Assembly: GCA_021156365.1 (NCBI GenBank) | Contig: JAJNDK010000001.1 | Coordinates: 310,001-374,000 of the forward strand | Direction of reading: 5' to 3' | DNA from: Bacteroidota bacterium | Lineage (GTDB): Bacteria > Bacteroidota > Bacteroidia > B-17B0 > Aurantibacillaceae | DNA: 64,000 bases | In this document: positions 1-64,000 of the stretch, piece after piece | Position numbering within the stretch: the stretch's first letter is position 1 | Layout: the number at the start of each line of letters is the position of its first letter | Notes under the pieces: generated by a model | Seen by the model: only the letters and a program-made list of their open reading frames with translations | The model's database searches: none | Told to the model about the DNA's origin: nothing | Translations under genes and position numbers: made by a program

Positions 1-2
1 AT

Positions 3-227
3 CATGTACCCGTTTCCGCTTCTTTCAAAGTGAGCGACGAAGCATTCGATGAGCTTTCTTCCAAAAAAGGCTTTATGCCGGCGCCCTATATGGCCCGCCA
101 CAAATGGGTCCATCTCGATGACATCAAACGGGTATCGAAAAAGCAATGGGAACAATACATTGCAGAATCTTATACACTGGTTGCTTCGAAGCTTCCTGCG
201 AAACTCAAAAAAGAGATCGGCATTTAA
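3..227 (+). CDS. MmcQ/YjbR family DNA-binding protein, C-terminal part
   Basis: The frame is open from the window edge, so this is a 3'-fragment of a longer gene. The visible 74 residues contain FDELSSKKGFMPAPYMAR followed by KWVHLDD and a C-terminal helix ending TLVASKLPAKLKKEIG, the pattern of the MmcQ/YjbR family (CyaY-like fold, usually about 115-120 residues). Function in the cell is poorly known; the family is called DNA-binding on structural grounds. A GTG at 30 could be read as a start but cuts the conserved fold, so the true start lies upstream of the window. Its stop codon shares four bases with the stop of the convergent RDD gene. Confidence 0.8.
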   Translation, partial: HVPVSASFKVSDEAFDELSSKKGFMPAPYMARHKWVHLDDIKRVSKKQWEQYIAESYTLVASKLPAKLKKEIGI

Positions 228-841
228 CGCAGATCCGTTACCGCGCGCATATCATCGATTTTTGATTGCATCTCATCCTTACCAAATTCCTGGATCTTCA
301 TAGCTACCCGCAGCTCTTCAAGGTCTTTTTTACGGAGGACAAATGTTTCCGACCAAGTGTCGTGCCAGCCAAGTGTACCAAGACAGGAAAACATTTCAAA
401 TGGAACCATGCGTCCATAGGAACGACCAATGATCTGGCCCAGGCTGGGTTTCTCTCCATATTCATTCACTACTATACGTCCAAGGATCATCTTTGAAGGT
501 GTGGCTGCCGCTGAACCTTCAAAAATGATATAAAAAAGCGGGCGAATCAATACCCAGGTCAATAAACGGAAAAGAAGATCGAATGAATCTGTTTCGATAA
601 CGTTTACGTCACCGAAAAGAGCGATCAGTATTCCAATGCCAAAACCAATGATCCCTTCAAAGATCAGGATAAAAACGAGATCGAGCATGAAACCTCCAAA
701 CCGGGCCCATCCCTCCACATACTTTACTTCCTTGAAGCGGGTGAGTGTTACATCCCGGAATTCCAACTCTCCAGCGGCATTGCGTGCACGCCTCCTGGTG
801 GTATACGTTTCTTTGATCTCCGTGATTTTTGTCTTTTGCAT
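224..841 (-). CDS. RDD family membrane protein
   Basis: A 205-residue protein starting MQKTKITEIKETYTTRRR at the ATG at 841; an upstream in-frame ATG at 895 would add 18 residues with no family resemblance. After a basic N-terminus comes the RDD signature (WARFGGFMLDLVFI, Arg and Asp in the first membrane helix), further hydrophobic segments, and the second conserved block GRIVVNEYGEKPSLGQIIGR. RDD proteins are inner-membrane proteins of mostly unknown role; some relatives act as ion antiporters. It follows the SIMPL gene on the same strand after 133 bp. A possible -7 box (TATATTCG on the minus strand, 862-869) suggests its own promoter. The RDD assignment is firm; the substrate is unknown. 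Confidence 0.85.
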   Translation of the reverse strand: MQKTKITEIKETYTTRRRARNAAGELEFRDVTLTRFKEVKYVEGWARFGGFMLDLVFILIFEGIIGFGIGILIALFGDVNVIETDSFDLLFRLLTWVLIRPLFYIIFEGSAAATPSKMILGRIVVNEYGEKPSLGQIIGRSYGRMVPFEMFSCLGTLGWHDTWSETFVLRKKDLEELRVAMKIQEFGKDEMQSKIDDMRAVTDLR

Positions 842-974
842 AGGTAAGGGTTTAGCGGAGACGAATATACCGGAATTATGAAGGTGGCCGATCAATTATT
901 GGACTAATTCAGTTTTTCAGCCCACAATACTAATGAGAAGCACGTTTATTTCATTTCGTACTGCAGCTCTGATT

Positions 975-1706
975 TTAGTCGGTCTCGTATTCCAGCTTCA
1001 CTGTAATTGTAGCTGTTTTCTTTTTGGAAGAAGTATTGTACGATCCTCCCCAGGAATAATCATCCGATGAGTTCTGTGCGATGATCTGGAAAACACCCAT
1101 GTCGGCATTCTTTAATTTCCCGACATCACTGCCTGCGTTCTCTGCAATTTTCTCTGCCCGGATATTGGCATCTTTGGTAGCAGCTGCGATCATTTCTATT
1201 TTTAATTCGGCCAGCCTGGTGTAATAATACTTCGGTTGATCGGAGTAGAATTCCACACCCGAGTTGATCAGCTCAGTTACCTGCCTCGAAATACTTTCCA
1301 CTTTGTCAACTTCCTTCGACTCTACCTGCAGGCTTTGTCGTAGTGTATATCCTGAAAAAGTTGATTTGAGCTTAGTTCCGTTGTTGTCAAACACATCATC
1401 AAATTCCTTATCGATATCCACTGCCGAAAAAACGATGGTTTCCGCTTTCAGCCCTTTTGACACCAGGTAGGTTTTGATGCTTTCCCTGTCCTTATCCAAT
1501 TCCGAATAGGCCTCTTTTAGATTGGCGTTCTTTTTGGAAAAATTTCCACTCCAGACGATCAGGTCAGAAGCGAAATCTTTTGAGCCGAGCCCCGTTACGG
1601 AGATCGTATTATTCGATCGGTTGCGGTTCTTAAACGCGCCGGCAAGTACCAAAGCAGTGATCACAATGGATGCAGCGATAATGATGGAGTGAAGGTTGTT
1701 TTTCAT
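975..1706 (-). CDS. SIMPL domain-containing (DUF541) periplasmic/membrane-anchored protein
   Basis: A 243-residue protein with an N-terminal hydrophobic helix (residues ~7-25) that can act as signal or anchor, then a SIMPL/DUF541 domain. Recognisable parts are ISVTGLGSKDFASDLIVWSG, YTLRQSLQVESKEVDKV and a C-terminal ATITVKLEYE strand. The family includes the 26-kDa periplasmic immunogenic protein of Brucella and mammalian SIMPL; bacterial members form periplasmic oligomers of unclear role. It lies 44 bp downstream of uvrA on the same strand, with a perfect 18-bp palindrome in the gap, so it may be read through from uvrA. Confidence 0.85.
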   Translation of the reverse strand: MKNNLHSIIIAASIVITALVLAGAFKNRNRSNNTISVTGLGSKDFASDLIVWSGNFSKKNANLKEAYSELDKDRESIKTYLVSKGLKAETIVFSAVDIDKEFDDVFDNNGTKLKSTFSGYTLRQSLQVESKEVDKVESISRQVTELINSGVEFYSDQPKYYYTRLAELKIEMIAAATKDANIRAEKIAENAGSDVGKLKNADMGVFQIIAQNSSDDYSWGGSYNTSSKKKTATITVKLEYETD

Positions 1707-1719
1707 ATGGATATTTCGG

Positions 1720-1737
1720 TCCCGATAGCTATCGGGA
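1720..1737. repeat. 18-bp extragenic palindrome
   Basis: TCCCGATAGCTATCGGGA is a perfect inverted repeat in the 44-bp gap between uvrA and the SIMPL gene. Related copies occur at 25744-25761 and within 33027-33054. Such short extragenic palindromes recur in Bacteroidota genomes; here it could form a 9-bp stem or bind a dimeric protein. Confidence 0.7.
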
Positions 1738-1750
1738 TAGGTGGTTACTA

Positions 1751-4606
1751 TTATTTAATTCCAAGTTCCTTTTTCAAAAACTTCGCCGTATAACTTATTT
1801 TGTTCTTAACTATTTCTTCCGGTGTTCCTTCACAAAGAATGGTTCCTCCCCGCTGCCCGCCTTCCAAACCCACATCAATGATATGATCCGCCACTTTTAT
1901 AATATCCATATTGTGTTCGATCACCAGCACGGTATTCCCACTATCTACCAAACGGTTCAGTACATCCAGCAAAATGCGGATGTCCTCGAAATGCAGACCG
2001 GTAGTAGGTTCATCCAGGATATAAAACGTATTTCCCGTATCGCGCTTGCTCAGTTCGGTTGCCAGCTTCACTCGCTGTGCTTCACCACCCGAAAGCGTAG
2101 TTGCCTGCTGTCCGAGCGTGATATATCCCAAACCAACGTCCTGCAATGTTTTTATTTGCCGGTAGATCGTCGGGACATTTTCGAAAAACGTACAGGCCTG
2201 GTCGATGGTCATGTTGAGTACATCGCTGATCGATTTGCCTTTGTAACGCACTTCCAGTGTTTCGCGGTTGTACCGCTTGCCCTGGCATTCATCGCACTGT
2301 ACATACACATCGGGCAGGAAATTCATTTCGATCGTCTTCACTCCTGCTCCGCCACAGGTCTCACAACGTCCGCCTTTTACATTGAAGGAAAAGCGCCCCG
2401 GCTTATATCCACGTATGTTCGCTTCCGGGATGGCTGCAAATAAATTACGGATATCGGAAAACACATTGGTATAAGTGGCAGGATTGCTTCGCGGTGTACG
2501 ACCGATCGGCGATTGGTCAATATCTATTATTTTATCAATATGCTCAAGTCCGCTGATGCTTTTGTAAGGAAGCGGTTTCCGCTCTGCATTGTAAAAATGA
2601 GCGCTCATGATCGGATACAGCGTTTCATTAATAAGGCTGGATTTACCGCTTCCGGAAACACCCGTTACACAAATAAATTTGCCCAGCGGAAAATCAACCG
2701 ATACGTTTTTCAGGTTGTTACCGGTTGCCCCTTTGATACTGATCTTTTTGCCGTTTCCCTTGCGCCGTATTTTCGGCACCAGGATCTGTTTCTTGCCGGT
2801 GATATAATCGAAGGTAAGCGTAGGATGTTTCAATAAATATTTTGGTTCTTCGGCTGCCACTACCCTTCCACCATGTACTCCTGCCCCGGGACCGATGTCG
2901 ATCACGTAATCGGCTTCGAGGATCATGTCTTTGTCGTGCTCTACCACGATCACCGAATTGCCCACATCGCGCAGGTTCTTCAATGCTTCTATCAAACGCA
3001 CATTGTCACGCTGATGAAGACCGATGCTTGGCTCATCCAGGATATACAATACACCCACTAACTGCGAACCGATCTGCGTAGCGAGGCGAATGCGCTGTGC
3101 CTCACCTCCCGAGAGGGAACGTGAACTCAGGTTGAGGGAAACATAATCCAATCCCACATTCATCAGGAAACCGATCCGCGACCGGATCTCTTTTAAGACC
3201 TCTTTGGCAATGATATTCTGGCTTTTGCTTAAACGTTTTTCAATGTCTTTGAACCAGATCTCCAAAGCGCCTACATCCATCAGGGAAAGCTCGGAAATAT
3301 TTTTTCCATCGATCTTAAAATACAAAGCCTGTTTTTTGAGCCGGGTGCCATTGCAGGAATCACAGGTGATCTTATTCGTAAAACCCTGCACCCATCGCTG
3401 CATGGCAGGGGAAGGATTTTCTTCGGCCTGTTTCATTATGAAACTGGCGATCCCTTCAAAAGTAAATGTATAACCTTCGCTGTTTCCTTCTGTTTTTATG
3501 GTGAACACTTCGTCGCTTCCATACAGCAAGGTGTTCACAGCTTCTTCATCCAATTCTTCAAAAGGAGTATCCAGGTCAAATTCATGGTGCTTACCGATCG
3601 CTTCGATCTGTTTGAAGATCCAGGAGTTTTTGAAATCACCCATCGGGGCAATGGCGCCCTTTTTCAGGCTCAGCTTCGGGTTGGGAACGATCTTATCGAT
3701 CGCGATCTCCGATACCACTCCGAGGCCGTTACATTTGTTGCAGGCTCCATAGGGCGAGTTGAAAGAGAACATATTGGGAGCCGGTTCATCGTAAGAAATA
3801 CCGGAAGTCGGGCACATCAGGTTGCGACTGAAGAAACGTGCCTGTATCTTTGATCTTTTTCCGGCTTTGCCTGCAGGCTGTTCTTCGTGTTCCAATACCA
3901 TCATCGTGCCTTTGCCTTGCTTCATAGCGATCTGCAGGGATTGTGCGATCCGTTGTCTTCCATTGGCAGTCACTTCGATCCGGTCGATCACGACTTCTAT
4001 ATCGTGGATCTTGTAACGGTCGGCCTGCATTTTCGGAGTAATATCAACAATGTCGCCGTCTATCCTGACTTTTGAAAAACCCTGTTTGCGGATCTGCTCG
4101 AACAGCTCGCGATAATGTCCTTTCCGGCCTTTTACGACCGGCGCCAGGATATTGATCTTTTTTCCTTTGAATTGATCCATGATCAGGTCTATGATCTGGT
4201 CGTCGGAGTATTTCACCATCTTTTCCCCGGTTACGTACGAATGCGCATCACCCGCCCGCGCATACAACAAACGAAGGAAATCATAAATTTCAGTGATGGT
4301 GCCAACGGTAGAGCGAGGATTTTTATTAACGGTTTTCTGTTCGATGGAAATAACGGGGCTTAGGCCGGAGATCTTATCCACATCCGGGCGTTCCATGCTT
4401 CCAAGGAACTGGCGTGCATAAGAAGAAAAACTTTCGATATACCGCCGTTGTCCTTCTGCATAGATCGTATCAAAAGCGAGAGAAGATTTTCCACTGCCGC
4501 TTAAACCGGTTATAACAACGAGCTTATCGCGGGGTATACTTAGGTCTATATTTTTAAGGTTGTGCGCACGGGCACCTGTAATTTCAATTGTGTCTTTTTC
4601 GTCCAT
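1751..4606 (-). CDS. uvrA: Excinuclease ABC subunit A
   Basis: A 951-residue UvrA, the damage-recognising ATPase of nucleotide excision repair, which loads UvrB at lesions. Both ABC ATPase modules are present: Walker [13 protein letters not shown] near residue 34 and [10 protein letters not shown] near 650, and signatures [12 protein letters not shown] and [12 protein letters not shown]. The C-terminal zinc module is intact (CETCGG ... CDECQG). In the N-terminal zinc module the first Cys pair reads CPTS instead of CxxC, while the second (CNKC) is kept. Length is normal for the family. It is transcribed away from the aminopeptidase P gene, with a -7-like box TATTTTTG (minus strand, 4629-4636) 23 bp before the start. 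Confidence 0.98.
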
Positions 4607-4628
4607 TCTATAAAGGGAAAGTAGCTAA

Positions 4629-4636
4629 CAAAAATA
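4629..4636 (-). promoter_or_regulatory. Predicted -7 promoter element of uvrA
   Basis: On the minus strand this reads TATTTTTG, an exact TAnnTTTG match, 22 bp upstream of the uvrA ATG. No clear TTTG is seen at the expected -33 distance, so the call rests on one box. Confidence 0.45.
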
Positions 4637-4819
4637 CGTATTTGAAACGGCTAATGGTTTTATTTTACCAACAATTCTGCGGCTTTGCTGTTTAATTTTG
4701 TTAACAAGTCAAGGTGTGATTCCGGCACTTCCAAAAAGACCCGGCGTTAATAAAACGGAGAGAAATAGACAACATTACATTCAACAAAAAATAGTACTTT
4801 AGTCGCAAAATCAATACTT

Positions 4820-6118
4820 ATGCGTTATAACAAGATCGACAGCAAATTGTATATTGAGAACCGCAAAAATTTTGCAAAACACCTGAAACCGGGCTCCATT
4901 GCTATTTTCACTTCCAACGATATTATGCCTACGAATGCCGATGGCGCTATGGGCTTTCGTCAGAATGCAGACCTGTTGTACCTGAGCGGTATTGACCAGG
5001 AAGAAACCATGCTGATCATTTTCCCTGATGTAAAAGACGGAAAACACAAAGAAGTATTATTTATCCGCGAAACAAGCGAGCTGATCGCTATCTGGGAAGG
5101 TGCCAAATTCAGTAAGCTGGAAGCAAGTGAGATCAGTGGGATCGAACACGTTTACTGGACAAGTGATTTTGACAAGGTGCTGACCACATTGGTTTTTCAG
5201 GCAGAGAACATTTACCTGAACAGCAATGAACATATGCGCCGTTATATCGATACGGAAACGCAGGAAACACGCCTGGCGAAAAAAATAAAAGAGAAATATC
5301 CTTTACACCGGATCGAACGCGCTGCACCTATTATGCACCGGATCCGTTCGGTGAAGAACCCGGTAGAAGCAGAATTAATCCAGCAGGCTTGTAATATTAC
5401 AGAAAAAGGTTTCCGCAGAATATTGAATTTCATTAAACCGGGTGTATTCGAATATGAAATAGAAGCAGAGCTGATGCACGAGTTCCTGATCAATCGCAGC
5501 CGTGGTTTTGCCTATAGCCCGATCATTGCCAGTGGTTTCGATTCCTGTGTGCTGCACTATGTGGAAAATAACAAAGCCTGCAAAGACGGAGATATTATCC
5601 TCCTTGATGTAGCTGCTGAATATGCCAATTACGCCAGTGATCTTACGCGTGTGGTTCCTGTCAACGGTAAATTCACACAACGTCAGAAAGATGTGTACAA
5701 CGCTGTATTGCGTGTGCACCGCGGAGCTGCTAAAATACTGACTGCCGGTAATACCTTTGAAAAATACAATGCAGCTGTCGGCGAGATGATGACGGAAGAA
5801 TTACTGCAATTAGGTCTGTTGAAAAGCGATGAAGTGAAGAATCAGAAAGCATCGGCCCCGGCCTATAAAAAATATTTCATGCACGGCACTTCCCATTTCT
5901 TAGGACTGGATGTACATGATGTAGGCTTTTTCCACGAGCCTATGCAGGCAGGCAACGTATTTACCATCGAACCTGGTATTTATATCCGTGAAGAGAACCT
6001 GGGTGTGCGTATCGAGAACAACTTCCTGATAACAGCCAGTGGGGCACCGATCGACCTGATGGCCAACATTCCGATCGAAGCCGGAGAGATCGAAGAACTA
6101 ATGAATGCTGCAAAATAA
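4820..6118 (+). CDS. Aminopeptidase P family protein (Xaa-Pro aminopeptidase)
   Basis: A 432-residue cytosolic metallopeptidase that removes an N-terminal residue preceding proline. The AMP_N domain occupies about residues 1-145 (GFRQNADLLYLSGI), the pita-bread catalytic domain about 180-430. All metal-ligand motifs are visible: LLDVAAEYANYASDLTR (two Asp), HGTSHFLGLDVHD (His), TIEPGIYI (Glu) and VRIENNF (Glu). No signal peptide. Six bases separate it from the EamA gene and one base separates that from the DUF1415 gene, so the three form an operon. Confidence 0.95.
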   Translation: MRYNKIDSKLYIENRKNFAKHLKPGSIAIFTSNDIMPTNADGAMGFRQNADLLYLSGIDQEETMLIIFPDVKDGKHKEVLFIRETSELIAIWEGAKFSKLEASEISGIEHVYWTSDFDKVLTTLVFQAENIYLNSNEHMRRYIDTETQETRLAKKIKEKYPLHRIERAAPIMHRIRSVKNPVEAELIQQACNITEKGFRRILNFIKPGVFEYEIEAELMHEFLINRSRGFAYSPIIASGFDSCVLHYVENNKACKDGDIILLDVAAEYANYASDLTRVVPVNGKFTQRQKDVYNAVLRVHRGAAKILTAGNTFEKYNAAVGEMMTEELLQLGLLKSDEVKNQKASAPAYKKYFMHGTSHFLGLDVHDVGFFHEPMQAGNVFTIEPGIYIREENLGVRIENNFLITASGAPIDLMANIPIEAGEIEELMNAAK

Positions 6119-6124
6119 TCCTTC

Positions 6125-7006
6125 ATGCTTTTTTTAGCGCTTGGCATTCTGTGCAATGTCATCCTTTTACTTATTATCAAATCCTTTGAACGCTTTGGGA
6201 TCCCGACACTTCAAGGTATTGTGGTCAATTATTTTGTTGCAGGAACTACCGCTCTTTTTTTTGTAGGCGAGTCTTTTACGCTAAGTGAAGTTGCAGGCGC
6301 TGATTTTTTTCCTGTCAGTTTATTGCTGGGCGCACTGTTCATTTCCATTTTCTATTTTATTTCGCTCACCGCCCAGAAGATCAATATTGCCGTAGCTTCC
6401 GTAGCAAATAAAATGAGCGTGGTGATGCCGGTGATCATTGCTTTTATTATATACGGTGATGCTATTACTGCTTTTAAGATCGTGGGGATCATTCTGGCGC
6501 TTGCTTCCGTTTATCTCACTACACGGCCCTCTTCAGGTACACAAACGTCCACCGGGAAATTATGGGTATTGCCGCTCGTTGTGTTTATTGGCAGCGGGAT
6601 CATCGATGCACTGGTCAACTATGCCAGCAAACGACTGATCCATTCCCCGAAAGACGATGCCCTGTTCACCGGCTTCGGATTTTATATTGCCGGTTGTATC
6701 GGTGTGCTGTGGCTGCTTTTTATGGTCCTTGTAAAAAAAGAGAAGCTTGTTTTCAAAAGCATTATCGCAGGGATCCTGCTGGGCATCCCGAATTTCTTCA
6801 GTATCTACTTCATTCTGAAAGCCCTCAGTAGCAATGTTCTCGAAAGCTCGCAGCTGTATCCCGTTGCCAATGTTTTTATCGTGATCCTGTCTTCGCTTGG
6901 GGGCATCCTGTTCTTTAAAGAGAAGCTCAACAAATTAAATTACCTGGGTATTGCTTTGTCTGTCTTTGCCCTATTCCTTATTACATACGAAGCATTTATG
7001 CATTAA
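6125..7006 (+). CDS. EamA/DMT-superfamily transporter
   Basis: A 293-residue, very hydrophobic protein with about ten predicted membrane helices in two five-helix halves, the drug/metabolite transporter (EamA) layout. The second half ends in the typical GGILFFKEKLNKLNYLGIALS pattern of the family (EKL turn before the last helix). It would move small metabolites across the inner membrane; the substrate cannot be read from the sequence. It is the middle gene of a three-gene operon. Confidence 0.85.
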   Translation: MLFLALGILCNVILLLIIKSFERFGIPTLQGIVVNYFVAGTTALFFVGESFTLSEVAGADFFPVSLLLGALFISIFYFISLTAQKINIAVASVANKMSVVMPVIIAFIIYGDAITAFKIVGIILALASVYLTTRPSSGTQTSTGKLWVLPLVVFIGSGIIDALVNYASKRLIHSPKDDALFTGFGFYIAGCIGVLWLLFMVLVKKEKLVFKSIIAGILLGIPNFFSIYFILKALSSNVLESSQLYPVANVFIVILSSLGGILFFKEKLNKLNYLGIALSVFALFLITYEAFMH

Positions 7007-7007
7007 T

Positions 7008-7550
7008 ATGAGCGACAATGAGATCATAAGTCATACCAGTAAATGGATCAAAAATGTAGTGATCGATCTCAACTTCTGTCCCTTTGCCGCCAAAGCCCTG
7101 CTCAAAAAAAGCATTCATTATTCGGTACTGCACAAAGCTGAACTGCAAAACAGCCTCGAAACATTGATCCATGAGCTGCAGCACCTGGACCGGGAAGATA
7201 CTATAGAGACCACCTTTATCATTTTTCCGGATTCGTTCAGTGATATAGAAGAATACTTCGACCTGGTAGAACAGGCTAATACGATCCTTGAAATGCAGGG
7301 ATATGAAGGCATCTACCAGTTAGCGGAATTTCACCCGGATTACTGCTTTGCCAAAGCCGAACCGGAGGACCCGGCCAATTATACCAACCGCTCGCCCTAC
7401 CCGATGCTGCACCTCTTACGCGAAGAAAGCGTGGAAAAAGCCGTTACTACCTATAAAGATGCGCACCTGATCCCGGAACGGAATATTGAGCTGGCCCGCA
7501 AAAAAGGTCTACTGTATATGCAGGCCCTCCGGGCAGCCTGTTTTCAGTAA
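7008..7550 (+). CDS. DUF1415 domain-containing protein
   Basis: A 180-residue soluble protein starting MSDNEIISHTSKWIKNVV at the ATG one base after the stop of the transporter gene. Family features are VVIDLNFCPFA near the N-terminus, GIYQLAEFHPDYCF in the middle, and NRSPYPMLHLLREES. DUF1415 members are found in many Gram-negatives and have no established function; the conserved Cys, His and Asp residues suggest metal binding or catalysis, which is inference. A longer frame starting at 6951 overlaps the transporter and is not needed. Confidence 0.88.
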   Translation: MSDNEIISHTSKWIKNVVIDLNFCPFAAKALLKKSIHYSVLHKAELQNSLETLIHELQHLDREDTIETTFIIFPDSFSDIEEYFDLVEQANTILEMQGYEGIYQLAEFHPDYCFAKAEPEDPANYTNRSPYPMLHLLREESVEKAVTTYKDAHLIPERNIELARKKGLLYMQALRAACFQ

Positions 7551-7653
7551 GTGGCCCGCTTCCGTCTTGTTAAGATTCAGAAATAAACAACAGTAAGTTG
7601 TTTGTCAATGATTTTCAGTCATTTAAGCCTCTGAAAAGAATAGGCTTATAAAA

Positions 7654-7684
7654 TTGGTAAATCGAGCGGCAAATTATATATTTG
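7654..7684 (+). promoter_or_regulatory. Predicted promoter of secDF
   Basis: TTGG at 7654-7657, a 19-bp spacer, and TATATTTG at 7677-7684 match the Bacteroidota primary sigma pattern (TTTG-N19-TAnnTTTG). The start of transcription would fall near 7691, about 24 bp before the ATG. Confidence 0.75.
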
Positions 7685-7714
7685 CACCCTTAAATTTAGA
7701 ACAATAGTGTAATT

Positions 7715-10700
7715 ATGCAAAACAAAGGTGCAATTAATTTATTCGCGATTTTATTAGGTTTAGCCTGTATTTTTTATTTATCGTTTACCTGGGTGACCCG
7801 GAGCGTGGAAGCAGATGCAGATGCCTATGGTGTTTCAATGGCTGGAAAAGCTACTGTAACTCAGGCTGCAAAGGACTACGCAGCAGGTGACGGTTCAAAG
7901 GAAAAGGCTTATACTGATTCCGTAAAAGGTATCTATACGACCTCTTACCTGGATTCAATGAAAAACCAAACCGTATATGATATCGGTATTACCAAATACA
8001 CATACGAGCAGGCAAAAGGAAAAGAGATCAACTTAGGTCTTGACTTACGTGGTGGTATCAACGTTACCCTCGAGTTATCGGTTGGTGATATCATCCGCGG
8101 ATTATCCAATAACAATCCGAACCCACAGTTCAACCAGGCGTTGAGTGAAACGCAAAGAGACCTGGGTGTGGAAAACAATAAAGATTTCGTTTCTTTATTT
8201 GCAGACAAATACACAAAACTTGCGCCTGCAGGTCGTTTGGCTCCTTTGTTCCAGACGATGGAAAACAAAGGAAAGATCGATTACAATGCATCCAACGCAC
8301 AGGTTTTGGAATACATCAAAGAACGTGTGAATGAAGCGGTTGATAACGCTAAAAAAACATACCGTTCCCGTATCGATCGTTTTGGTGTAACACAACCGAA
8401 CATCCAGCAACTGGAAGCAAGCGGGCGTATCTTAATTGAATTACCGGGCGTTCAGGACAAAGACCGTGTTCGTAAATTATTACAGGGAACAGCTAACCTG
8501 GAGTTCTGGGAAACGTATGAGAACGCTGAAATGGTGAACAACTTTTTCGAAGCGAACAAAAAAGTAAAGAACTTCCTGAACCCGAAAGGAGCAGTTGATA
8601 CACTTATTACAGATTCGACCAAAGTTGACTCGCTGGCAAAAGCAGTAGACAAATCGAAATGGAGCAAAGCAGAGCTGGCTAAATATATTGCCGATTCTAC
8701 TGCTAAAGCCGTAGCTGCTGCAAGCGCTAAAAAAGATTCTACGCTGGAAGAGAAAATGGCTGCGGCCAAAGCGAAAACAGATAAAACAGAAAAGAAAGAT
8801 ACCTCTCTTGCTGCATACAGACTGGAAAATCCATTCTTCTCACAGGTAGGACCTCTTATTCCGATGCTGGGACAGAATGAGCAAAAACAAACGATCGCAT
8901 ACCCGGGTGCAGTGGTAGGAAGGGCTCGTATCAAGGATACAGCGCTTGTAAATAAATACCTGGCACTTCCATCCGTAAGAGGCCTGTTCCCTAACAAAGT
9001 AAAATTCCTTTGGGATGCCAAAGCGGATAAAGGAACAGATGTTCTGAACCTGTACGCTATTAAGATCACAGATCGCAACGGTAAACCTGCATTGTACGGT
9101 GACATCATCGCCAGTGCGGAAAAACAGATCGAGAACGGACAGATCGTGATCAGTATGAACATGACTCCGGATGCTGCTCAGAAATGGAAAAGATTAACAG
9201 CTGCCAACGCTCCTCAGAACCCACAGGATCCGAATGCACGTGGCCGTTGTATCGCTATCGTAATGGATGGTCTCGTATACTCCGCTCCTACTGTGAACGG
9301 TGAGATCCCGAACGGTAGCTCTCAGATCTCCGGAAATTTTGATAACGCAGAGGCGGATGCATTGGTAGCGATCCTGAGTGCCGGTAAATTACCTGCAACT
9401 GCACGTATCGTACAATCTACCATTGTTGGTCCTACTTTAGGAGCAGAAGCTATCCACGATGGTCTGATCTCTTTCCTGATCGCTTTCTTAGTGATCCTGA
9501 TCTTCATGGCTTTCTATTATAACAAAGCAGGTTGGGTTGCCAACTTAGCCCTGTTGATCAACTTATTCTTTGTAATGGGTGTATTGGTTTCCTTAGGAGC
9601 CGTACTGACATTACCTGGTATTGCCGGTATCGTATTAACGATCGGTTTATCGGTGGATGCGAACATCCTTATCTTTGAGCGTATCCGGGAGGAACTGGCG
9701 CTCGGAAAAACGGTCTCACAAGCCATTAAAGAAGGTTTCAAACACGCGATGTCTTCCATCATCGATTCCAACGTTACACTCTTAATATTAGGTATCATCC
9801 TGTATGTATTCGGTAGCGGTCCTGTTCAGGGTTTCGCAACTACCCTGTGTGTAGGTATTCTTTCTTCTTTATTCGCTGCTGTATTGTTATCACGTGTGAT
9901 CTTCGATACATTGCTGAACCGCAAAGTGAATATGACTTTCGATAACAACATGACAAGAAGCGCTTTCAAAAACATCGCTTTCAACTTCGTGGGAAGAAGG
10001 AAATTGTATTACACTATTTCTGCAGCTGTTATTATCCTCGGTGCCGTGTTCTATTTCAAAAACGGTGGATTGAACCTTGGTGTTGATTTCAAAGGTGGTA
10101 GAACGTATATTGTTCGTTTCGATAAGGAAATGAAAACGGAAGATGTGAAAGCGAAACTGACAGAAGCTTTTGAAAAAGAAGCGCCGGAAGTAAAAACTGC
10201 CGGATCTGCCAGCCAGCTGAAGATCACTACATCCTACAGAATTGCCGACCAGGATGAGCAGGCTGACAAACAGGTAGAAGAATTACTGGACAAAGGCCTT
10301 TCTTCTACAGGGGCTAAATTTGAAGTAGTGAGCCAGCAAAAAGTAGGACCTGCTATCGCAACAGATATCGTTTACGGTGCATACGGTGCGATCCTGTTCT
10401 CCTGTCTTGTGATGTTTATCTACATTGTGATCCGATTCAAAAAATGGCAATATGGTTTGGGTGCGGTTATCGCCCTCTTCCACGATGCCCTGGTTGTATT
10501 GTCGTGCTATACGATCTTCGATGGTCTTCTTCCATTCTCCCTGGAGATCGGACAGGATTTCATTGCGGCGATCTTAACGGTTATGGGGTATACCATGACG
10601 GAGACGGTGGTTGTATTTGACAGGATCCGTGAGCGTTTGGCAGAAAGCGGCAAATCCGATATGTTCGGTGAAGAGCGCAACAAGCTGATCAACTTCGCAT

Positions 10701-10897
10701 TGAACAGTACATTGAGTCGTACGATCCTGACATCATTGACCGTATTCTTCGTATTATTGGTGATCTTTATCTTCGGTGGCGACAGTATCCGCGGATTTAT
10801 CTTCGCCTTGCTGATCGGACGTATCATCGGTACATACTCTTCCCTGTGTATCTCCACTCCTATCGTTGTGGATTTCGACCGGAAGAAAACAGCTTAA
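7715..10897 (+). CDS. secDF: Protein translocase subunit SecDF (fusion)
   Basis: A 1060-residue fusion of SecD and SecF, which uses the proton gradient to pull secreted proteins out of the SecYEG channel. The N-terminal membrane helix (~8-28) precedes a large periplasmic region with GLDLRGGINVTLE and RIDRFGVTQPNIQQLEASG. SecD membrane helices lie at about 585-735 with IGLSVDANILIFERIREEL; SecF follows with GVDFKGGRTY and VMGYTMTETVVVFDRIRERL. A charged, Ala/Lys-rich insertion (about residues 300-365) is unlike the compact SecD of other phyla and is probably a disordered linker in the periplasmic domain. Single gene with its own promoter and terminator. Confidence 0.97.
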   Translation: MQNKGAINLFAILLGLACIFYLSFTWVTRSVEADADAYGVSMAGKATVTQAAKDYAAGDGSKEKAYTDSVKGIYTTSYLDSMKNQTVYDIGITKYTYEQAKGKEINLGLDLRGGINVTLELSVGDIIRGLSNNNPNPQFNQALSETQRDLGVENNKDFVSLFADKYTKLAPAGRLAPLFQTMENKGKIDYNASNAQVLEYIKERVNEAVDNAKKTYRSRIDRFGVTQPNIQQLEASGRILIELPGVQDKDRVRKLLQGTANLEFWETYENAEMVNNFFEANKKVKNFLNPKGAVDTLITDSTKVDSLAKAVDKSKWSKAELAKYIADSTAKAVAAASAKKDSTLEEKMAAAKAKTDKTEKKDTSLAAYRLENPFFSQVGPLIPMLGQNEQKQTIAYPGAVVGRARIKDTALVNKYLALPSVRGLFPNKVKFLWDAKADKGTDVLNLYAIKITDRNGKPALYGDIIASAEKQIENGQIVISMNMTPDAAQKWKRLTAANAPQNPQDPNARGRCIAIVMDGLVYSAPTVNGEIPNGSSQISGNFDNAEADALVAILSAGKLPATARIVQSTIVGPTLGAEAIHDGLISFLIAFLVILIFMAFYYNKAGWVANLALLINLFFVMGVLVSLGAVLTLPGIAGIVLTIGLSVDANILIFERIREELALGKTVSQAIKEGFKHAMSSIIDSNVTLLILGIILYVFGSGPVQGFATTLCVGILSSLFAAVLLSRVIFDTLLNRKVNMTFDNNMTRSAFKNIAFNFVGRRKLYYTISAAVIILGAVFYFKNGGLNLGVDFKGGRTYIVRFDKEMKTEDVKAKLTEAFEKEAPEVKTAGSASQLKITTSYRIADQDEQADKQVEELLDKGLSSTGAKFEVVSQQKVGPAIATDIVYGAYGAILFSCLVMFIYIVIRFKKWQYGLGAVIALFHDALVVLSCYTIFDGLLPFSLEIGQDFIAAILTVMGYTMTETVVVFDRIRERLAESGKSDMFGEERNKLINFALNSTLSRTILTSLTVFFVLLVIFIFGGDSIRGFIFALLIGRIIGTYSSLCISTPIVVDFDRKKTA

Positions 10898-10920
10898 TAT
10901 TTATTCCCCTATTAATCAGA

Positions 10921-10949
10921 AAGGCTGGTCTTCGGATCAGCCTTTTTTT
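10921..10949 (+). terminator. Intrinsic terminator of secDF (UUCG tetraloop)
   Basis: A 10-bp stem (AAGGCTGGTC / GATCAGCCTT, one G-U pair) closes a TTCG tetraloop and is followed by a run of T. It starts 23 bp after the secDF stop codon. Confidence 0.92.
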
Positions 10950-11043
10950 GTTGATAAAATTTCGATTAAAAATGAGGCTTAATGATTTACTATCAAGATG
11001 TTAAAGAAACAAATGACTGTTTTTTAAACCAAAAGGAATTTAG

Positions 11044-11051
11044 TATATTTG
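11044..11051 (+). promoter_or_regulatory. -7 promoter element close to the start of the 94-residue gene
   Basis: TATATTTG matches TAnnTTTG exactly and lies only four bases before the ATG at 11056. A start of transcription about 7 bases downstream would give a leaderless mRNA. No clear -33 TTTG is seen. Confidence 0.55.
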
Positions 11052-11055
11052 TAAT

Positions 11056-11340
11056 ATGAGCGAGCAGGATAGTAAAAAGATCCAATTGTTACACAAACAG
11101 GGCATGATCACTGATGCCTATGTCTCTTTTCTGTCCAAAAACACCGAATCAGCTTCAATAGCAGCATCTGCTCTTTTGGCATCCGTAGAAGCCCGCGAAT
11201 ATGCCTTTCAAACAGGTATTCCTTTGATCGTTGCTGAAGAAGGTGTTTTGTATGAAGAATTCCAGGATGGCACCAAAAAATTCATTCAGGATCTTCCAAA
11301 ATCCACCCGGAAATTCCCAAAAAAGTTCAAGCTGAAATAA
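11056..11340 (+). CDS. Small protein preceding zeta-like ATPase; possible antitoxin
   Basis: A 94-residue soluble protein of no family I can name with certainty. The first two thirds are helical with an Ala/Ser-rich stretch (SIAASALLASVEAREYAF), the end is basic (STRKFPKKFKLK). The next gene begins at the base after its stop codon, so the pair is co-translated. Position and size fit an antitoxin or accessory partner of the zeta-like protein, which is inference from gene order. If the transcript starts where the -7 box predicts, either the message is leaderless or the true start is the ATG at 11104. Confidence 0.7.
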   Translation: MSEQDSKKIQLLHKQGMITDAYVSFLSKNTESASIAASALLASVEAREYAFQTGIPLIVAEEGVLYEEFQDGTKKFIQDLPKSTRKFPKKFKLK

Positions 11341-12090
11341 ATGCCGGGCGTTAAGCGTTTACGCATTTTTGCAGGTCCCAACGGATCCGGAAAATCCAGT
11401 TTTATCCGCGATATTACATTTGATCCGCCAGCACCTTCTTTTAAACTGGGTTATTATATCAATGCCGACGATATCGAACAAACACTTCTTTCCACCCGGC
11501 AGCTTGATTTTTCCGATCTGGGTATAGAAACCGATACGGAAGAATTAGGCACCTATTTTAAGGATTCGACCTTTGCACCACTTAAGCTGGAGCAACCGGA
11601 TCTCTGGAAGCAATTTCGTGTGGAACATAACAGCCTGCACATACAGAAAGAACAAAAGATCAATTCATACATTGCCGCCGACCTTGCAGAATTCATCCGT
11701 CAAAAACTGGTTAAATCAGAACGTTCCTTTTCCTACGAAACGGTAATGAGTGATAGGAAAAAGATCGGCTTTTTGAAAAAGGCGAAGAAAGCCGGTTACC
11801 GCAACTACCTTTACTATTTCGCTACGGAAACCCCGTCTATCAATATAAACCGTGTAAGGATCCGGGTAGCACAGAAAGGGCACAATGTGAAAGCAGATGT
11901 CATAGAAAAACGCTATTATAAAAGCCTAGAGAACCTGAAATCCGCCGTACAGATTTCAGACAGAGCCTATATTTTCGACAATTCACTTACCACTGTTTTG
12001 ATAGCGCAGATCACCGGTGGAGAAAATGTAACGATCGAAGATAAAACGAATGTGCCGCTTTGGTTTGAGAGGTATTTGGTTTTGAAGTAG
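11341..12090 (+). CDS. Zeta-toxin-like P-loop ATPase/kinase
   Basis: A 249-residue protein with Walker A GPNGSGKSS at residues 12-20, followed by YYINADDIEQ (the Asp-containing strand after the P-loop typical of zeta/AAA kinases), SFSYETVMS, and a C-terminal RVRIRVAQKGHNVKADVIEKRYYKSLENL helix with the basic residues seen in zeta-toxin-like proteins. Zeta toxins phosphorylate UDP-N-acetylglucosamine; chromosomal relatives vary and some may not be toxic. It directly follows the 94-residue gene, forming a two-gene module. Close to the class annotated 'zeta toxin family / AAA family ATPase'. Toxicity is not shown by the sequence. Confidence 0.82.
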   Translation: MPGVKRLRIFAGPNGSGKSSFIRDITFDPPAPSFKLGYYINADDIEQTLLSTRQLDFSDLGIETDTEELGTYFKDSTFAPLKLEQPDLWKQFRVEHNSLHIQKEQKINSYIAADLAEFIRQKLVKSERSFSYETVMSDRKKIGFLKKAKKAGYRNYLYYFATETPSININRVRIRVAQKGHNVKADVIEKRYYKSLENLKSAVQISDRAYIFDNSLTTVLIAQITGGENVTIEDKTNVPLWFERYLVLK

Positions 12091-12133
12091 CAGCATGTTA
12101 TCAGTTTCACGGAGAATTATTCCCGTAATTAAA

Positions 12134-12164
12134 AAGCCCTTGCCGGTATAACCAACAAGGGCTT
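12134..12164 (-). terminator. Terminator for porP/sprF, possibly bidirectional
   Basis: Nine-bp arms AAGCCCTTG and CAAGGGCTT flank a 13-base loop. On the minus strand the hairpin is followed by TTTT, so it ends the minus-strand adhesin-porP transcript; it also sits just past the + strand zeta-like gene. Confidence 0.75.
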
Positions 12165-12197
12165 CAATATTACACAATGTGAGTGACCTGCTAATCC

Positions 12198-13526
12198 TTA
12201 TATCAGCTCCAGCACATACGCATCCACCCGTTTCCAGCGATTCTTTTTCAGTTCTTCAACGGCTGTTTTCTCATCCGGGAAGACTTGCGTATACACAAAA
12301 TATCCTTTCAGCGAATGCATCAGGATACTTGCCTTGGCACCTTCACTTTCCAGTTTCTTCTGATCGTCTGTTGCCTGCTGAAGGGTTTTGAATTGCCCCA
12401 GCACCAGATAGTAGCCTTTCTCAGGAATATTTCCATTATAGTCCTTCAGGTCTTTTGCATTCATGATCACGATGTCGTCCTGTACCTGGGCTGCCAGATT
12501 ACCGCGTTGTTCGTAATTCACCTCCGCCTGCAATACAGCAACCTGTTGTTTCAGTTTATTCACATCCGTACGCAAGCCGGTTGTATCGGTATCTTTTGTA
12601 CCGGCCGTATAATCGTCCTTTATTTTCTCTCTGCCGCCCGATCTGCCAAACGAATACCCCAACAGGATCTCATGCGAGCCTCCGGTGTAGCCTTTTAATT
12701 TTCCTACAGCCAGGTCGTAATTATAACTTACACGCAATGCTTTGTTCCACTTCACGCCAATATTAAAGCTCACTGCACTGTTCAGGCGGTATCCGACACC
12801 GGCATAGATCAGCTCATTGTAATCAAAATTGGCAAACACATCCATCTGGAAAGGTGTTTGTGGAGTGATGTTCATCGCCAGGCATGGACGGGCATTGATC
12901 TTGTGCTCTTTGCTGATCGGAACTACATACGATGCATAGATATTTATTTTCTGTTTCGCCCGGTAATACGAACCGGTATCGTTGTTCAGGCGGTATTTAT
13001 TACCAAACAGCTGCATTACTGCAACACCGGCATTTAATTCCTTCCAGGTGTAGGCCAGACCGAAATTGGCATCAAAGGTGGCTTTCCTGCGAGTGGTCGG
13101 GTACAGGTTCGGATCGTTTATATCACTTACATTGGAGCGGGAGAAATCGATCATCACATCCTGCATCCCGAAATTTAGTCCCGGTTTGAGGTAATGATCC
13201 TTGGCTACCTGGATCTTATAAGAAAACGATGTGTAAATGCCTCTTTTGGCAAACAAGCCCATCTTATCATCAAAAACGATCAATCCAAGACCGACTTTGT
13301 TATCGCCTGTCATTCCGTCGATGGACATCACACTGGTTACCGGTGCGCCGGGAATGTTTTTCCACTGATTGCGATGGATCACATTCGCTTCGATGTTGTC
13401 CGTATTACCGGTGAAGCCCGGATTGATCAGGAAAGGATTGCTCCAGTAATGTGAATACAGTGGCAATTGCTGGCTAAAGCTTGTTGTTGCAACGATCAAT
13501 AGCAGGTATGTATATAATTTTTTCAT
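12198..13526 (-). CDS. PorP/SprF family type IX secretion protein with SPOR-like C-terminus
   Basis: A 442-residue outer-membrane protein. Signal peptide at residues 1-18 (MKKLYTYLLLIVATTSFS), then a PorP/SprF barrel (NPFLINPGFTGN, HRNQWKNIPGAPVTS, VGLGLIVFDD) to about residue 310. The last ~115 residues are extra: a heptad-like stretch (LRTDVNKLKQQVAVLQAEV) and a SPOR-like fold (GYYLVLGQFKTLQQATDD ... GYFVYTQVFPDEKTA). PorP/SprF proteins act with T9SS in anchoring or exporting partner adhesins. It begins one base after the stop of the large adhesin gene, which is probably its partner. The SPOR-like part may bind peptidoglycan; that is inference. Confidence 0.9.
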   Translation of the reverse strand: MKKLYTYLLLIVATTSFSQQLPLYSHYWSNPFLINPGFTGNTDNIEANVIHRNQWKNIPGAPVTSVMSIDGMTGDNKVGLGLIVFDDKMGLFAKRGIYTSFSYKIQVAKDHYLKPGLNFGMQDVMIDFSRSNVSDINDPNLYPTTRRKATFDANFGLAYTWKELNAGVAVMQLFGNKYRLNNDTGSYYRAKQKINIYASYVVPISKEHKINARPCLAMNITPQTPFQMDVFANFDYNELIYAGVGYRLNSAVSFNIGVKWNKALRVSYNYDLAVGKLKGYTGGSHEILLGYSFGRSGGREKIKDDYTAGTKDTDTTGLRTDVNKLKQQVAVLQAEVNYEQRGNLAAQVQDDIVIMNAKDLKDYNGNIPEKGYYLVLGQFKTLQQATDDQKKLESEGAKASILMHSLKGYFVYTQVFPDEKTAVEELKKNRWKRVDAYVLELI

Positions 13527-13527
13527 A

Positions 13528-16500
13528 TTATTTATTGCTTAAAATGTTGATGTCACCTTTCAGAACCTTTTCGCTGTTATCGAATTTTACGATGTAGAAA
13601 TACGCACCATCCGGCAGCGATTTACCATTGAAGGTTCCTTCCCAGTCGTTCATATAACCTGTTTTCTGAAATACTACATTCCCTTCGCGGTTAAACACGG
13701 TAACCTGGTTGTCAGGATAACTTTCAATGTTTTTAATGACCCATTGATCATTCATGCCGTCACCATTCGGGGTGATCAGATTTTTGATATCAAACACGTA
13801 ATCGTACCTTACATTCAGGCTTACGGTATCTCTTTGAGCACATCCGTTTGCATCCGTTATCATCAACACAAAAGCAGTCGCTTCGGTCAGTGTAACCAAT
13901 GGGTTTAACGAAGTAGGATTGTCCAGCAATTCCACCGGTGTCCAGGAAACCGTTCCTTCACCATACCCGGTAAGCATATACGGAGTACCGATGTTGATCG
14001 TAGTATCGATGCCTGCCGAAATGGAATCCAGTTGGAAAACCATAGTCATCACCGAGTCTTTTGCGGAACAACCGGTGAGGGTATCGTTTACGGTAAGCAC
14101 AACTGTATAGGTCGTGTCGATCGTTACGGAGGTTAATGTATCGCCTGTATTCCAGGTATAAACCGAATTCGTATCCAGGGTGAAGGTAAGCACAGTGCTG
14201 TCACCCGGGCAGAAAGACAATGAAGAGGCATGTGTGATCACCGCAGACGGAGCACGTTTTACCAAAGCAACCGCAGTGGCTGTATCCGAACAACCGAAAT
14301 TACTGAAAGCGACCAGGGATACATTGAATGTATCTGCTGTGGCATACACATAATTTTGATTGGTATTGGAAGTATGCCCATCCCCGTAATTCCAGGTGAA
14401 CGTAGCAATGAATCCGGAAGCCAGTGTGGTAAGGTTCACAAAGTGCGTAGTGTCTTTAAAACAAACGGTGTCTACCGTAAACGTCACATTCGGTTTTGGA
14501 TACACAAGGATGGTGATAGGTGCAGCCGTATCTTTTGCACACACACCGTTTTGAACCACTGCCTGGAAAATGGTAGTGTCCGAAAGATTGTTGTACACAT
14601 AAGCTACAGAATCCACACCGCTCGATTGCCAGGTGGAGCCATTATCAGTAGAATAGATCCAGTCACTCACCTGCCCCACAGCACTTGATACATATAGTGT
14701 TCCATGGTTGTTCAATTCACAGCCTGTAGTACCACTGGTAATGATCCCCGGATTGGTAACCTGATCTACTGTGATCTTCACATCATTTGAATACACCGCA
14801 GGGCAAACACCATTCTTAATAATAACATGATAGTTTGTCGAAGCATTCAGATCCACATAACTCAAAGAATCGTTTGTTGTAGTCAGCGGGATCCAGGAGA
14901 TACCATTGTTGGTGGAAAATTCCCAGGAAGTAATCATACCTGTATATCCGGTAAGAGCCAGTGTATCTGAATTGGCACTTGCACAAACGGTATCTGCGAT
15001 GCTCAATGTTCCGGCTACCGAAAGCTGATCCACACCGATAATGACTGTTGCGGTCGTATCATTTCCACACACACCGCTTACAACAACTGCGCGATAATAG
15101 GTAGTGTCTGTGAGAGATGCATATGAATAAGTATTAACTGTATTGCTTAAGCCTGTCCAGGTAGCACCATTGTCTCCTGAGCTTTCCCAGTCAACGATAG
15201 ATCCGGTATATCCGGCAAGTGTGAGCGTTCCGTTTGCATTTGAAACACAGAGATGCGCGGGACTTGAAATAGCACCAGCTACTGTTACCGGATCAACCTG
15301 TACAATAGCCGTATCGGCATACACCGCCGGACAAACACCATTTTTAACCGTTGCCCTGTACAAAGTAGTCTGGCTCAGGTTGGAATAGATCTGCGAAGTT
15401 GTCGTATTCGTAAGCGGGATCCAGCTGCTGCCGCTGTTGATAGAATATTCCCATGATTGAACAAGGCCGGTACTTCCTACGATATTAAGGGTATCTCCGT
15501 TCAATGCAGCACAAACGGTATCAGACAGATCGATCGTACCTCCAACGGATAACTGATCCACTCCGATAATTACCGGTGCTGTTGTATCATTGCCACAAAC
15601 TCCGCTGGTCACGATCGCGCGGTACCAGGTAGTGTCGGTAAGCAAGGCATACGCCAATGTATTGGAAGTATTTCCCAATCCGGTCCAGGCCGCTCCATTC
15701 GTTGCAGATATCTCCCAGTCAGCCACCGAGCCCGTGTAACCGGAAAGTGTCAGCGTGCCGTTTGCATTGGATACACACAAATGTGCAGGAGAAGAAACGA
15801 TACCTGCTACTGCTACAGGATCTACCTGTATGATAGCAGTGTCGGCATAAGCTACCGGACATACACCGCTTTTGAGTGTCGCACGGTACAATGTTGTTTG
15901 TGTAAGATTTGTATAAGCTTGTGATAAAGTTGTATTGTTGATCGGGATCCAGCTATTGCCATTGTTGATCGAGTATTCCCAGCCTTGCACAAGTCCGGTG
16001 CTTCCGGTAATATTCAGCACTGCTGCATTCCCGTTTGCACAAACCGTATCAGAAAGATCAACTGCTCCACCAACGGTTAGCTGATCTACCGTGATGATCA
16101 CATTAGAAGTAGTGTCATTACCACACACACCACTTGTAACAATTGCTCTGTAATAAGTTGTATCGGTTAAAGCAGCGTATGCATTTGTGTTTGTTGTGTT
16201 TGCCAGGCTTCCCCATGTAGTTCCATTATCGGAAGAAGATTCCCAATCGGTAACGGAACCGGTATAACCCGCAAGCGTTAACGTTCCGTTTGCATTGGAG
16301 ATACACAATTGTGCCGGTGAAGAAATAGTTCCCGCCATTACATTCGCATCCACCTGGATGATGGCTGTATCAGCATAAGCTATCGGACACACACCATTTT
16401 TAAGCGTTGCACGGTATAAAGTTGTTTGTGTAAGATTGGTATAAGCCTGTGATAAAGTTGTATTGCTGATCGGGATCCAGCTGTTACCATTATTGATCGA

Positions 16501-19386
16501 GTATTCCCAGCCCTGCACAAGCCCGGTGCTTCCGGTAATATTTAAAGTAGCACCATTCCCGCTTGCACACACCGTGTCCGATGTGCTGATGGCCCCTCCT
16601 ACCGTTAACTGATCAACTCCTATTATCACAGGAGCTGTTGTGTCGGTTCCACAAACTCCGCTTGTTACGATCGCACGGTAATACGTAGTATCTGTTAAGC
16701 CGGAGTACGCATAGGTATTTGCCGTATTCGTCAAACCACTCCAGGTAGCTCCGTTATCGGCAGAAGATTCCCAGTCGAGTATGGAACCTGCATAGCCTGA
16801 TAATGTAAGTGTTCCGTTTGCATTGGAAATACACAGCTGGGCAGGAGATAAAATGGAACCAGCAACAACTGCTGTATCTACCTTAATATATACCGAGTCG
16901 GCCAGATCCGCAGCACAAACGCCATTCTTCACACTGGCCCTGTAATAAGTAGATTGTGTAAGGTTGGAATAATTTTGTGTAAGTGAAGTATTCGATAATA
17001 CACCCCAGCTGGTTCCTCCGTCCGTGGAATACTCCCAGTTCAGTACGTTACCTGTGTTTCCGGATAAGGTCAGCATTCCTGCATTCGCTCCGGCACACAC
17101 CGTATCGCTGCTGGAAACAAGCCCGCCTACCGAAGGAATATCAACGGAGATCAGGGTAACACTCGATGTATCATTCGGACACACACCGCTTGATGTGATC
17201 GCATGGTAAGATGTACTTTGCAATAAATTCGTGTAATTCAATACTGCATTTGTGCTTGCGATCGGCATCCAGGTAGTTCCGCCATCGGTAGAAGATTCCC
17301 AGGTGGTAATTACAGCAGAATAACCAACCAGTGTAATAGAGCCACTGTTAGCGCCTTCACAAACAGTTGCAGTTCCATATGTAGTTCCGCCTATCGCTTG
17401 TGGATCGACCGTTAACAAAACAGTACCTGAATACGAAGATGAACACACACCACTCTTCACCAGTGCACGGAAAATAGTATTCGTTGAAATATTTGTATAA
17501 GCCTGTGCCGTACTTGTGTTTACAATATTCACCCAGGTAGAACCACCGTCGGTTGAATATTCCCAATTTTGAACCATACCTGTATTACCTGCCAGATTCA
17601 GTGTACCACTGTTCAATCCCGAACATACCGCGGCTCCTGCACTAACAGTACCTCCTACCGTAACCGGATCAACGGTAACAGTAACGGTACTTGAAGTAGT
17701 GGATGGACAAACCCCGTTCTTTACAGTAGACCTGTATAAAGTAGTATCCGTAAGGTTCGTATAATTCAAACTGCTGGTAGTATTCACAATCGTGCTCCAG
17801 GTTGTTCCATTGTCGGTAGATGATTCCCAGTTCTGAACAGTACCTGTATTACCTGACAAATTGATCGTTCCCGAATTTCCGGAAGCACAAACAGTAGCAT
17901 CAGATGCAAGTGTTCCTCCTACTGATAAAGCATTCACTGTAATAACAGCAGCTGTGGAAGGAGATGCTGTACAGCTTCCGTTCTGCACTATGGCCCGGTA
18001 GCTGGTCGTAGTGGTAAGATTAGTATACAGTTCCGAAGTAGTGGTATTGGCGATCGGCCCCCATGTAGTTCCACCATCAGTAGAAAATTCCCAGTTCAAT
18101 ACAGCTCCTGCATGTCCTGCCAGGGTTAAGGTTCCGCTATTGGTTCCACTACACTCTGTAGCACTGGCAGTAACAGCACCACCTGTCGAAGCCGGAGAAA
18201 CAGTAACCGTTGCAGTTGCAGAATAGGCCACACTGCAGGGAGCGCTTTGTACGCGTACTCTGTACTGAGTGGTGGTGGTAAGATTCGTATAATTCTGCGT
18301 AGTTGTTGTATTTGCAATATTGGTCCAGGTACTGCCGCCGTTTGTAGAAAATTCCCAACGGGCAATGGCTCCCGTATGGCCGCTTAATGTGAGTGTTCCA
18401 CTGTTCGCTCCGCTACAAACCGTTGTAGCAGCAGCGCTGAGCGTACCTCCTACCGATACCGGATTAACCGTGATCGTAACTGAATTCGTATTAAGTGCAG
18501 TACAAGCGCCGCTTTTTACATTTGCCCTGTAAACAGTAGTAGTTGTAAGATTTAAATAGCTTTGTGAAGTAGTAGTATTCGCAATGGTCGTCCAGGTACT
18601 TCCACCGTTTGTAGAAAACTCCCAGTACTGCACATTTCCTGTTTTACCTGTCAATGTGAGTGTTCCTGTGTTGACCCCATTACATACGGTGGCAGCAGTC
18701 CCCACCGTTCCGGCAACGGTGGCCGGATCAATAGTGAAGGCAGTTGCCGAACTGGATGTCGCTGCACAAATACCATTTTGCACATTGGCACGGTAACTGG
18801 TTGGAATTATAAGATTCGAATAAGATTGAGAGGTGGTGGTATTGGAGATGTTGATCCAGGTAGAGCCACCATCCGTTGAGTACTCCCAGTTTTGCACAGT
18901 TCCTGTATGTCCCGACAGGGTAACATTCCCGGTGTTCCCGGAAATACACACATTGGTTCCTCCCATCACTGTTCCTCCAACCGAAGGAGCCGTGTTGGTA
19001 ACCAGGTAGCCTGAAAATGCATCGTTGGTAGGATTGATGTCTCCGCCAAGCGCAGTAGATGCATCGATCGTGTGGGTACCGGCTGCAGAAAGATCCGCAA
19101 GTGTCATAAATGTATACGTGGCCGTTGAGTTGGGAAGAAAGGAAACAAAGTTGGCTACTTCGTTCACGGCTGTTCCGCCATCGAGCGTGTAGCTGACAGG
19201 GATCGCCATTCCACTTAAATCCGTTGGGCCGTAGTTAAAGATACGGATCACCACATTTTCTGATGCGCTGAGATTACAGCCCGATACCGGGGCCGTAGTG
19301 GCTATTACTGCTACATCCTGGGCCAGGATCCTGCCTGTGGCCAGTGAAAAAAAGACAGCACATCCCAAAAGATACTTTTTTGCCAT
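13528..19386 (-). CDS. Giant repeat adhesin with gliding-motility-associated (T9SS type B) C-terminus
   Basis: A ~1952-residue secreted protein. The ATG at 19386 gives signal peptide MAKKYLLGCAVFFSLATG; the longer frame would need a TTG start. Parts in order: a CARDB-like domain (~25-135), about 17 Ig-like repeats of ~88 residues (each with a Cys near the start, WEYSTDGG or WESSxDNG in the middle, and YRAxVxxGxC before the end), a PKD domain (TWNYGDGHT), two further beta domains, and the CHU_C tail (LITPNGDGMNDQW ... GAYFYIVKFDN) that directs T9SS export and surface attachment. Paired Cys in each repeat could form disulphides. Co-transcribed with porP/sprF. Thr/Ser-rich with no Walker or catalytic motif, so adhesion or filament formation is likely. 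Confidence 0.92.
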   Translation of the reverse strand: MAKKYLLGCAVFFSLATGRILAQDVAVIATTAPVSGCNLSASENVVIRIFNYGPTDLSGMAIPVSYTLDGGTAVNEVANFVSFLPNSTATYTFMTLADLSAAGTHTIDASTALGGDINPTNDAFSGYLVTNTAPSVGGTVMGGTNVCISGNTGNVTLSGHTGTVQNWEYSTDGGSTWINISNTTTSQSYSNLIIPTSYRANVQNGICAATSSSATAFTIDPATVAGTVGTAATVCNGVNTGTLTLTGKTGNVQYWEFSTNGGSTWTTIANTTTSQSYLNLTTTTVYRANVKSGACTALNTNSVTITVNPVSVGGTLSAAATTVCSGANSGTLTLSGHTGAIARWEFSTNGGSTWTNIANTTTTQNYTNLTTTTQYRVRVQSAPCSVAYSATATVTVSPASTGGAVTASATECSGTNSGTLTLAGHAGAVLNWEFSTDGGTTWGPIANTTTSELYTNLTTTTSYRAIVQNGSCTASPSTAAVITVNALSVGGTLASDATVCASGNSGTINLSGNTGTVQNWESSTDNGTTWSTIVNTTSSLNYTNLTDTTLYRSTVKNGVCPSTTSSTVTVTVDPVTVGGTVSAGAAVCSGLNSGTLNLAGNTGMVQNWEYSTDGGSTWVNIVNTSTAQAYTNISTNTIFRALVKSGVCSSSYSGTVLLTVDPQAIGGTTYGTATVCEGANSGSITLVGYSAVITTWESSTDGGTTWMPIASTNAVLNYTNLLQSTSYHAITSSGVCPNDTSSVTLISVDIPSVGGLVSSSDTVCAGANAGMLTLSGNTGNVLNWEYSTDGGTSWGVLSNTSLTQNYSNLTQSTYYRASVKNGVCAADLADSVYIKVDTAVVAGSILSPAQLCISNANGTLTLSGYAGSILDWESSADNGATWSGLTNTANTYAYSGLTDTTYYRAIVTSGVCGTDTTAPVIIGVDQLTVGGAISTSDTVCASGNGATLNITGSTGLVQGWEYSINNGNSWIPISNTTLSQAYTNLTQTTLYRATLKNGVCPIAYADTAIIQVDANVMAGTISSPAQLCISNANGTLTLAGYTGSVTDWESSSDNGTTWGSLANTTNTNAYAALTDTTYYRAIVTSGVCGNDTTSNVIITVDQLTVGGAVDLSDTVCANGNAAVLNITGSTGLVQGWEYSINNGNSWIPINNTTLSQAYTNLTQTTLYRATLKSGVCPVAYADTAIIQVDPVAVAGIVSSPAHLCVSNANGTLTLSGYTGSVADWEISATNGAAWTGLGNTSNTLAYALLTDTTWYRAIVTSGVCGNDTTAPVIIGVDQLSVGGTIDLSDTVCAALNGDTLNIVGSTGLVQSWEYSINSGSSWIPLTNTTTSQIYSNLSQTTLYRATVKNGVCPAVYADTAIVQVDPVTVAGAISSPAHLCVSNANGTLTLAGYTGSIVDWESSGDNGATWTGLSNTVNTYSYASLTDTTYYRAVVVSGVCGNDTTATVIIGVDQLSVAGTLSIADTVCASANSDTLALTGYTGMITSWEFSTNNGISWIPLTTTNDSLSYVDLNASTNYHVIIKNGVCPAVYSNDVKITVDQVTNPGIITSGTTGCELNNHGTLYVSSAVGQVSDWIYSTDNGSTWQSSGVDSVAYVYNNLSDTTIFQAVVQNGVCAKDTAAPITILVYPKPNVTFTVDTVCFKDTTHFVNLTTLASGFIATFTWNYGDGHTSNTNQNYVYATADTFNVSLVAFSNFGCSDTATAVALVKRAPSAVITHASSLSFCPGDSTVLTFTLDTNSVYTWNTGDTLTSVTIDTTYTVVLTVNDTLTGCSAKDSVMTMVFQLDSISAGIDTTINIGTPYMLTGYGEGTVSWTPVELLDNPTSLNPLVTLTEATAFVLMITDANGCAQRDTVSLNVRYDYVFDIKNLITPNGDGMNDQWVIKNIESYPDNQVTVFNREGNVVFQKTGYMNDWEGTFNGKSLPDGAYFYIVKFDNSEKVLKGDINILSNK
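15020..16880 (-). repeat. 528-bp higher-order tandem repeat inside the adhesin gene
   Basis: Anchor sequences recur at exactly 528-bp steps: CTGATC at 15025, 15553, 16081 and 16609, and CGTTTGCATT at 15231, 15759, 16287 and 16815. 528 bp equals 176 codons, two Ig-like domains of alternating type. This shows block duplication of domain pairs, more recent than the divergence of the other repeats. Confidence 0.88.
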
Positions 19387-19404
19387 ATACAAGGGTTAGA
19401 AATT

Positions 19405-19435
19405 CAAGGGTAAAAATAGAAAAAATATCAACAAA
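19405..19435 (-). promoter_or_regulatory. Predicted promoter of the adhesin-porP operon
   Basis: On the minus strand: TTTG (19432-19435), 19-bp spacer, TACCCTTG (19405-19412), one mismatch to TAnnTTTG. Transcription would start about a dozen bases before the ATG at 19386. Confidence 0.65.
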
Positions 19436-19617
19436 TTGTTAACTTTTTCGGCGGAAGTGTTTATTACCCGGTGAATAAGTGGTGAATATTAACAAATTAG
19501 AATGTTAAACTCCTTATAAATTATGAAAATAGCCAGGAGAAATATACCCACTTAGCCCCAAAAACCGGGTACGGGAAAGACGTTTTAGAAAAATGGAACT
19601 GCGTTTTAAAGGAGGAA

Positions 19618-20304
19618 TTAAAACTCGAATTTATAACCGATGCCCTTGATGGTTTTGATGTATTCTTCGCCTAATTTTTCACGAAGCTTACGGATATGTA
19701 CATCGATCGTACGGTCGCCGACAATTACTTCGTCGCCCCACACCTGCTGCAGGATAAATTCGCGGGTAAATACTTTACCAGGCTTGGTAGCCAGCAATGC
19801 CAGCAATTTGAATTCTTTTTTAGGAAGGCTGATCTCTGTATTATCCTTGATCACAAGGTAACGCTCCCGGTCTATCTTAAGTCCACCGAGGTCCACCTGC
19901 TCATTCGAAGCATCTGTATGGGCCTGGCTCCTTCTCAGCAGGGCTTTTATCCGGCTGCTCAACACACGTGGTTTGATCGGTTTGGTAATATAATCGTCAC
20001 CCCCCACATCAAAACCTGCTATCTGCGAATAATCCTCGTTACGGGCAGTCAGGAAAGCAATGACCACATCCTTTAAGCTTTCGATCTCCCGCAGTTCGCG
20101 GCAGGTTTCCATTCCATCCAGCTCCGGCATCATCACATCCAGTATAATAAGACTTGGTGTTTCTTTTTTTGCAATGGCTATTGCATCTCTACCGTTGGAA
20201 GCGGTAAGCACCTGGTATCCTTCTTTTTTGAGGTTGTACCCTAAAAAATCAAGAATATCCTGCTCATCATCTACTAATAAAATCTTTGTGCTTGTGCTGC
20301 TCAT
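19618..20304 (-). CDS. OmpR/PhoB-type response regulator
   Basis: A 228-residue DNA-binding regulator. Receiver domain (1-120) has the acidic pocket VDDEQD, phospho-acceptor Asp56 (ILDVMMPELDG), Thr in FLTARN and Lys in YITKPIKP. The C-terminal winged helix (~135-228) contains VGDRTIDVHIRKLREKLGE and IKGIGYKFEF. No histidine kinase is adjacent, so it is an orphan within this window. The ATG at 20304 is chosen because the longer frame adds an unrelated ten residues. A TAAATTTG -7 box lies 18 bp upstream of it. PhoB/YycF-like regulators of this type control envelope or phosphate genes; the targets cannot be told here. Confidence 0.93.
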   Translation of the reverse strand: MSSTSTKILLVDDEQDILDFLGYNLKKEGYQVLTASNGRDAIAIAKKETPSLIILDVMMPELDGMETCRELREIESLKDVVIAFLTARNEDYSQIAGFDVGGDDYITKPIKPRVLSSRIKALLRRSQAHTDASNEQVDLGGLKIDRERYLVIKDNTEISLPKKEFKLLALLATKPGKVFTREFILQQVWGDEVIVGDRTIDVHIRKLREKLGEEYIKTIKGIGYKFEF

Positions 20305-20322
20305 ATATCGCTTATATGGGTA

Positions 20323-20330
20323 CAAATTTA
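20323..20330 (-). promoter_or_regulatory. -7 promoter element of the response regulator gene
   Basis: Minus strand TAAATTTG, exact TAnnTTTG, 18 bp before the ATG at 20304; no clear -33 box at the normal distance. Confidence 0.5.
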
Positions 20331-20455
20331 GCACATTTCAGCCAAAGCGGGAGTTAAGGTTTTGTTAAGCCTGAAAAGCCTTGTTAAATCAATAGTTAAC
20401 CATTTAATAACATTAAACTTACCATGAGGTTATATAGACAACAGATATTTGCAGC

Positions 20456-20839
20456 ATGAAAAAAGCATTGGTCCTTTTCTTCTTTTCTCTTACCACCTGG
20501 ATGTTTGCGCAAACACCTGCCGGCCTTCATGGAAAGGTGGCAGATGCTGCTACAGGAGAAACCCTTGCCGGGGCCAGTATTTCTGTTCAGGGACTGGGTA
20601 CTTTTACAACTGATTTCGATGGTTATTTTGATCTGACAAGCCTTCAGCCGGGTACTTATAAAGTTGTTTGCCAATACCTTTCTTATTCCAATAAAACACT
20701 GGAAATAGAAGTAAAAGCAGGCGAAACCCTAAGCTTACAGATCAATATGGAGGAACCGGCTATTGATATCACAAAAGGAGTAAGCGCCGCTTCTGTATCT
20801 CCGGCCACTGCTACTTCCTCCATGAAAAGTACGAATTAA
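20456..20839 (+). CDS. Stand-alone carboxypeptidase-regulatory-like domain protein
   Basis: A 127-residue exported protein: signal peptide MKKALVLFFFSLTTWMFAQ, then one CarboxypepD_reg-like beta-sandwich (GKVADAATGETLAGASISVQ ... FDGYFDLTSLQPGTYKV), ending in a Ser/Ala/Thr-rich tail (~100-127). This domain normally forms the N-terminus of Bacteroidota TonB-dependent receptors, but here no plug or barrel follows: the stop at 20837-20839 is clean and the next gene is a regulator. It may be a small periplasmic or surface protein, or a remnant of a receptor gene. Confidence 0.82.
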   Translation: MKKALVLFFFSLTTWMFAQTPAGLHGKVADAATGETLAGASISVQGLGTFTTDFDGYFDLTSLQPGTYKVVCQYLSYSNKTLEIEVKAGETLSLQINMEEPAIDITKGVSAASVSPATATSSMKSTN

Positions 20840-20893
20840 GATCCCTTCCACTTTTAGCAGAGAATATGTATCTTAGCCTGGTAAAAATCAGTT

Positions 20894-21454
20894 ATGTCGC
20901 TTATTCAAAAGATCACTACACTCTGTAACCTGAGTGATGGTGCGCAGAAATTCCTGCAGGAACGCGTTCAGCGCTTCGAGTTCAAAAAAAATGAGATCAT
21001 ACTGAACGACCGGAGTATATGCGAATACCTGTATCTTGTCAATTCCGGCTTGTTGCGGGGCTATTATTTCAATGATGCGAAGGAAGTGACCAATTGGATC
21101 GCAACGGAAGACGATTTCGGTACCTCTTTTTACTCTCTCATTTCGCAGCAAACCGGCTACGAAACCATCGAAGCTATTGAGAACAGCAGTGTAGATGCCC
21201 TTCATAAAAAAGACATGGATCAGCTGTATGCACAATTCCCGGAAACGGAAAAGGCAGGCCGGATCCTGTTGGAAAATTATTACCTGCGTCTCGAAGAACG
21301 GATGATCTACACCCGTTTTAAAACAGCGAAAGAACGGTACCAGCATTTTTTTGAGAACAAACGGGAACTGGTGAAACGCGCACCATTAGGTTCTATCGCT
21401 TCGTACTTAGGTATTACGCAGGAAACCCTGAGCAGGATCCGGGCGGAGAAATAA
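20894..21454 (+). CDS. Crp/Fnr family transcriptional regulator
   Basis: A 186-residue protein with an N-terminal cyclic-nucleotide-binding-like beta-roll (LNDRSICEYLYLVNSGLLRGYYF) and a C-terminal helix-turn-helix (LGSIASYLGITQETLSRIR). Bacteroidota have many such small Crp/Fnr-like regulators; no Fnr-type N-terminal Cys cluster is present, so it is not an oxygen sensor of that kind. The ligand is unknown. Its stop codon overlaps the start of the next gene by one base, so the membrane protein downstream is translationally coupled. Confidence 0.9.
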   Translation: MSLIQKITTLCNLSDGAQKFLQERVQRFEFKKNEIILNDRSICEYLYLVNSGLLRGYYFNDAKEVTNWIATEDDFGTSFYSLISQQTGYETIEAIENSSVDALHKKDMDQLYAQFPETEKAGRILLENYYLRLEERMIYTRFKTAKERYQHFFENKRELVKRAPLGSIASYLGITQETLSRIRAEK

Positions 21455-21807
21455 TGACAAAAAGCGGACAACATATTACAGCGCTCATTCTTGCATTTCT
21501 CTTGTTTTGCTATCTGTTTAGCCTGGATACTCCCGAAGATTCATTGGATATGGATATACTGGCAGCTATCATATATATAAGTGCGGGAGTATTGCTCATA
21601 CTTCTTTCTTTACTTTTCTTTTTTATTTCTTATCGTAAACAAAAGATCATTGTACCGGTACTTTACCTGCTTTTAAGCTACCTGTCTATATCTATGATCT
21701 TTTTCTGCACTACCAGCGATTTTCTACTGTTTATCTTCAGTATTTATAATTTTTCGTTCGGCGGCTTGATGCTATTTTACTTTTTAAGAACAAAAGAAGC
21801 GGGCTGA
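21454..21807 (+). CDS. Small multi-pass membrane protein
   Basis: A 117-residue protein with about four hydrophobic segments (residues ~8-22, 35-60, 66-88, 92-112) and short basic loops (YRKQK). I do not recognise a family. The ATG overlaps the stop of the Crp/Fnr gene (ATAATG), so the two are co-translated; a role linked to that regulator, for example as its target or as a signal input, is only inference. Confidence 0.65.
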   Translation: MTKSGQHITALILAFLLFCYLFSLDTPEDSLDMDILAAIIYISAGVLLILLSLLFFFISYRKQKIIVPVLYLLLSYLSISMIFFCTTSDFLLFIFSIYNFSFGGLMLFYFLRTKEAG

Positions 21808-21821
21808 TCCGACAACGCTTT

Positions 21822-22478
21822 TCAGAACTTCCAGCCCTTGGATACCAGTACTTTTTTGCATTTCAGGCAAAATTCTTTTTCTTCATCCGTGTTGTTCTTC
21901 CCCTCACCTTCCCGCATAAAGCAGGTCTTTACACCACAGTGTTGTAAGCCTTGGGTATGGCCCAGCTCATGAATGGCTACTTTGAACAATTGCAGGGATG
22001 TTCCCGTTTTTGATAAACGAAAGGAGGAGGCTACGCAAACATTGCCCGGACAAAGCCCCAGACCCATTACACCCCAATCGGGATACTCATCGCTGGTGGT
22101 ACTGATATCCTTGCCGGTGAGCCCGATGGTTACATGACCATTTTTTGTTTGCTGTTGCAGAAACACAAGAAGTGAATCGGCTTTGTAGCGATGACGTGGT
22201 TTGTAATAGGCAAAATCAGGGAGCGGGATGGCTTTATTCTGTTCAATAGCCGGGTACACTTTTTTTAATTCAGTGATCACATACTGTACCCGTTCCTCCG
22301 CAAGATCATCGAAAGGCTGAACAGTAATGGTAATTGGAACGATCGCTTTCTCTGCTGAAACCGGGGGTTTTGTTTTGGTTGTTACAACAGCAGGCTCTCC
22401 GTTCGGATCATTTGTACAGGCGAATATATACAACGAACAAAGTATTATAAGAAAGTAATGTACCTTTCCCTGTATCAT
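21822..22478 (-). CDS. Archaemetzincin-like zinc metalloprotease lipoprotein
   Basis: A 218-residue protein. The N-terminus has a lipoprotein signal with lipobox IFAC (Cys at residue 21), so the mature form should be attached to a membrane. The C-terminal half carries HELGHTQGLQHC (zinc site HExxHxxGxxH) followed by CFMREG with the Met-turn, and a CxxC (CLKCKK), the archaemetzincin (M54) arrangement. Earlier TIGLTGKDIST fits the same fold. Substrate unknown. Third gene of an operon after an outer-membrane protein and lipA, 21 bp downstream of lipA. Confidence 0.85.
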   Translation of the reverse strand: MIQGKVHYFLIILCSLYIFACTNDPNGEPAVVTTKTKPPVSAEKAIVPITITVQPFDDLAEERVQYVITELKKVYPAIEQNKAIPLPDFAYYKPRHRYKADSLLVFLQQQTKNGHVTIGLTGKDISTTSDEYPDWGVMGLGLCPGNVCVASSFRLSKTGTSLQLFKVAIHELGHTQGLQHCGVKTCFMREGEGKNNTDEEKEFCLKCKKVLVSKGWKF

Positions 22479-22499
22479 ATTTTTATAGGTTGAGAGAAA

Positions 22500-23375
22500 T
22501 TACCACACATGCTTCTCTGCATGGTACGAAGAACGCACCAGTGGTCCGCTCTCCACAAAACGGAAGCCTTTTTCGATACCTGCCGTTTCGAAGCGTTTGA
22601 ATTTATCCGGGTGAACAAATTCTTTCACAGGTAAATGTTTGGAAGTAGGCTGCAGGTATTGCCCGATAGTGATCACGTCACAACCCGCTCTGCGCAAATC
22701 ATCCATAGCTTCGTACACTTCTTCCTCTTCTTCACCCAGGCCCACCATGATACCCGATTTGGTTTTTAATCCCGCATCGTGAATACGTCTGATCACTTCC
22801 ATGCTGCGATCGTATTTGGCCTGTATACGCACCTGTGGAGTAAGTCGTTTTACGGTTTCTATATTGTGCGAAATAATATCCGGTTTCACATCGATGATCC
22901 GTTGCAGGTTTTCCCATTTACCTGCAAAATCAGGGATCAGCGTTTCGAATTTGGTTTCAGGACTTTCCGAACGAATGGCTTTGATCGTTTCGGCCCAAAT
23001 GATGGAGCCTCCGTCTTTCAGGTCATCACGGTCGACAGAGGTGATCACGCAATGTTTTACATTCATCAGCTTCACACTGTTGGCCACCCGCATCGGCTCA
23101 TCCCAGTCTACAGGACGTGGCCTGCCGGTAGCTACCGAACAAAAGCCACAGGAGCGTGTACAGATGTTTCCGAGTATCATAAAAGTGGCTGTACCTGCTC
23201 CCCAGCATTCGCCCATATTCGGACAATTGCCGCTTTCGCAGATGGTGTGTAATTTATGCTTGGAAACGATCTCGCGGACCTGTAAATATTCTTTACCTGT
23301 TGGAAGTTTTACCCGTAGCCAGTCAGGCTTACGGATCTTTTCTGTGATAACAGAAGGAGGATCTATACTACTCAT
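22500..23375 (-). CDS. lipA: Lipoyl synthase
   Basis: A 291-residue radical-SAM enzyme that inserts two sulphurs into protein-bound octanoate. The auxiliary cluster motif [13 protein letters not shown] and radical-SAM motif [10 protein letters not shown] are intact, as is the C-terminal [10 protein letters not shown] with the Ser that ligates the auxiliary cluster. The start at ATG 23375 (MSSIDPPSV) is chosen over a TTG-type extension that would overlap the upstream gene. It lies four bases after the stop of an outer-membrane protein gene and 21 bp before the archaemetzincin gene. No lipB is present in the window. Confidence 0.97.
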
Positions 23376-23379
23376 GAAA

Positions 23380-24123
23380 TTAAAACCACTTTTTACCGAA
23401 TGAAAAACCAAGGTACAAAGTTACAAAAACCTGTTCTTTCCTCACATTGGCCATGGTCGGTACCGGCACAATGAATGCATCAACTACCACACCGGCTTCC
23501 AGCGCTTTTACCTCGTTGGAATAATCGGCGTATTCAAAACTAAAGCCCAGCTTGGCGTATCCGCCCGGATACACACGCATGTTACCCAGGCCGTAAAGCA
23601 TAGGTGCGCGGCCCGCAATATTGTTAAGCGTATGCTGCTCCGGATCGTATTTTTCGATAATTGGTGCAGTCAGGTTCTCTTTGAATACGTATAAATAAAC
23701 CGGTTTTGCAAAGGTGATATTGGGCCCCGCTGAAGTTGTCATACGGATCTCCACACTCTTGCGTTCTGCCCTCCCGTATAAAGTAGTCTGGTAGCCAACA
23801 CCGCCACGAAGCATCATAAGACTGTTCAGCTTTCCGTAATAAAAACTTTTGGTACCGCCTGCTCCGTCATAACGCACTTTGTATTCTTTCGGGTGTCGCA
23901 TGTTCAGCAACTGGATCTCCATAAAACGTTTCCGGGTACCGGTAACATGTACAAGGCGTTTGTATTCGAGCCCAAAACCGCGGGAATGTGCAAATATACC
24001 AAAAGTAGCTTCGTTCCTGTATAATACATTAGCCGGTTGCCCCTGTTCAATGGCCGTTAAAGCACTTTGAGAAAAAGAAGCAAATGAAAGTGTAACAAGA
24101 AGTATGGAAAGGAATTTCTTCAT
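23380..24123 (-). CDS. Predicted outer-membrane beta-barrel protein
   Basis: A 247-residue protein with signal peptide [19 protein letters not shown] and a body of alternating hydrophobic strands ([39 protein letters not shown]) ending in [15 protein letters not shown], with an aromatic final strand as in outer-membrane barrels. No named family is recognised. First gene of the operon with lipA and the archaemetzincin gene; a -7 box TATATTTG lies 12 bp before the ATG (minus strand, 24135-24142). Confidence 0.78.
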
Positions 24124-24134
24124 ATTAGCTTTAA

Positions 24135-24142
24135 CAAATATA
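24135..24142 (-). promoter_or_regulatory. -7 promoter element of the OMP-lipA-archaemetzincin operon
   Basis: Minus strand TATATTTG, exact match to TAnnTTTG, 11 bp before the ATG at 24123. A -33 box is not clear. Confidence 0.5.
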
Positions 24143-24227
24143 AGGTATTATTTGGCTCCCCCGGGTCTTTACTTTTGGAAATATTTCGTTTAATTTGCGA
24201 TCTAAGTATTTTTTAACAAAATCACAA

Positions 24228-24632
24228 ATGGCTACCTCCAAAGTAATATATACCGGCGGTTTACGTACCGAAGCAACGCACCTCGAATCGGGAACCGTTA
24301 TCTTAACGGATGCTCCGAAAGACAACCAGGGAAATGGCGAAGCTTTTTCGCCTACAGACCTTGTTGCTACTGCCCTGGCCTCCTGCATGCTCAGTATAAT
24401 GGGGATTGTGGCCAGGCGCGAAAATATTGCTGTGGAAGGATCCAAAGCAGAAGTCACCAAGATCATGTACTCAGAGCCACGCAGGATCGGTGAGATCCAC
24501 ATTAAAATAGATATGACAGCGAATTCTTTTAACGACAAGGAACGTAAGCTTCTGGAACATGCAGCTTACACCTGCCCCGTTGCAAAAAGTATACATCCGG
24601 ATATAAAACAGGTGATCGAATTCGTTTATTAG
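24228..24632 (+). CDS. OsmC family peroxiredoxin-like protein
   Basis: A 134-residue OsmC/Ohr-fold protein that reduces organic hydroperoxides. Both redox Cys are in place: ALASCMLSIMG (~50) and HAAYTCPVAKS (~117). The start MATSKVIYTGG at 24228 fits the family; the longer frame adds eleven unrelated residues. Single gene, divergent from the outer-membrane protein operon. Confidence 0.93.
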   Translation: MATSKVIYTGGLRTEATHLESGTVILTDAPKDNQGNGEAFSPTDLVATALASCMLSIMGIVARRENIAVEGSKAEVTKIMYSEPRRIGEIHIKIDMTANSFNDKERKLLEHAAYTCPVAKSIHPDIKQVIEFVY

Positions 24633-24653
24633 ACTTGTTACTTTTTCTTTGTA

Positions 24654-24841
24654 TTGAACCCCTTCAGGGTTCTTAATCTTGCAGGTAAATCGTCATTTAT
24701 TCATATTAAACCCCTCCGGGGTTTAATATGTTATGATTTAGGAAGCCTGAACCGGACAATTGTTTCATTTACAATCCGGAGGGATTGAATATGAATAATC
24801 CGCATACTGCAGTAACATTTTAGAACCCTGAAGGGGTTCAA
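24654..24841. repeat. REP-like nested inverted repeat
   Basis: Outer arms 24654-24673 and 24822-24841 are perfect 20-bp inverted repeats (GAACCCCTTCAGGGTTC core, itself palindromic). Inner arms 24698-24719 and 24776-24797 match at 20 of 22 positions. The left inner arm also forms a hairpin with 13-bp arms at 24702-24714 and 24718-24730 around TCC (CATATTAAACCCC / GGGGTTTAATATG). Such CCCCTCCGGGG and CCCCTTCAGGG elements recur in Bacteroidota intergenic DNA and resemble REP sequences moved by REP-associated transposases; none is encoded here. Confidence 0.8.
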
Positions 24842-24996
24842 CATATTTAGCCAGTATTTATTTTAAGAAAGCCTTTTCATACGCGTGCCGAAACTCTCCT
24901 TTATTTAAAACGATTCTAAATTAATCGGATTCAACCACACTTTTGCGCTGTTAACAGGTACTTGTTATCAATATAGCTTAATCCATACAATTAACC

Positions 24997-25027
24997 TTTG
25001 TTTTTGAGCACCCGAACAGTATATTTG
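24997..25027 (+). promoter_or_regulatory. Promoter of the sdh operon
   Basis: TTTG (24997-25000), 19-bp spacer, TATATTTG (25020-25027): a perfect match to the Bacteroidota primary promoter. Transcription would start near 25034, about 26 bp before sdhC. Confidence 0.85.
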
Positions 25028-25059
25028 TCAGCGATTTTAACCTGACAAACAAAAAGTTT

Positions 25060-25725
25060 ATGAGCAAAGAAAACTTTTCCAAATCTACCATCGGAAAAAA
25101 AATTATTATGGGGCTAACAGGTCTGTTCCTCATTTCATTTTTAGTTATACACGTTACCCTCAACTCTTTTATATTTTTCAATGACGGTGGGGTTTCGTTC
25201 AATGCCGGTGCCGATTTTATGGCACATAACCCGATCATTCGCATCCTCGAGATCGGATTGTTTTTAGGCCTGCTGGCGCATATTTACATGGCGCTTGTCC
25301 TTACACTCAAAAACAACAAAGCCCGCCCGGTAAAATATGCAGTTACCAACGGGAATGCCAATAGCAAGTGGTACAGCCGCTCTATGGGTATCTTAGGTTC
25401 TTTGCTCCTGTTATTCCTCGTTGTTCATTTGTCCAATTTCTGGGTTCCTACCAAGGTGGCTGTTTTTGCCCACGAAACACACGATACGTTTGCCGGCATG
25501 AAAGAGGTTTTCTCCAAATGGTATTTTGTAGCCATTTACATGGTAGGTGTGATATCTCTTTGCTATCACTTACTGCACGGTTTCAAATCGGCTTTCCAGT
25601 CATTGGGGATCAATCATAAAAAATATACCCCGATCATCGCCTTTGTCGGGAATGCTTTTTCGATCGTGGTTTGTGCACTTTTTGCGGCCATGCCTTTGAC
25701 AATGTTCTTTGGTCTTATCAAATAA
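25060..25725 (+). CDS. sdhC: Succinate dehydrogenase cytochrome b subunit
   Basis: A 221-residue membrane anchor of complex II with five hydrophobic helices, the single-polypeptide (B. subtilis/Wolinella type) cytochrome b558 form, binding haem and the quinone. Helices lie at about 17-37, 61-85, 106-130, 150-172 and 195-218; His residues within or near helices (FLISFLVIHVTL, LLAHIYMAL, LFLVVHLSN, LCYHLLHGFKS) fit haem ligands. First gene of sdhC-sdhA-(four-helix)-sdhB. Confidence 0.93.
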   Translation: MSKENFSKSTIGKKIIMGLTGLFLISFLVIHVTLNSFIFFNDGGVSFNAGADFMAHNPIIRILEIGLFLGLLAHIYMALVLTLKNNKARPVKYAVTNGNANSKWYSRSMGILGSLLLLFLVVHLSNFWVPTKVAVFAHETHDTFAGMKEVFSKWYFVAIYMVGVISLCYHLLHGFKSAFQSLGINHKKYTPIIAFVGNAFSIVVCALFAAMPLTMFFGLIK

Positions 25726-25743
25726 GGAAATATAGTTTTTAAT

Positions 25744-25761
25744 CTCCCGAAGCTTATCGGG
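25744..25761. repeat. Extragenic palindrome copy between sdhC and sdhA
   Basis: TCCCGAAGCTTATCGGGA is an imperfect 18-bp palindrome of the same family as 1720-1737, in the 53-bp sdhC-sdhA gap. Confidence 0.6.
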
Positions 25762-25778
25762 ATCAAATTTTTCAATAT

Positions 25779-27764
25779 ATGTCATCATCAAAATTAGACG
25801 CTAAAATACCGGAAGGTACACTGGAACAAAAATGGACCAAGTACCGTTCTACCGTACATTTGGTAAACCCTGCCAACAAACGTAGCCTCGAGGTGATCAT
25901 TGTGGGATCGGGATTGGCCGGCGCTTCGGCTGCTGCTTCCCTGGCCGAGATGGGTTATAAAGTAAAAGTTTTCTGTTTCCAGGACTCACCACGCCGTGCA
26001 CATAGTATCGCTGCACAGGGTGGTATCAATGCTGCCAAAAACTATCAGAACGACGGTGACAGCGTTTACCGTTTGTTCTACGATACCATCAAAGGTGGTG
26101 ACTACCGCGCACGTGAGGCTAATGTTCACCGTTTGTCGGAAGTATCCGGAAATATTATTGACCAGTGTGTGGCACAGGGCGTTCCTTTTGCCCGCGAATA
26201 CGGCGGATTGCTCAGCAACCGTTCATTTGGTGGAACACAGGTACAACGTACATTTTATGCAGCCGGACAAACCGGTCAGCAGTTATTATTAGGAGCTTAT
26301 TCTGCATTGCAGCGCCAGGTAGGTATGGGCGCAGTTAAACTATATGCCCGTCATGAGATGTTAGATGTGGTAGTGATCGACGGCAAAGCACGTGGCATCA
26401 TTGCCCGTGACCTGATCAGCGGAAAACTGGAAAGACATTTCGGACATGCAGTGCTATTGGCAACAGGCGGATACGGTAATGTATTCTACCTTTCTACCAA
26501 TGCAATGGGAAGTAACGTGACTGCTGCCTGGAAAGCACATAAAAAAGGCGCATTCTTCGGCAATCCGTGCTATACACAAATTCACCCTACCTGTATCCCG
26601 GTTAGTGGTGACCATCAATCGAAACTTACACTGATGTCGGAATCCCTCCGTAATGACGGAAGGATCTGGGTGCCTAAAAAAGCTGGCGATAACCGGAAGC
26701 CGACCGATATTCCTGAGGACGAAAGAGATTATTACCTGGAAAGAAGATACCCTGCTTTCGGTAACCTGGTGCCACGTGATGTAGCTTCCCGTGCTGCCAA
26801 AGAAAGATGTGATGCAGGTTTTGGTGTAGGCTCCAGTAAGCTGGCCGTATACCTTGATTTCGGCGCTAACATGATGCGTTATGGCCAGATCGAAGCCAAC
26901 AAACAAAGTTTGCACAACCCTTCGCAGGAAAAGATCCGTGAGCTGGGACGCGATGTAGTGAAAGAAAAATACGGTAACCTGTTCGATATGTACAAACAGA
27001 TCACCGGTGAAGATCCGTATGAAGTACCTATGCGTATTTATCCTGCCGTGCATTACACCATGGGCGGACTGTGGGTTGATTACAACCTGATGACAACTGT
27101 TCCGGGTATGTATGCATTGGGTGAGGCAAACTTCTCCGATCACGGCGCCAACCGTTTGGGTGCATCCGCACTGATGCAGGGATTGGCCGACGGATATTTC
27201 GTGATCCCGTACACAATAGGCGATTATTTATCCGAAGAGATCCGTACCAAAGCCATTCCGCTCGATCATGAAGCATTTGTAAAAGCAGAGGCAGATGTAC
27301 AGGAGCGTATCAACAAGCTGATGAACATCAAAGGAACCAAATCCGTTGACCATTTCCACAAAGCATTAGGAAAGATCATGTGGGACAAATGCGGTATGGC
27401 ACGGAATGCGGAAGGTCTGAAATCGGCGATCAGCGAGATCCAGAAACTGCGCGAGGAATTCTGGAAAGATGTGCGGGTGCCGGGCGAAGCCAATGAATTT
27501 AACCTGGAGCTGGAAAAAGCAGGTCGTGTAGCCGACTTCATCGAGTTAGGCGAGCTGATGTGCAAAGATGCATTGAACCGTAACGAAAGCTGCGGCGGGC
27601 ATTTCCGCGAAGAATACCAGACCGAGGAAGGCGAAGCAATGCGTGATGATGATAATTATGCATACGTTGCAGCCTGGGAAATGAAAGAAGTAGGCAACTG
27701 GGAGCTTCACAAGGAAGAATTGAAATACGAAAATATTAAGATCGCACAGCGTTCTTATAAATAG
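25779..27764 (+). CDS. sdhA: Succinate dehydrogenase/fumarate reductase flavoprotein subunit
   Basis: A 661-residue flavoprotein that oxidises succinate to fumarate. FAD-binding Rossmann motif [18 protein letters not shown] near residue 38; [13 protein letters not shown] with the His that carries FAD covalently near 74; later [10 protein letters not shown] and [15 protein letters not shown]. Length and motifs match the Bacteroidota SdhA. 53 bp after sdhC; 31 bp before the inserted four-helix gene. Confidence 0.97.
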
Positions 27765-27795
27765 GCCAAATACGAACCCTTAAAAACAAAACAAC

Positions 27796-28239
27796 ATGAA
27801 TGTAGACGGTAACAGCTTCGACAATATTTTTGAAGAAGAAAAAGTGGTGGAAATGAAAGCGAAAGTGACCACGTATCGCGACCTGATCGTTTGGCAAAGA
27901 GCGATGCAGCTGGTAGAAGGCGTTTACAAGGTTACCAAACGTTTGCCGGATTCCGAAAAGCTTGCATTTGCGAGTCACCTGAACAGTGCCGTAGTGGTGA
28001 TACCTGCAAAGATCGCCGAAGGCTGGGGACGTAAGAACACAAAAAACTACCTTCAGTTGTTGAAAACAGCAAGAGCCTCTTTATTCACAACAGAGACCTA
28101 CCTGATCGTATTAAAAAATGTAGAGCTCGTGAGTGCTGAAGAAGAAACAAGACTTCTCGGTTATGTAGATGAAGTGAAAAAAATGTTGAACGGACTGATC
28201 AAGTCATTGAACAACAAACTAAAAACAAGCAGTTACTAA
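27796..28239 (+). CDS. Four helix bundle protein (23S rRNA intervening-sequence family)
   Basis: A 147-residue protein lying between sdhA and sdhB. The motif set [38 protein letters not shown] and [20 protein letters not shown] is that of the S23/TIGR02436-type four helix bundle family, first known from intervening sequences of 23S rRNA genes but also found as separate genes. The first ~19 residues (acidic, before [10 protein letters not shown] at 27853) are an extension and the later ATG may be the real start. Gaps are 31 bp upstream and 17 bp downstream, so it is part of the sdh transcript. Molecular role unknown; its place inside the operon is unusual. Confidence 0.9.
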
Positions 28240-28256
28240 TTTTAAATCATACCATT

Positions 28257-29033
28257 ATGAGCGGTTCAGGTGAAAAAACATTGAATCTAACCTTAAAAGT
28301 GTGGCGTCAGAAAAATGGCAACACGAAAGGAAATCTGGAAACACATAAAGTAAGTGGTATTTCCACTGATATGTCTTTCCTCGAAATGTTTGATGTATTA
28401 AACGAAAAACTGATCAATGAAGGCAAAGAGCCTATCGCATTTGATCACGATTGCCGTGAAGGGATCTGCGGAATGTGCAGCATGTATATCAACGGACGTC
28501 CGCACGGACCTAAGCAGGGAGTTACTACCTGCCAGCTCCATATGCGCTCATTCAAGGACGGAGATACGATCACCGTGGAACCATGGAGAAGTGTGGCTTT
28601 CCCTGTGATCAAGGATCTTGCAGTTGACAGAAGCGCTTTCGACCGTATCATTGCATCCGGTGGTTTCGTATCGGTAAATACCGGAAATGCAAAAGATGCC
28701 AACAATATCCTGATCCCAAAAGACGATGCGGATGATGCATTCAATGCAGCGGCCTGTATCGGTTGCGGAGCCTGTGTGGCAGCCTGCAAGAATGGTTCGG
28801 CTATGCTATTTGTTTCTGCCAAAGTATCTCAGCTGGCATTGTTGCCACAGGGATTACCGGAAGCAAAAAGCCGTGTATTGAACATGGTGGGACAAATGGA
28901 TGAAGAAGGTTTCGGGAACTGTACCAACACCGGCGCCTGCGAAGCAGAATGTCCGAAAGGAATTTCCCTCGAGAACATTGCCCGCATGAACAGGGAATAC
29001 CTGAAATCAAGCTTAACGTATGTGAAGAAATAG
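28257..29033 (+). CDS. sdhB: Succinate dehydrogenase/fumarate reductase iron-sulfur subunit
   Basis: A 258-residue electron-transfer subunit of complex II. The 2Fe-2S ligands lie in [12 protein letters not shown] and TTCQLH (~residues 64-90); the C-terminal half has [14 protein letters not shown] and [15 protein letters not shown] for the 4Fe-4S and 3Fe-4S clusters. Slightly longer than the usual SdhB, as is common in Bacteroidota. Last gene of the operon, followed by a strong terminator. Confidence 0.97.
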
Positions 29034-29055
29034 TTCTTTTTCTATAATAGAATTT

Positions 29056-29089
29056 AAAGCTCCGGTACATTTCTTTCCGGAGCTTTTTT
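29056..29089 (+). terminator. Intrinsic terminator of the sdh operon
   Basis: Ten-bp arms AAAGCTCCGG and CCGGAGCTTT around an 11-base loop, followed by a T run; 22 bp after the sdhB stop. Confidence 0.9.
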
Positions 29090-29119
29090 ATTGCAGCTTA
29101 AAAAGAAAATGTAGTTTTA
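29090..29119 (+). promoter_or_regulatory. Possible promoter of the 102-residue membrane protein gene
   Basis: ATTG (29090-29093), 18-bp spacer and TAGTTTTA (29112-29119, one mismatch to TAnnTTTG) lie just after the sdh terminator and 20 bp before the ATG. Confidence 0.5.
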
Positions 29120-29139
29120 CAGGTATCCAACTAACTGAT

Positions 29140-29448
29140 ATGTTATACTTCCTCCACCTTGTTCCTGAATTATTTATTTGTATCACCTGCCTTCTCCTTC
29201 TTGTAAAAAAAAGATCGGCAGAAAGTATTCTGTTGTTTATCGGATCAGGCGGATGGGTACTGATCAGTTTGTACAACATGTTTGGTGTTTACCTGCTCCC
29301 TCATTCAGGTTCCGGCGGGCTCATGGGACTCATCGATGTGTACGGCCCTGCCTATTTTGTGGTAAACACCATAGGCCAACCGGTTGCCTGGAGCCTTTTT
29401 TCCATTGGCTTGTTCATCCTTGTCAATAAGTTGATTAAAAACAAATAG
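29140..29448 (+). CDS. Small membrane protein, paralogue of the one at 33850
   Basis: A 102-residue protein with three hydrophobic segments (about 5-22, 27-50, 70-98). It shares a clear pattern with the 111-residue protein at 33850: (V/L)PELxI near the N-terminus, VKKRSAESILL versus VKQKSTDSILL, and FSIGLFILVNK versus FAIGLFILVVK at the C-terminus. No named family is recognised. It precedes the response regulator/PAS kinase pair but is separated from it by 232 bp with a separate promoter. Confidence 0.72.
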   Translation: MLYFLHLVPELFICITCLLLLVKKRSAESILLFIGSGGWVLISLYNMFGVYLLPHSGSGGLMGLIDVYGPAYFVVNTIGQPVAWSLFSIGLFILVNKLIKNK

Positions 29449-29507
29449 GCCGTCCTCCTTACCTGCAATCGTTTTAGAGATCTTTTCTGAAATTATAAAA
29501 ATTTAAT

Positions 29508-29538
29508 TTTGTCATTCCTGAAAAGTGTTGTATCTTCA
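29508..29538 (+). promoter_or_regulatory. Predicted promoter of the response regulator/PAS kinase operon
   Basis: TTTG (29508-29511), 19-bp spacer, TATCTTCA (29531-29538; two mismatches to TAnnTTTG). It implies a leader of about 135 bases before the ATG at 29681, containing an imperfect stem with CAATAG (29627-29632) and CTATTG (29646-29651). Confidence 0.5.
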
Positions 29539-29680
29539 CCTCATAGGCTGAATTGAGCATTACATCAGGAGTTGGAATTATACCCGGTAAGCAAGGATGC
29601 CTGAACTGACCATACCTACAGGAAGTCAATAGAGCTGAGTTTTTGCTATTGTACCTGGCAATTAACCAAACCCTTTACAC

Positions 29681-30130
29681 ATGAACCCCACACCCATTCA
29701 ACTGCTTTTGGCAGATGACGATAAGGACGACTGCCTTCTTTTCAAAGAGGCCCTGGACGAGCTACCGTTTGATACGCAGCTGACCACTGTAAACGACGGC
29801 GAACAGCTTATGAATTATTTGCTGAACAGCGGACAGCTGCCTTCTGCCCTTTTTCTTGATCTCAACATGCCCCGTAAGAATGGCTTTGAATGCCTGGCAG
29901 AAATACGAACGAACGAACAGTTAAAAAAGCTGCCGGTCATTATTATTTCAACATCTTACGACAGCGATGTTTCCAGGACATTATACAATAATGGAGCAAA
30001 CCATTACATCTGTAAACCCAACGAGTTTGAAAAACTAAAAAAAGCGATCCACAAGGCACTCACTTATACCAGCGATCCGGTATCAAAGAAAACAGCGCCT
30101 GAGAATTTTGTTTTGTTTAATGAATCCTGA
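29681..30130 (+). CDS. Single-domain response regulator (Rcp1-like)
   Basis: A 149-residue receiver protein with no output domain. Acidic pocket ADDDKDD (residues 11-17), phospho-acceptor Asp60 (LFLDLNMPRKNG), Ser/Thr at 90-91 (IIIST) and Lys112 (CKPNEFEKLKK). The Rcp1-like class typically passes phosphate from PAS or phytochrome kinases. Its last 11 bases overlap the start of the kinase gene, so the two are translationally coupled and probably partners. Confidence 0.93.
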   Translation: MNPTPIQLLLADDDKDDCLLFKEALDELPFDTQLTTVNDGEQLMNYLLNSGQLPSALFLDLNMPRKNGFECLAEIRTNEQLKKLPVIIISTSYDSDVSRTLYNNGANHYICKPNEFEKLKKAIHKALTYTSDPVSKKTAPENFVLFNES

Positions 30131-32978
30131 AGCACTGAGCGAACATACATTACAATTTTTGTCGGGCGGAGGCGAAATGGGCGAACTTACACGAGCCAAA
30201 GACTGGAGTATAACTCCTGTGGGCCCTACTGAAACCTGGCCACAAAGCCTGCGTACCACACTCGGCATTATATTAAATTCCAAATTTCCCATGTTCCTGT
30301 GGTGGGGACCGGAGCTGACCTGTTTTTACAACGATGCTTATCGTCCCAGTCTTGGACAGAACGGAAAACATCCTGCTATTTTAGGCATGACTGCCCGCGA
30401 AGCATGGCCTGAGATCTGGGAGATCATTAAGCCGCTGATCGATCAGGTTCTTTCCGGGGGTGAAGCCACCTGGAGCGAAGATCAGCTGCTCCCCATATTC
30501 CGGAATGGCAAAATAGAAGATGTATACTGGACCTTTGGTTACAGCCCGGTGCACAACGAAGCCGGAAAAGTAGCCGGTGTGTTGGTTACCTGCACGGAAA
30601 CGACCGGCAAGGTAAATACCTTAAAGTATCTCGAGGAAAGTAACCGGAGATATTTCAGTCATATTATGCAGGCACCAGTAGCCATGTGTATCTTTATGGG
30701 TAAAGACCATAGGGTAAAGATCGCGAACGATCGGATGCTCGAACTGATGGGAAAGACATCTGATGAAGTGATAAACAGCCCTGTTTTTGAAGCCTTACCC
30801 GAAACAAAAGGCCAGGGACTTGAAGAATTACTGGACACCGTATACCGGAGCGGCGAAAAGATCACTGCCACCGAGCGGCCGATAGATCTTTTCCGGAATG
30901 GCAGGATAGAAACCATTTTTGTCGATTTTGTATGTGAAGCATTGCATGAAGCTGACGGAACCATTTCCGGCATTGTTGCTGTTGCCACGGATGTAAGTTC
31001 CAAAGTAACAGTGCGACACAAAGTAGAAGAAAGCCAGGAGAGACTGAATATTGTGATCAATGCAAGTGAGCTGGGCATCTGGGAACTGAACCTGAAAACA
31101 GGTAATATCACGTATTCCGACCGGTATCTGGAGATAATCGGGATGCAACCCGGATCTCAGCCAACACATGAAGAGCTTATAGCACGTATTCATCCCGACG
31201 ACATCGCTACGCGGGAAAAAGCATTAAAAGAAGCCTATAAAACAGGAACACTCCATTATGAAACAAGGATCATCCGGGCTGACGGATCTGTTCATTGGGT
31301 GGAAGGAAAAGGGAAAGTGAGCTTTGATGAAGACCAGGTCCCGTTCCTGATAATCGGTACGGCACGCGACATTACAGAAGAGAAATCGGTGCAGGAAAAG
31401 ATATTACAGCGTGAGCAACGTTTCCGGCTATTAGCTGATTCGATGCCGCAATTTGTATGGACAAGTGATGCCGAGGGAAATCTCAATTATTTCAATCATG
31501 CCGTATACAGGTTCACCGGGCTTACCGAACAACAATTGAAAAACGGAAACATGACTGAAGTACTCCTTCGTGAAGAGCGCGAAGAGTATATCAGGCTATG
31601 GAACCAGAGCATCAGTAGCGGCAAGGATTTTACTTTTGAGCACCGGATCCGCCACCGCGATGGTGAATACCGCTGGCAGCTCAGCAGGGCCATTCCTCAA
31701 AGAGATGCTTCGGGGAATATCCACATGTGGGTAGGCACCACTACCGATATCCAGGAACAAAAAATGCTGGAAAAGGAGCTCGAAAAAAACATCCTGAAAA
31801 GAACCCGGGAACTGGAATTACTGAATGACGAGCTGATACGAAGCGAGCAGCGGTACCATCTTATGATCAGTGAAGTGCAGGACTACGCGATCTTTTTCCT
31901 GAACAACGAAGGTATTGTGGAAAACTGGAATAAAGGGGCGCAAAAAATAAAGGGATACGAAGCCAGTGAGATCATCGGGAAAAGTTTTTCCGTCTTTTAT
32001 ACCGACAAGGACAGAGAAAACAATGTGCCTAAACGCTTGCTGGGCCGGGCTATTCGTGAAGGAAAAGCAAAAGATGAAGGCTTAAGGGTACGCAAGGACA
32101 AAAGTATTTTCTGGGCAAGTGTTGTTATTACTGCCATCCACGATGAGGCAAACAATGTGATCGGGTTTTCCAAAGTTACACACGACCTTACGGAGAAAAA
32201 ACGTGCGGAAGACCGGCTGAAATTGTATGCCGCCAAGCTGGAGGAAAAAAACCGTGAGCTGGAAAAGATGAATGGAGAGCTACAATCCTTTGCCTATATC
32301 TCGAGCCACGATCTGCAGGAGCCTCTGCGAAAGATCCAGACCTTTGCTTCCAGGATCCAGGAAAAGGAAAGTGATACACTTTCGGAGAATGGGAAAGATT
32401 ATTTCAACCGGATGAAAGAGGCCGCCAGGCGTATGCAGACACTGATCCAGGACCTGCTTTCCTACTCGCGTACAAGTACCAGCGAACGTGTATTTATCGA
32501 TACGGACCTGAACGAGCTGATCAAAGAATTAAAAGCGGATTTCAAAGAAGCCATGCAGGAGAAAAATGCAGCCATTGTTACCGGAAACATGTGCCGTATA
32601 AAAGTGATCCCTTTCCAGATCAGGCAATTGCTGGAAAACCTGGTCAGCAATGCACTCAAATTTTCAGATCCATCGGTTCCGCCTGTCATTCATATAGAAA
32701 GCGAATTGAAAGAAGGCAGCGGACTGCAAAACCCTTCGCTGTCTGCAGGTATATACTGTCACCTGAGTGTTTCTGACAACGGGATCGGTTTCGATCCGCA
32801 ATACAAAGAGCGTATATTCGAAGTGTTTCAGCGGCTTCACGGAAAAACCGAATATTCGGGAACAGGTATTGGCCTTGCGATTGTAAAAAAAATAGTAGAG
32901 AACCACAACGGCCTGATAGAAGCAAGCAGTAAGCCTGGTGAAGGGGCACGCTTCGATATTTACCTCCCGGTTTCTTAG
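30120..32978 (+). CDS. Multi-PAS sensor histidine kinase
   Basis: A 952-residue soluble kinase with no membrane helix or signal peptide. Start at ATG 30120; the longer frame begins with TTG. An N-terminal PAS-like module (WSITPVGPTETWPQSLR ... FPMFLWWGPELTCFYNDAY, ~20-165) is followed by four PAS/PAC modules (about 175-300, 305-430, 430-560, 570-700), a short coiled coil (~700-725), HisKA with phospho-His730 in SSHDLQEPLRK, and an HATPase domain (NLVSNALKFS, DNGIGFD, GTGIGLAIVKKIV). No C-terminal receiver, so phosphate probably passes to the upstream Rcp1-like protein. Ligands of the PAS domains are unknown. Confidence 0.94.
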   Translation: MNPEALSEHTLQFLSGGGEMGELTRAKDWSITPVGPTETWPQSLRTTLGIILNSKFPMFLWWGPELTCFYNDAYRPSLGQNGKHPAILGMTAREAWPEIWEIIKPLIDQVLSGGEATWSEDQLLPIFRNGKIEDVYWTFGYSPVHNEAGKVAGVLVTCTETTGKVNTLKYLEESNRRYFSHIMQAPVAMCIFMGKDHRVKIANDRMLELMGKTSDEVINSPVFEALPETKGQGLEELLDTVYRSGEKITATERPIDLFRNGRIETIFVDFVCEALHEADGTISGIVAVATDVSSKVTVRHKVEESQERLNIVINASELGIWELNLKTGNITYSDRYLEIIGMQPGSQPTHEELIARIHPDDIATREKALKEAYKTGTLHYETRIIRADGSVHWVEGKGKVSFDEDQVPFLIIGTARDITEEKSVQEKILQREQRFRLLADSMPQFVWTSDAEGNLNYFNHAVYRFTGLTEQQLKNGNMTEVLLREEREEYIRLWNQSISSGKDFTFEHRIRHRDGEYRWQLSRAIPQRDASGNIHMWVGTTTDIQEQKMLEKELEKNILKRTRELELLNDELIRSEQRYHLMISEVQDYAIFFLNNEGIVENWNKGAQKIKGYEASEIIGKSFSVFYTDKDRENNVPKRLLGRAIREGKAKDEGLRVRKDKSIFWASVVITAIHDEANNVIGFSKVTHDLTEKKRAEDRLKLYAAKLEEKNRELEKMNGELQSFAYISSHDLQEPLRKIQTFASRIQEKESDTLSENGKDYFNRMKEAARRMQTLIQDLLSYSRTSTSERVFIDTDLNELIKELKADFKEAMQEKNAAIVTGNMCRIKVIPFQIRQLLENLVSNALKFSDPSVPPVIHIESELKEGSGLQNPSLSAGIYCHLSVSDNGIGFDPQYKERIFEVFQRLHGKTEYSGTGIGLAIVKKIVENHNGLIEASSKPGEGARFDIYLPVS

Positions 32979-33026
32979 CCATTAATTACAAACAAATTCA
33001 GTAAGAGCAATAGTTTAGCTGGCCAA

Positions 33027-33054
33027 ACGCGTCCCAATAGCTATCAGGACGCGT
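33027..33054. repeat. Hairpin with palindromic core of the 1720-1737 family
   Basis: Eight-bp arms ACGCGTCC and GGACGCGT enclose AATAGCTATC, the core seen at 1720-1737 with changes. It lies in the 178-bp gap after the PAS kinase gene and may act as a terminator-like structure, although no T run follows on the + strand. Confidence 0.6.
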
Positions 33055-33156
33055 CTGTTTTCAAAAGCTCCGTAGGAGCAACTAAAAAAGGAAACCAATG
33101 TTATAGCAATTAATTTATTTTGTAAGAGGGCAATAAAGTTTTATCTTCGTTTGTAT

Positions 33157-33843
33157 ATGGAGCAACTCCGTCCGAATAAACCGAGAGCTTTGATCGCTAT
33201 CGCATTCATCTGGATTTCACTGGCGGTGGAGCTGGTGAATTTTTACTACGACTATTGTAAGTACACCCTGTTGCAGCGCGTCGATCGCGGAGAATTATCC
33301 ATCACCGATGTTCAGGCATATGAGCAGGATCAGCAAGCCTATCTTTTTATCCATCTTTTGGTGCTTATCCTTTCTGCCGTCACTTTTATTCAATGGTTCA
33401 GACGTGCCTATTACAACCTGCACAAAACAGGGATCAGCCTGAGCTATTCCGAAGGTTGGGCGGCGGGTGCCTGGTTTGTCCCTATCCTTAGCCTTTTCAG
33501 GCCCTACCAGATCATGAAAGAATTATACGAAGGCACCGAGACCATGTTGTATGTAAGGAATAATGATCATATCCGGCAAACATCCAACAGGTATATAAAT
33601 ACATGGTGGACACTCTGGATCCTTGTAGGCGTCATCGGACAATTCACTCCACGCTATGCTGCCGTTACCGACTCTATCGACGGCCTATTGATATGCGGAT
33701 TGCTGGATCTTTTAAACAGTTCCCTCGCTATTATTCTGTGCCCTTTAACGGTAAAAGTAATATACGATTATTCGAAGCTGGAAACCATGCTGAGCCGGGC
33801 AACCGGGAACAATTTAACCGAAATAAACTCTTCACTTAATTAA
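33157..33843 (+). CDS. DUF4328 domain-containing membrane protein
   Basis: A 228-residue membrane protein with about five helices. The DUF4328 pattern is visible: FIQWFRRAYYNLHKTG, then YSEGWAAGAWFVPILSLFRPYQIMKELYE, then WWTLWILVGVIGQ. ATG 33157 is taken as start because the longer frame needs TTG. Function of the family is unknown; it is common in Bacteroidota and Actinobacteria. Seven bases separate it from the following small membrane protein gene, so they share a transcript. A TATCTTCG box near 33142 with TTTG near 33119 may be its promoter. Confidence 0.88.
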   Translation: MEQLRPNKPRALIAIAFIWISLAVELVNFYYDYCKYTLLQRVDRGELSITDVQAYEQDQQAYLFIHLLVLILSAVTFIQWFRRAYYNLHKTGISLSYSEGWAAGAWFVPILSLFRPYQIMKELYEGTETMLYVRNNDHIRQTSNRYINTWWTLWILVGVIGQFTPRYAAVTDSIDGLLICGLLDLLNSSLAIILCPLTVKVIYDYSKLETMLSRATGNNLTEINSSLN

Positions 33844-33849
33844 ATAAAA

Positions 33850-34185
33850 ATGGACATGGGATCACTTACATTCGAACTTGCCAAAGGCCTTTTATTCATG
33901 CTGCCTGAATTAGCGATACTGGCAGCCTGCCTGTATTATTTTGTAAAACAAAAATCAACAGACAGCATCCTGCTAAGCCTGGGATCCATCGTAAGTCTTT
34001 GCGTAATGGGCTTTTACCGGATTTTGATGCCTATTTTCCAGTATTCCAGCGACTACAATTTTTTCGGATACGAGATCCTGTACAATATAGTTAGTTTTAT
34101 CAGTTTTGCAGGCTATACCTGCTTTGCTATCGGTTTATTTATACTGGTGGTAAAACAGGTAAAGAAGAACACACCGGGCATTTGA
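33850..34185 (+). CDS. Small membrane protein, paralogue of the one at 29140
   Basis: A 111-residue protein with three or four hydrophobic segments. It matches the 102-residue protein at 29140 in the N-terminal LPELAIL, the middle KSTDSILLSLGS and the C-terminal FAIGLFILVVKQVKKN. The family is not one I can name. It lies six bases after the DUF4328 gene and 123 bp before another receiver-domain gene, so both paralogues sit next to signalling genes. Confidence 0.75.
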   Translation: MDMGSLTFELAKGLLFMLPELAILAACLYYFVKQKSTDSILLSLGSIVSLCVMGFYRILMPIFQYSSDYNFFGYEILYNIVSFISFAGYTCFAIGLFILVVKQVKKNTPGI

Positions 34186-34259
34186 TCTTTTCTTTTTCGC
34201 CGGTCAACGGCTGATTTAAAAACTTCAACTATTATTTTAGAGCAGAAGGCTTAATTTTT

Positions 34260-34267
34260 TATTTTTG
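34260..34267 (+). promoter_or_regulatory. -7 promoter element before the receiver protein gene
   Basis: TATTTTTG, exact TAnnTTTG match, 41 bp upstream of the ATG at 34309; TTTAG about 19-20 bp further upstream may serve as -33. Confidence 0.5.
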
Positions 34268-34308
34268 TTACACTTAAAAATTTGTTGACATCACATTAAA
34301 AAAAGGAT

Positions 34309-34731
34309 ATGAATTTTTTAAAAAATCTGTTCTACCCGAAAACCATACAAACCGGTATTGTTTTTATCGTTGAAGACAATGCGGCCTATGCCAAAATGCT
34401 GGATTTTTATATCAGGGCGCATTTCCCTTCCATCAAACAGGTAAAGATTTTCCCGGTAGGTGAGACCTGCCTGCCGGAGCTCGGCCAGAATCCGGATCTT
34501 ATTATTATTGATTATTTTTTAAACTCGCGATACCCGGATGCAGAAACCGGTCTGCAGATCATTCAACAGATCCGGCAGCAAAAACCGGAATTGAATATTA
34601 TTGTACTGAGCGGGCAAAGCGATGTACAGGTAGTGATCGATGCAGTGAAAAAATACCAGTGCAGCTATGTGAAAAAGGACGATGAAGCATTTGGCAGGAT
34701 CGGCGATATCATGGAAGAGCTGAATCATTGA
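34309..34731 (+). CDS. Single-domain response regulator
   Basis: A 140-residue protein: a short N-terminal stretch (MNFLKNLFYPK) and one receiver domain with acidic pair E22-D23, phospho-acceptor Asp68 (LIIIDYFLNS), Ser in VLSGQSD and Lys in SYVKKDD. There is no output domain. No kinase is adjacent; the PAS kinase 1.3 kb upstream is the nearest candidate. Confidence 0.9.
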   Translation: MNFLKNLFYPKTIQTGIVFIVEDNAAYAKMLDFYIRAHFPSIKQVKIFPVGETCLPELGQNPDLIIIDYFLNSRYPDAETGLQIIQQIRQQKPELNIIVLSGQSDVQVVIDAVKKYQCSYVKKDDEAFGRIGDIMEELNH

Positions 34732-34750
34732 TTATTTTCAGCCATACTGA

Positions 34751-36028
34751 TCAATATCCGTACTTATCCTTCCACAAAGCCCTGAGGTAGTTTCGCAATT
34801 CATTCTCGCGCGGGTTATTGCCCGGATTGTAAAAAACGCTTCCTTTCAGTTCTTCGGGCAGGTATTCCTGGTTCGAAAAATTATGCTGGTATTGATGCGC
34901 ATACTGGTAATCGGCTCCATACCCCAGCTCTTTCATCAATTTTGTAGGTGCATTCCGGATATGCAAAGGAACCGGCAGATCTCCCGTTTTTTTCACAGCT
35001 TCGAGTGCGCTTCCGATCGCCTCATACGAAGCGTTGCTTTTAGCAGAAGAAGCCAGGTACGTTGCACACTGCGATAAGATGATCCTTGACTCCGGGAAAC
35101 CGATCACATTCACCGCCTGGAAACAATTGTTGGCCAGCACAAGAGCAGTTGGATTCGCATTGCCGATATCTTCGCTTGCCAGTATCACCATTCGCCGCGC
35201 AATAAACAGTGCATCTTCCCCACCCTCTATCATCCGGGCCAGCCAATACACCGCCCCGTTGGGATCACTGCCCCGGATGGATTTGATGAAAGCGGAAATG
35301 ATATTGTAATGCTGCTCGCCGCTTTTATCGTACAAGGCCAGGTTTTGCTGAATGGCGCTTGTTACCAGCCCGTCCGTAATAACAACAGGATCCTCCGAGC
35401 TGAAACTAACGACCAGTTCCAATGCATTCAATAGCTTACGTGCATCTCCTCCCGAAATGCGGAGCAAGGCCTCTGTTTCTTTCAGCTCAATGTTTTTGCG
35501 CTTCAGCTCCAGATCATTTTCAATCGCACGTACCAGTACTGTTTCCAGCTCGGCCCTCGACAGGCTGTTCAATATATAGATCTGGCACCTGGATAAAAGT
35601 GCGGGTATTACTTCAAACGAAGGATTTTCGGTAGTAGCGCCAATGAGGGTAATGAGTCCCTTTTCCACAGCACCTAATAATGAATCCTGTTGCGATTTGC
35701 TGAAACGATGGATCTCATCAATGAACAAAACCGGTTTGCCCCTGCTGAACAGATCTTCGCTTTTTGCCTTATCGATCACTTCGCGGATATCTTTCACTCC
35801 CGAATTGATCGCGCTCAGGATATAAAAAGGCCGCTTCAGTGTTTTGGAAATGATATTGGCCAGCGATGTTTTTCCTACTCCCGGCGGACCCCAGAACAAA
35901 AGTGAAGGAAGGATATCTTTTTCGATGGCCTGCCGAAGTACCCCGTTCTTCCCGATAAGATGCTCCTGCCCGATGTACTCATCAAGTGTATTGGGACGAA
36001 GACGTTCGGAGAGAGGAATGGAATTCAT
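34751..36028 (-). CDS. rarA: Replication-associated recombination protein A
   Basis: A 425-residue AAA+ ATPase of the RarA/MgsA (WRNIP1) family that acts at stalled forks. Walker A GPPGVGKTSLA, Walker B LFIDEIHRFSK, sensor GATTENPSFEV, and C-terminal GGEDALFIARRMVILASEDIGNA are all present. The start MNSIPLSERLRP at 36028 fits family N-termini (PLAxRLRPxxLDExxGQ); the longer frame adds nine residues. It is convergent with the receiver gene. Confidence 0.96.
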   Translation of the reverse strand: MNSIPLSERLRPNTLDEYIGQEHLIGKNGVLRQAIEKDILPSLLFWGPPGVGKTSLANIISKTLKRPFYILSAINSGVKDIREVIDKAKSEDLFSRGKPVLFIDEIHRFSKSQQDSLLGAVEKGLITLIGATTENPSFEVIPALLSRCQIYILNSLSRAELETVLVRAIENDLELKRKNIELKETEALLRISGGDARKLLNALELVVSFSSEDPVVITDGLVTSAIQQNLALYDKSGEQHYNIISAFIKSIRGSDPNGAVYWLARMIEGGEDALFIARRMVILASEDIGNANPTALVLANNCFQAVNVIGFPESRIILSQCATYLASSAKSNASYEAIGSALEAVKKTGDLPVPLHIRNAPTKLMKELGYGADYQYAHQYQHNFSNQEYLPEELKGSVFYNPGNNPRENELRNYLRALWKDKYGY

Positions 36029-36080
36029 GAAAGGTAAAGATACTCTTATTGGCAATAAATTAAAAGTAAAATTATGTTAT

Positions 36081-36126
36081 AAGGCCACGTTTAACCGCAA
36101 AGAATATACGCAAAGGAACGCAAAGT
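36081..36126. repeat. Left arm of inverted repeat framing the GxxExxY gene
   Basis: Contains TTAACCGCAAAG then ATATACGCAAAGGAACGCAAAG (short CGCAAAG units). Its reverse complement pairs with 36591-36634. Same repeat family as 46291-46402 and 51551-51642. Confidence 0.75.
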
Positions 36127-36193
36127 TTTTTTGTGGGGTATAACAGAAAAATGGGATGTTTTTTTATATTTTAGTGTATAGTATTGCCCGATT

Positions 36194-36571
36194 ATGGATG
36201 AAAATGAATTGTCGAATAAAGTCATTGGTCTTGCTATAGAAGTACATACCTCCCTTGGCCCCGGCTTGCTTGAAAGTGCTTATAAGGAATGCTTGTTTTA
36301 TAAAATATCGAAATCGGGATTGTATGTGGAAAAGGAAAAGACAATGCCTTTAGTATTCGAAGAAATAAGATTGGATTGTGGTTATAGAATAGATATTTTA
36401 GTTAAAAACAAGTTAGTACTGGAGTTGAAAAGTGTAGACTCACTAAATGAAGTTCATTTGGCTCAAACCCTCACCTATATGAAATTAGGTGATTACAGAC
36501 TTGGATTACTAATGAACTTTAACGTCATCCGTTTAAAGAATGGCATAAAGCAGGTTGTTAACGACTTCTAA
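36194..36571 (+). CDS. GxxExxY protein (PD-(D/E)XK nuclease-like)
   Basis: A 125-residue protein with the defining G24-L-L-E27-S-A-Y30 motif in LGPGLLESAY, then D67 in YRIDILV and E77-L-K79 in VLELKS, the PD-(D/E)XK active-site layout, and a C-terminal LAQTLTYMKLGDYRLGLLMNF. Members are small, often present in several copies per genome, and of unproven function. Codon use is more AT-rich than the surrounding rarA and HipA genes. The gene is framed by inverted GCAAAG-rich repeats (36081-36126 and 36591-36634), as if the unit were inserted together. Catalytic residues are intact. Confidence 0.92.
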   Translation: MDENELSNKVIGLAIEVHTSLGPGLLESAYKECLFYKISKSGLYVEKEKTMPLVFEEIRLDCGYRIDILVKNKLVLELKSVDSLNEVHLAQTLTYMKLGDYRLGLLMNFNVIRLKNGIKQVVNDF

Positions 36572-36590
36572 CTATTTCATTACACCATCC

Positions 36591-36634
36591 CTTTGTGTTC
36601 TTCGCGTATACTCTTCGCGCCCTTTGCGGTTAAC
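36591..36634. repeat. Right arm of inverted repeat framing the GxxExxY gene
   Basis: Reads CTTTGTGTTCTTCGCGTATA on the + strand, then CCTTTGCGGTTAAC at its end; the reverse complement (GTTAACCGCAAAG start) aligns with 36090-36126. The arm ends four bases before the stop codon of the DUF3037 gene. Confidence 0.75.
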
Positions 36635-36637
36635 TTT

Positions 36638-37021
36638 TTATAGCACCAGTTCCTCAAACAATCGTTTGGCGGTTTGTTCCAGGTCCTTACAGAGCCCGGG
36701 ATGCGGGCGGGAAGTTTGAATGGCAGAGCTTCTCACAGCAGTAAGCCAGCGGAAACGCTCCGGCAGATCGAGCAATGCAATAGGCCCGCATTTTTCGGTA
36801 CCCATGGCTATCTTTTCGAAGGATTGCAAATTCGCCAGCATCTGCTGCACATCCGCTTCTTTGGAAAAAGCAGCTAATTTTTCTTCGTTAAGGTTAAAAT
36901 GTACGCGGATGAATTTTGCTTTTTTACAAAAGAGCACAATACCAACGTTCAGGAACTCTTCCCGTTCCACCACCGGCAACACACGGATCACCGCATACTC
37001 ATATAAGTGCTGCTCTTGCAT
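36638..37021 (-). CDS. DUF3037 domain-containing protein
   Basis: A 127-residue soluble protein starting MQEQHLYEYAVIRVLPVVEREEFLNVGIVL, the DUF3037 pattern (YAVIRxxPxxxReEFxNVGVVL), and ending with RPHPGLCKDLEQTAKRLFEELV. Function is unknown. Its first 23 bases overlap the end of the HipA-like kinase gene, and this pair is a recurrent gene neighbourhood, so the two products probably act together. Confidence 0.9.
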   Translation of the reverse strand: MQEQHLYEYAVIRVLPVVEREEFLNVGIVLFCKKAKFIRVHFNLNEEKLAAFSKEADVQQMLANLQSFEKIAMGTEKCGPIALLDLPERFRWLTAVRSSAIQTSRPHPGLCKDLEQTAKRLFEELVL

Positions 37022-37787
37022 GCTGTGCTTCTTTAGTGAAAATTTCCGAATGATGGAGACGGATCAATAAAAACTGTGCGTATATTTCCCTAAGCTCTTC
37101 AGGACTTTCCGGGTTGCCTTCCCAGCGCAGCCATTCATCGGGGATGAGCGCTACTAAGGAGCGGATCTTCTCTTCTGTGAGTAAAGTGCGAAGTTCCGTA
37201 TTCACTTCCTCCAGCAAACTTGCCTGTGAAAGTAGTACATGATCTTTTATCAGGCTGAAAGGACTTTTTGCATGCGTTTCCCAGGTGGTCCAGGAATGAT
37301 GGAAGTAAAGGGATGCCCCGTGATCGATCAGCCACAATTCTTTATGCCACATAAGCATATTGGTGTTGCGGAACGTGCGGTCTACATTGGTAATAAAAGA
37401 ATCCAGCCAGACGATCTTCGAAGCGAGCTTTGCATCTACTTTGGTAACCACCGGATCGAAGGTAATAGCACCCGACAGGAAATGCAGGGCAAGGTTCAAT
37501 CCCTGGCTGGCTTTCAGCAGATCCTGGATCTCTTCGTCGCCTTCCGTTCTTCCGAACGCTTCATCGAGGCTCGCAAACACTAATTCCGGAACCGGCAGAC
37601 CCAACATGCGGGCCAGCTCCCCTCCTATCAGCTCGGCAATCAGCGCTTTCACTCCATGCCCGTTGCCTTTGAATTTCAGTACATATTTAAAGTCATCGTC
37701 CGCTTCGGCCAATGCCGGCAAAGAGCCTCCCTCACGCAGGGGCGTAATGTAGCGGGTGACGTTGACGGTGCGTAAAGTAATGGACAT
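36999..37787 (-). CDS. HipA-like kinase
   Basis: A 262-residue protein with kinase-fold motifs of the HipA family: KYVLKFKGNGHG (Lys for ATP, ~residue 33), ELIGGELARMLGLPVPEL, catalytic NVDRTFRNTN (Asp and Asn, ~136-145) and LIDHGASLYF (metal-binding Asp, ~154). It lacks the N-terminal subdomain of full-length HipA (about 440 residues) and so is a short form. No HipB-like antitoxin is adjacent; the partner is the DUF3037 protein, translationally coupled. Substrate unknown; HipA itself phosphorylates glutamyl-tRNA synthetase. Confidence 0.85.
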   Translation of the reverse strand: MSITLRTVNVTRYITPLREGGSLPALAEADDDFKYVLKFKGNGHGVKALIAELIGGELARMLGLPVPELVFASLDEAFGRTEGDEEIQDLLKASQGLNLALHFLSGAITFDPVVTKVDAKLASKIVWLDSFITNVDRTFRNTNMLMWHKELWLIDHGASLYFHHSWTTWETHAKSPFSLIKDHVLLSQASLLEEVNTELRTLLTEEKIRSLVALIPDEWLRWEGNPESPEELREIYAQFLLIRLHHSEIFTKEAQHARAALI

Positions 37788-37812
37788 AATTAAGATCTAT
37801 ATGGATCAATAA

Positions 37813-37820
37813 CAAAAGTA
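37813..37820 (-). promoter_or_regulatory. -7 promoter element of the HipA/DUF3037 operon
   Basis: Minus strand TACTTTTG, exact TAnnTTTG, 25 bp before the HipA-like ATG at 37787. No clear -33 box at 19 bp. Confidence 0.5.
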
Positions 37821-37952
37821 TCAAAATTAAACTTTATTTCACCCGTTAATTTTACTTTGAAAATTGCGTTTATTCTGCAGTATCAGGCACTTTATAGCTC
37901 TCCTGCCAGCGGCGGGACCCATTTCTTATAACATTGTGGTTAATCCGATCGC

Positions 37953-38141
37953 CATAGCAGTTATTCTCTTGATCATAGCAGTTATTCCCTTGACCATAGC
38001 AGCTATTCTCTTGATCATAGCAGTTATTCCCTTGACCATAGCAGCTATTCTCTTGATCATAGCAGTTATTCTCTTGATCATAGCAGTTATTCCCTTGATC
38101 ATAGCAGTTATTTCCATGACCATAGCAGTTATTTCCATGAC
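37953..38141. repeat. 21-bp tandem repeat, nine units
   Basis: Units begin CATAGCAG(T/C)TATT followed by C(T/C)CTTGA(T/C) or TCCATGAC; nine complete units at 21-bp spacing, then a partial CATAGCG. Variants alternate (CTCTTGAT / CCCTTGAC), showing expansion of a 42-bp double unit in the left part. The period is seven codons, so every frame stays open, but there are no ATG starts and no coding signals. Confidence 0.93.
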
Positions 38142-38207
38142 CATAGCGTAAATTCCGGGTCTATTCAATAAACTGTGTCAGCTACTTAAACTGTCGCCTA
38201 TAAAAAA

Positions 38208-38238
38208 GCCCCTTCTCCTGATTATAAGGAGAAGGGGC
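38208..38238 (-). terminator. Terminator of the secreted nuclease operon
   Basis: Twelve-bp perfect arms GCCCCTTCTCCT and AGGAGAAGGGGC, seven-base loop, followed on the minus strand by TTTTTT; 28 bp past the stop at 38267. Confidence 0.9.
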
Positions 38239-38266
38239 CTCTAAAAGGTTTCAGAAGGTTAACCGA

Positions 38267-40534
38267 TTACTGAACGATCAGTTTTTTCACCAGTTTATCT
38301 TTGCCTGTAGTCGTTTCTATCATGTACGCTCCTGCAGGTAATGTGTTTTTCTCAAAGCTGATGTAGTTATTGCCTTGTTTTCCGTTCACCACACGTGTTT
38401 CGATCACACGGCCGGTAACATCGATCACATTTACTGTGAACACTTCTGCATTAGCTGCATTCAGCAATACACTGAAAGTACCGTTGCTCGGGTTCGGGAA
38501 TAAGGAATAATCGAACTCCACATCGTATTTTTCTTTCACACCTACCTCGGAAATGTTGCAAGGAATAGTAGGAGAATTGATCTTGGTCATCGTGTAGAAA
38601 TCGATATAGCAGGCATACTGCATACTGTCGATGAACGGATTACGGTTGCCCTGCAAAGAATCTAAAAAATCGTTACGTGCGATCTCGTACGCATCCGGTG
38701 GATCCAGGTAATGCCACATTTTCAGTACAGTCTGATCCTGTCCGTACTGAATACTCGGACTGATCGGGTCACGGAACTTCCAGTTGTTACCACTGATCCC
38801 ATTGTAGCAGGTAGCTACATACATAATAGCTCTGGCAGCGTTTCCTTTATGCTCGTCTTTTGGCTCGTATACTTTGTGCCCTGCTGCATCCAGACCTGAT
38901 TTACCCAACATGAACTGGTTTTGGATAGTTACCACCTCACCTAAAGGGTAATTGCTTCTTTCTGCATTTACATCTTCCTGTTTGCAAGGGAATAAATGGT
39001 GCTGGTCGTTGTATTCAGGTTTTTCCGGGTTATCAGCCGGGTTGGTAGGCATCCAGTTGTGGCAGTAGGAGTGCTCACGGCTGAAATCATTACCTGTGTA
39101 ATCGAATGGAGGCGTATACACCGCTTTGTAATCGCTGTAGCGGCATACCACGAATTTTTTATTATCGGCAGTATCTCTTGCTTCAAACAGGTTGATCATC
39201 GTGTTCGTATAATTGCTGTAGAAGATAGAAGAATGCGGGTTGATGTGAGCGCTCAGGTCAGTCAGGAAAGTTGCGGAAGCAGTTGAAATACCTGTGTATT
39301 CGCCTGCAGGCATCATAGTGGCTAAGCTTGTTACATTTCCGGTAAGAGGAGCTGTGGTGTTGTAATTGGTATAGGTTCCGTTCCCGTTATAGGTAAAGAT
39401 CGCCAACTGGTAAGTTTGGCCTGCCCATACGTTCATCAAACAACCATTCAGGTCATTACCGGTATAATATACTTTGCTGGCGCCGATCTGGTCACCTTTG
39501 TCATACCAGGTACCATCTGCAGGAATATCAGTAATAGCAGAAGCTCCTGTTTTACGCAAAATAATATATCCTTCCGGAGAACCGGTTGCGGCCGAGAAAG
39601 CATAATTGGCACGGTACGATTTCACATTGGAGAAATTCAGGTTGGAAGCCTGGTCTGCAGGCTCGGTAGCCAATGTGCCGCCCACACCGTACAAATGGAT
39701 CACATAAGCTGCTTCATCTGCGTCATCACTGGCGATGGTAAGATCGGCCATACGTGTTCCGGAAGCAGAAGGAGTGAATGTAATAACCAAAGCCTGGTTA
39801 GCAGCTCCGGCCACTGCAAATGCTCCCACAGGGCTTGTTACAACAAAATCAGCTGCATCAGGTCCTGAAAGAATTGCAGAAGCAACGTTCAGTGTAGCAA
39901 GACCGATATTCTCCACGCTGAAGTTAAGCGCAAGCGGTGTTCCTACTGCTGATCCGAAGATAGGAGTTGTTCCGCCGGTAAGAACTGTGGTTGTATTGTA
40001 TTTCACATTGATATCCTGCGTAACAGGTACACCAGCAGTGATATTTACGTTATCAATAGCCACATTGTATCCAGAAACTTTATTCGTAAACTCAAAACGG
40101 ATATAACGGGAAGCCGCCGCTGGTGTAACTGTAAATTGTGTCAGTGCTACAGGCATTGGATTACCTGCGTTGAATAACATCAGGTTGGTCCATGCGGAGC
40201 CGTTAACCGATTCCAGGACAGTAAAAGTTCCCTGCCATGGTGCCGGTGAACCCTGACCTTTCAAGTAGAAAGTGCTGGCTCCCATCTGGCCACCAACAAA
40301 AACCTCGATATAATCCATTGTTTCGTCCAAACGCCCCATAGCAGTTCCGCTTACGCCTCCGCTGGTGTAGGAAAAGTTAGGTGTAAAGGCAGGATTTTCA
40401 ACATAGGTCCAACCCGCCTGGCTGAACGTTCCGGTAAAGGCATTAAAGTCTTCGGAGGTAGGAAGAGACGCCTGCCCAAAAGCCAGCGAACCGACCATCG
40501 CCATTACGGCACTTACGATTGTGTATTTTTTCAT
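38267..40534 (-). CDS. Secreted endonuclease I-family protein with T9SS type A sorting domain
   Basis: A 755-residue exported protein. Signal peptide (~1-20), a jelly-roll-like N-terminal domain (~25-170), a choice-of-anchor-D type beta domain (~170-285, FTPSASGTRMADLTIASDD), a linker beta domain (~285-400), then the Endonuclease_1 catalytic domain (~420-670) with REHSYCHNW, NDQHHLFP and NAERSNYPLGEVV, and the C-terminal T9SS sorting domain (LFPNPSNGTFSV ... GAYMIETTTG). It should degrade nucleic acid outside the cell or on its surface. It starts 22 bp after the TonB receptor stop, so both share a transcript. Confidence 0.93.
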   Translation of the reverse strand: MKKYTIVSAVMAMVGSLAFGQASLPTSEDFNAFTGTFSQAGWTYVENPAFTPNFSYTSGGVSGTAMGRLDETMDYIEVFVGGQMGASTFYLKGQGSPAPWQGTFTVLESVNGSAWTNLMLFNAGNPMPVALTQFTVTPAAASRYIRFEFTNKVSGYNVAIDNVNITAGVPVTQDINVKYNTTTVLTGGTTPIFGSAVGTPLALNFSVENIGLATLNVASAILSGPDAADFVVTSPVGAFAVAGAANQALVITFTPSASGTRMADLTIASDDADEAAYVIHLYGVGGTLATEPADQASNLNFSNVKSYRANYAFSAATGSPEGYIILRKTGASAITDIPADGTWYDKGDQIGASKVYYTGNDLNGCLMNVWAGQTYQLAIFTYNGNGTYTNYNTTAPLTGNVTSLATMMPAGEYTGISTASATFLTDLSAHINPHSSIFYSNYTNTMINLFEARDTADNKKFVVCRYSDYKAVYTPPFDYTGNDFSREHSYCHNWMPTNPADNPEKPEYNDQHHLFPCKQEDVNAERSNYPLGEVVTIQNQFMLGKSGLDAAGHKVYEPKDEHKGNAARAIMYVATCYNGISGNNWKFRDPISPSIQYGQDQTVLKMWHYLDPPDAYEIARNDFLDSLQGNRNPFIDSMQYACYIDFYTMTKINSPTIPCNISEVGVKEKYDVEFDYSLFPNPSNGTFSVLLNAANAEVFTVNVIDVTGRVIETRVVNGKQGNNYISFEKNTLPAGAYMIETTTGKDKLVKKLIVQ

Positions 40535-40556
40535 TTTATTTTGGTTTTATTTTTTT

Positions 40557-43520
40557 TTAAAAGGTTACTCTACATCCTATCACATATCTTCTTAAAGGTC
40601 CGAAAAACACCGAAGCAGAATTGGCATCGAAACCCTGCGCCGTGAAAGCATTGTTCTGCGCATCATTGATATAAACCGTATTCGTCACATTGGTCACATT
40701 AAGGTTTAAGTTCAAACGAAGCCCCTGGTATTTGAATTCATACCCCGCCGCAAGATCCAGCAAGCCATAGTCAGGAATCATCCAGGAATCTTTATTGGCG
40801 CCATCGCCCCTGAGCGATGTCAGGTTGAAATTGGAATAATTCCTTCCAAAGAAGGTATAACGCGGCTTGATAAAAAAGCCTTTACCAAAACTCCATTTCA
40901 GGGCGTTGGAAAACTGGTGCTGAGCGGTATTTCCAATGTGCACTCCTTTTGCGGAAAATTCGGATGTATCCTGGAATACACCCAGATCGTTGTATACATA
41001 TACCATTCTGTTAGATGTATAGATCCAATCGGCTAATGACAGTGCACCCTCCCACTCCAGTCTTTTGATGATCTTATACGTCCAGTCGAACTCAACTCCT
41101 TTATGCGAAGCATCGAGGCCGTTTACATTATAGGTTTCCCCGTCGATTCCGGTTATTGTAGGCACCGGCCTGTTTTTCCAGATCGTATAATAGAGGTTCA
41201 CGTTGATGGCAAAAGTCCTGAACTTAGCGCCGGCGCCTATTTCCTGCGAAATGATCTTTTGAACTTCGGCATCATTGAACACCTGATTTCCAACCGTGTT
41301 TGTATTAAATACATTGTTGAACTTCGGGGCTATCTGCAAAATACCAAAATTGGCGTATACATTGTAATTGTTGTTTATTTTATAATTGGCACCACCTTTC
41401 AATGTATAGCCCGGGAACCATTGTTTTTTTGTGCGGGCATTCTTTGCTTCCTTCGAGTTGATACTGTACGATTTGGCGCCCACGATATAAGTTGTATCCA
41501 GGGCTATTGTGCCCGCATTGTTATACTTAACAACAAAAGTAGTGTCCCCCGCATTATACACATAATTTGCGTTGTTATACACCAGGTAGTTATCCTTGCT
41601 TACATACAGCAATGTATCACCCCAGCCAATGATGCTTTCCAGTATATTATCATCGCGGTTGTCATCAAAATAATCTTTTACCTTCTTGAATCCTTTATTC
41701 TGGTCGCCTACCACCACATCTTTTTTCGCGTAATAATCAAGACGCTGGTACCCGGTATAAGAGCCCGTTGCTGTAGCAAAAGCGGTCCATTTATTCCTTT
41801 TATATTCTATCTGGGAAAAAAGCCCTCCCCAATCGACCAGGCCGTCATAATTGTATAGTATCTTCTCTCCTTCTCTCCTCATTGAGTATCTATAACGCGG
41901 ATCTTTTAAATAATATCCTTTTGGCTGGTTGTTATCTCCGCTCTGCCCGCTGGAATTGGCAGTGTTCACAAAATAATCCCCGCCCAAGAGGTCATATACC
42001 GTTCGGTAATGCAATCCCCTGTAAAACCGCAGGTCCGTTCCAAAAGTCAGCTTGAATGCGGTATCGAGCTGATAAGTCGCCGTCGACAGTAGTCCATACC
42101 ATTTGTGATCATTCATGGAAGCTCTCATGATATTAGATGAACGATGCTCGGTAGTGGAATAGTTGGCATTGCTGAGATTCGTGAGGGACGAATTGGCATT
42201 GGCATTGTAGATGGGATCCAGCTTAATATACCCGGTTACCGAATCCGTAAGGAACGAATTTAACAATCCTGTTCCGCCTCCCGTGCCAAAAGACGCATAA
42301 CCAACCGTGGATATGGTTAATTTGTCGTTTACACTCCAGAAATGCGAGAGATTAAAGAGCGGCTTGTGATAAAAGTTGACTGCCGTATTGTATTTTTCAC
42401 CCTGAAGCAGACCGATATTCGCGTTGTATTGGAAAGGGCGCGAACCGTTCGCTAAGGTGGTGATAGTACCGCTGGCCTGCATGTTTTTAACCGGGTCTTC
42501 GACGCCCAGCTTTTCTGCAAAATTCTTGCTATACAGGCCTATCGTGTACTTGTTATTGCGCTGTCCGTGTTTTTGTGGCGCACCGTTAAAATTGAAAGAC
42601 AGCAAATGCCGGGAGTTTACCTTCCATTGGAATTTTGCATAGTAACTCCATGCTTCGTTCCAGGTACCGTCTGCCCAACCGTCACCGGTTCTGTAGCTAC
42701 CGGCAAACACTACTCCGAATTTGTTTTTGATCAAACCCGAGTTGAAGGCGAGCGATGTGCTCTGGTAATTATTATTTCCGTATTCTCTTTTCAATGTAGT
42801 TTGCCGTTTCTGATCGATCCCTACAGTAATAAAGTTCATGGTCCCTCCAACAGAAGCTACTGCTAACTTGGTGGCTCCAAGACCTCTTTGTATCTGCATG
42901 GTTTTAGTAATATCCTTTAATCCATCCCAGTTGCTCCAGTACACGGCACCATTTTCCATATCATTCACCGGGACACCGTCTACCAGCACGGCAATATTGG
43001 TCTGGTCGAATCCCCTTAGGGTTACACGCGAATCACCTGCTCCACCACCCGATTCGGAAGCATATACGCCTGGCGTGCTGTTCATGACCATGGTAATATC
43101 ACGACCAGCCACTTCTTCCTGTATCTTTTTCTGATCAATGTTACTGATCGCCACCGGGGTTTCCCTCACGGTGCCTATATTGGCGGTGATCTCCACCTCA
43201 TCGAGCACCTGGCTTTCCAGTGAAACGTTCAGGTCCACATCTTTGGTCAGTACTTTTACTTTTACAGTCTGTGGGGAATATCCAATGTAAACGATCTTCA
43301 CATTATAAGTACCCGGCTCTACGGAAACACTGTAATTTCCATCCATATCCGTTACGGCACCCACACCGGTTTTCACCAGTACGCTTGCGCCAATAAGAGT
43401 TTCCCCGGTCTCAGCATCTTTAATAGTTCCTTTTATTGTATACTTAGTGGCCGTTTCCTGGGCCACAGCGGAAAAAGAACCTGTTAATAGTAACAAAAAC
43501 AGCAGACAGATGTGTTTCAT
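40557..43520 (-). CDS. TonB-dependent receptor with carboxypeptidase-like N-terminal domain
   Basis: A 987-residue outer-membrane transporter. The ATG at 43520 (MKHICLLFLLLL, signal peptide to ~22) is preferred; the longer frame uses TTG. CarboxypepD_reg-like domain ~25-110 (GTIKDAETGETLIGASVLVK), plug ~115-235 (TPGVYASESGGG, LRGFDQTNIAVLVDGVPVND), then a 22-strand barrel ending in ...RRYVIGCRVTF with the terminal Phe used for barrel assembly. No SusD partner is adjacent. Its neighbours, a lamin-tail protein and a secreted endonuclease, suggest import of nucleic acid breakdown products; this is inference. Confidence 0.93.
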   Translation of the reverse strand: MKHICLLFLLLLTGSFSAVAQETATKYTIKGTIKDAETGETLIGASVLVKTGVGAVTDMDGNYSVSVEPGTYNVKIVYIGYSPQTVKVKVLTKDVDLNVSLESQVLDEVEITANIGTVRETPVAISNIDQKKIQEEVAGRDITMVMNSTPGVYASESGGGAGDSRVTLRGFDQTNIAVLVDGVPVNDMENGAVYWSNWDGLKDITKTMQIQRGLGATKLAVASVGGTMNFITVGIDQKRQTTLKREYGNNNYQSTSLAFNSGLIKNKFGVVFAGSYRTGDGWADGTWNEAWSYYAKFQWKVNSRHLLSFNFNGAPQKHGQRNNKYTIGLYSKNFAEKLGVEDPVKNMQASGTITTLANGSRPFQYNANIGLLQGEKYNTAVNFYHKPLFNLSHFWSVNDKLTISTVGYASFGTGGGTGLLNSFLTDSVTGYIKLDPIYNANANSSLTNLSNANYSTTEHRSSNIMRASMNDHKWYGLLSTATYQLDTAFKLTFGTDLRFYRGLHYRTVYDLLGGDYFVNTANSSGQSGDNNQPKGYYLKDPRYRYSMRREGEKILYNYDGLVDWGGLFSQIEYKRNKWTAFATATGSYTGYQRLDYYAKKDVVVGDQNKGFKKVKDYFDDNRDDNILESIIGWGDTLLYVSKDNYLVYNNANYVYNAGDTTFVVKYNNAGTIALDTTYIVGAKSYSINSKEAKNARTKKQWFPGYTLKGGANYKINNNYNVYANFGILQIAPKFNNVFNTNTVGNQVFNDAEVQKIISQEIGAGAKFRTFAINVNLYYTIWKNRPVPTITGIDGETYNVNGLDASHKGVEFDWTYKIIKRLEWEGALSLADWIYTSNRMVYVYNDLGVFQDTSEFSAKGVHIGNTAQHQFSNALKWSFGKGFFIKPRYTFFGRNYSNFNLTSLRGDGANKDSWMIPDYGLLDLAAGYEFKYQGLRLNLNLNVTNVTNTVYINDAQNNAFTAQGFDANSASVFFGPLRRYVIGCRVTF

Positions 43521-43533
43521 ATTCAAATAAAAA

Positions 43534-43579
43534 AGTGCCTGCCGATATTATAAAAAATAACATAATAAGGACAGGCACT
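43534..43579 (-). terminator. Hairpin between the lamin-tail gene and the TonB receptor gene
   Basis: Arms AGTGCCTG (43534-43541) and CAGGCACT (43572-43579), with an AT inner stem. On the minus strand a T6 run follows immediately and the receptor ATG is 13 bp beyond. It could end or attenuate transcription into the receptor gene. Confidence 0.7.
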
Positions 43580-43604
43580 GTTATAAATTCAGGCGAAATT
43601 TTAA

Positions 43605-44570
43605 TTACTCAATGATCAAACGCTCAGCAGTAGTACTTTTATCTTCGAATACGATCTCCGACAGATAGATTCCTTTTGACAGTCCTGCATCCACGCTTAC
43701 TTTAACTGCAGGATTTTCAATCGCAACTGTTTTTACCAACTGCCCCAGTGCATTGTAGAAATTAACCGATGCAATATTTTTACCGGCAGCATAAATGGTT
43801 AAAGCGCTTCCGGAAACAGCAGGATTAGGAAATACTTTTACCTGCGAGGTCTGCGTATTTTCAGCAAGACCGATAGACTGGCAATTACAGTTATGGAAAC
43901 CCAGTTGGGTGTATGTGTTACGCGGCAGGGAATCCCACTCGGCCGGGGCAATGAAAGGAGAAGGATTAACGGTAACTCCCTTTTGTACAGAAGACTTTCT
44001 GATCAATGTTTGATCCAGTGTGTAGTATGCTCCGGCACTTCCATCATACAATGGAGGCATATCCGACCAGGATGGAGCCGGATCTACACCGATCTCACCG
44101 AAAATGTCAACATATGTCCAATTGCCACCTACAAACTTTTGCAGGGAGATGGCATCGTTTCCATTGTGATACAATGCCCAGCATATGTTATAGTCAGGAG
44201 TAACAAATGTATCCGAAACCGCCTGCAGAGCGGCATCTACTGCGCATTCATTGCCCGGGCATGGTGCGCCTGCATCTCTTTTATCAACTGTTATAACCCA
44301 TACATCGTAAGGCTGTATAACGTGGTGTCCCAAAATAACATAGGTTTGAGCACTGGCATGTGCCGTCGCAGCACTCATTCCATTATTGTACCGAACAATG
44401 CGGTAATCGTTGTTGATTGTGATAGGATTGGCAGTCGGATTGTATATTTCCAGAGCTTTATTGTTACCGGAACCCTCCACATACTCAGAGAAAAAGAGAT
44501 CGGAACAGTTTTGTGCATTGGTAACAGACACAGCAGCCAGCGTTAAAACAGTAAGTAATAGTTTTTTCAT
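43605..44570 (-). CDS. Lamin-tail-domain protein with T9SS type A sorting domain
   Basis: A 321-residue exported protein: signal peptide MKKLLLTVLTLAAVSVTNA, a lamin-tail (LTD) beta-sandwich (LFFSEYVEGSGNNKALEIYN ... VWVITVDKRDA, NDAISLQKF), and a T9SS type A tail (VFPNPAVSGSALTIYAAG ... KGIYLSEIVF). LTD domains often accompany secreted nucleases in Bacteroidota. Four Cys (NCSD, PCPGNEC, CNCQ) could form disulphides. First gene of the nuclease locus, with its own promoter at 44666-44696 and a hairpin after it. Confidence 0.9.
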   Translation of the reverse strand: MKKLLLTVLTLAAVSVTNAQNCSDLFFSEYVEGSGNNKALEIYNPTANPITINNDYRIVRYNNGMSAATAHASAQTYVILGHHVIQPYDVWVITVDKRDAGAPCPGNECAVDAALQAVSDTFVTPDYNICWALYHNGNDAISLQKFVGGNWTYVDIFGEIGVDPAPSWSDMPPLYDGSAGAYYTLDQTLIRKSSVQKGVTVNPSPFIAPAEWDSLPRNTYTQLGFHNCNCQSIGLAENTQTSQVKVFPNPAVSGSALTIYAAGKNIASVNFYNALGQLVKTVAIENPAVKVSVDAGLSKGIYLSEIVFEDKSTTAERLIIE

Positions 44571-44665
44571 GTTGTTTTTTTATAAAGTAAATATACCTGG
44601 TTTGTTGCGGAGGTGGTTTCGGAAAAGAAATTCCTGTAGGATATTCACCCGCTTTAATAACAGTA

Positions 44666-44696
44666 CAAAAGTAAAACAAATCTGTTGTTCCACAAG
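44666..44696 (-). promoter_or_regulatory. Promoter of the secreted nuclease locus
   Basis: Minus strand CTTG (44693-44696), 19-bp spacer, TACTTTTG (44666-44673, exact TAnnTTTG). The leader would be about 90 bases. Confidence 0.7.
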
Positions 44697-44779
44697 CGCC
44701 GAAATCGCTAATTAACACACATATAATAGGTCGGTAACATTTTTTTCACACGGAAACCATCCGTTTTCAAAGAATACCT

Positions 44780-44787
44780 TACTTTTG
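44780..44787 (+). promoter_or_regulatory. -7 promoter element of the deoxyhypusine-synthase-like gene
   Basis: TACTTTTG, exact TAnnTTTG, 46 bp before the ATG at 44834. The -33 box is not evident. Confidence 0.55.
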
Positions 44788-44833
44788 CAGCGGTTTGAAA
44801 AACATTTGAACATTTGTTAATAACGTTATAATT

Positions 44834-45820
44834 ATGAGTACAAGCGCAAACAAAGGCCCGATATCGCAATTCATGGAGAAACATTACCTGCATTTCAATG
44901 CAGCAGCGATGGTAGATGCCGCCAAAGGATATGAAACACACCTTACGGAAGGTGGAAAAATGCTGATCTCCCTTGCAGGAGCCATGAGCACGGCTGAATT
45001 GGGAAAATCCCTGGCCGAGATGATCCGCCAGGGAAAAGTGGACATTATTTCCTGCACCGGTGCCAACCTCGAAGAAGATATCATGAACCTCGTCGCTCAC
45101 TCACACTACAAACGTGTACCGAACTACCGCGACCTTTCTCCTGCCGATGAGTGGGACCTGCTGGAAAACGGGTTCAACCGGGTAACCGACACCTGTATCC
45201 CGGAAGAAGAAGCATTCCGCCGCCTGCAAAAACATATCTACGAGCTCTGGAAAGATGCAGATACCAAAGGAGAACGCTATTTACCGCATGAGTATATGTA
45301 CAAAATGCTGAACTCCGGCGTACTGAAACAATATTACGAGATCGATCCTGCCAACAGCTGGATGTTAGCTGCAGCTGAAAAAAATCTGCCGATCATCTGC
45401 CCGGGCTGGGAAGACAGCACCATGGGAAATATCTTTGCCTCTTATATCATAAAAGGTGATCTGAAGGCTTCGACAATGAAGTCGGGGATCGAATACATGG
45501 TTTGGCTGAGCGATTGGTACCGCAAGAACAGCGGTGGAAAAGGCGTTGGCTTTTTCCAGATCGGTGGCGGTATAGCAGGCGATTTCCCGATCTGCGTTGT
45601 ACCGATGATGTACCAGGATCTCGAATGGCATGATGTTCCTTTCTGGGCTTATTTCTGCCAGATCTCCGATTCCACTACAAGCTACGGATCTTATTCCGGG
45701 GCGGTGCCGAATGAAAAGATCACCTGGGGCAAGCTGGATAAAACCACTCCGAAATTCATCGTGGAAAGTGATGCAACGATCGTGGCTCCGCTTATTTTTG
45801 CCTGGTTGCTTGGATGGTAG
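44834..45820 (+). CDS. Deoxyhypusine synthase family protein
   Basis: A 328-residue cytosolic protein of the deoxyhypusine synthase fold (NAD-dependent, spermidine-using). Conserved blocks: LISLAGAMSTAELG, IISCTGANLEEDI, ICPGWEDSTMGN, FFQIGGGIAGDFPI, DSTTSYGSYSGA and ITWGKLD with the catalytic Lys (K300), then SDATIVAPLI. Bacteria have no eIF5A, the eukaryotic target, so a homospermidine-synthase-like or other aminobutyl-transfer role is more likely; related bacterial genes have been assigned to polyamine metabolism. Single gene, with no polyamine gene next to it. Confidence 0.93.
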   Translation: MSTSANKGPISQFMEKHYLHFNAAAMVDAAKGYETHLTEGGKMLISLAGAMSTAELGKSLAEMIRQGKVDIISCTGANLEEDIMNLVAHSHYKRVPNYRDLSPADEWDLLENGFNRVTDTCIPEEEAFRRLQKHIYELWKDADTKGERYLPHEYMYKMLNSGVLKQYYEIDPANSWMLAAAEKNLPIICPGWEDSTMGNIFASYIIKGDLKASTMKSGIEYMVWLSDWYRKNSGGKGVGFFQIGGGIAGDFPICVVPMMYQDLEWHDVPFWAYFCQISDSTTSYGSYSGAVPNEKITWGKLDKTTPKFIVESDATIVAPLIFAWLLGW

Positions 45821-45836
45821 ACTGGTATGATTTTTT

Positions 45837-45888
45837 GATTTGCTGAATATTAGATTGGAAACACATAGATTCTAAAATTCAACAAATC
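45837..45888. repeat. AT-rich inverted repeat after the deoxyhypusine-synthase-like gene
   Basis: Arms GATTTGCTGAAT (45837-45848) and ATTCAACAAATC (45877-45888) match at 11 of 12 positions, in the 97-bp gap before the holin-like gene. It may act as a weak terminator. Confidence 0.55.
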
Positions 45889-45917
45889 TATAATTCAAAA
45901 ATTTTTACCTTTACTTC

Positions 45918-46280
45918 ATGCGTTTTATTCTCAAAATAATTATTTCTACCATTGCGGTGCTTATCACAGCTTATCTCCTGCCGGGAGTGAACGTGGAGGA
46001 CAACAGCTTCTTTACCGCACTGTTAGTGGCTTTGGTGCTTGCATTCATGAACACGATCATCAAACCGATCCTCGTGATCCTCACGATCCCTATTACGGTA
46101 TTTACGCTTGGTTTGTTCATCCTTGTGATCAATGCTGCCATCATCATCTGGGCTTCCAGGCTCGTTGACGGCTTTCATGTGGAAGGATTCTGGAGAGCGC
46201 TGCTATTCAGCCTCATTCTGTCTGTGGTTACCTGGTTCCTTGAGAAAATACTGGGCGATGGGAAAAAGGAAGAGCGATAA
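45918..46280 (+). CDS. Phage holin family (YvlD-like) membrane protein
   Basis: A 120-residue protein with four hydrophobic helices (~4-22, 30-50, 54-80, 91-110), matching the superfamily IV '4 TMS holin' / YvlD pattern: AYLLPGVNVEDNSFFTALLVA, NTIIKPILVILTIPITVFTLGLF, NAAIIIWASRLVDGF. Despite the name these chromosomal proteins are not phage genes; the role is unknown, possibly envelope stress. A TACCTTTA box lies five bases before the ATG. Confidence 0.88.
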   Translation: MRFILKIIISTIAVLITAYLLPGVNVEDNSFFTALLVALVLAFMNTIIKPILVILTIPITVFTLGLFILVINAAIIIWASRLVDGFHVEGFWRALLFSLILSVVTWFLEKILGDGKKEER

Positions 46281-46290
46281 TTCGATATGG

Positions 46291-46402
46291 CACGCAAAGA
46301 CGCAGAGAGCGCAAAGCAATGTGCAGATAAAGTTCAGAATCCTTAGGTTCGGGAGCTACCAACAAAAATAAATATTCGCGCTCTTTGCGTCTCTGCGCGA
46401 AA
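46291..46402. repeat. Inverted GCAAAG-repeat copy without a gene
   Basis: Left CGCAAAGACGCAGAGAGCG (46293-46311) with GCAAAG after it; right TTCGCGCTCTTTGCGTCTCT (46375-46394) with GCGCG after it. The right arm's reverse complement matches the left with a few A/G changes. It lies between the convergent ends of the holin-like and WG-repeat genes. Confidence 0.8.
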
Positions 46403-46414
46403 CATTGTGGTGCG

Positions 46415-48529
46415 TCAATTCTGAAAGATATACTTCTTTTGTTTCAGATCGAAGATACTGCCCGTCTCATTTTCCATGATCACAAGATAGCGATCTGAGA
46501 TAACTTCCACATCTTCTTTCGGCGATCCGGTATAGGCAGCGATCCCTTTTTTATCACAAACAACAAAAACACCTTTGTCATTCGTATATGAAAACCAGCT
46601 TTTACCAAGCCTTTCGAGGCCACCTGTTTTTACGGAAAAAGTAATGGCCCCCGAAAGACCCAGTATCATCCATTCATTTTTCTTTTTAACGATGGATACA
46701 CTGTCGCGGAAATCATCAGCATCATCGTAGGTGTTTTTTATCAGCAGTTTGTTCCGCTCGTTCACAAAACCATACTTTTCATTGAGTGAAACGCGGATCA
46801 AGCCGTACTGTGGAAGGTACATCTCTTCGTACTCCTCTGTTTCCGCCAGTTTTCTCCCGTTCTTATTCATCAGGTTCTGATCGTCTTCCGTAATGAGCCG
46901 CAGCCATTTTCCATTGGTGAGCGCAACCGGTTTTTCGTTCGACGGATTGTGGTAGATCACTTCGCTCAACAGGCAACCGGTACTATCGGCAAAACCATAA
47001 GCATTGTTTTTATACACTACATACACGCCCCGCTCCTGCTCTTCTATGCGGTCATACACCGGCTGCAATACAAATTCACCACGCGTATTGATCAGTCCGA
47101 ATTTTGAGTTGTATTTGACACGGGCCAGGGAAAATTTAAAACTTTCTGCCCATTCATACAGAAAAGGAAGAACCGGGTACCCTTTTTTATCTACATAGCC
47201 GGAGGTCGAATTTTTCTGTGCATAGGAATAACCTTCGCTGAAATCACCCAGGCGGCTGAACTCAAGCGGGATCTCTGTTTTCCCGTTCTTATCGATAGCC
47301 CCATACAAGCCATCTAATTTAACAACAGCAAGGCCTTCGCTAAAATCAGAGATCTGGTCGTAACTGCCGGTAATACTATTCCCCGAGCGATCGATCAGGA
47401 AGAAATCTTTTCCTGTCTTTACAATGGCTCTTCCGTTCTTAAAAGCTTCGCCATCGTCATAAACAAAAGGCACTACTGTTTCCCCGGCTTTGTTGATATA
47501 GCCAAATTTTCCGTCCCTTTCTGCCAGGGCAAGACCATCACTGAATTCTTCCAGTCCGTCGTATATGGCAGGAATAACAAAGGTTCCGGACGTATCGATA
47601 AAGCCCGACTGACCTTTTACCGTAATGGGTAATAAAAGGGTATTGGCAAGTGAGAGCTCTTTTTCGATGGTCTGGCGATAGGGGAAATCACTGTATTTTT
47701 CAAGGAACGCATTCAGGGCGCTGCTGGAATAATTGCCTACTTCCATCGAATACAGGCTTTTCCAGGTTGGCTCCACATGCGGATTCTGGGGAAAACGTTT
47801 AATATAGGCATACATCAAAGTCGTATTCTTCTGAGCCGTTGCCAGCTCGAAGAGTTTGTCCTCTGCCTGAATGCGGTAGGCGCTTAGCGGAAACGAGTCG
47901 ATAAATTTTTCGATCTGCGGAATGGAACCGGCCGATGAAAACTCCGTGAAGCGGTAATAATCAAGGTACCTGGATGCCTGCGGGACAAAATATGATTCGG
48001 GAAAAGAGCGGATAAATTCTTTCATTACCGATGAACGCTGTTGCTGCCGGGCCTGGTTGTATACAATACTATCGCGCTTGTACCAGGCATCGATGAAATA
48101 CATAGAAAAGGGCTGGTTCTGCATGAATTGTTCCAGATCTGGAATACCCGTTTTTTTTCCGTTCCGGAGGTAATACTGCCAGGCTTTCAGGTGAACGGAA
48201 TCGCGCAGGTGAAAGATCTGTATCTCACTTACTGCAGTTCTTTTCAGCTTTTTTGCATTCTCCGGATGTTCCTTTAACAAGGAATAAGAAGCCTGGATGT
48301 ATTTATAAGCACTGTCGTAATTGTGAAAAGGATTGTCGGTTCGGTAATAGATCACTGCCAGTCCGTAGGAAGCAAGCACCGGCTCTTTTTTCAATGCGGA
48401 ATAGAACAGCGCCTTTGCCTTAAAATAATCATAGATCTTCAGCGCTTCGAATGCCTTGCTGATCTTAGCTGCGGGCAATACAAAGCCGGTTAGAAAAAAA
48501 ATCAGCGTTATGAATATCTTTTTGGTCAT
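46415..48529 (-). CDS. WG repeat-containing protein
   Basis: A 704-residue exported protein. ATG at 48529 begins MTKKIFITLIFFLTGFVLPA (signal peptide); the longer frame uses TTG. Residues ~25-300 are helical and TPR-like (SYGLAVIYYRTDNPFHNY, VMKEFIRSFPESYF); residues ~305-700 carry at least seven WG-type repeats (GQSGFIDTSGTFVIPAIYD, GKFGYINKAGETVVPFVYD, GLYGAIDKNGKTEIPLEF, NEKYGFVNERNKLLIKNTYD). WG repeats form beta-propeller-like binding surfaces; no enzymatic motif. Probably periplasmic; role unknown. Confidence 0.9.
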   Translation of the reverse strand: MTKKIFITLIFFLTGFVLPAAKISKAFEALKIYDYFKAKALFYSALKKEPVLASYGLAVIYYRTDNPFHNYDSAYKYIQASYSLLKEHPENAKKLKRTAVSEIQIFHLRDSVHLKAWQYYLRNGKKTGIPDLEQFMQNQPFSMYFIDAWYKRDSIVYNQARQQQRSSVMKEFIRSFPESYFVPQASRYLDYYRFTEFSSAGSIPQIEKFIDSFPLSAYRIQAEDKLFELATAQKNTTLMYAYIKRFPQNPHVEPTWKSLYSMEVGNYSSSALNAFLEKYSDFPYRQTIEKELSLANTLLLPITVKGQSGFIDTSGTFVIPAIYDGLEEFSDGLALAERDGKFGYINKAGETVVPFVYDDGEAFKNGRAIVKTGKDFFLIDRSGNSITGSYDQISDFSEGLAVVKLDGLYGAIDKNGKTEIPLEFSRLGDFSEGYSYAQKNSTSGYVDKKGYPVLPFLYEWAESFKFSLARVKYNSKFGLINTRGEFVLQPVYDRIEEQERGVYVVYKNNAYGFADSTGCLLSEVIYHNPSNEKPVALTNGKWLRLITEDDQNLMNKNGRKLAETEEYEEMYLPQYGLIRVSLNEKYGFVNERNKLLIKNTYDDADDFRDSVSIVKKKNEWMILGLSGAITFSVKTGGLERLGKSWFSYTNDKGVFVVCDKKGIAAYTGSPKEDVEVISDRYLVIMENETGSIFDLKQKKYIFQN

Positions 48530-48538
48530 CGGAAGCGG

Positions 48539-48546
48539 CAAAAATA
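48539..48546 (-). promoter_or_regulatory. -7 promoter element of the WG-repeat gene
   Basis: Minus strand TATTTTTG, exact TAnnTTTG, nine bases before the ATG at 48529. It directly abuts the + strand -7 box at 48547-48554. Confidence 0.55.
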
Positions 48547-48554
48547 TACTTTTG
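48547..48554 (+). promoter_or_regulatory. -7 promoter element of the 84-residue membrane protein gene
   Basis: TACTTTTG, exact TAnnTTTG, with TTTG at 48521-48524 (22-bp spacer). ATG at 48593 follows after 38 bp. Confidence 0.55.
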
Positions 48555-48592
48555 TAGTCTATTAACCAGTTTTTAGATTATAATTAAACTCC

Positions 48593-48847
48593 ATGCCCGT
48601 TCCAAGCTTTTTATTCGCCCTTATTCATCCGCTCCTGCTAAAAGTTCCTGTTGCTGCTTCTCTTTTTACTCCCGGCAGAATACTTTTTACGGTGTGTTTT
48701 CTCGTAGTTTTCGTCGGAGTAATTATCTATTCTTATCGAAAGGATTTAAAGATTAGTCGAATCCACTTCCGGGGGAGTTTTTGGGTTTTATTTTCCATTA
48801 TACTGATATTCAGTATCTTATTTTTAATTGTAAAGTTGAGACATTGA
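48593..48847 (+). CDS. Small two-helix membrane protein
   Basis: An 84-residue protein with two hydrophobic helices (~27-48 and 62-80) separated by a basic loop (YSYRKDLKISRIHFRG). I do not recognise a family. It begins 38 bp after an exact -7 box and ends before a separate promoter for the next gene, so it is probably a single-gene unit. Confidence 0.6.
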   Translation: MPVPSFLFALIHPLLLKVPVAASLFTPGRILFTVCFLVVFVGVIIYSYRKDLKISRIHFRGSFWVLFSIILIFSILFLIVKLRH

Positions 48848-48866
48848 TAAATTATTTCTACTTTTG
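48836..48866 (+). promoter_or_regulatory. Promoter of the 263-residue exported protein gene
   Basis: TTGA (48836-48839), 19-bp spacer, TACTTTTG (48859-48866). The box overlaps the last codons of the preceding small gene. Confidence 0.7.
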
Positions 48867-48893
48867 TGAGAACATAAAATAATTCTTATTGCG

Positions 48894-49685
48894 ATGAAAC
48901 ATATCTTTCTACTATTCTTTGTATTTGCAAGCCTTGCGGGGTTTTCCGAGGCAGGGATTCTTCTGGTAGAAGGCAAGTACCAAAACAAAAACGTGTTTGT
49001 TCAGAACGGATTTAACAACAGCGGTGTTGGTTTTTGTGCATATGAAGTAAAAGTAAACGGGCAGGTTACATCCGATGAGGTGAATTCAAGCGCATTTGAA
49101 GTGGACCTTGCTCCATATAAATTCAGCATCGGCGACAAAGTATCCATAGAGATCCGCCACAAGGACGGTTGCATTCCAAAAGTGCTGAATCCGGAAGTAT
49201 TGAAACCAAAGCCTACTTTCGATATTTTAGATCTTACCGTAAGCAACGAAGGCATCCTGAACTGGACCAGCAAAAATGAAATGGGTTCCCTGCCTTACGT
49301 AGTTGAGCAATACAAATGGAACAAATGGGTTTTTGTAGGAGAAGTGAACGGACAGGGAACTCCTGCCACACATAGCTATTCCTTCAAGATCATTCCTCAT
49401 TCCGGAGAAAATAAATTCCGATTAAAACAAACGGGCTTCGGTTCGGCACCGCGTTATTCCAACCCGGTAACCTTCAACTCCCTGATGGAAAAACCGGGCT
49501 TCCAGATCGCCAAGGATTCCAAATCCATTACATTCAGCTCTGAAACGTCTTACGAAGTATATGATTTTTATGGCAACGTGGTGAAAAAAGGATATGCCAA
49601 CAATCTCGATATCTCCAACCTGAACAAAGGGAAATATTACCTCTGTTTTGATACGGTTGTTACAGAGATCGAAAAGAGGCGATAA
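48894..49685 (+). CDS. Exported hypothetical protein with a T9SS-like C-terminus
   Basis: A 263-residue protein with signal peptide MKHIFLLFFVFASLAGFSEA, then beta-rich sequence: a first domain with two Cys (GVGFCAYEVKVNG, HKDGCIPKV) and a second fibronectin-like region (ILNWTSKNEMGSLPYVVEQY). The end (YEVYDFYGNVVKKGYANNLDISNLNKGKYYLCF) resembles the last half of a T9SS type A sorting domain but lacks the typical PNP start, so the sorting call is uncertain. Its final 26 bases overlap the end of the convergent CoA pyrophosphatase gene. Confidence 0.75.
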   Translation: MKHIFLLFFVFASLAGFSEAGILLVEGKYQNKNVFVQNGFNNSGVGFCAYEVKVNGQVTSDEVNSSAFEVDLAPYKFSIGDKVSIEIRHKDGCIPKVLNPEVLKPKPTFDILDLTVSNEGILNWTSKNEMGSLPYVVEQYKWNKWVFVGEVNGQGTPATHSYSFKIIPHSGENKFRLKQTGFGSAPRYSNPVTFNSLMEKPGFQIAKDSKSITFSSETSYEVYDFYGNVVKKGYANNLDISNLNKGKYYLCFDTVVTEIEKRR

Positions 49686-50304
49686 TATATTTCAGCTCAT
49701 TCAGCATCATTGCTGTTGCGCCCCATACAACTTTACCCTGTACCTCAAAGTACGGGGTTTTTATTTTTAAACCGCCTGCGATCTCAATAGTAGTTTCTTT
49801 GATGATCGTGTCATTCATCAGCTCGTCGAGAGGTACTTCCAATACCTGCTGCACTTCCCGCTCACTCAGTATGAAAGCCGGAGCCGAATCCAGTACCGCG
49901 ACAAAAGGGTACACCATAAAATTACTGGGTGGGATATAAAGCCTGCTGAGCGAACCGATCACCGCTTCATCCGGTATTTGTACACCCGTTTCTTCGAACA
50001 GCTCACGTCGTGCAGTGAAGCGCAGATCCGGATCTCCGGGATCTTTTTTTCCTCCAGGCAATGCGATCTGCCCGCTATGGACACCTTCATACACGACCCG
50101 TTCTATCAGAAGTAAAACAAGTGCTCCGTTCCGTTCGTAAAACAAAATGCAGACAGCACTTTCCCGGTAATCCCGGACTGTATCCAGATCAGGCAATTCT
50201 TTTTTCCGGAAAGCGCTGGCCATTTGGTATTGCACTTCCTGTCCCGGCAGGGGTTTGGAAAGATGCTGCTGCAATAGCTCAAAAAAATCTTTTGTCCCTG
50301 CCAT
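49660..50304 (-). CDS. CoA pyrophosphatase (Nudix family)
   Basis: A 214-residue Nudix hydrolase. The CoA-pyrophosphatase signature precedes and overlaps the Nudix box: GQIALPGGKKDPGD then ARRELFEETGV (REx2EExG). The family cleaves CoA or oxidised CoA to phosphopantetheine and ADP. It follows the YajQ gene by ten bases and is in one operon with it. The first Glu of the Nudix box is Asp here, as in related enzymes. Confidence 0.92.
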   Translation of the reverse strand: MAGTKDFFELLQQHLSKPLPGQEVQYQMASAFRKKELPDLDTVRDYRESAVCILFYERNGALVLLLIERVVYEGVHSGQIALPGGKKDPGDPDLRFTARRELFEETGVQIPDEAVIGSLSRLYIPPSNFMVYPFVAVLDSAPAFILSEREVQQVLEVPLDELMNDTIIKETTIEIAGGLKIKTPYFEVQGKVVWGATAMMLNELKYIIASFRSL

Positions 50305-50314
50305 CCTGCTCCGG

Positions 50315-50803
50315 CTACTTCATATTAATGAATTGCAGCGGGATCTCGATATCCGACTGGCGAAGCAAAGCGATCACGCCCTGCAGGTCGTCTATCTTTT
50401 TCGCAGAAACACGGATGATATCGTCCATCAGCTGGGCTGTTACTTTCAGCTTCGAGTCTTTGATCAGCTTGATGATCTTTTTTGAATTTTCCTTATCAAT
50501 GCCTTCGCGCACTTTTATATCTTTTTTGATAACCGTTCCGGAAGGGAAATGGTCTTTGCTGAGATCCATTATGCGCGGATCGAGCTTTTGCTTCAACATT
50601 CGGCTACGGAGTACATCAATGATCGAATCAAGTCGCATATCGTCTTCCGTTGTAATAGAAATAGTTACGCTCTTTTTATCAAGATCAATGATACTTTTGG
50701 AATTCTTGAAATCGAAGCGGCTCAGAATGTCTTTACGCGCTACGTTGATCGCATTATCGAGTGTCTGCAGATCTGTTTTGCTGGCAATATCAAATGATGG
50801 CAT
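50315..50803 (-). CDS. YajQ family nucleotide-binding protein
   Basis: A 162-residue YajQ/UPF0234 protein with the N-terminus MPSFDIASKTDLQTLDNAIN and blocks RFDFKNSKS, KQGL-type region replaced by KQKLDPRIMD, and AQLMDDIIRVSAKKIDDLQ near the end. Members bind nucleotides; a Xanthomonas homologue binds cyclic di-GMP. Full length. It is divergent from the VanX-like gene with only 26 bp between the starts, and first of a two-gene operon with the CoA pyrophosphatase. Confidence 0.95.
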   Translation of the reverse strand: MPSFDIASKTDLQTLDNAINVARKDILSRFDFKNSKSIIDLDKKSVTISITTEDDMRLDSIIDVLRSRMLKQKLDPRIMDLSKDHFPSGTVIKKDIKVREGIDKENSKKIIKLIKDSKLKVTAQLMDDIIRVSAKKIDDLQGVIALLRQSDIEIPLQFINMK

Positions 50804-50829
50804 AATAGTTTAACTTTACGTCCCTGTAT

Positions 50830-51510
50830 ATGAATAACACTGCTAAAATACTATTTCTACTTATTAGTTGCATTACTTTTTTTTCGTCTACAGCGCAGCC
50901 TAAAGACCTGGATGCCTATTTGCGATCGAACGGACTGGTGGATATCCAACAGGTGAACCCGGCCATAAAAGTACAGCTGGCCTATTCCACCGTAAAGAAT
51001 TTTGTGAACCTGGATATGTATGGCAAACTGGAGAAATGCTACCTGCCCAAAGAAGTGGCACTTGCCTTGTCCGAGGCACAAAAAAAACTGAGCGCCATCA
51101 GCAGCCACTACCGCCTGATCGTTTTCGACGGCACACGTCCTTTGCATATTCAGCAGCTGATGTGGGATTCCCTGAAATTGCCTATTGAACAAAAGACCAA
51201 ATACCTCGCCTACCCCGGCAGTATCTCGCTCCACAATTATGGCGCAGCGGTGGATCTGGGCCTCATCACAACGGATGGGATGATCGTAGATATGGGAACG
51301 TCTTTTGATTTTTTCGGGCCGGAAGCACATATCACACAGGAGGCAAAACTGGTGAAGGAAGGAAAACTAAGTCCCGAGCAATTAATAAACCGGAAGCTCC
51401 TCCGGAAAGTAATGCTACAGGCAGGTTTCAAAACCATGAGCACGGAGTGGTGGCATTTTAATTACTGTACGAAAGAAGAAGCGGCGGCGAAATTTATGCT
51501 TATCAAATAG
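50830..51510 (+). CDS. M15 family metallopeptidase (D-Ala-D-Ala dipeptidase, VanX/DdpX-like)
   Basis: A 226-residue exported enzyme with signal peptide (~1-22, MNNTAKILFLLISCITFFSS). Catalytic signatures: VFDGTRPLHIQ, SLHNYGAAVDLGLI (Zn ligands His and Asp), and STEWWHFNY (general base Glu and Zn-ligand His). It should hydrolyse D-Ala-D-Ala in the periplasm, for peptidoglycan recycling; there is no van operon around, so no resistance role is implied. Confidence 0.93.
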   Translation: MNNTAKILFLLISCITFFSSTAQPKDLDAYLRSNGLVDIQQVNPAIKVQLAYSTVKNFVNLDMYGKLEKCYLPKEVALALSEAQKKLSAISSHYRLIVFDGTRPLHIQQLMWDSLKLPIEQKTKYLAYPGSISLHNYGAAVDLGLITTDGMIVDMGTSFDFFGPEAHITQEAKLVKEGKLSPEQLINRKLLRKVMLQAGFKTMSTEWWHFNYCTKEEAAAKFMLIK

Positions 51511-51550
51511 CCGGGATTTAACCGCAAAATGCGCGAAGAAATGCCTGTGG

Positions 51551-51642
51551 CTCGCAAAGACGCAAAGAGCGCAGAGGTTTTAAAATTGTTGAGGTTACCG
51601 CTTGTTTTAATTTGTACTCTGCGCTCTCTGCGTCTCTGCGCG
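51551..51642. repeat. Inverted GCAAAG-repeat copy without a gene
   Basis: Left CGCAAAGACGCAAAGAGCGC (51553-51572); right CTCTGCGCTCTCTGCGTCTC (51617-51636), a near-exact reverse complement, 40 bp apart. Just upstream (51518-51540) is TTTAACCGCAAAATGCGCGA, also part of the repeat at 36081. It lies between convergent genes. Confidence 0.82.
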
Positions 51643-51647
51643 AAAAT

Positions 51648-52448
51648 TTAGGGTGTGAGCGTAATGATATTATTACTCAGATTCGCCAGCATATAGGCGC
51701 TTTCGGGATGCAGCCTGTTTTCAAACGGCGATTTTTCATCGTCTGTGAGAAGTAAAACGATCTCTGCTTCCGAACGCTCGGCATAATCCACCACCGCTTT
51801 ACTAATGGAATCGCCTTCCTGCCTGCTGCAGCGCATGATCTCGCCGGTGCACTCGCAGCCCAGCCGTTCGATGAAGTGAACAAGGTGCTGCATTTGGTAG
51901 ATATTCCTGTTCACCACATAATCGTTCGCGTCGAATACCACACTCATCAGGCGGATCAAAGCTCCGTTAAAGAATTGCGAAAAGAAAATAGCGTTACTGA
52001 TCTTCTTTTTGTTCTCCTGCGTTACATCGAGGGGAAGCAGGATCGAGCTGATCGCATCGAATTTTATATCTGTTTTGAAAACGATCACAGGTACGGGAGA
52101 GGTTTCGATAATTCGGGAAGAAACAGTGCCTATTGTTTTATGGTTCACCGAACCCGGCTGGTCTTTGTTGATGATGATACCGGAAGCGTCGATCTCTTTG
52201 GAAAATGCTACCACCTGTTCTGCCACATCACCTTTTTTCACTACGGCTTCTGCGTGAATATCCTGATCGGCCAGCCATTTTTCCAGCTTTGCCTGTTCCG
52301 CTTTTTCATCTGCTTCCGGGGCGCAAACAGTAATGGCGATCAGCTTAAAATCGTTGGCTCTTTTGAATGCCATAATGGAGTGAACAATTTTTTCGCAGGA
52401 CAGCGAAAATTTCACAGGTAGTACGATCTTATATCCGGATTTAATCAT
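51648..52448 (-). CDS. Universal stress protein family, two-domain
   Basis: A 266-residue cytosolic protein of two USP-like domains (~1-135 and 140-266). The first starts YKIVLPVKFSLSCEKIVHSIM, has DASGIIINKDQPGSV and ends SSRIIETSPVPVIVFK; the second starts SILLPLDVTQENKK and ends LANLSNNIITLTP. The usual ATP-binding G-x2-G-x9-G(S/T) motif is only partly kept in each half, so nucleotide binding is doubtful. Single gene. Confidence 0.85.
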   Translation of the reverse strand: MIKSGYKIVLPVKFSLSCEKIVHSIMAFKRANDFKLIAITVCAPEADEKAEQAKLEKWLADQDIHAEAVVKKGDVAEQVVAFSKEIDASGIIINKDQPGSVNHKTIGTVSSRIIETSPVPVIVFKTDIKFDAISSILLPLDVTQENKKKISNAIFFSQFFNGALIRLMSVVFDANDYVVNRNIYQMQHLVHFIERLGCECTGEIMRCSRQEGDSISKAVVDYAERSEAEIVLLLTDDEKSPFENRLHPESAYMLANLSNNIITLTP

Positions 52449-52461
52449 TACTTTGGTGATG

Positions 52462-52469
52462 CAAATTTA
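52462..52469 (-). promoter_or_regulatory. -7 promoter element of the USP gene
   Basis: Minus strand TAAATTTG, exact TAnnTTTG, 13 bp before the ATG at 52448. Confidence 0.5.
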
Positions 52470-52516
52470 CCAAAGCATTTAAACTACGTATTATTTTTTA
52501 GATTGATCGCAAAAAT

Positions 52517-53401
52517 ATGGCTACCAATACGAATTATTTCCCTGAAACAGAATTGATCGTTACCGATAAAAAAACGGTTTACCACATAGACCTTGCTGCC
52601 GAGCACATTGCAGACGATGTGATCGTTGTGGGCGACCAGGGACGGGTGGAAAAGATCTCAAAGTTCTTTTCCAAAATAGAGCACAAAGCGGAGCATCGCG
52701 AATTTGTTACGCATACCGGTATTTTCAACGGAAAACGTGTAACGGTATTGTCTACAGGCATCGGAACAGACAATATCGATATTGTGATCAACGAGCTGGA
52801 TGCGGCCGTAAATATCGACCTGGAAAAGCGGGTACTGAAAGAAAAAATGCGCAGCCTGAATATCATCCGCCTCGGGACCAGCGGGGCTTTGCAGGATTAT
52901 ATACCGGTGAACGGTCTTGTCGTTTCCCAATACGGTTTGGGACTGGACGGCCTGCTGAATTTTTACGAAGATTTTGATAAACAGAACGAGGCCGGTATTT
53001 CACATGCCTTTATGAAACACATGGATTGGACAGCCAATATGCCTTATCCATACTGTTACAGAGGCTCGGATGCCTTATTCGAAAAATTCAAAGAGGGGAA
53101 TCACAGTGGGATCACGGCCACAGCTCCCGGTTTTTATGGTCCGCAGGGAAGAAGGCTCCGGTTGAACCCTTTTATGCCTGATCTGAATGAGCGGCTTACC
53201 GCTTTTGAGCACAAAGGCTTAAAGATCACCAATTTTGAGATGGAAACATCGGCGCTTTATGGCCTTGGAAAAATGCTTGGGCACAACTGTTTAACCGTTT
53301 GCGTGATCATTGCCAACAGGGTGCGGAAAGAGTTCACCAGCGACTACAGTAAGAGTGTAGAGAGTTTAATTGAAAAATCATTAGAGAGATTAACAAGCTA
53401 A
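52517..53401 (+). CDS. Nucleoside phosphorylase
   Basis: A 294-residue enzyme of the PNP/UDP phosphorylase superfamily. Visible: VVGDQGRVEKISKFF, TGIGTDNIDIVINELDAA (phosphate-binding G-x-G), IIRLGTSGALQDYIPVNG and FEMETSALYGLG (FEMET active-site motif that binds the ribose). The layout is closest to uridine phosphorylase-like members; the base preference cannot be set from sequence alone. 64 bp before the SirB1-like gene on the same strand. Confidence 0.92.
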   Translation: MATNTNYFPETELIVTDKKTVYHIDLAAEHIADDVIVVGDQGRVEKISKFFSKIEHKAEHREFVTHTGIFNGKRVTVLSTGIGTDNIDIVINELDAAVNIDLEKRVLKEKMRSLNIIRLGTSGALQDYIPVNGLVVSQYGLGLDGLLNFYEDFDKQNEAGISHAFMKHMDWTANMPYPYCYRGSDALFEKFKEGNHSGITATAPGFYGPQGRRLRLNPFMPDLNERLTAFEHKGLKITNFEMETSALYGLGKMLGHNCLTVCVIIANRVRKEFTSDYSKSVESLIEKSLERLTS

Positions 53402-53465
53402 TTGTTAAAAAGATTAAACAGGGCCAATTGAATGCACAGCGATCGGGATTACATTTGTGATCAAG

Positions 53466-54362
53466 ATGGCTAACCGATTATCGAAACGTGAAATATCCGC
53501 ACTGATCAATCTCCTGGATGACCCGGATGAAGGAATTTACACGCATGTGAAGGATAAATTCATTTCTTATGGAACAAAGATCATTCCTTACCTGGAGCTT
53601 GCCTGGGAAGATTCGTTCGATATGATCATCCAGAAACGGATCGAAGAGATCATCCACACGATCCAGTTCGATACCATGAACGACGCGCTCGTAAATTGGG
53701 CAAAAAAGGAACAGGACAATCTGCTGCAAGGCATTTTGCTGGTGGCCCGCTATCAATATCCCGATCTCGATGAAGAAAAGATCCTGAAGCAGATCAGCCA
53801 GATCAAGCAGGATGTATGGCTGGAGATCAACGACGAGCTGACAGCGCTTGAGAAAGTAAAGATCATCAACCACATCTTATTTGATGTACACCAGTTCAGC
53901 GGGAACATTGCCAATTACCACGCACCTCAGAACTCCTTTATCAATGCGGTACTGGAAAGTAAAAAAGGCAACCCTGTTTCATTAGGAATCCTATACATGA
54001 TCATTGCACAGGAACTGAAGATCCCGATATACGGAGTAAATTTGCCCGAGCATTTCATTGTAGCTTATGTGGATGAGCTGGCCAACCTGCTCAACCTGTC
54101 TTCGGAGGAAGCAACTACCGATAATATTCTTTTTTATATCAATCCGTTCAGCAAAGGCATCATCTTCAACCGTAAGGATATCGATCAGTTCCTGCAACAG
54201 CTGAAAATGGATCCGAAAGCAGTGTTCTATCAGCCCTGCAGCAACCTGGATATCATTAAACGTGTGTTACGCAACCTCGTGTATAGTTATGAAAAGTTAG
54301 GGCACGAGGAAAAAGTGAAAGAGTTGAACCTGCTGATCAAGAACCTCGATAAAATCGCCTGA
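53466..54362 (+). CDS. Transglutaminase-like (SirB1/UPF0162) protein
   Basis: A 298-residue protein. ATG 53466 (MANRLSKREISALINLLDD) is chosen; a GTG nine bases upstream is possible. Helical N-terminus, then the SirB1 core: QNSFINAVLESKKGNPVSLGILYMIIAQEL, then VNLPEHFIVAY. The transglutaminase Cys and His positions are degenerate, as in other SirB1 proteins. Function unknown. Ten bases separate it from the RsmI-like gene, so they form an operon. Confidence 0.9.
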   Translation: MANRLSKREISALINLLDDPDEGIYTHVKDKFISYGTKIIPYLELAWEDSFDMIIQKRIEEIIHTIQFDTMNDALVNWAKKEQDNLLQGILLVARYQYPDLDEEKILKQISQIKQDVWLEINDELTALEKVKIINHILFDVHQFSGNIANYHAPQNSFINAVLESKKGNPVSLGILYMIIAQELKIPIYGVNLPEHFIVAYVDELANLLNLSSEEATTDNILFYINPFSKGIIFNRKDIDQFLQQLKMDPKAVFYQPCSNLDIIKRVLRNLVYSYEKLGHEEKVKELNLLIKNLDKIA

Positions 54363-54372
54363 TCTTTTAACC

Positions 54373-55080
54373 ATGCCCAAAGGAACTTTATATCTTCTGC
54401 CTTCCGGTATGGGAAACAATATTGCTTCCCGCATCATACCTGCCTACAATGTAGAGGTGATGGCGCTGCTTAAACATTTTATTGTAGAGGACGGAAAAAC
54501 GGCACGTGCATTTCTGAAAGATACGGTTCCGGGCATCGTTTTGCAGGAGCGGTATTATTATGAACTGAACAACCACACACATCCCAACGAATACCTGGAA
54601 TTGATAAAACCCTTGCTGAATGGTGAAGATGTAGGATTGATGAGCGAGGCGGGTTGTCCGGGTATTGCGGATCCGGGAGCTGAAGTGGTGAAAATAGCCC
54701 ATGCGCAAAATATTAAAGTAGTTCCGCTGGTGGGGCCTTCTTCCATTTTTATGGCATTGATGGCAAGCGGATTCAACGGACAGAGCTTTGCGTTCAACGG
54801 TTACCTGCCAAAAGATAAAACCGAACGCAGCAAAAAAATAAAAGACCTCGAACGCACTGCCAGCACGAAGAACCAATCACAGCTTTTTATCGAAACGCCT
54901 TACCGCAATGAACAATTGTGGCAGGAGCTTCTCCAACACCTCTCCCCTGCTATGAAATTATTAGTGGCTTGTGATATTACCACGGACAGAGAATTCATCC
55001 GCACACAATATGTTTCGGACTGGAAAAAAAGTCCCACGCCGGATCTGAGCAAACGTCCCTGCATTTTTGGGATAGGATAA
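54373..55080 (+). CDS. RsmI-like SAM-dependent methyltransferase
   Basis: A 235-residue protein of the tetrapyrrole-methylase fold, the class to which 16S rRNA 2'-O-methyltransferase RsmI belongs. Blocks: GTLYLLPSGMGN, GEDVGLMSEAGCPGIADPGAEVV, VVPLVGPSSIFMALMASGF and GYLPKDKTERSKKIKDLE. The N-terminus lacks the usual GTPIGN of RsmI (here PSGMGN), and it lacks the C-terminal RsmI helical domain, so it may be a paralogue with a different target. Confidence 0.88.
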   Translation: MPKGTLYLLPSGMGNNIASRIIPAYNVEVMALLKHFIVEDGKTARAFLKDTVPGIVLQERYYYELNNHTHPNEYLELIKPLLNGEDVGLMSEAGCPGIADPGAEVVKIAHAQNIKVVPLVGPSSIFMALMASGFNGQSFAFNGYLPKDKTERSKKIKDLERTASTKNQSQLFIETPYRNEQLWQELLQHLSPAMKLLVACDITTDREFIRTQYVSDWKKSPTPDLSKRPCIFGIG

Positions 55081-55134
55081 AGCAGTACGACTTGAACAGT
55101 CTGCTTCTGCTATGTTCCAGCCTTTTCTAATAAA

Positions 55135-55175
55135 AGAGAAATCCCTTCCGGCCTCAACCAAAAGGGATCTTCTCT
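55135..55175. terminator. Bidirectional hairpin between convergent genes
   Basis: Arms AGAGAAATCCCTT and AAGGGATCTTCTCT (one bulged C), 14-base loop. It lies between the RsmI-like (+) and metallopeptidase-like (-) stops; on the minus strand TTTTATT follows. Confidence 0.7.
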
Positions 55176-55221
55176 CTCTGAATTAGAACAATTGTAACCT
55201 AAACTGCTCCAATATTTATAA

Positions 55222-56016
55222 TCACTTCTTTTCCTGCATGTATTTTTTCCAGCCGGCTATCAAAGCGGCTTCATCTGTTCTCAGTGTATTCAGGATATCC
55301 GTCTTTTTATTGTAAAGCAGCATCTCCAACACTTTCTTTCTGCCGTATTTGTGATCAATGTACATCACCATTGAGCCTGCCAGGCCATATTTCAGCTTAC
55401 CGGTCCAGAACTCACTGAGCGAGGCCGGAACCTGGTTGAACCAGATCGCATTCCTTACCTGGCGTATCCTGGCCGTATCGCATTGCCCGGAAGCATAGGT
55501 AGCAAAGCCTTCCACAAACCAATCGATCGTATCCGCCACACTGAAATCAGGGCTTTCGTTCAATTGTCCGTGATATACATGGAACAGCTCATGTGTGATT
55601 AGTTGCTGTGTTTTTTCTGCGTTACTGTAGCTATGCTCACAGGCTTCGGCACTCCATTTCAACGGTGAGAGCAGATCCAGCTTCGTTGCCACACCGCTCG
55701 CCACCATCCAGCATTCCGATTTGAAACCGGGCATGTTCCAGTCACTGCTCCATTGTTTATCCATAGAGCCGCGGTCCGGATGCACATAAACGGAAAACAC
55801 ACCTGTATACTTCTTCCCGGTGAAGCTTTCCACATCTTCGATCCCCCGATCCAGGAAAGACACATATTCTTCTTTCGTTTTTTTATCTCCTTCCTTATAG
55901 TGCAGTTTGTATTTAGCGTGCGGTTCGCCTATCCAGGCATCTTCCCCCCGGCTCACCCAGCCAATGGACGCAAGCAATACAAGACAGCCACCTATAATAA
56001 CGATCCTGATCTTCAT
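55222..56016 (-). CDS. Gluzincin-type metallopeptidase-like exported protein
   Basis: A 264-residue protein with an N-terminal hydrophobic segment (MKIRIVIIGGCLVLLASIGW), a signal or anchor. Zinc motif HELFHVYHG (HExxH) followed by WFVEGFATYASG, where Glu fits the third ligand, giving the HExxH...E (gluzincin, peptidase MA-like) layout. No exact family name is certain. An upstream ATG at 56034 would add six residues (MFEPGK). It follows the serine hydrolase gene after about 50 bp and may share its transcript. Confidence 0.8.
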   Translation of the reverse strand: MKIRIVIIGGCLVLLASIGWVSRGEDAWIGEPHAKYKLHYKEGDKKTKEEYVSFLDRGIEDVESFTGKKYTGVFSVYVHPDRGSMDKQWSSDWNMPGFKSECWMVASGVATKLDLLSPLKWSAEACEHSYSNAEKTQQLITHELFHVYHGQLNESPDFSVADTIDWFVEGFATYASGQCDTARIRQVRNAIWFNQVPASLSEFWTGKLKYGLAGSMVMYIDHKYGRKKVLEMLLYNKKTDILNTLRTDEAALIAGWKKYMQEKK

Positions 56017-56066
56017 TTTTCCCGGTTCAAACATAAGACGAACGTATTTGACGTTTAGTTACACGA

Positions 56067-57413
56067 TCACTTGATTTTTTTTGCAGGCATGTTCTGTCCA
56101 CCCTGGTGTAATATCAGTCCGGAGATCTCCCCTTTATCATTCTTTTCGAAGTCCAGCTGAGCGTTCACCACTTTATAGAAATACTTGTAATCCGCTTCAG
56201 GAAAGATCTCTATTTTCTCCTGCTTAGTGGCCTGCGAATAAAGTTTGCCAGCTTCCAGCGTGATAGTGATCGTAAAATCCGGCTCCATTTCGTACTCGCC
56301 GCAGAGCTTTTTGTAAATACTTTCATCTACTTTCACCACTTTACGCTCTACAGGTAGGTCGTAAGGCAAACCAAACATGACCGAGAAAGCCAGGCGGTGT
56401 GCCGGAAGGAAATTCTGGTTATCGATGTTCTTCAGGATAATGACAGTAAGACTGTCGTCGGTAAACCTGTTCATAGTAGTGGAAAAGCCTTCTATTCCTC
56501 CGTTGTGCGAGATCCATTTATGGCCTTTGAAAGTGCTGATCTTCCAGCCGTATCCATAATTTTCTTTATCAGCTGTAAAGATCTTTTGCAATGTTTCCTT
56601 TTTCACCAGCTTTTCAGTATACAAAGACTGATCCCAGATAAGCATATCTTCAACCGTAGAATACAAAGCGCCCGCTCCCGACGGAATGCTCATATCTGTG
56701 AACGGAGCGATCACCATTTTATCATTCTCTTCGGTATACCCCACAGCCATGCCCGGAACTTCTTTGTTTCCCTCGCACACGCCGGAGTTCTTCATACCTA
56801 ATGGTTTGAAAACGGATTTGTTTATAAATGCTGCGTACTTCATGCCCGAAGCTTTTTCAATAATATACGACAGGAGAATGTATCCCGAATTACTGTAATT
56901 GAATTTTGTACCGGGATCAAACTCCAGCGGTTTATACTTCGAGTACCCGATCAGCATATCCAGTGTATGAGGCAGTGTGCGGATCGAATCATACACAGGC
57001 AAAGAAGTAAAGCTTGGAATACCCGAGGTATGCGTAAGCAAGTGATGCACCATGATCTTATCACCGTTCGGGTAATCGGGAATGTACTTACTGAGCTTAT
57101 CGTCCGTACTGAGCTTGCCCTGTTCCTGCAGGATCATTATTCCCATAGCTGTAAATTGTTTAGAAACGGAAGCCAGCTTAAAACGGGTCAGCCCGGTGTT
57201 CCCGGTCTTTTTTGTGTTATCGGCCATGCCATATCCTTTGCTGAGCAGTATCTTTCCGTTCTTAGCTACGAGTACCGATCCGGTCATCATGTTCTTGTTG
57301 CCGTATATGGTAAAGATGGAGTCCAGCGTCTGTGCCCGTTTCTGATAATCCTGGGCCAGCAGGCCGGATACAGACATGAGAAGGGATGCAAAAAACAGTA
57401 GTGTCTTTTTCAT
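56067..57413 (-). CDS. Serine hydrolase, beta-lactamase/penicillin-binding-protein-like (class C fold)
   Basis: A 448-residue exported protein with signal peptide MKKTLLFFASLLMSVSGLLA. Catalytic residues S82-x-x-K85 (ASVSKQFT), the YxN motif (FNYSNSGY) and a HNGG motif near the KTG position. A C-terminal ~100-residue beta domain follows (GEYEMEPDFTITITLE). This family contains esterases and D-aminopeptidases as well as true beta-lactamases, so resistance should not be assumed. Confidence 0.92.
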   Translation of the reverse strand: MKKTLLFFASLLMSVSGLLAQDYQKRAQTLDSIFTIYGNKNMMTGSVLVAKNGKILLSKGYGMADNTKKTGNTGLTRFKLASVSKQFTAMGIMILQEQGKLSTDDKLSKYIPDYPNGDKIMVHHLLTHTSGIPSFTSLPVYDSIRTLPHTLDMLIGYSKYKPLEFDPGTKFNYSNSGYILLSYIIEKASGMKYAAFINKSVFKPLGMKNSGVCEGNKEVPGMAVGYTEENDKMVIAPFTDMSIPSGAGALYSTVEDMLIWDQSLYTEKLVKKETLQKIFTADKENYGYGWKISTFKGHKWISHNGGIEGFSTTMNRFTDDSLTVIILKNIDNQNFLPAHRLAFSVMFGLPYDLPVERKVVKVDESIYKKLCGEYEMEPDFTITITLEAGKLYSQATKQEKIEIFPEADYKYFYKVVNAQLDFEKNDKGEISGLILHQGGQNMPAKKIK

Positions 57414-57440
57414 GTGTTTTAATTTTAAGATGTTAGTATT

Positions 57441-57477
57441 GAAAAACCTTCAGAGCTCCGAAAAACCCTGAAGGTTT
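57441..57477 (-). terminator. Terminator of the padR-pspC operon
   Basis: Ten-bp arms AAACCTTCAG (57444-57453) and CTGAAGGTTT (57468-57477); on the minus strand the stem ends in TTTTT. It lies between pspC and the serine hydrolase gene. Confidence 0.75.
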
Positions 57478-57486
57478 CATCCTGAT

Positions 57487-59283
57487 TTAGTTCTTCTCTT
57501 TTTTATCCTTGGTCTCTATCTGGATGCCGTTCTTATCAATGCTGATCCGTGTATCTTTTGATTTTACATTGATCCCTTTTTCATCCACTACTACCTTTGC
57601 ATCCTTGTCGTTTATATTTATGCCGTGAGGCGCAACAGGAGGTATAGGTGGCACACCAATATTTACATCGATATCAAAGTCTTCGTTTATATCCAGGTCT
57701 TCGCAATCGATACACTGCAATCCTTTGGCCGTCATTTTCCAGCGACGGTCCACCATATCCCCATCCCAGGTGTTGGTCACATTGTCCACATCATGCAGGA
57801 AGCTGTACAGGGATTTATCCAGCTTTATTACTTTTCCTTTCGGTACTTTGATCTGCACCAATACATCCTGTGCACGCAGCTTCTCCCCTTTTTCGATCTT
57901 AAACAAAGGTTCGATCGTGATCAGGGAATCTTTCTGGGAAATAGAGTAGCTGATCTTTCTCGCTCTTTCGAGGGCAGCTCTTTTGTCAAGACCATTGGCT
58001 GTTTTGATAATGTTGATCTCGAAACTATCCGTTTCCGACTCCACTACATTTACCTGTGCAGCGCCGTATACCTGCTTCTCGCCGTTTATTTCCAACATTT
58101 CATAGGTGCTGTTGCGGAAACCTCCTACACGGATCTTGCCCATGTGTTTCACTTCTTCGTAGGAAGAGAATTGTTCCAGCATTTTATTGCTCAGGTCTGC
58201 AGTAATATAAAGCGTGTCCTGTTTTGCATTTTTCATTACAAACGGCGTCTTGATCCTGCCTTCTTCCTTAAATTCTTTTCCGGCATTGATACCTGTTACC
58301 ACCAGCATGATCAAACCTATGGTCCAGAGAGCACCGCTTCCGATATTCAGCCATTTGTTGTGGAACTTGATATTGAACAGCATTTTAACTCCTTTGTACA
58401 GGAACATGACTGCCGGCACACCCAATAAAAGTATAAGGCCGATGAAGGTGTAGAATTTATTTGCCCCGAGGAAATCATCGATATACAATTGGGCATTGGT
58501 TCCGTCGATCGTGGCTTTGTTCAGGAAGATGGCGATAACACCGATCATCAGGGCAACACCTACTCCAACCAGGAAAATACCTACCAGCTTCACCAGCACT
58601 TTGAGAACGATACTGAAGAACTGCCTGAAAAAATCACCTACCCGTTCACCGGACCTGTTTCCCTTTCCGAACTTTTCCATACGTGATTTCAGCTGCTCCG
58701 CTTCTTCTTTTACCGTTTTACTGATATTGTTGATATCGATCGATTCTCCGCGCATCTCCAGTTTTTCGGCAGTGGTCTTTGCTTCCGGGATTATCACCCA
58801 CAGGATAATGTAAATGGTGATCAGTACTCCGAAGGTTGTAAAGGCAAGGATGGCAAGGATCACACGCACAATGGTCGGATCTATATCAAAATAGTTGCTG
58901 ATACCCGAGCACACACCACCGATCATTTTGTCGTCCGGATCGCGGTAAAAACGTTTTTTACGGTTCGGATTGATCGTAGTGGATTCCTGGTCACGGCCTG
59001 AGTTGTTCGACTGTGCCTCATCGCCTGCAAAATCTTCCGGCTTACCCATGATATTCATCACGCGGTCCACATCGCTCATCAACACTACCTGTTTGAAATC
59101 GCTTACTTTCTCTTTTAAAAGCTCTGCAATACGCGCTTCGATATCGGACATGATCTCTTCTTTGTCCTGCGCGTTCACAAAATATCCGCGAATAGTAGAT
59201 AGATATTTACTCAATGTTTCAAAAGCATCTTCTTCTATATGAAAGATGATGCCGCTTATATTTATGGTTACTGTCTTGTTCAT
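57487..59283 (-). CDS. PspC domain-containing membrane protein
   Basis: A 598-residue inner-membrane protein. Residues 1-95 form a leader domain found in Bacteroidota PspC proteins (MNKTVTINISGIIFHIEEDAF). The PspC domain lies at ~108-170 (RFYRDPDDKMIGGVCSGISNYFDIDPTIVRVI) with one helix. About four more helices lie at 225-345, then a large beta-rich extracytoplasmic domain (~370-598) with IDCEDLDINEDF and a Lys-rich end. PspC relates to envelope stress sensing. It is the last gene of an operon with padR and the TonB-like gene. Confidence 0.92.
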   Translation of the reverse strand: MNKTVTINISGIIFHIEEDAFETLSKYLSTIRGYFVNAQDKEEIMSDIEARIAELLKEKVSDFKQVVLMSDVDRVMNIMGKPEDFAGDEAQSNNSGRDQESTTINPNRKKRFYRDPDDKMIGGVCSGISNYFDIDPTIVRVILAILAFTTFGVLITIYIILWVIIPEAKTTAEKLEMRGESIDINNISKTVKEEAEQLKSRMEKFGKGNRSGERVGDFFRQFFSIVLKVLVKLVGIFLVGVGVALMIGVIAIFLNKATIDGTNAQLYIDDFLGANKFYTFIGLILLLGVPAVMFLYKGVKMLFNIKFHNKWLNIGSGALWTIGLIMLVVTGINAGKEFKEEGRIKTPFVMKNAKQDTLYITADLSNKMLEQFSSYEEVKHMGKIRVGGFRNSTYEMLEINGEKQVYGAAQVNVVESETDSFEINIIKTANGLDKRAALERARKISYSISQKDSLITIEPLFKIEKGEKLRAQDVLVQIKVPKGKVIKLDKSLYSFLHDVDNVTNTWDGDMVDRRWKMTAKGLQCIDCEDLDINEDFDIDVNIGVPPIPPVAPHGININDKDAKVVVDEKGINVKSKDTRISIDKNGIQIETKDKKEKN

Positions 59284-59323
59284 TTTTAATATTTTTATTT
59301 GATTATTTAGCCTCCTGTTTTTG

Positions 59324-59653
59324 TTACTGAATCGTTTTGTTTACAGCGTCTACCAATTCAAACCAGCTTAGCTGCAGGTCCTTGTAGAATTGCTGGCCCA
59401 CTTCTGTGAGCCGGTAATATTTCCGTGGCGGCCCCGAGTTGGATTCTTCCCAGCGATAAGCTAATAAGCCCGTATTTTTTAGTCTTGTGAGAAGCGGGTA
59501 TAATGTACCCTCCACGATCACCAGCTTGGTATCCTTCAGCTTTTCGATTATTTCTGTAGGATAGGCATCGCCTTTGGATAAGATGGAGAGAATACAAAGC
59601 TCCAGCACTCCTTTCCGCATTTGCGCTTTCGTATTTTCTGTGTTTGTTGACAT
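59324..59653 (-). CDS. PadR family transcriptional regulator
   Basis: A 109-residue winged-helix repressor: LELCILSILSKGDAYPTEIIEKLKD, LVIVEGTLYPLLTRLKNTGLL (recognition helix with G-T-L-Y-P-L-L) and SGPPRKYYRLTEVGQQFY (wing). It should repress its own operon (TonB-like protein, padR, pspC), for which a 12+12 palindrome upstream (60108-60136) is the likely operator. Two bases separate it from the preceding gene, and 40 bp from pspC. Confidence 0.94.
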   Translation of the reverse strand: MSTNTENTKAQMRKGVLELCILSILSKGDAYPTEIIEKLKDTKLVIVEGTLYPLLTRLKNTGLLAYRWEESNSGPPRKYYRLTEVGQQFYKDLQLSWFELVDAVNKTIQ

Positions 59654-59655
59654 AT

Positions 59656-60042
59656 TTAAAGAGTTTTAAAATTTATGACTATCGTGTAAGCAGTGTTGGC
59701 CTGTGTGTCTACCAATTTGAATTTTCTGAATTGTTCTTCCACTGCTTTTTTCAATTCGGCGTTCGGTGTTTTCGCCAGGCAGTAGTTTACATGACCGCTT
59801 TCATCCGTTGTGAAAACGATATTCACTTTTTCGTTTTGTCCCATTGGCTGGGATAGTTTCGGGAATTGGATGTTTTCTCTGATGATTTGCTCCGGTTTCA
59901 GGCTGGACCCGTTTCCGTCGCCGGCCTGCAGATTGTACGAGCCGAGGGTAAGTGCAAAAATGCCGAGCACTTTGGCAAATGACCCCGAAGATGGAATGAT
60001 CTTTTGTATCATTGTGTTTGTTTTTAAATTTATTCGTTTCAT
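59656..60042 (-). CDS. TonB C-terminal-like exported protein
   Basis: A 128-residue protein; the ATG at 60012 (MIQKIIPSSGSFAK, then a hydrophobic stretch VLGIFALTLGSYNLQA) gives a better signal peptide than the ATG at 60042, and would shorten it by ten residues. The rest (IIRENIQFPKLSQPMGQNEKVNIVFTTDESG, then AEEQFRKF-type helix and AYTIVINFKTL) resembles the TonB C-terminal fold but lacks the Pro-rich linker and anchoring helix, so it is not a working TonB. First gene of the PadR operon. Confidence 0.72.
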   Translation of the reverse strand: MKRINLKTNTMIQKIIPSSGSFAKVLGIFALTLGSYNLQAGDGNGSSLKPEQIIRENIQFPKLSQPMGQNEKVNIVFTTDESGHVNYCLAKTPNAELKKAVEEQFRKFKLVDTQANTAYTIVINFKTL

Positions 60043-60090
60043 TGTAGTATTATTTATTTAGTTCTATGTAATATCTCCTATTATGCACTG

Positions 60091-60098
60091 CAAAGATA
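60091..60098 (-). promoter_or_regulatory. -7 promoter element of the PadR operon
   Basis: Minus strand TATCTTTG, exact TAnnTTTG. The -33 region falls inside the PadR palindrome loop (CTTG on the minus strand at 60120-60123, 21-bp spacer). Confidence 0.7.
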
Positions 60099-60107
60099 AG
60101 TTCATTT

Positions 60108-60136
60108 TTTAGTACTATGCAAGACATAGTACTAAA
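60108..60136. promoter_or_regulatory. Probable PadR operator
   Basis: Perfect 12-bp arms TTTAGTACTATG (60108-60119) and CATAGTACTAAA (60125-60136) around CAAGA. Known PadR operators contain an ATG(T)-N-(A)CAT dyad with TACTATG/CATAGTA arms. The site covers the -33 box of the PadR operon, which fits autorepression. Confidence 0.82.
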
Positions 60137-60234
60137 TATTATTTCAACTAATTGATTTACAATACAATTAATTTTCATGTTAATAACAATTTATATCCGA
60201 AAGTCGGCACTAACTACCATCCAAAGAGAACAAT

Positions 60235-60242
60235 TATCTTTG
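60235..60242 (+). promoter_or_regulatory. -7 promoter element of terC
   Basis: TATCTTTG, exact TAnnTTTG, 17 bp before the ATG at 60260; no clear -33 box. Confidence 0.55.
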
Positions 60243-60259
60243 CGGGCTAATCTTTACTT

Positions 60260-61138
60260 ATGGATCTTGGTTCCCAATTTCACGAATTATTAACCGCAAA
60301 CGGCTTCATTCAGCTTTTAGTCCTTACCCTCTTAGAAATCGTTTTAGGTATCGACAATCTTATTTTTATTTCGATCACTGCGGCCAAGATCCTCGACAAA
60401 CGCAAAAGAAACAATGCCCGTATCATAGGTTTGGCGCTGGCATTGGTCATCCGGGCAGGAATGCTGTTCTCGATCTCCTGGCTGGCAAGTGCACAAACAC
60501 CGCTGTTCCATCTCGGTTCGCTGGGTATTTCGGTGGGTAACCTCGTGATGCTTGGGGGTGGCGCCTTCCTCCTTTGGAAAACCATGGTAGAGATCAAAGA
60601 AAAGATCTATCACGAGGAAGACGACAAACTGGAGGAGAAAGACAGCATCAGTATGAAGTCTGCGATCATCCAGATCATCATAATCGACTTTGTATTCTCT
60701 TTCGACTCTATACTGGCAGCTATTAAAGTAGCGCAGAAAACCGTAAAAGAAGTAATAGACTGTCCCTGCGAAGTGGCACAGGAGATCGCACACCCGGCAG
60801 CAGAACATGGTTCCAATGTGGTGATCATGGTTTTTGGTGTGCTATTCTCTATGATCATTATGCTGGCTTTTTCCGAAAGAGTTACCAAATTCATCAATGC
60901 CTACCCGAGCATCAAAATGCTGGCGCTCGCATTCCTGCTGGTAATTGGAACTTCACTCGTACTGGATTGTTTTCATATTGAGATCCCGAAACCGTATTTG
61001 TATGCGGCGCTTGGATTTGCTATCCTTGTAGAATGCCTGAACATATTCGAGAAAAGGATACGACGTATCCGTCATAACCTTCAGCAGCAGGACGAAAGAG
61101 AGCGCAAACAAAGGGAACGCGATAAAGATAAGGACTAA
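60260..61138 (+). CDS. TerC family integral membrane protein
   Basis: A 292-residue protein with about seven helices and the TerC signature acids in helices: LEIVLGIDNLIFISI near residue 28 and IIIDFVFSFDSILAAI near 142, then LAFLLVIGTSLVLDCF. It ends in a charged tail of Arg/Glu/Lys/Asp (ERKQRERDKDKD). TerC-type proteins are linked to manganese export and metallation of exoenzymes in other bacteria, or to tellurite resistance. It is followed after 36 bp by the Hbd gene on the same strand. Confidence 0.95.
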   Translation: MDLGSQFHELLTANGFIQLLVLTLLEIVLGIDNLIFISITAAKILDKRKRNNARIIGLALALVIRAGMLFSISWLASAQTPLFHLGSLGISVGNLVMLGGGAFLLWKTMVEIKEKIYHEEDDKLEEKDSISMKSAIIQIIIIDFVFSFDSILAAIKVAQKTVKEVIDCPCEVAQEIAHPAAEHGSNVVIMVFGVLFSMIIMLAFSERVTKFINAYPSIKMLALAFLLVIGTSLVLDCFHIEIPKPYLYAALGFAILVECLNIFEKRIRRIRHNLQQQDERERKQRERDKDKD

Positions 61139-61174
61139 AACAACAATTAATTTAAACCGTTAATATACTTCATC

Positions 61175-62077
61175 ATGAAAAATGTAACAGTAATAGGCTC
61201 CGGTACCATGGGAAATGGTATTGCCCACGTATTTGCACAAAATAACCATTCGGTAGCGCTGGTAGATATTTCACAACCTGCACTGGATAAAGCCCTTGCA
61301 ACCATTGCCAAAAACCTGGACCGTCAGGTTGCCAAAGGATCGATCACGGAAGCCGACAAGACTTCTACGCTGAACAATATCAAAACATTTACAAAGATCG
61401 AAGAAGGCGTGGCAAACGCAGACCTCGTGGTAGAAGCCGCTACGGAGAATGTAGAGATCAAATTAAAGATCTTTAAACAGCTGGATGAAATTTGCCCTGC
61501 AAAAACCATTCTTGCTTCCAACACTTCTTCTATTTCCATCACAAAGATCGCTTCTGTTACCAAACGTGCCGACAAAGTGATCGGGATGCACTTCATGAAC
61601 CCGGTTCCGGTGATGAAGCTGGTGGAAGTGATCCGTGGTTATTCCACAAGTGATGAAGTAACCGGCAGCATTATGAAAATGTCTTCCGCCCTGGGCAAAG
61701 TACCGGTGGAAGTAAATGATTACCCTGGCTTTGTAGCCAACAAAATATTGATGCCGATGATCAACGAAGCCATCATTACTTTGTATGAAGGAGTGGCAGG
61801 CGTGAACGAGATCGACACCGTAATGAAATTAGGTATGGCACATCCGATGGGACCCTTGCAGTTAGCTGATTTCATCGGACTGGATGTGTGCCTGAACATT
61901 ATGCGCGTATTGCAGGATGGGTTCGGTAACCCGAAATATGCACCTTGTCCGCTACTCGTGAATATGGTAACCGCAGGCCATTTAGGCATGAAATCAGGAA
62001 AAGGATTTTACGAGTATACTGCAGGTAGCAAGGATCTTGTGCTGGCAGAGCGGTTCCGTAAAAAGGAAATGGCTTAA
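61175..62077 (+). CDS. 3-hydroxybutyryl-CoA dehydrogenase
   Basis: A 300-residue soluble enzyme that interconverts acetoacetyl-CoA and 3-hydroxybutyryl-CoA with NAD(P). Rossmann motif IGSGTMGNGIAHVFAQ at the N-terminus, LASNTSSISITKIA, catalytic His in IGMHFMNPVPVMKLVE, Asn/Glu region GFVANKILMPMINEAI, and AHPMGPLQLADFIGLD. Length is that of the single-domain Hbd/FadB2 class. Probably co-transcribed with terC; a terminator follows. Confidence 0.94.
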   Translation: MKNVTVIGSGTMGNGIAHVFAQNNHSVALVDISQPALDKALATIAKNLDRQVAKGSITEADKTSTLNNIKTFTKIEEGVANADLVVEAATENVEIKLKIFKQLDEICPAKTILASNTSSISITKIASVTKRADKVIGMHFMNPVPVMKLVEVIRGYSTSDEVTGSIMKMSSALGKVPVEVNDYPGFVANKILMPMINEAIITLYEGVAGVNEIDTVMKLGMAHPMGPLQLADFIGLDVCLNIMRVLQDGFGNPKYAPCPLLVNMVTAGHLGMKSGKGFYEYTAGSKDLVLAERFRKKEMA

Positions 62078-62381
62078 GTATTTAGCTGACCAGACGTGGA
62101 TTTCGCAGATACTTTGCTTTAATTCAAATTGTCTCAGATTTTTAGCCGCCGTTGGTGTTTTCACCAGCGGCTTTTTTTTATGTTGTTTTTGTTGCAGAAT
62201 CCTGGAGTGTATTGTTGAAAGTTTGTTTTTATCAACTGATGGGAAATTGGTATATTTGAGTGTGTATTTGACTCTAACGTAATCAGATATCTCGCCGAAA
62301 TTTTAGTGTATAAGTCTGAACGTCAGAAGTACAAACAAGCAGGCAATATGTAAAAACATCCACATTAGATCCATATGAAAA
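62078..62381. other. 304-bp intergenic region
   Basis: Holds a terminator (62144-62180) after the Hbd gene, then AT-rich DNA without a clear promoter or gene. Confidence 0.75.
62144..62180 (+). terminator. Terminator of the terC-hbd transcript
   Basis: Arms AGCCGC...TGGTG (62144-62157, with a three-base bulge) and CACCAGCGGCT (62162-62172), followed by eight T. Confidence 0.85.
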
Positions 62382-63008
62382 ATGAAAGTACTTTTATTTG
62401 GCGCCACCGGCCCTACAGGTAAGCTTATATTAGACAACTTACTCCAGGAAAATCACGAAGTAACCTGTTTTGTTCGTAACCCGGACAAATTAACAATGAA
62501 GCACCAATTATTGACAATTGTAAAGGGTTCCATCCTGGACCAGGCTGCCATTGAGCCCGCTCTTAAAAACCAGGACATTGTTGTTTCTGCACTGGGCAAA
62601 AAACCAACAATAACTGACACTTCCATGTCGGGCGCAACTGAAAAAATAGTCCGCGCAATGGAAAAGACGGGAACGAAACGAATCATTCTGATCTCTACAC
62701 TCGGAATAAAAGAAACAAAAGGGATGATGGGTTTATTTTTCACATATGCATTGCAATCGGTCTTGTTAAAAAACAACTTTGCTGAAAAAGCAAGGCAGGA
62801 AGATATTTTAGCCAAAAGTACTATCGACTGGATGGCAGTCAGACCCTCCGTTTTAACGAATGGTACCAAAACAGGAAACTATAAAACAGGATTTCAGCCC
62901 GGTGAAAAAATTAACCCTAAACTATCACGTGCTGACCTTGCTGACTTTATTGTGAAAAACATTACGACGACAAAATATAGCAGGACAGCTGTCAACATTT
63001 CATATTAG
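62382..63008 (+). CDS. NAD(P)-binding oxidoreductase, NmrA/SDR-like
   Basis: A 208-residue protein: MKVLLFGATGPTGKLILDNLL (GxxGxxG nucleotide motif), CFVRNPDKL, VVSALGKKP, IILISTLGI and a C-terminal WMAVRPSVLTNG, the atypical-SDR / biliverdin-reductase-B-like class. Tyr/Lys catalytic pair is not obvious, so the reaction is unknown. The sequence from about 62200 on is more AT-rich and less GC-biased in codon third positions than the genes before it, which may reflect transfer. Confidence 0.88.
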   Translation: MKVLLFGATGPTGKLILDNLLQENHEVTCFVRNPDKLTMKHQLLTIVKGSILDQAAIEPALKNQDIVVSALGKKPTITDTSMSGATEKIVRAMEKTGTKRIILISTLGIKETKGMMGLFFTYALQSVLLKNNFAEKARQEDILAKSTIDWMAVRPSVLTNGTKTGNYKTGFQPGEKINPKLSRADLADFIVKNITTTKYSRTAVNISY

Positions 63009-63144
63009 CAGGAGACTACGTTGTGCGGAATTCTACTGTTCCAACTATTACTGCAAACATTCAACAAATGAGCTACATATTAGCAAGTTTCGGATTTTAT
63101 AACAACAATCTTCTTTCGACCTTAGCAGTATAAAATTTGGCATC

Positions 63145-63996
63145 ATGGTCGAACAACAAAACATCAATTATAAAAGAATTGCAGAAGCAATTGGGTATAT
63201 CAAAACAAACTTTAAAGAACAACCGAACCTTGACGAGGTTGCAAAGAAGGTTCATTTAAGTCCATTTCATTTCCAACGCCTTTTTAGCGAATGGGCAGGC
63301 ACAAGTCCAAAGAAATTTCTGCAGTTTACTACCGTGGAGTATGCCAAGACACTTTTAAAGGAAAACCAGGCAACACTTTTTGAAACTGCACACGAAACAG
63401 GGCTTTCAGGAACAGGGCGTTTACACGATCTGTTTATCAACATAGAAGGTATGACACCGGCGGAATACAAAAATGGAGGAAAAGATCTGGCTATAAATTA
63501 CAGTTTTGCAGAAAGTCCGTTCGGAAATATTTTAGTTGCTTCTACAGGAAAGGGAATTTGTTATATGGCATTTGCAGACGATGAACCGGCTGCATTTTCC
63601 TCACTACAAAGTCATTACCCAAATGCGCATTTCAGACAAATGACTGATTTAATTCAACAAAATGCACTCTACATTTTCACGTACGACTGGACAAAACTTA
63701 ACCAGGTAAAACTACACTTAAAAGGAACGGATTTTCAACTCAAGGTTTGGCAAACACTTTTAAAAATTCCGATGGGACAGCTTACGACCTATGGAGCTAT
63801 TGCGAACAAAATTGAAAACCCGAATGCATCAAGAGCAGTAGGCACAGCAATCGGGAGCAATCCTGTAGCGTTCCTGATTCCTTGTCATCGGGTAATTCAG
63901 TCTACGGGAATATTCGGTGGCTATATGTGGGGCAACACGAGAAAAACAGCCATTATAGGTTGGGAAGGGATAAAAACACATTCAGGATCTGTTTAG
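63145..63996 (+). CDS. AraC-type regulator fused to methylated-DNA-protein-cysteine methyltransferase
   Basis: A 283-residue protein. N-terminal AraC helix-turn-helix (~10-110; LDEVAKKVHLSPFHFQRLFSEW, TPAEYKN), then the O6-methylguanine methyltransferase domain with FQLKVWQTLLKIPMGQ (arginine-finger helix), NPNASRAVGTAIGSNP and active-site PCHRVIQ. Unlike full Ada it lacks the N-terminal zinc domain with the phosphotriester-accepting Cys. It accepts alkyl groups and may regulate alkylation-response genes. In the AT-richer end of the window; complete to its stop four bases before the window end. Confidence 0.94.
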   Translation: MVEQQNINYKRIAEAIGYIKTNFKEQPNLDEVAKKVHLSPFHFQRLFSEWAGTSPKKFLQFTTVEYAKTLLKENQATLFETAHETGLSGTGRLHDLFINIEGMTPAEYKNGGKDLAINYSFAESPFGNILVASTGKGICYMAFADDEPAAFSSLQSHYPNAHFRQMTDLIQQNALYIFTYDWTKLNQVKLHLKGTDFQLKVWQTLLKIPMGQLTTYGAIANKIENPNASRAVGTAIGSNPVAFLIPCHRVIQSTGIFGGYMWGNTRKTAIIGWEGIKTHSGSV

Positions 63997-64000
63997 CAAG

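Follow-up and report, generated by a model that had tools for sequence, protein, structure and literature searches.

The closest described arrangement to the locus analysed here is the REPIN-RAYT system, in which a chromosomal enzyme gene is flanked by inverted palindromic repeats, gene-less hairpins are located extragenically and the repeat is specific to the enzyme (PMC3116915; PMC8266576). Likewise, GxxExxY genes are flanked by inverted repeats that are also found gene-less in the genome. In contrast to the HuH/Y1 transposase of REPIN-RAYT, the GxxExxY enzyme is a PD-(D/E)XK protein with PF13366 as its only Pfam match. Its arms carry no GTAG (or CGTC) tag at the hairpin foot but start with (TT)AACC, and they continue as arrays in which units of 7-9 bp follow one another at intervals of about one helical turn. 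Unlike REPIN-RAYT, GxxExxY units range over Bacteroidota and several other phyla. As the defining HuH enzyme and the GTAG tag are absent, the GxxExxY unit is not a member of the REPIN-RAYT group.

With insertion sequences and MITEs the units share inverted ends, internally deleted gene-less derivatives, and filled and empty sites (A, B and recQ, see below). They differ in that the single ORF is a PF13366 protein without a transposase domain, that no target-site duplication is visible in comparisons between species, and that the arms are degenerate motif arrays whose motif class varies between the units of one genome. Having no transposase and, between species, no visible duplication, they do not look like classical insertion sequences or MITEs. 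The nearest precedent for a PD-(D/E)XK enzyme tied to DNA mobility are the Rpn nucleases (YhgA-like, transposase_31), which have been linked with DNA mobility and RecA-independent transfer (PMC5350276). The GxxExxY domain differs from theirs, and a Pfam scan of the protein studied here gave PF13366 only and no Rpn match.

That protein is a clear member of the GxxExxY/PDDEXK_3 family (TIGR04256, PF13366), which is described only as being of unknown function. In the searched literature, the family name appears in passing mentions, the motif strings gave chance matches only, and we found no paper linking PDDEXK_3 with inverted repeats. The anatomy of the element is likewise not described in this literature, which was mostly without subscription journals and preprints; a prior description is possible. 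The unit lies in a 64,000-nucleotide stretch of DNA from a Bacteroidota bacterium (hereafter the window). It probably belongs to a widespread class of small units inserted into chromosomes, with one GxxExxY gene apiece, and our findings suggest that these are selfish or domesticated mobile elements of a kind that has received little recognition. An earlier note on this DNA had proposed a small mobile or selfish unit with the nuclease as candidate mobilising enzyme, a proposal now supported by filled and empty sites, by arms at nearly all GxxExxY genes and by the tracking of motif and enzyme.

The window unit, its nuclease and related loci

The window unit consists of a single GxxExxY gene between inverted CGCAAAG arrays (Table 1). 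The terminal 12 nt of the two arms match perfectly. The sequence TTAACCGCAAAG forms both outer ends of the unit and, with at most one mismatch, occurs six times in the window (0.5 expected), a number reached in none of the shuffles. The inverted arms reported in the earlier note at 36081-36126 and 36591-36634 are real, but the left edge had been placed about 10 nt too far out. On the right, the arm ends 5 nt from the stop codon of the DUF3037 gene. The enclosed gene has a G+C content of 34.4% (window, 44.4%) and, in agreement with the AT-richer codon use noticed before, a GC3 of 0.37 as compared with 0.53-0.54 in the neighbouring rarA, DUF3037 and HipA-like genes.

Table 1. Positions of the unit, its neighbours and the gene-less inverted pairs within the window
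Feature	Position	Strand	Description
rarA	34751-36055	-	neighbour of the unit
Whole unit	36091-36633		543 bp, arm-gene-arm, between rarA and DUF3037
Left arm	36091-36126	+	TTAACC end, three inward CGCAAAG units (36096, 36109, 36119); TTAACCGCAAAGAATATACGCAAAGGAACGCAAAGT
GxxExxY gene	36194-36571	+	125 aa, PD-(D/E)XK nuclease family, D67/E77/K79 intact
Right arm	36591-36633	-	TTAACC end, inward CGCAAAG/CGCGAAG/CACAAAG units; TTAACCGCAAAGGGCGCGAAGAGTATACGCGAAGAACACAAAG
DUF3037 gene	36638-37021	-	neighbour of the unit
Gene-less inverted pair	46290-46403 (about)		CGCAAAGACGCAGAGAGCGCAAAG ... CTCTTTGCGTCTCTGCGCG, L004-type arms
Gene-less inverted pair	51517-51650 (about)		arms mostly L004-type, TTTAACCGCAAA start; hairpin fold z -3.6

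Only one genome of the same genus (G001) was found to contain both flanking genes. There, synteny is broken, with rarA on one contig and the DUF3037 and HipA-like genes on another; from this split, the unit may sit at a rearrangement junction (region 34751-37787).

The window protein matches TIGR04256 with 135.2 bits (cut-off 35) and PF13366 with 131.4 bits (cut-off 22). The putative active-site residues D67, E77 and K79, already recognised as intact in the single enclosed gene, are invariant in an alignment of 35 rows. An AlphaFold2 model (pLDDT 94.9) has PD-(D/E)XK nucleases as structural neighbours, namely SSO0001/Cas4 with the best Z value of 9.8, lambda exonuclease, and Hjc-type resolvases with 6.8. 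These middling values speak for the PD-(D/E)XK fold of the modelled protein rather than for a function. From the model, the enzyme is classified as a RecB/Cas4-like PD-(D/E)XK nuclease with predicted activity. PADLOC and PHROGs returned weak matches only, to Cas4-like profiles or profiles of unknown function, and the weak Cas4 match agrees with the structural neighbour SSO0001/Cas4. A sequence search of the PDB with the window protein gave nothing useful. The family is chromosomal, with matches in 8 of 72,556 plasmids and in none of 50,697 phage records, numbers too small to follow polymorphism among strains.

Framing by inverted arms is a general property of these genes. In the genome that contains the window, all four GxxExxY genes are framed, and no two of them share a motif (CGCAAAG in the window, CGCAGAG at L004, CGCAGATT at L001 and CATATAAGG at L002). 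For a wider view, 119 loci were collected from a sample of the phylum and from named genomes, several of them MAGs, of Bacteroidota, Planctomycetota, Acidobacteria, Verrucomicrobiota, Ignavibacteria and others. In an arm, a motif of 7-9 bp recurs in 2-4 imperfect copies, usually with a (TT)AACC start. The spacing of the units peaks at 9-11 bp and again at 20-21 bp, i.e. about one per helical turn. Two or more inward units on both sides were present at 76 of the 119 loci, whereas the outward control gave 8 of 119 and neighbour genes 1 of 225. Matching inward arms, scored by motif or by alignment, frame 99 of the 119 loci. About 20 have no arm on one or both sides by the criteria used, most of them with one arm kept. 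Absence of arms beside other GxxExxY genes, named in the earlier note as evidence against an element, is thus clearly not what is observed.

Filled, empty and decayed sites

Flanks joined across the units served as queries against genus g57 and its family. All comparisons are between species, and some absences may therefore be losses. Site A carries a 430-bp unit in G056, G102, G028 and G165, is decayed with both arm ends kept in G040, and is empty in G177, G071, G067, G048 and G079. Site B is filled in G056 and G028 and lacks the unit in G040, G165, G177, G071, G079 and G044; its flanks in filled G056/G028 and empty G040/G165 are 94.7-97.6% identical. The more distant G067 has a unit at this site as well (L157), so that an old unit with later losses, or a transfer by recombination, is conceivable here. 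At site C, a 518-bp unit in G165, G040, G102 and G028 is represented in G056 by an 87-bp gene-less remnant with both arm ends. The recQ site is filled in four species, contains a truncated gene in G102 and is empty in G177. Empty sites in relatives, one of the checks named in the earlier note, are present at A, B and recQ. Target-site duplications at the arm ends, another of those checks, were not seen in these between-species comparisons; at the site B junction none is visible, and about 13 bp of target look replaced.

Several further differences were noted between these genomes. At site B, the units L156 and L161 (G028 and G056) are 97.8% identical and thereby more alike than their flanks (about 93%), hinting at a recent transfer of the unit or at stronger constraint. 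In G091 and G264 (L107 and L112), a nuclease gene occupies the same intergenic site in opposite orientation, which would stem either from an inversion of the segment between the arms in place or from two separate insertions. At L184, a hairpin site, G067 and G071 are empty, four species have a GxxExxY-type hairpin, and G040 and G177 have a four-helix-bundle gene exactly in its place. The latter gene (TIGR02436; L201:379-732 and L202) has its own AATGATTGATG-like inverted repeats and may represent a second class of small gene framed in this way. A 550-bp difference near L170 resembled an insertion and turned out to be another gene adjoining the unit. In four g57 loci (L169, L171, L172 and L178), the GxxExxY unit is located directly upstream of recQ, and an open frame of 883-896 aa runs through the right arm into recQ, possibly encoding a fusion protein as far as the reading frame indicates.

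The nuclease might instead be a resident host enzyme that trims or resolves, for example, hairpins or cruciforms, with the arms as regulatory or substrate sites and rare insertions arising by general recombination between repeats. We regard this as unlikely, although several observations are in accordance with it. Between species, dN/dS of GxxExxY genes at fixed sites is mostly 0.02-0.15 and at most 0.31, so that the gene is evidently kept. Such purifying selection at orthologous sites would be expected of a host function no less than of a selfish one. The fold lies near repair-type PD-(D/E)XK enzymes (the Cas4/SSO0001 and Hjc neighbours named above), and the presence of the arms elsewhere as hairpins makes recombination between them possible. 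However, the empty sites at site B are without any arm, which argues that the whole arm-gene-arm unit, and not the gene alone, was gained or lost. Moreover, unlike a housekeeping gene, GxxExxY genes can number as many as 12 in one genome, divergent from each other and with different motifs, and 144 of 296 sampled genomes of the phylum have none (TIGR04256 is present in the other 152).

Arm motifs, enzyme clades and gene-less hairpins

In 17 genomes, GxxExxY genes were ranked by their similarity to L002. All 11 enzymes with at least 59% identity to L002 have CATATAAG/CATTTAAG-type arms, nearly all of them on both sides. The four enzymes with 54-57% identity all have ACACATAG arms, and none of the 35 enzymes with at most 50% identity in the same genomes has CATATAAG arms. 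On the tree of the 51 labelled genes from these genomes, the arm class changes four times, the minimum being three. Shuffling the labels within genomes gave a mean of 23.1 changes and a lowest value of 16, and none of 1000 shuffles was as low as observed. The arm motif follows the enzyme clade and not the host. Near-identical units at shared sites inflate this match somewhat, although the main classes are each spread over different families and different sites, and the co-inheritance of enzyme and arm could in part be descent at shared sites among sister species. A Mantel test on 83 loci was weak but significant (r = -0.22, p = 0.001), and the host-controlled tree test was used instead. Consistent with the pairing, copies of CATATAAGG were found in 16 genomes, all of them GxxExxY-positive, and all seven genomes with at least two CATATAAGG matches have their own L002-type enzyme.

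Co-occurrence of arm family and gene, proposed as a test in the earlier note, is seen across the Bacteroidota. Among 296 genomes sampled from the phylum, 71 contain the pattern AACCRCARAGNNCRCARAG, whereas its reversed control gave one match in total. TIGR04256 was detected in 69 of the 71 motif-bearing genomes and in 83 of the 225 without the motif (p = 8e-22, with genomes counted as independent). These numbers bear on a further explanation, in which another transposase moves the arms, these being a MITE or REP family unrelated to the nuclease, and the GxxExxY genes are captured passengers. Such a scenario would account for arms that far outnumber the genes and for a nuclease family without known classical transposase chemistry. 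It is nevertheless very improbable, since the arm motif tracks the enzyme clade inside single genomes, almost every motif-bearing genome contains the gene, and framing of neighbour genes is almost absent (1 of 225).

The window itself contains two gene-less inverted pairs (Table 1), which had been taken for copies of the same repeat. Both pairs exist, but their arms score 34-41 against the L004 arms and 17-34 against those of the window unit. Since they are more like the L004 arms, the description as copies of one repeat is only partly right. In 750 kb of the window's contig there are six inward CRCARAG-type pairs, including one that encloses the gene, and four of the CRCAGATT type; the reversed motifs formed no inward pairs there. 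The literal pattern CGCAAAGNNNNCGCAAAG had no matches in the same genome because the unit spacing varies.

Gene-less hairpins sharing the arm motifs of GxxExxY units are scattered intergenically. In two g57 species they are compact (41-69 bp, eight measured) and frequently lie 0-8 nt past a stop codon. Three example hairpins of the class have single-strand folding z values of -4.3 to -5.3, and Rfam gave no match around the elements. The short gene-less derivatives suspected from the window are borne out by these common same-motif hairpins and by the derivative at site C in one species. In the genome of the window, a gene-less CGCAAAG element (L142:430-650; C22:319030-319250) apparently contains CATATAAGG-type sequence, which suggests, as read from the letters, a nesting of the two families.

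Among gene-bearing units, 47 of 166 sides are located at most 12 nt from a stop codon, compared with 18 for start codons. These positions, together with the many gene-less hairpins beginning 3-8 nt after a stop, would fit a reading in which host selection keeps the arms beside stop codons as terminator or mRNA-end hairpins, with the nuclease framing as a by-product. This reading is very improbable. It leaves unexplained why the motifs on the two sides of a single gene family match and why neighbour genes are unframed, as well as the enzyme-specific motifs and the whole-unit empty sites. The placement may reflect a target preference or what selection tolerates.

A putative route of spread and its implications

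For the insertion unit favoured here, we propose that the nuclease would recognise the motif array, either as DNA or as the hairpin or cruciform formed by it, and cut or trim it. Repair or replication would then copy the unit, or a gene-less hairpin, into intergenic DNA. This insertion would proceed without a clean duplication and may replace a few target bases. Units do lose their gene and leave arm-only hairpins, as at site C. Given the strong purifying selection at long-held sites, the gene may be maintained there to serve its hairpin population, or may have gained a host role, comparable to RAYTs and REPINs. We give an even chance to the more far-reaching proposal of a separate class of mobile elements that has GxxExxY nucleases as its only enzymes. 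Here, a restriction-type PD-(D/E)XK nuclease would read its own array spaced by helical turns, switch specificity clade by clade, and spread itself and gene-less hairpins without transposase chemistry or target duplication, with several enzyme-motif pairs in one genome.

A tiny nuclease carried by hundreds of bacteria without a known function is almost always the sole gene of an insertable unit. This provides a testable role for a large uncharacterised nuclease family that roughly half of the genomes sampled from the phylum possess, and a likely source of many short intergenic palindromes in these genomes. It also suggests that a resident enzyme with a hairpin population, the design of REPIN-RAYT, arose independently around an unrelated enzyme. 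As enzyme clade and motif correspond almost one to one, the family further offers a naturally occurring set of small nucleases whose specificities can be read (CRCARAG, CATATAAG, ACATAG and CRCAGATT).

Apart from the unit, short tandem repeats at 37864-38168 of the window give rise to low-complexity frames on both strands (ITAMIKRITAMIKR...).
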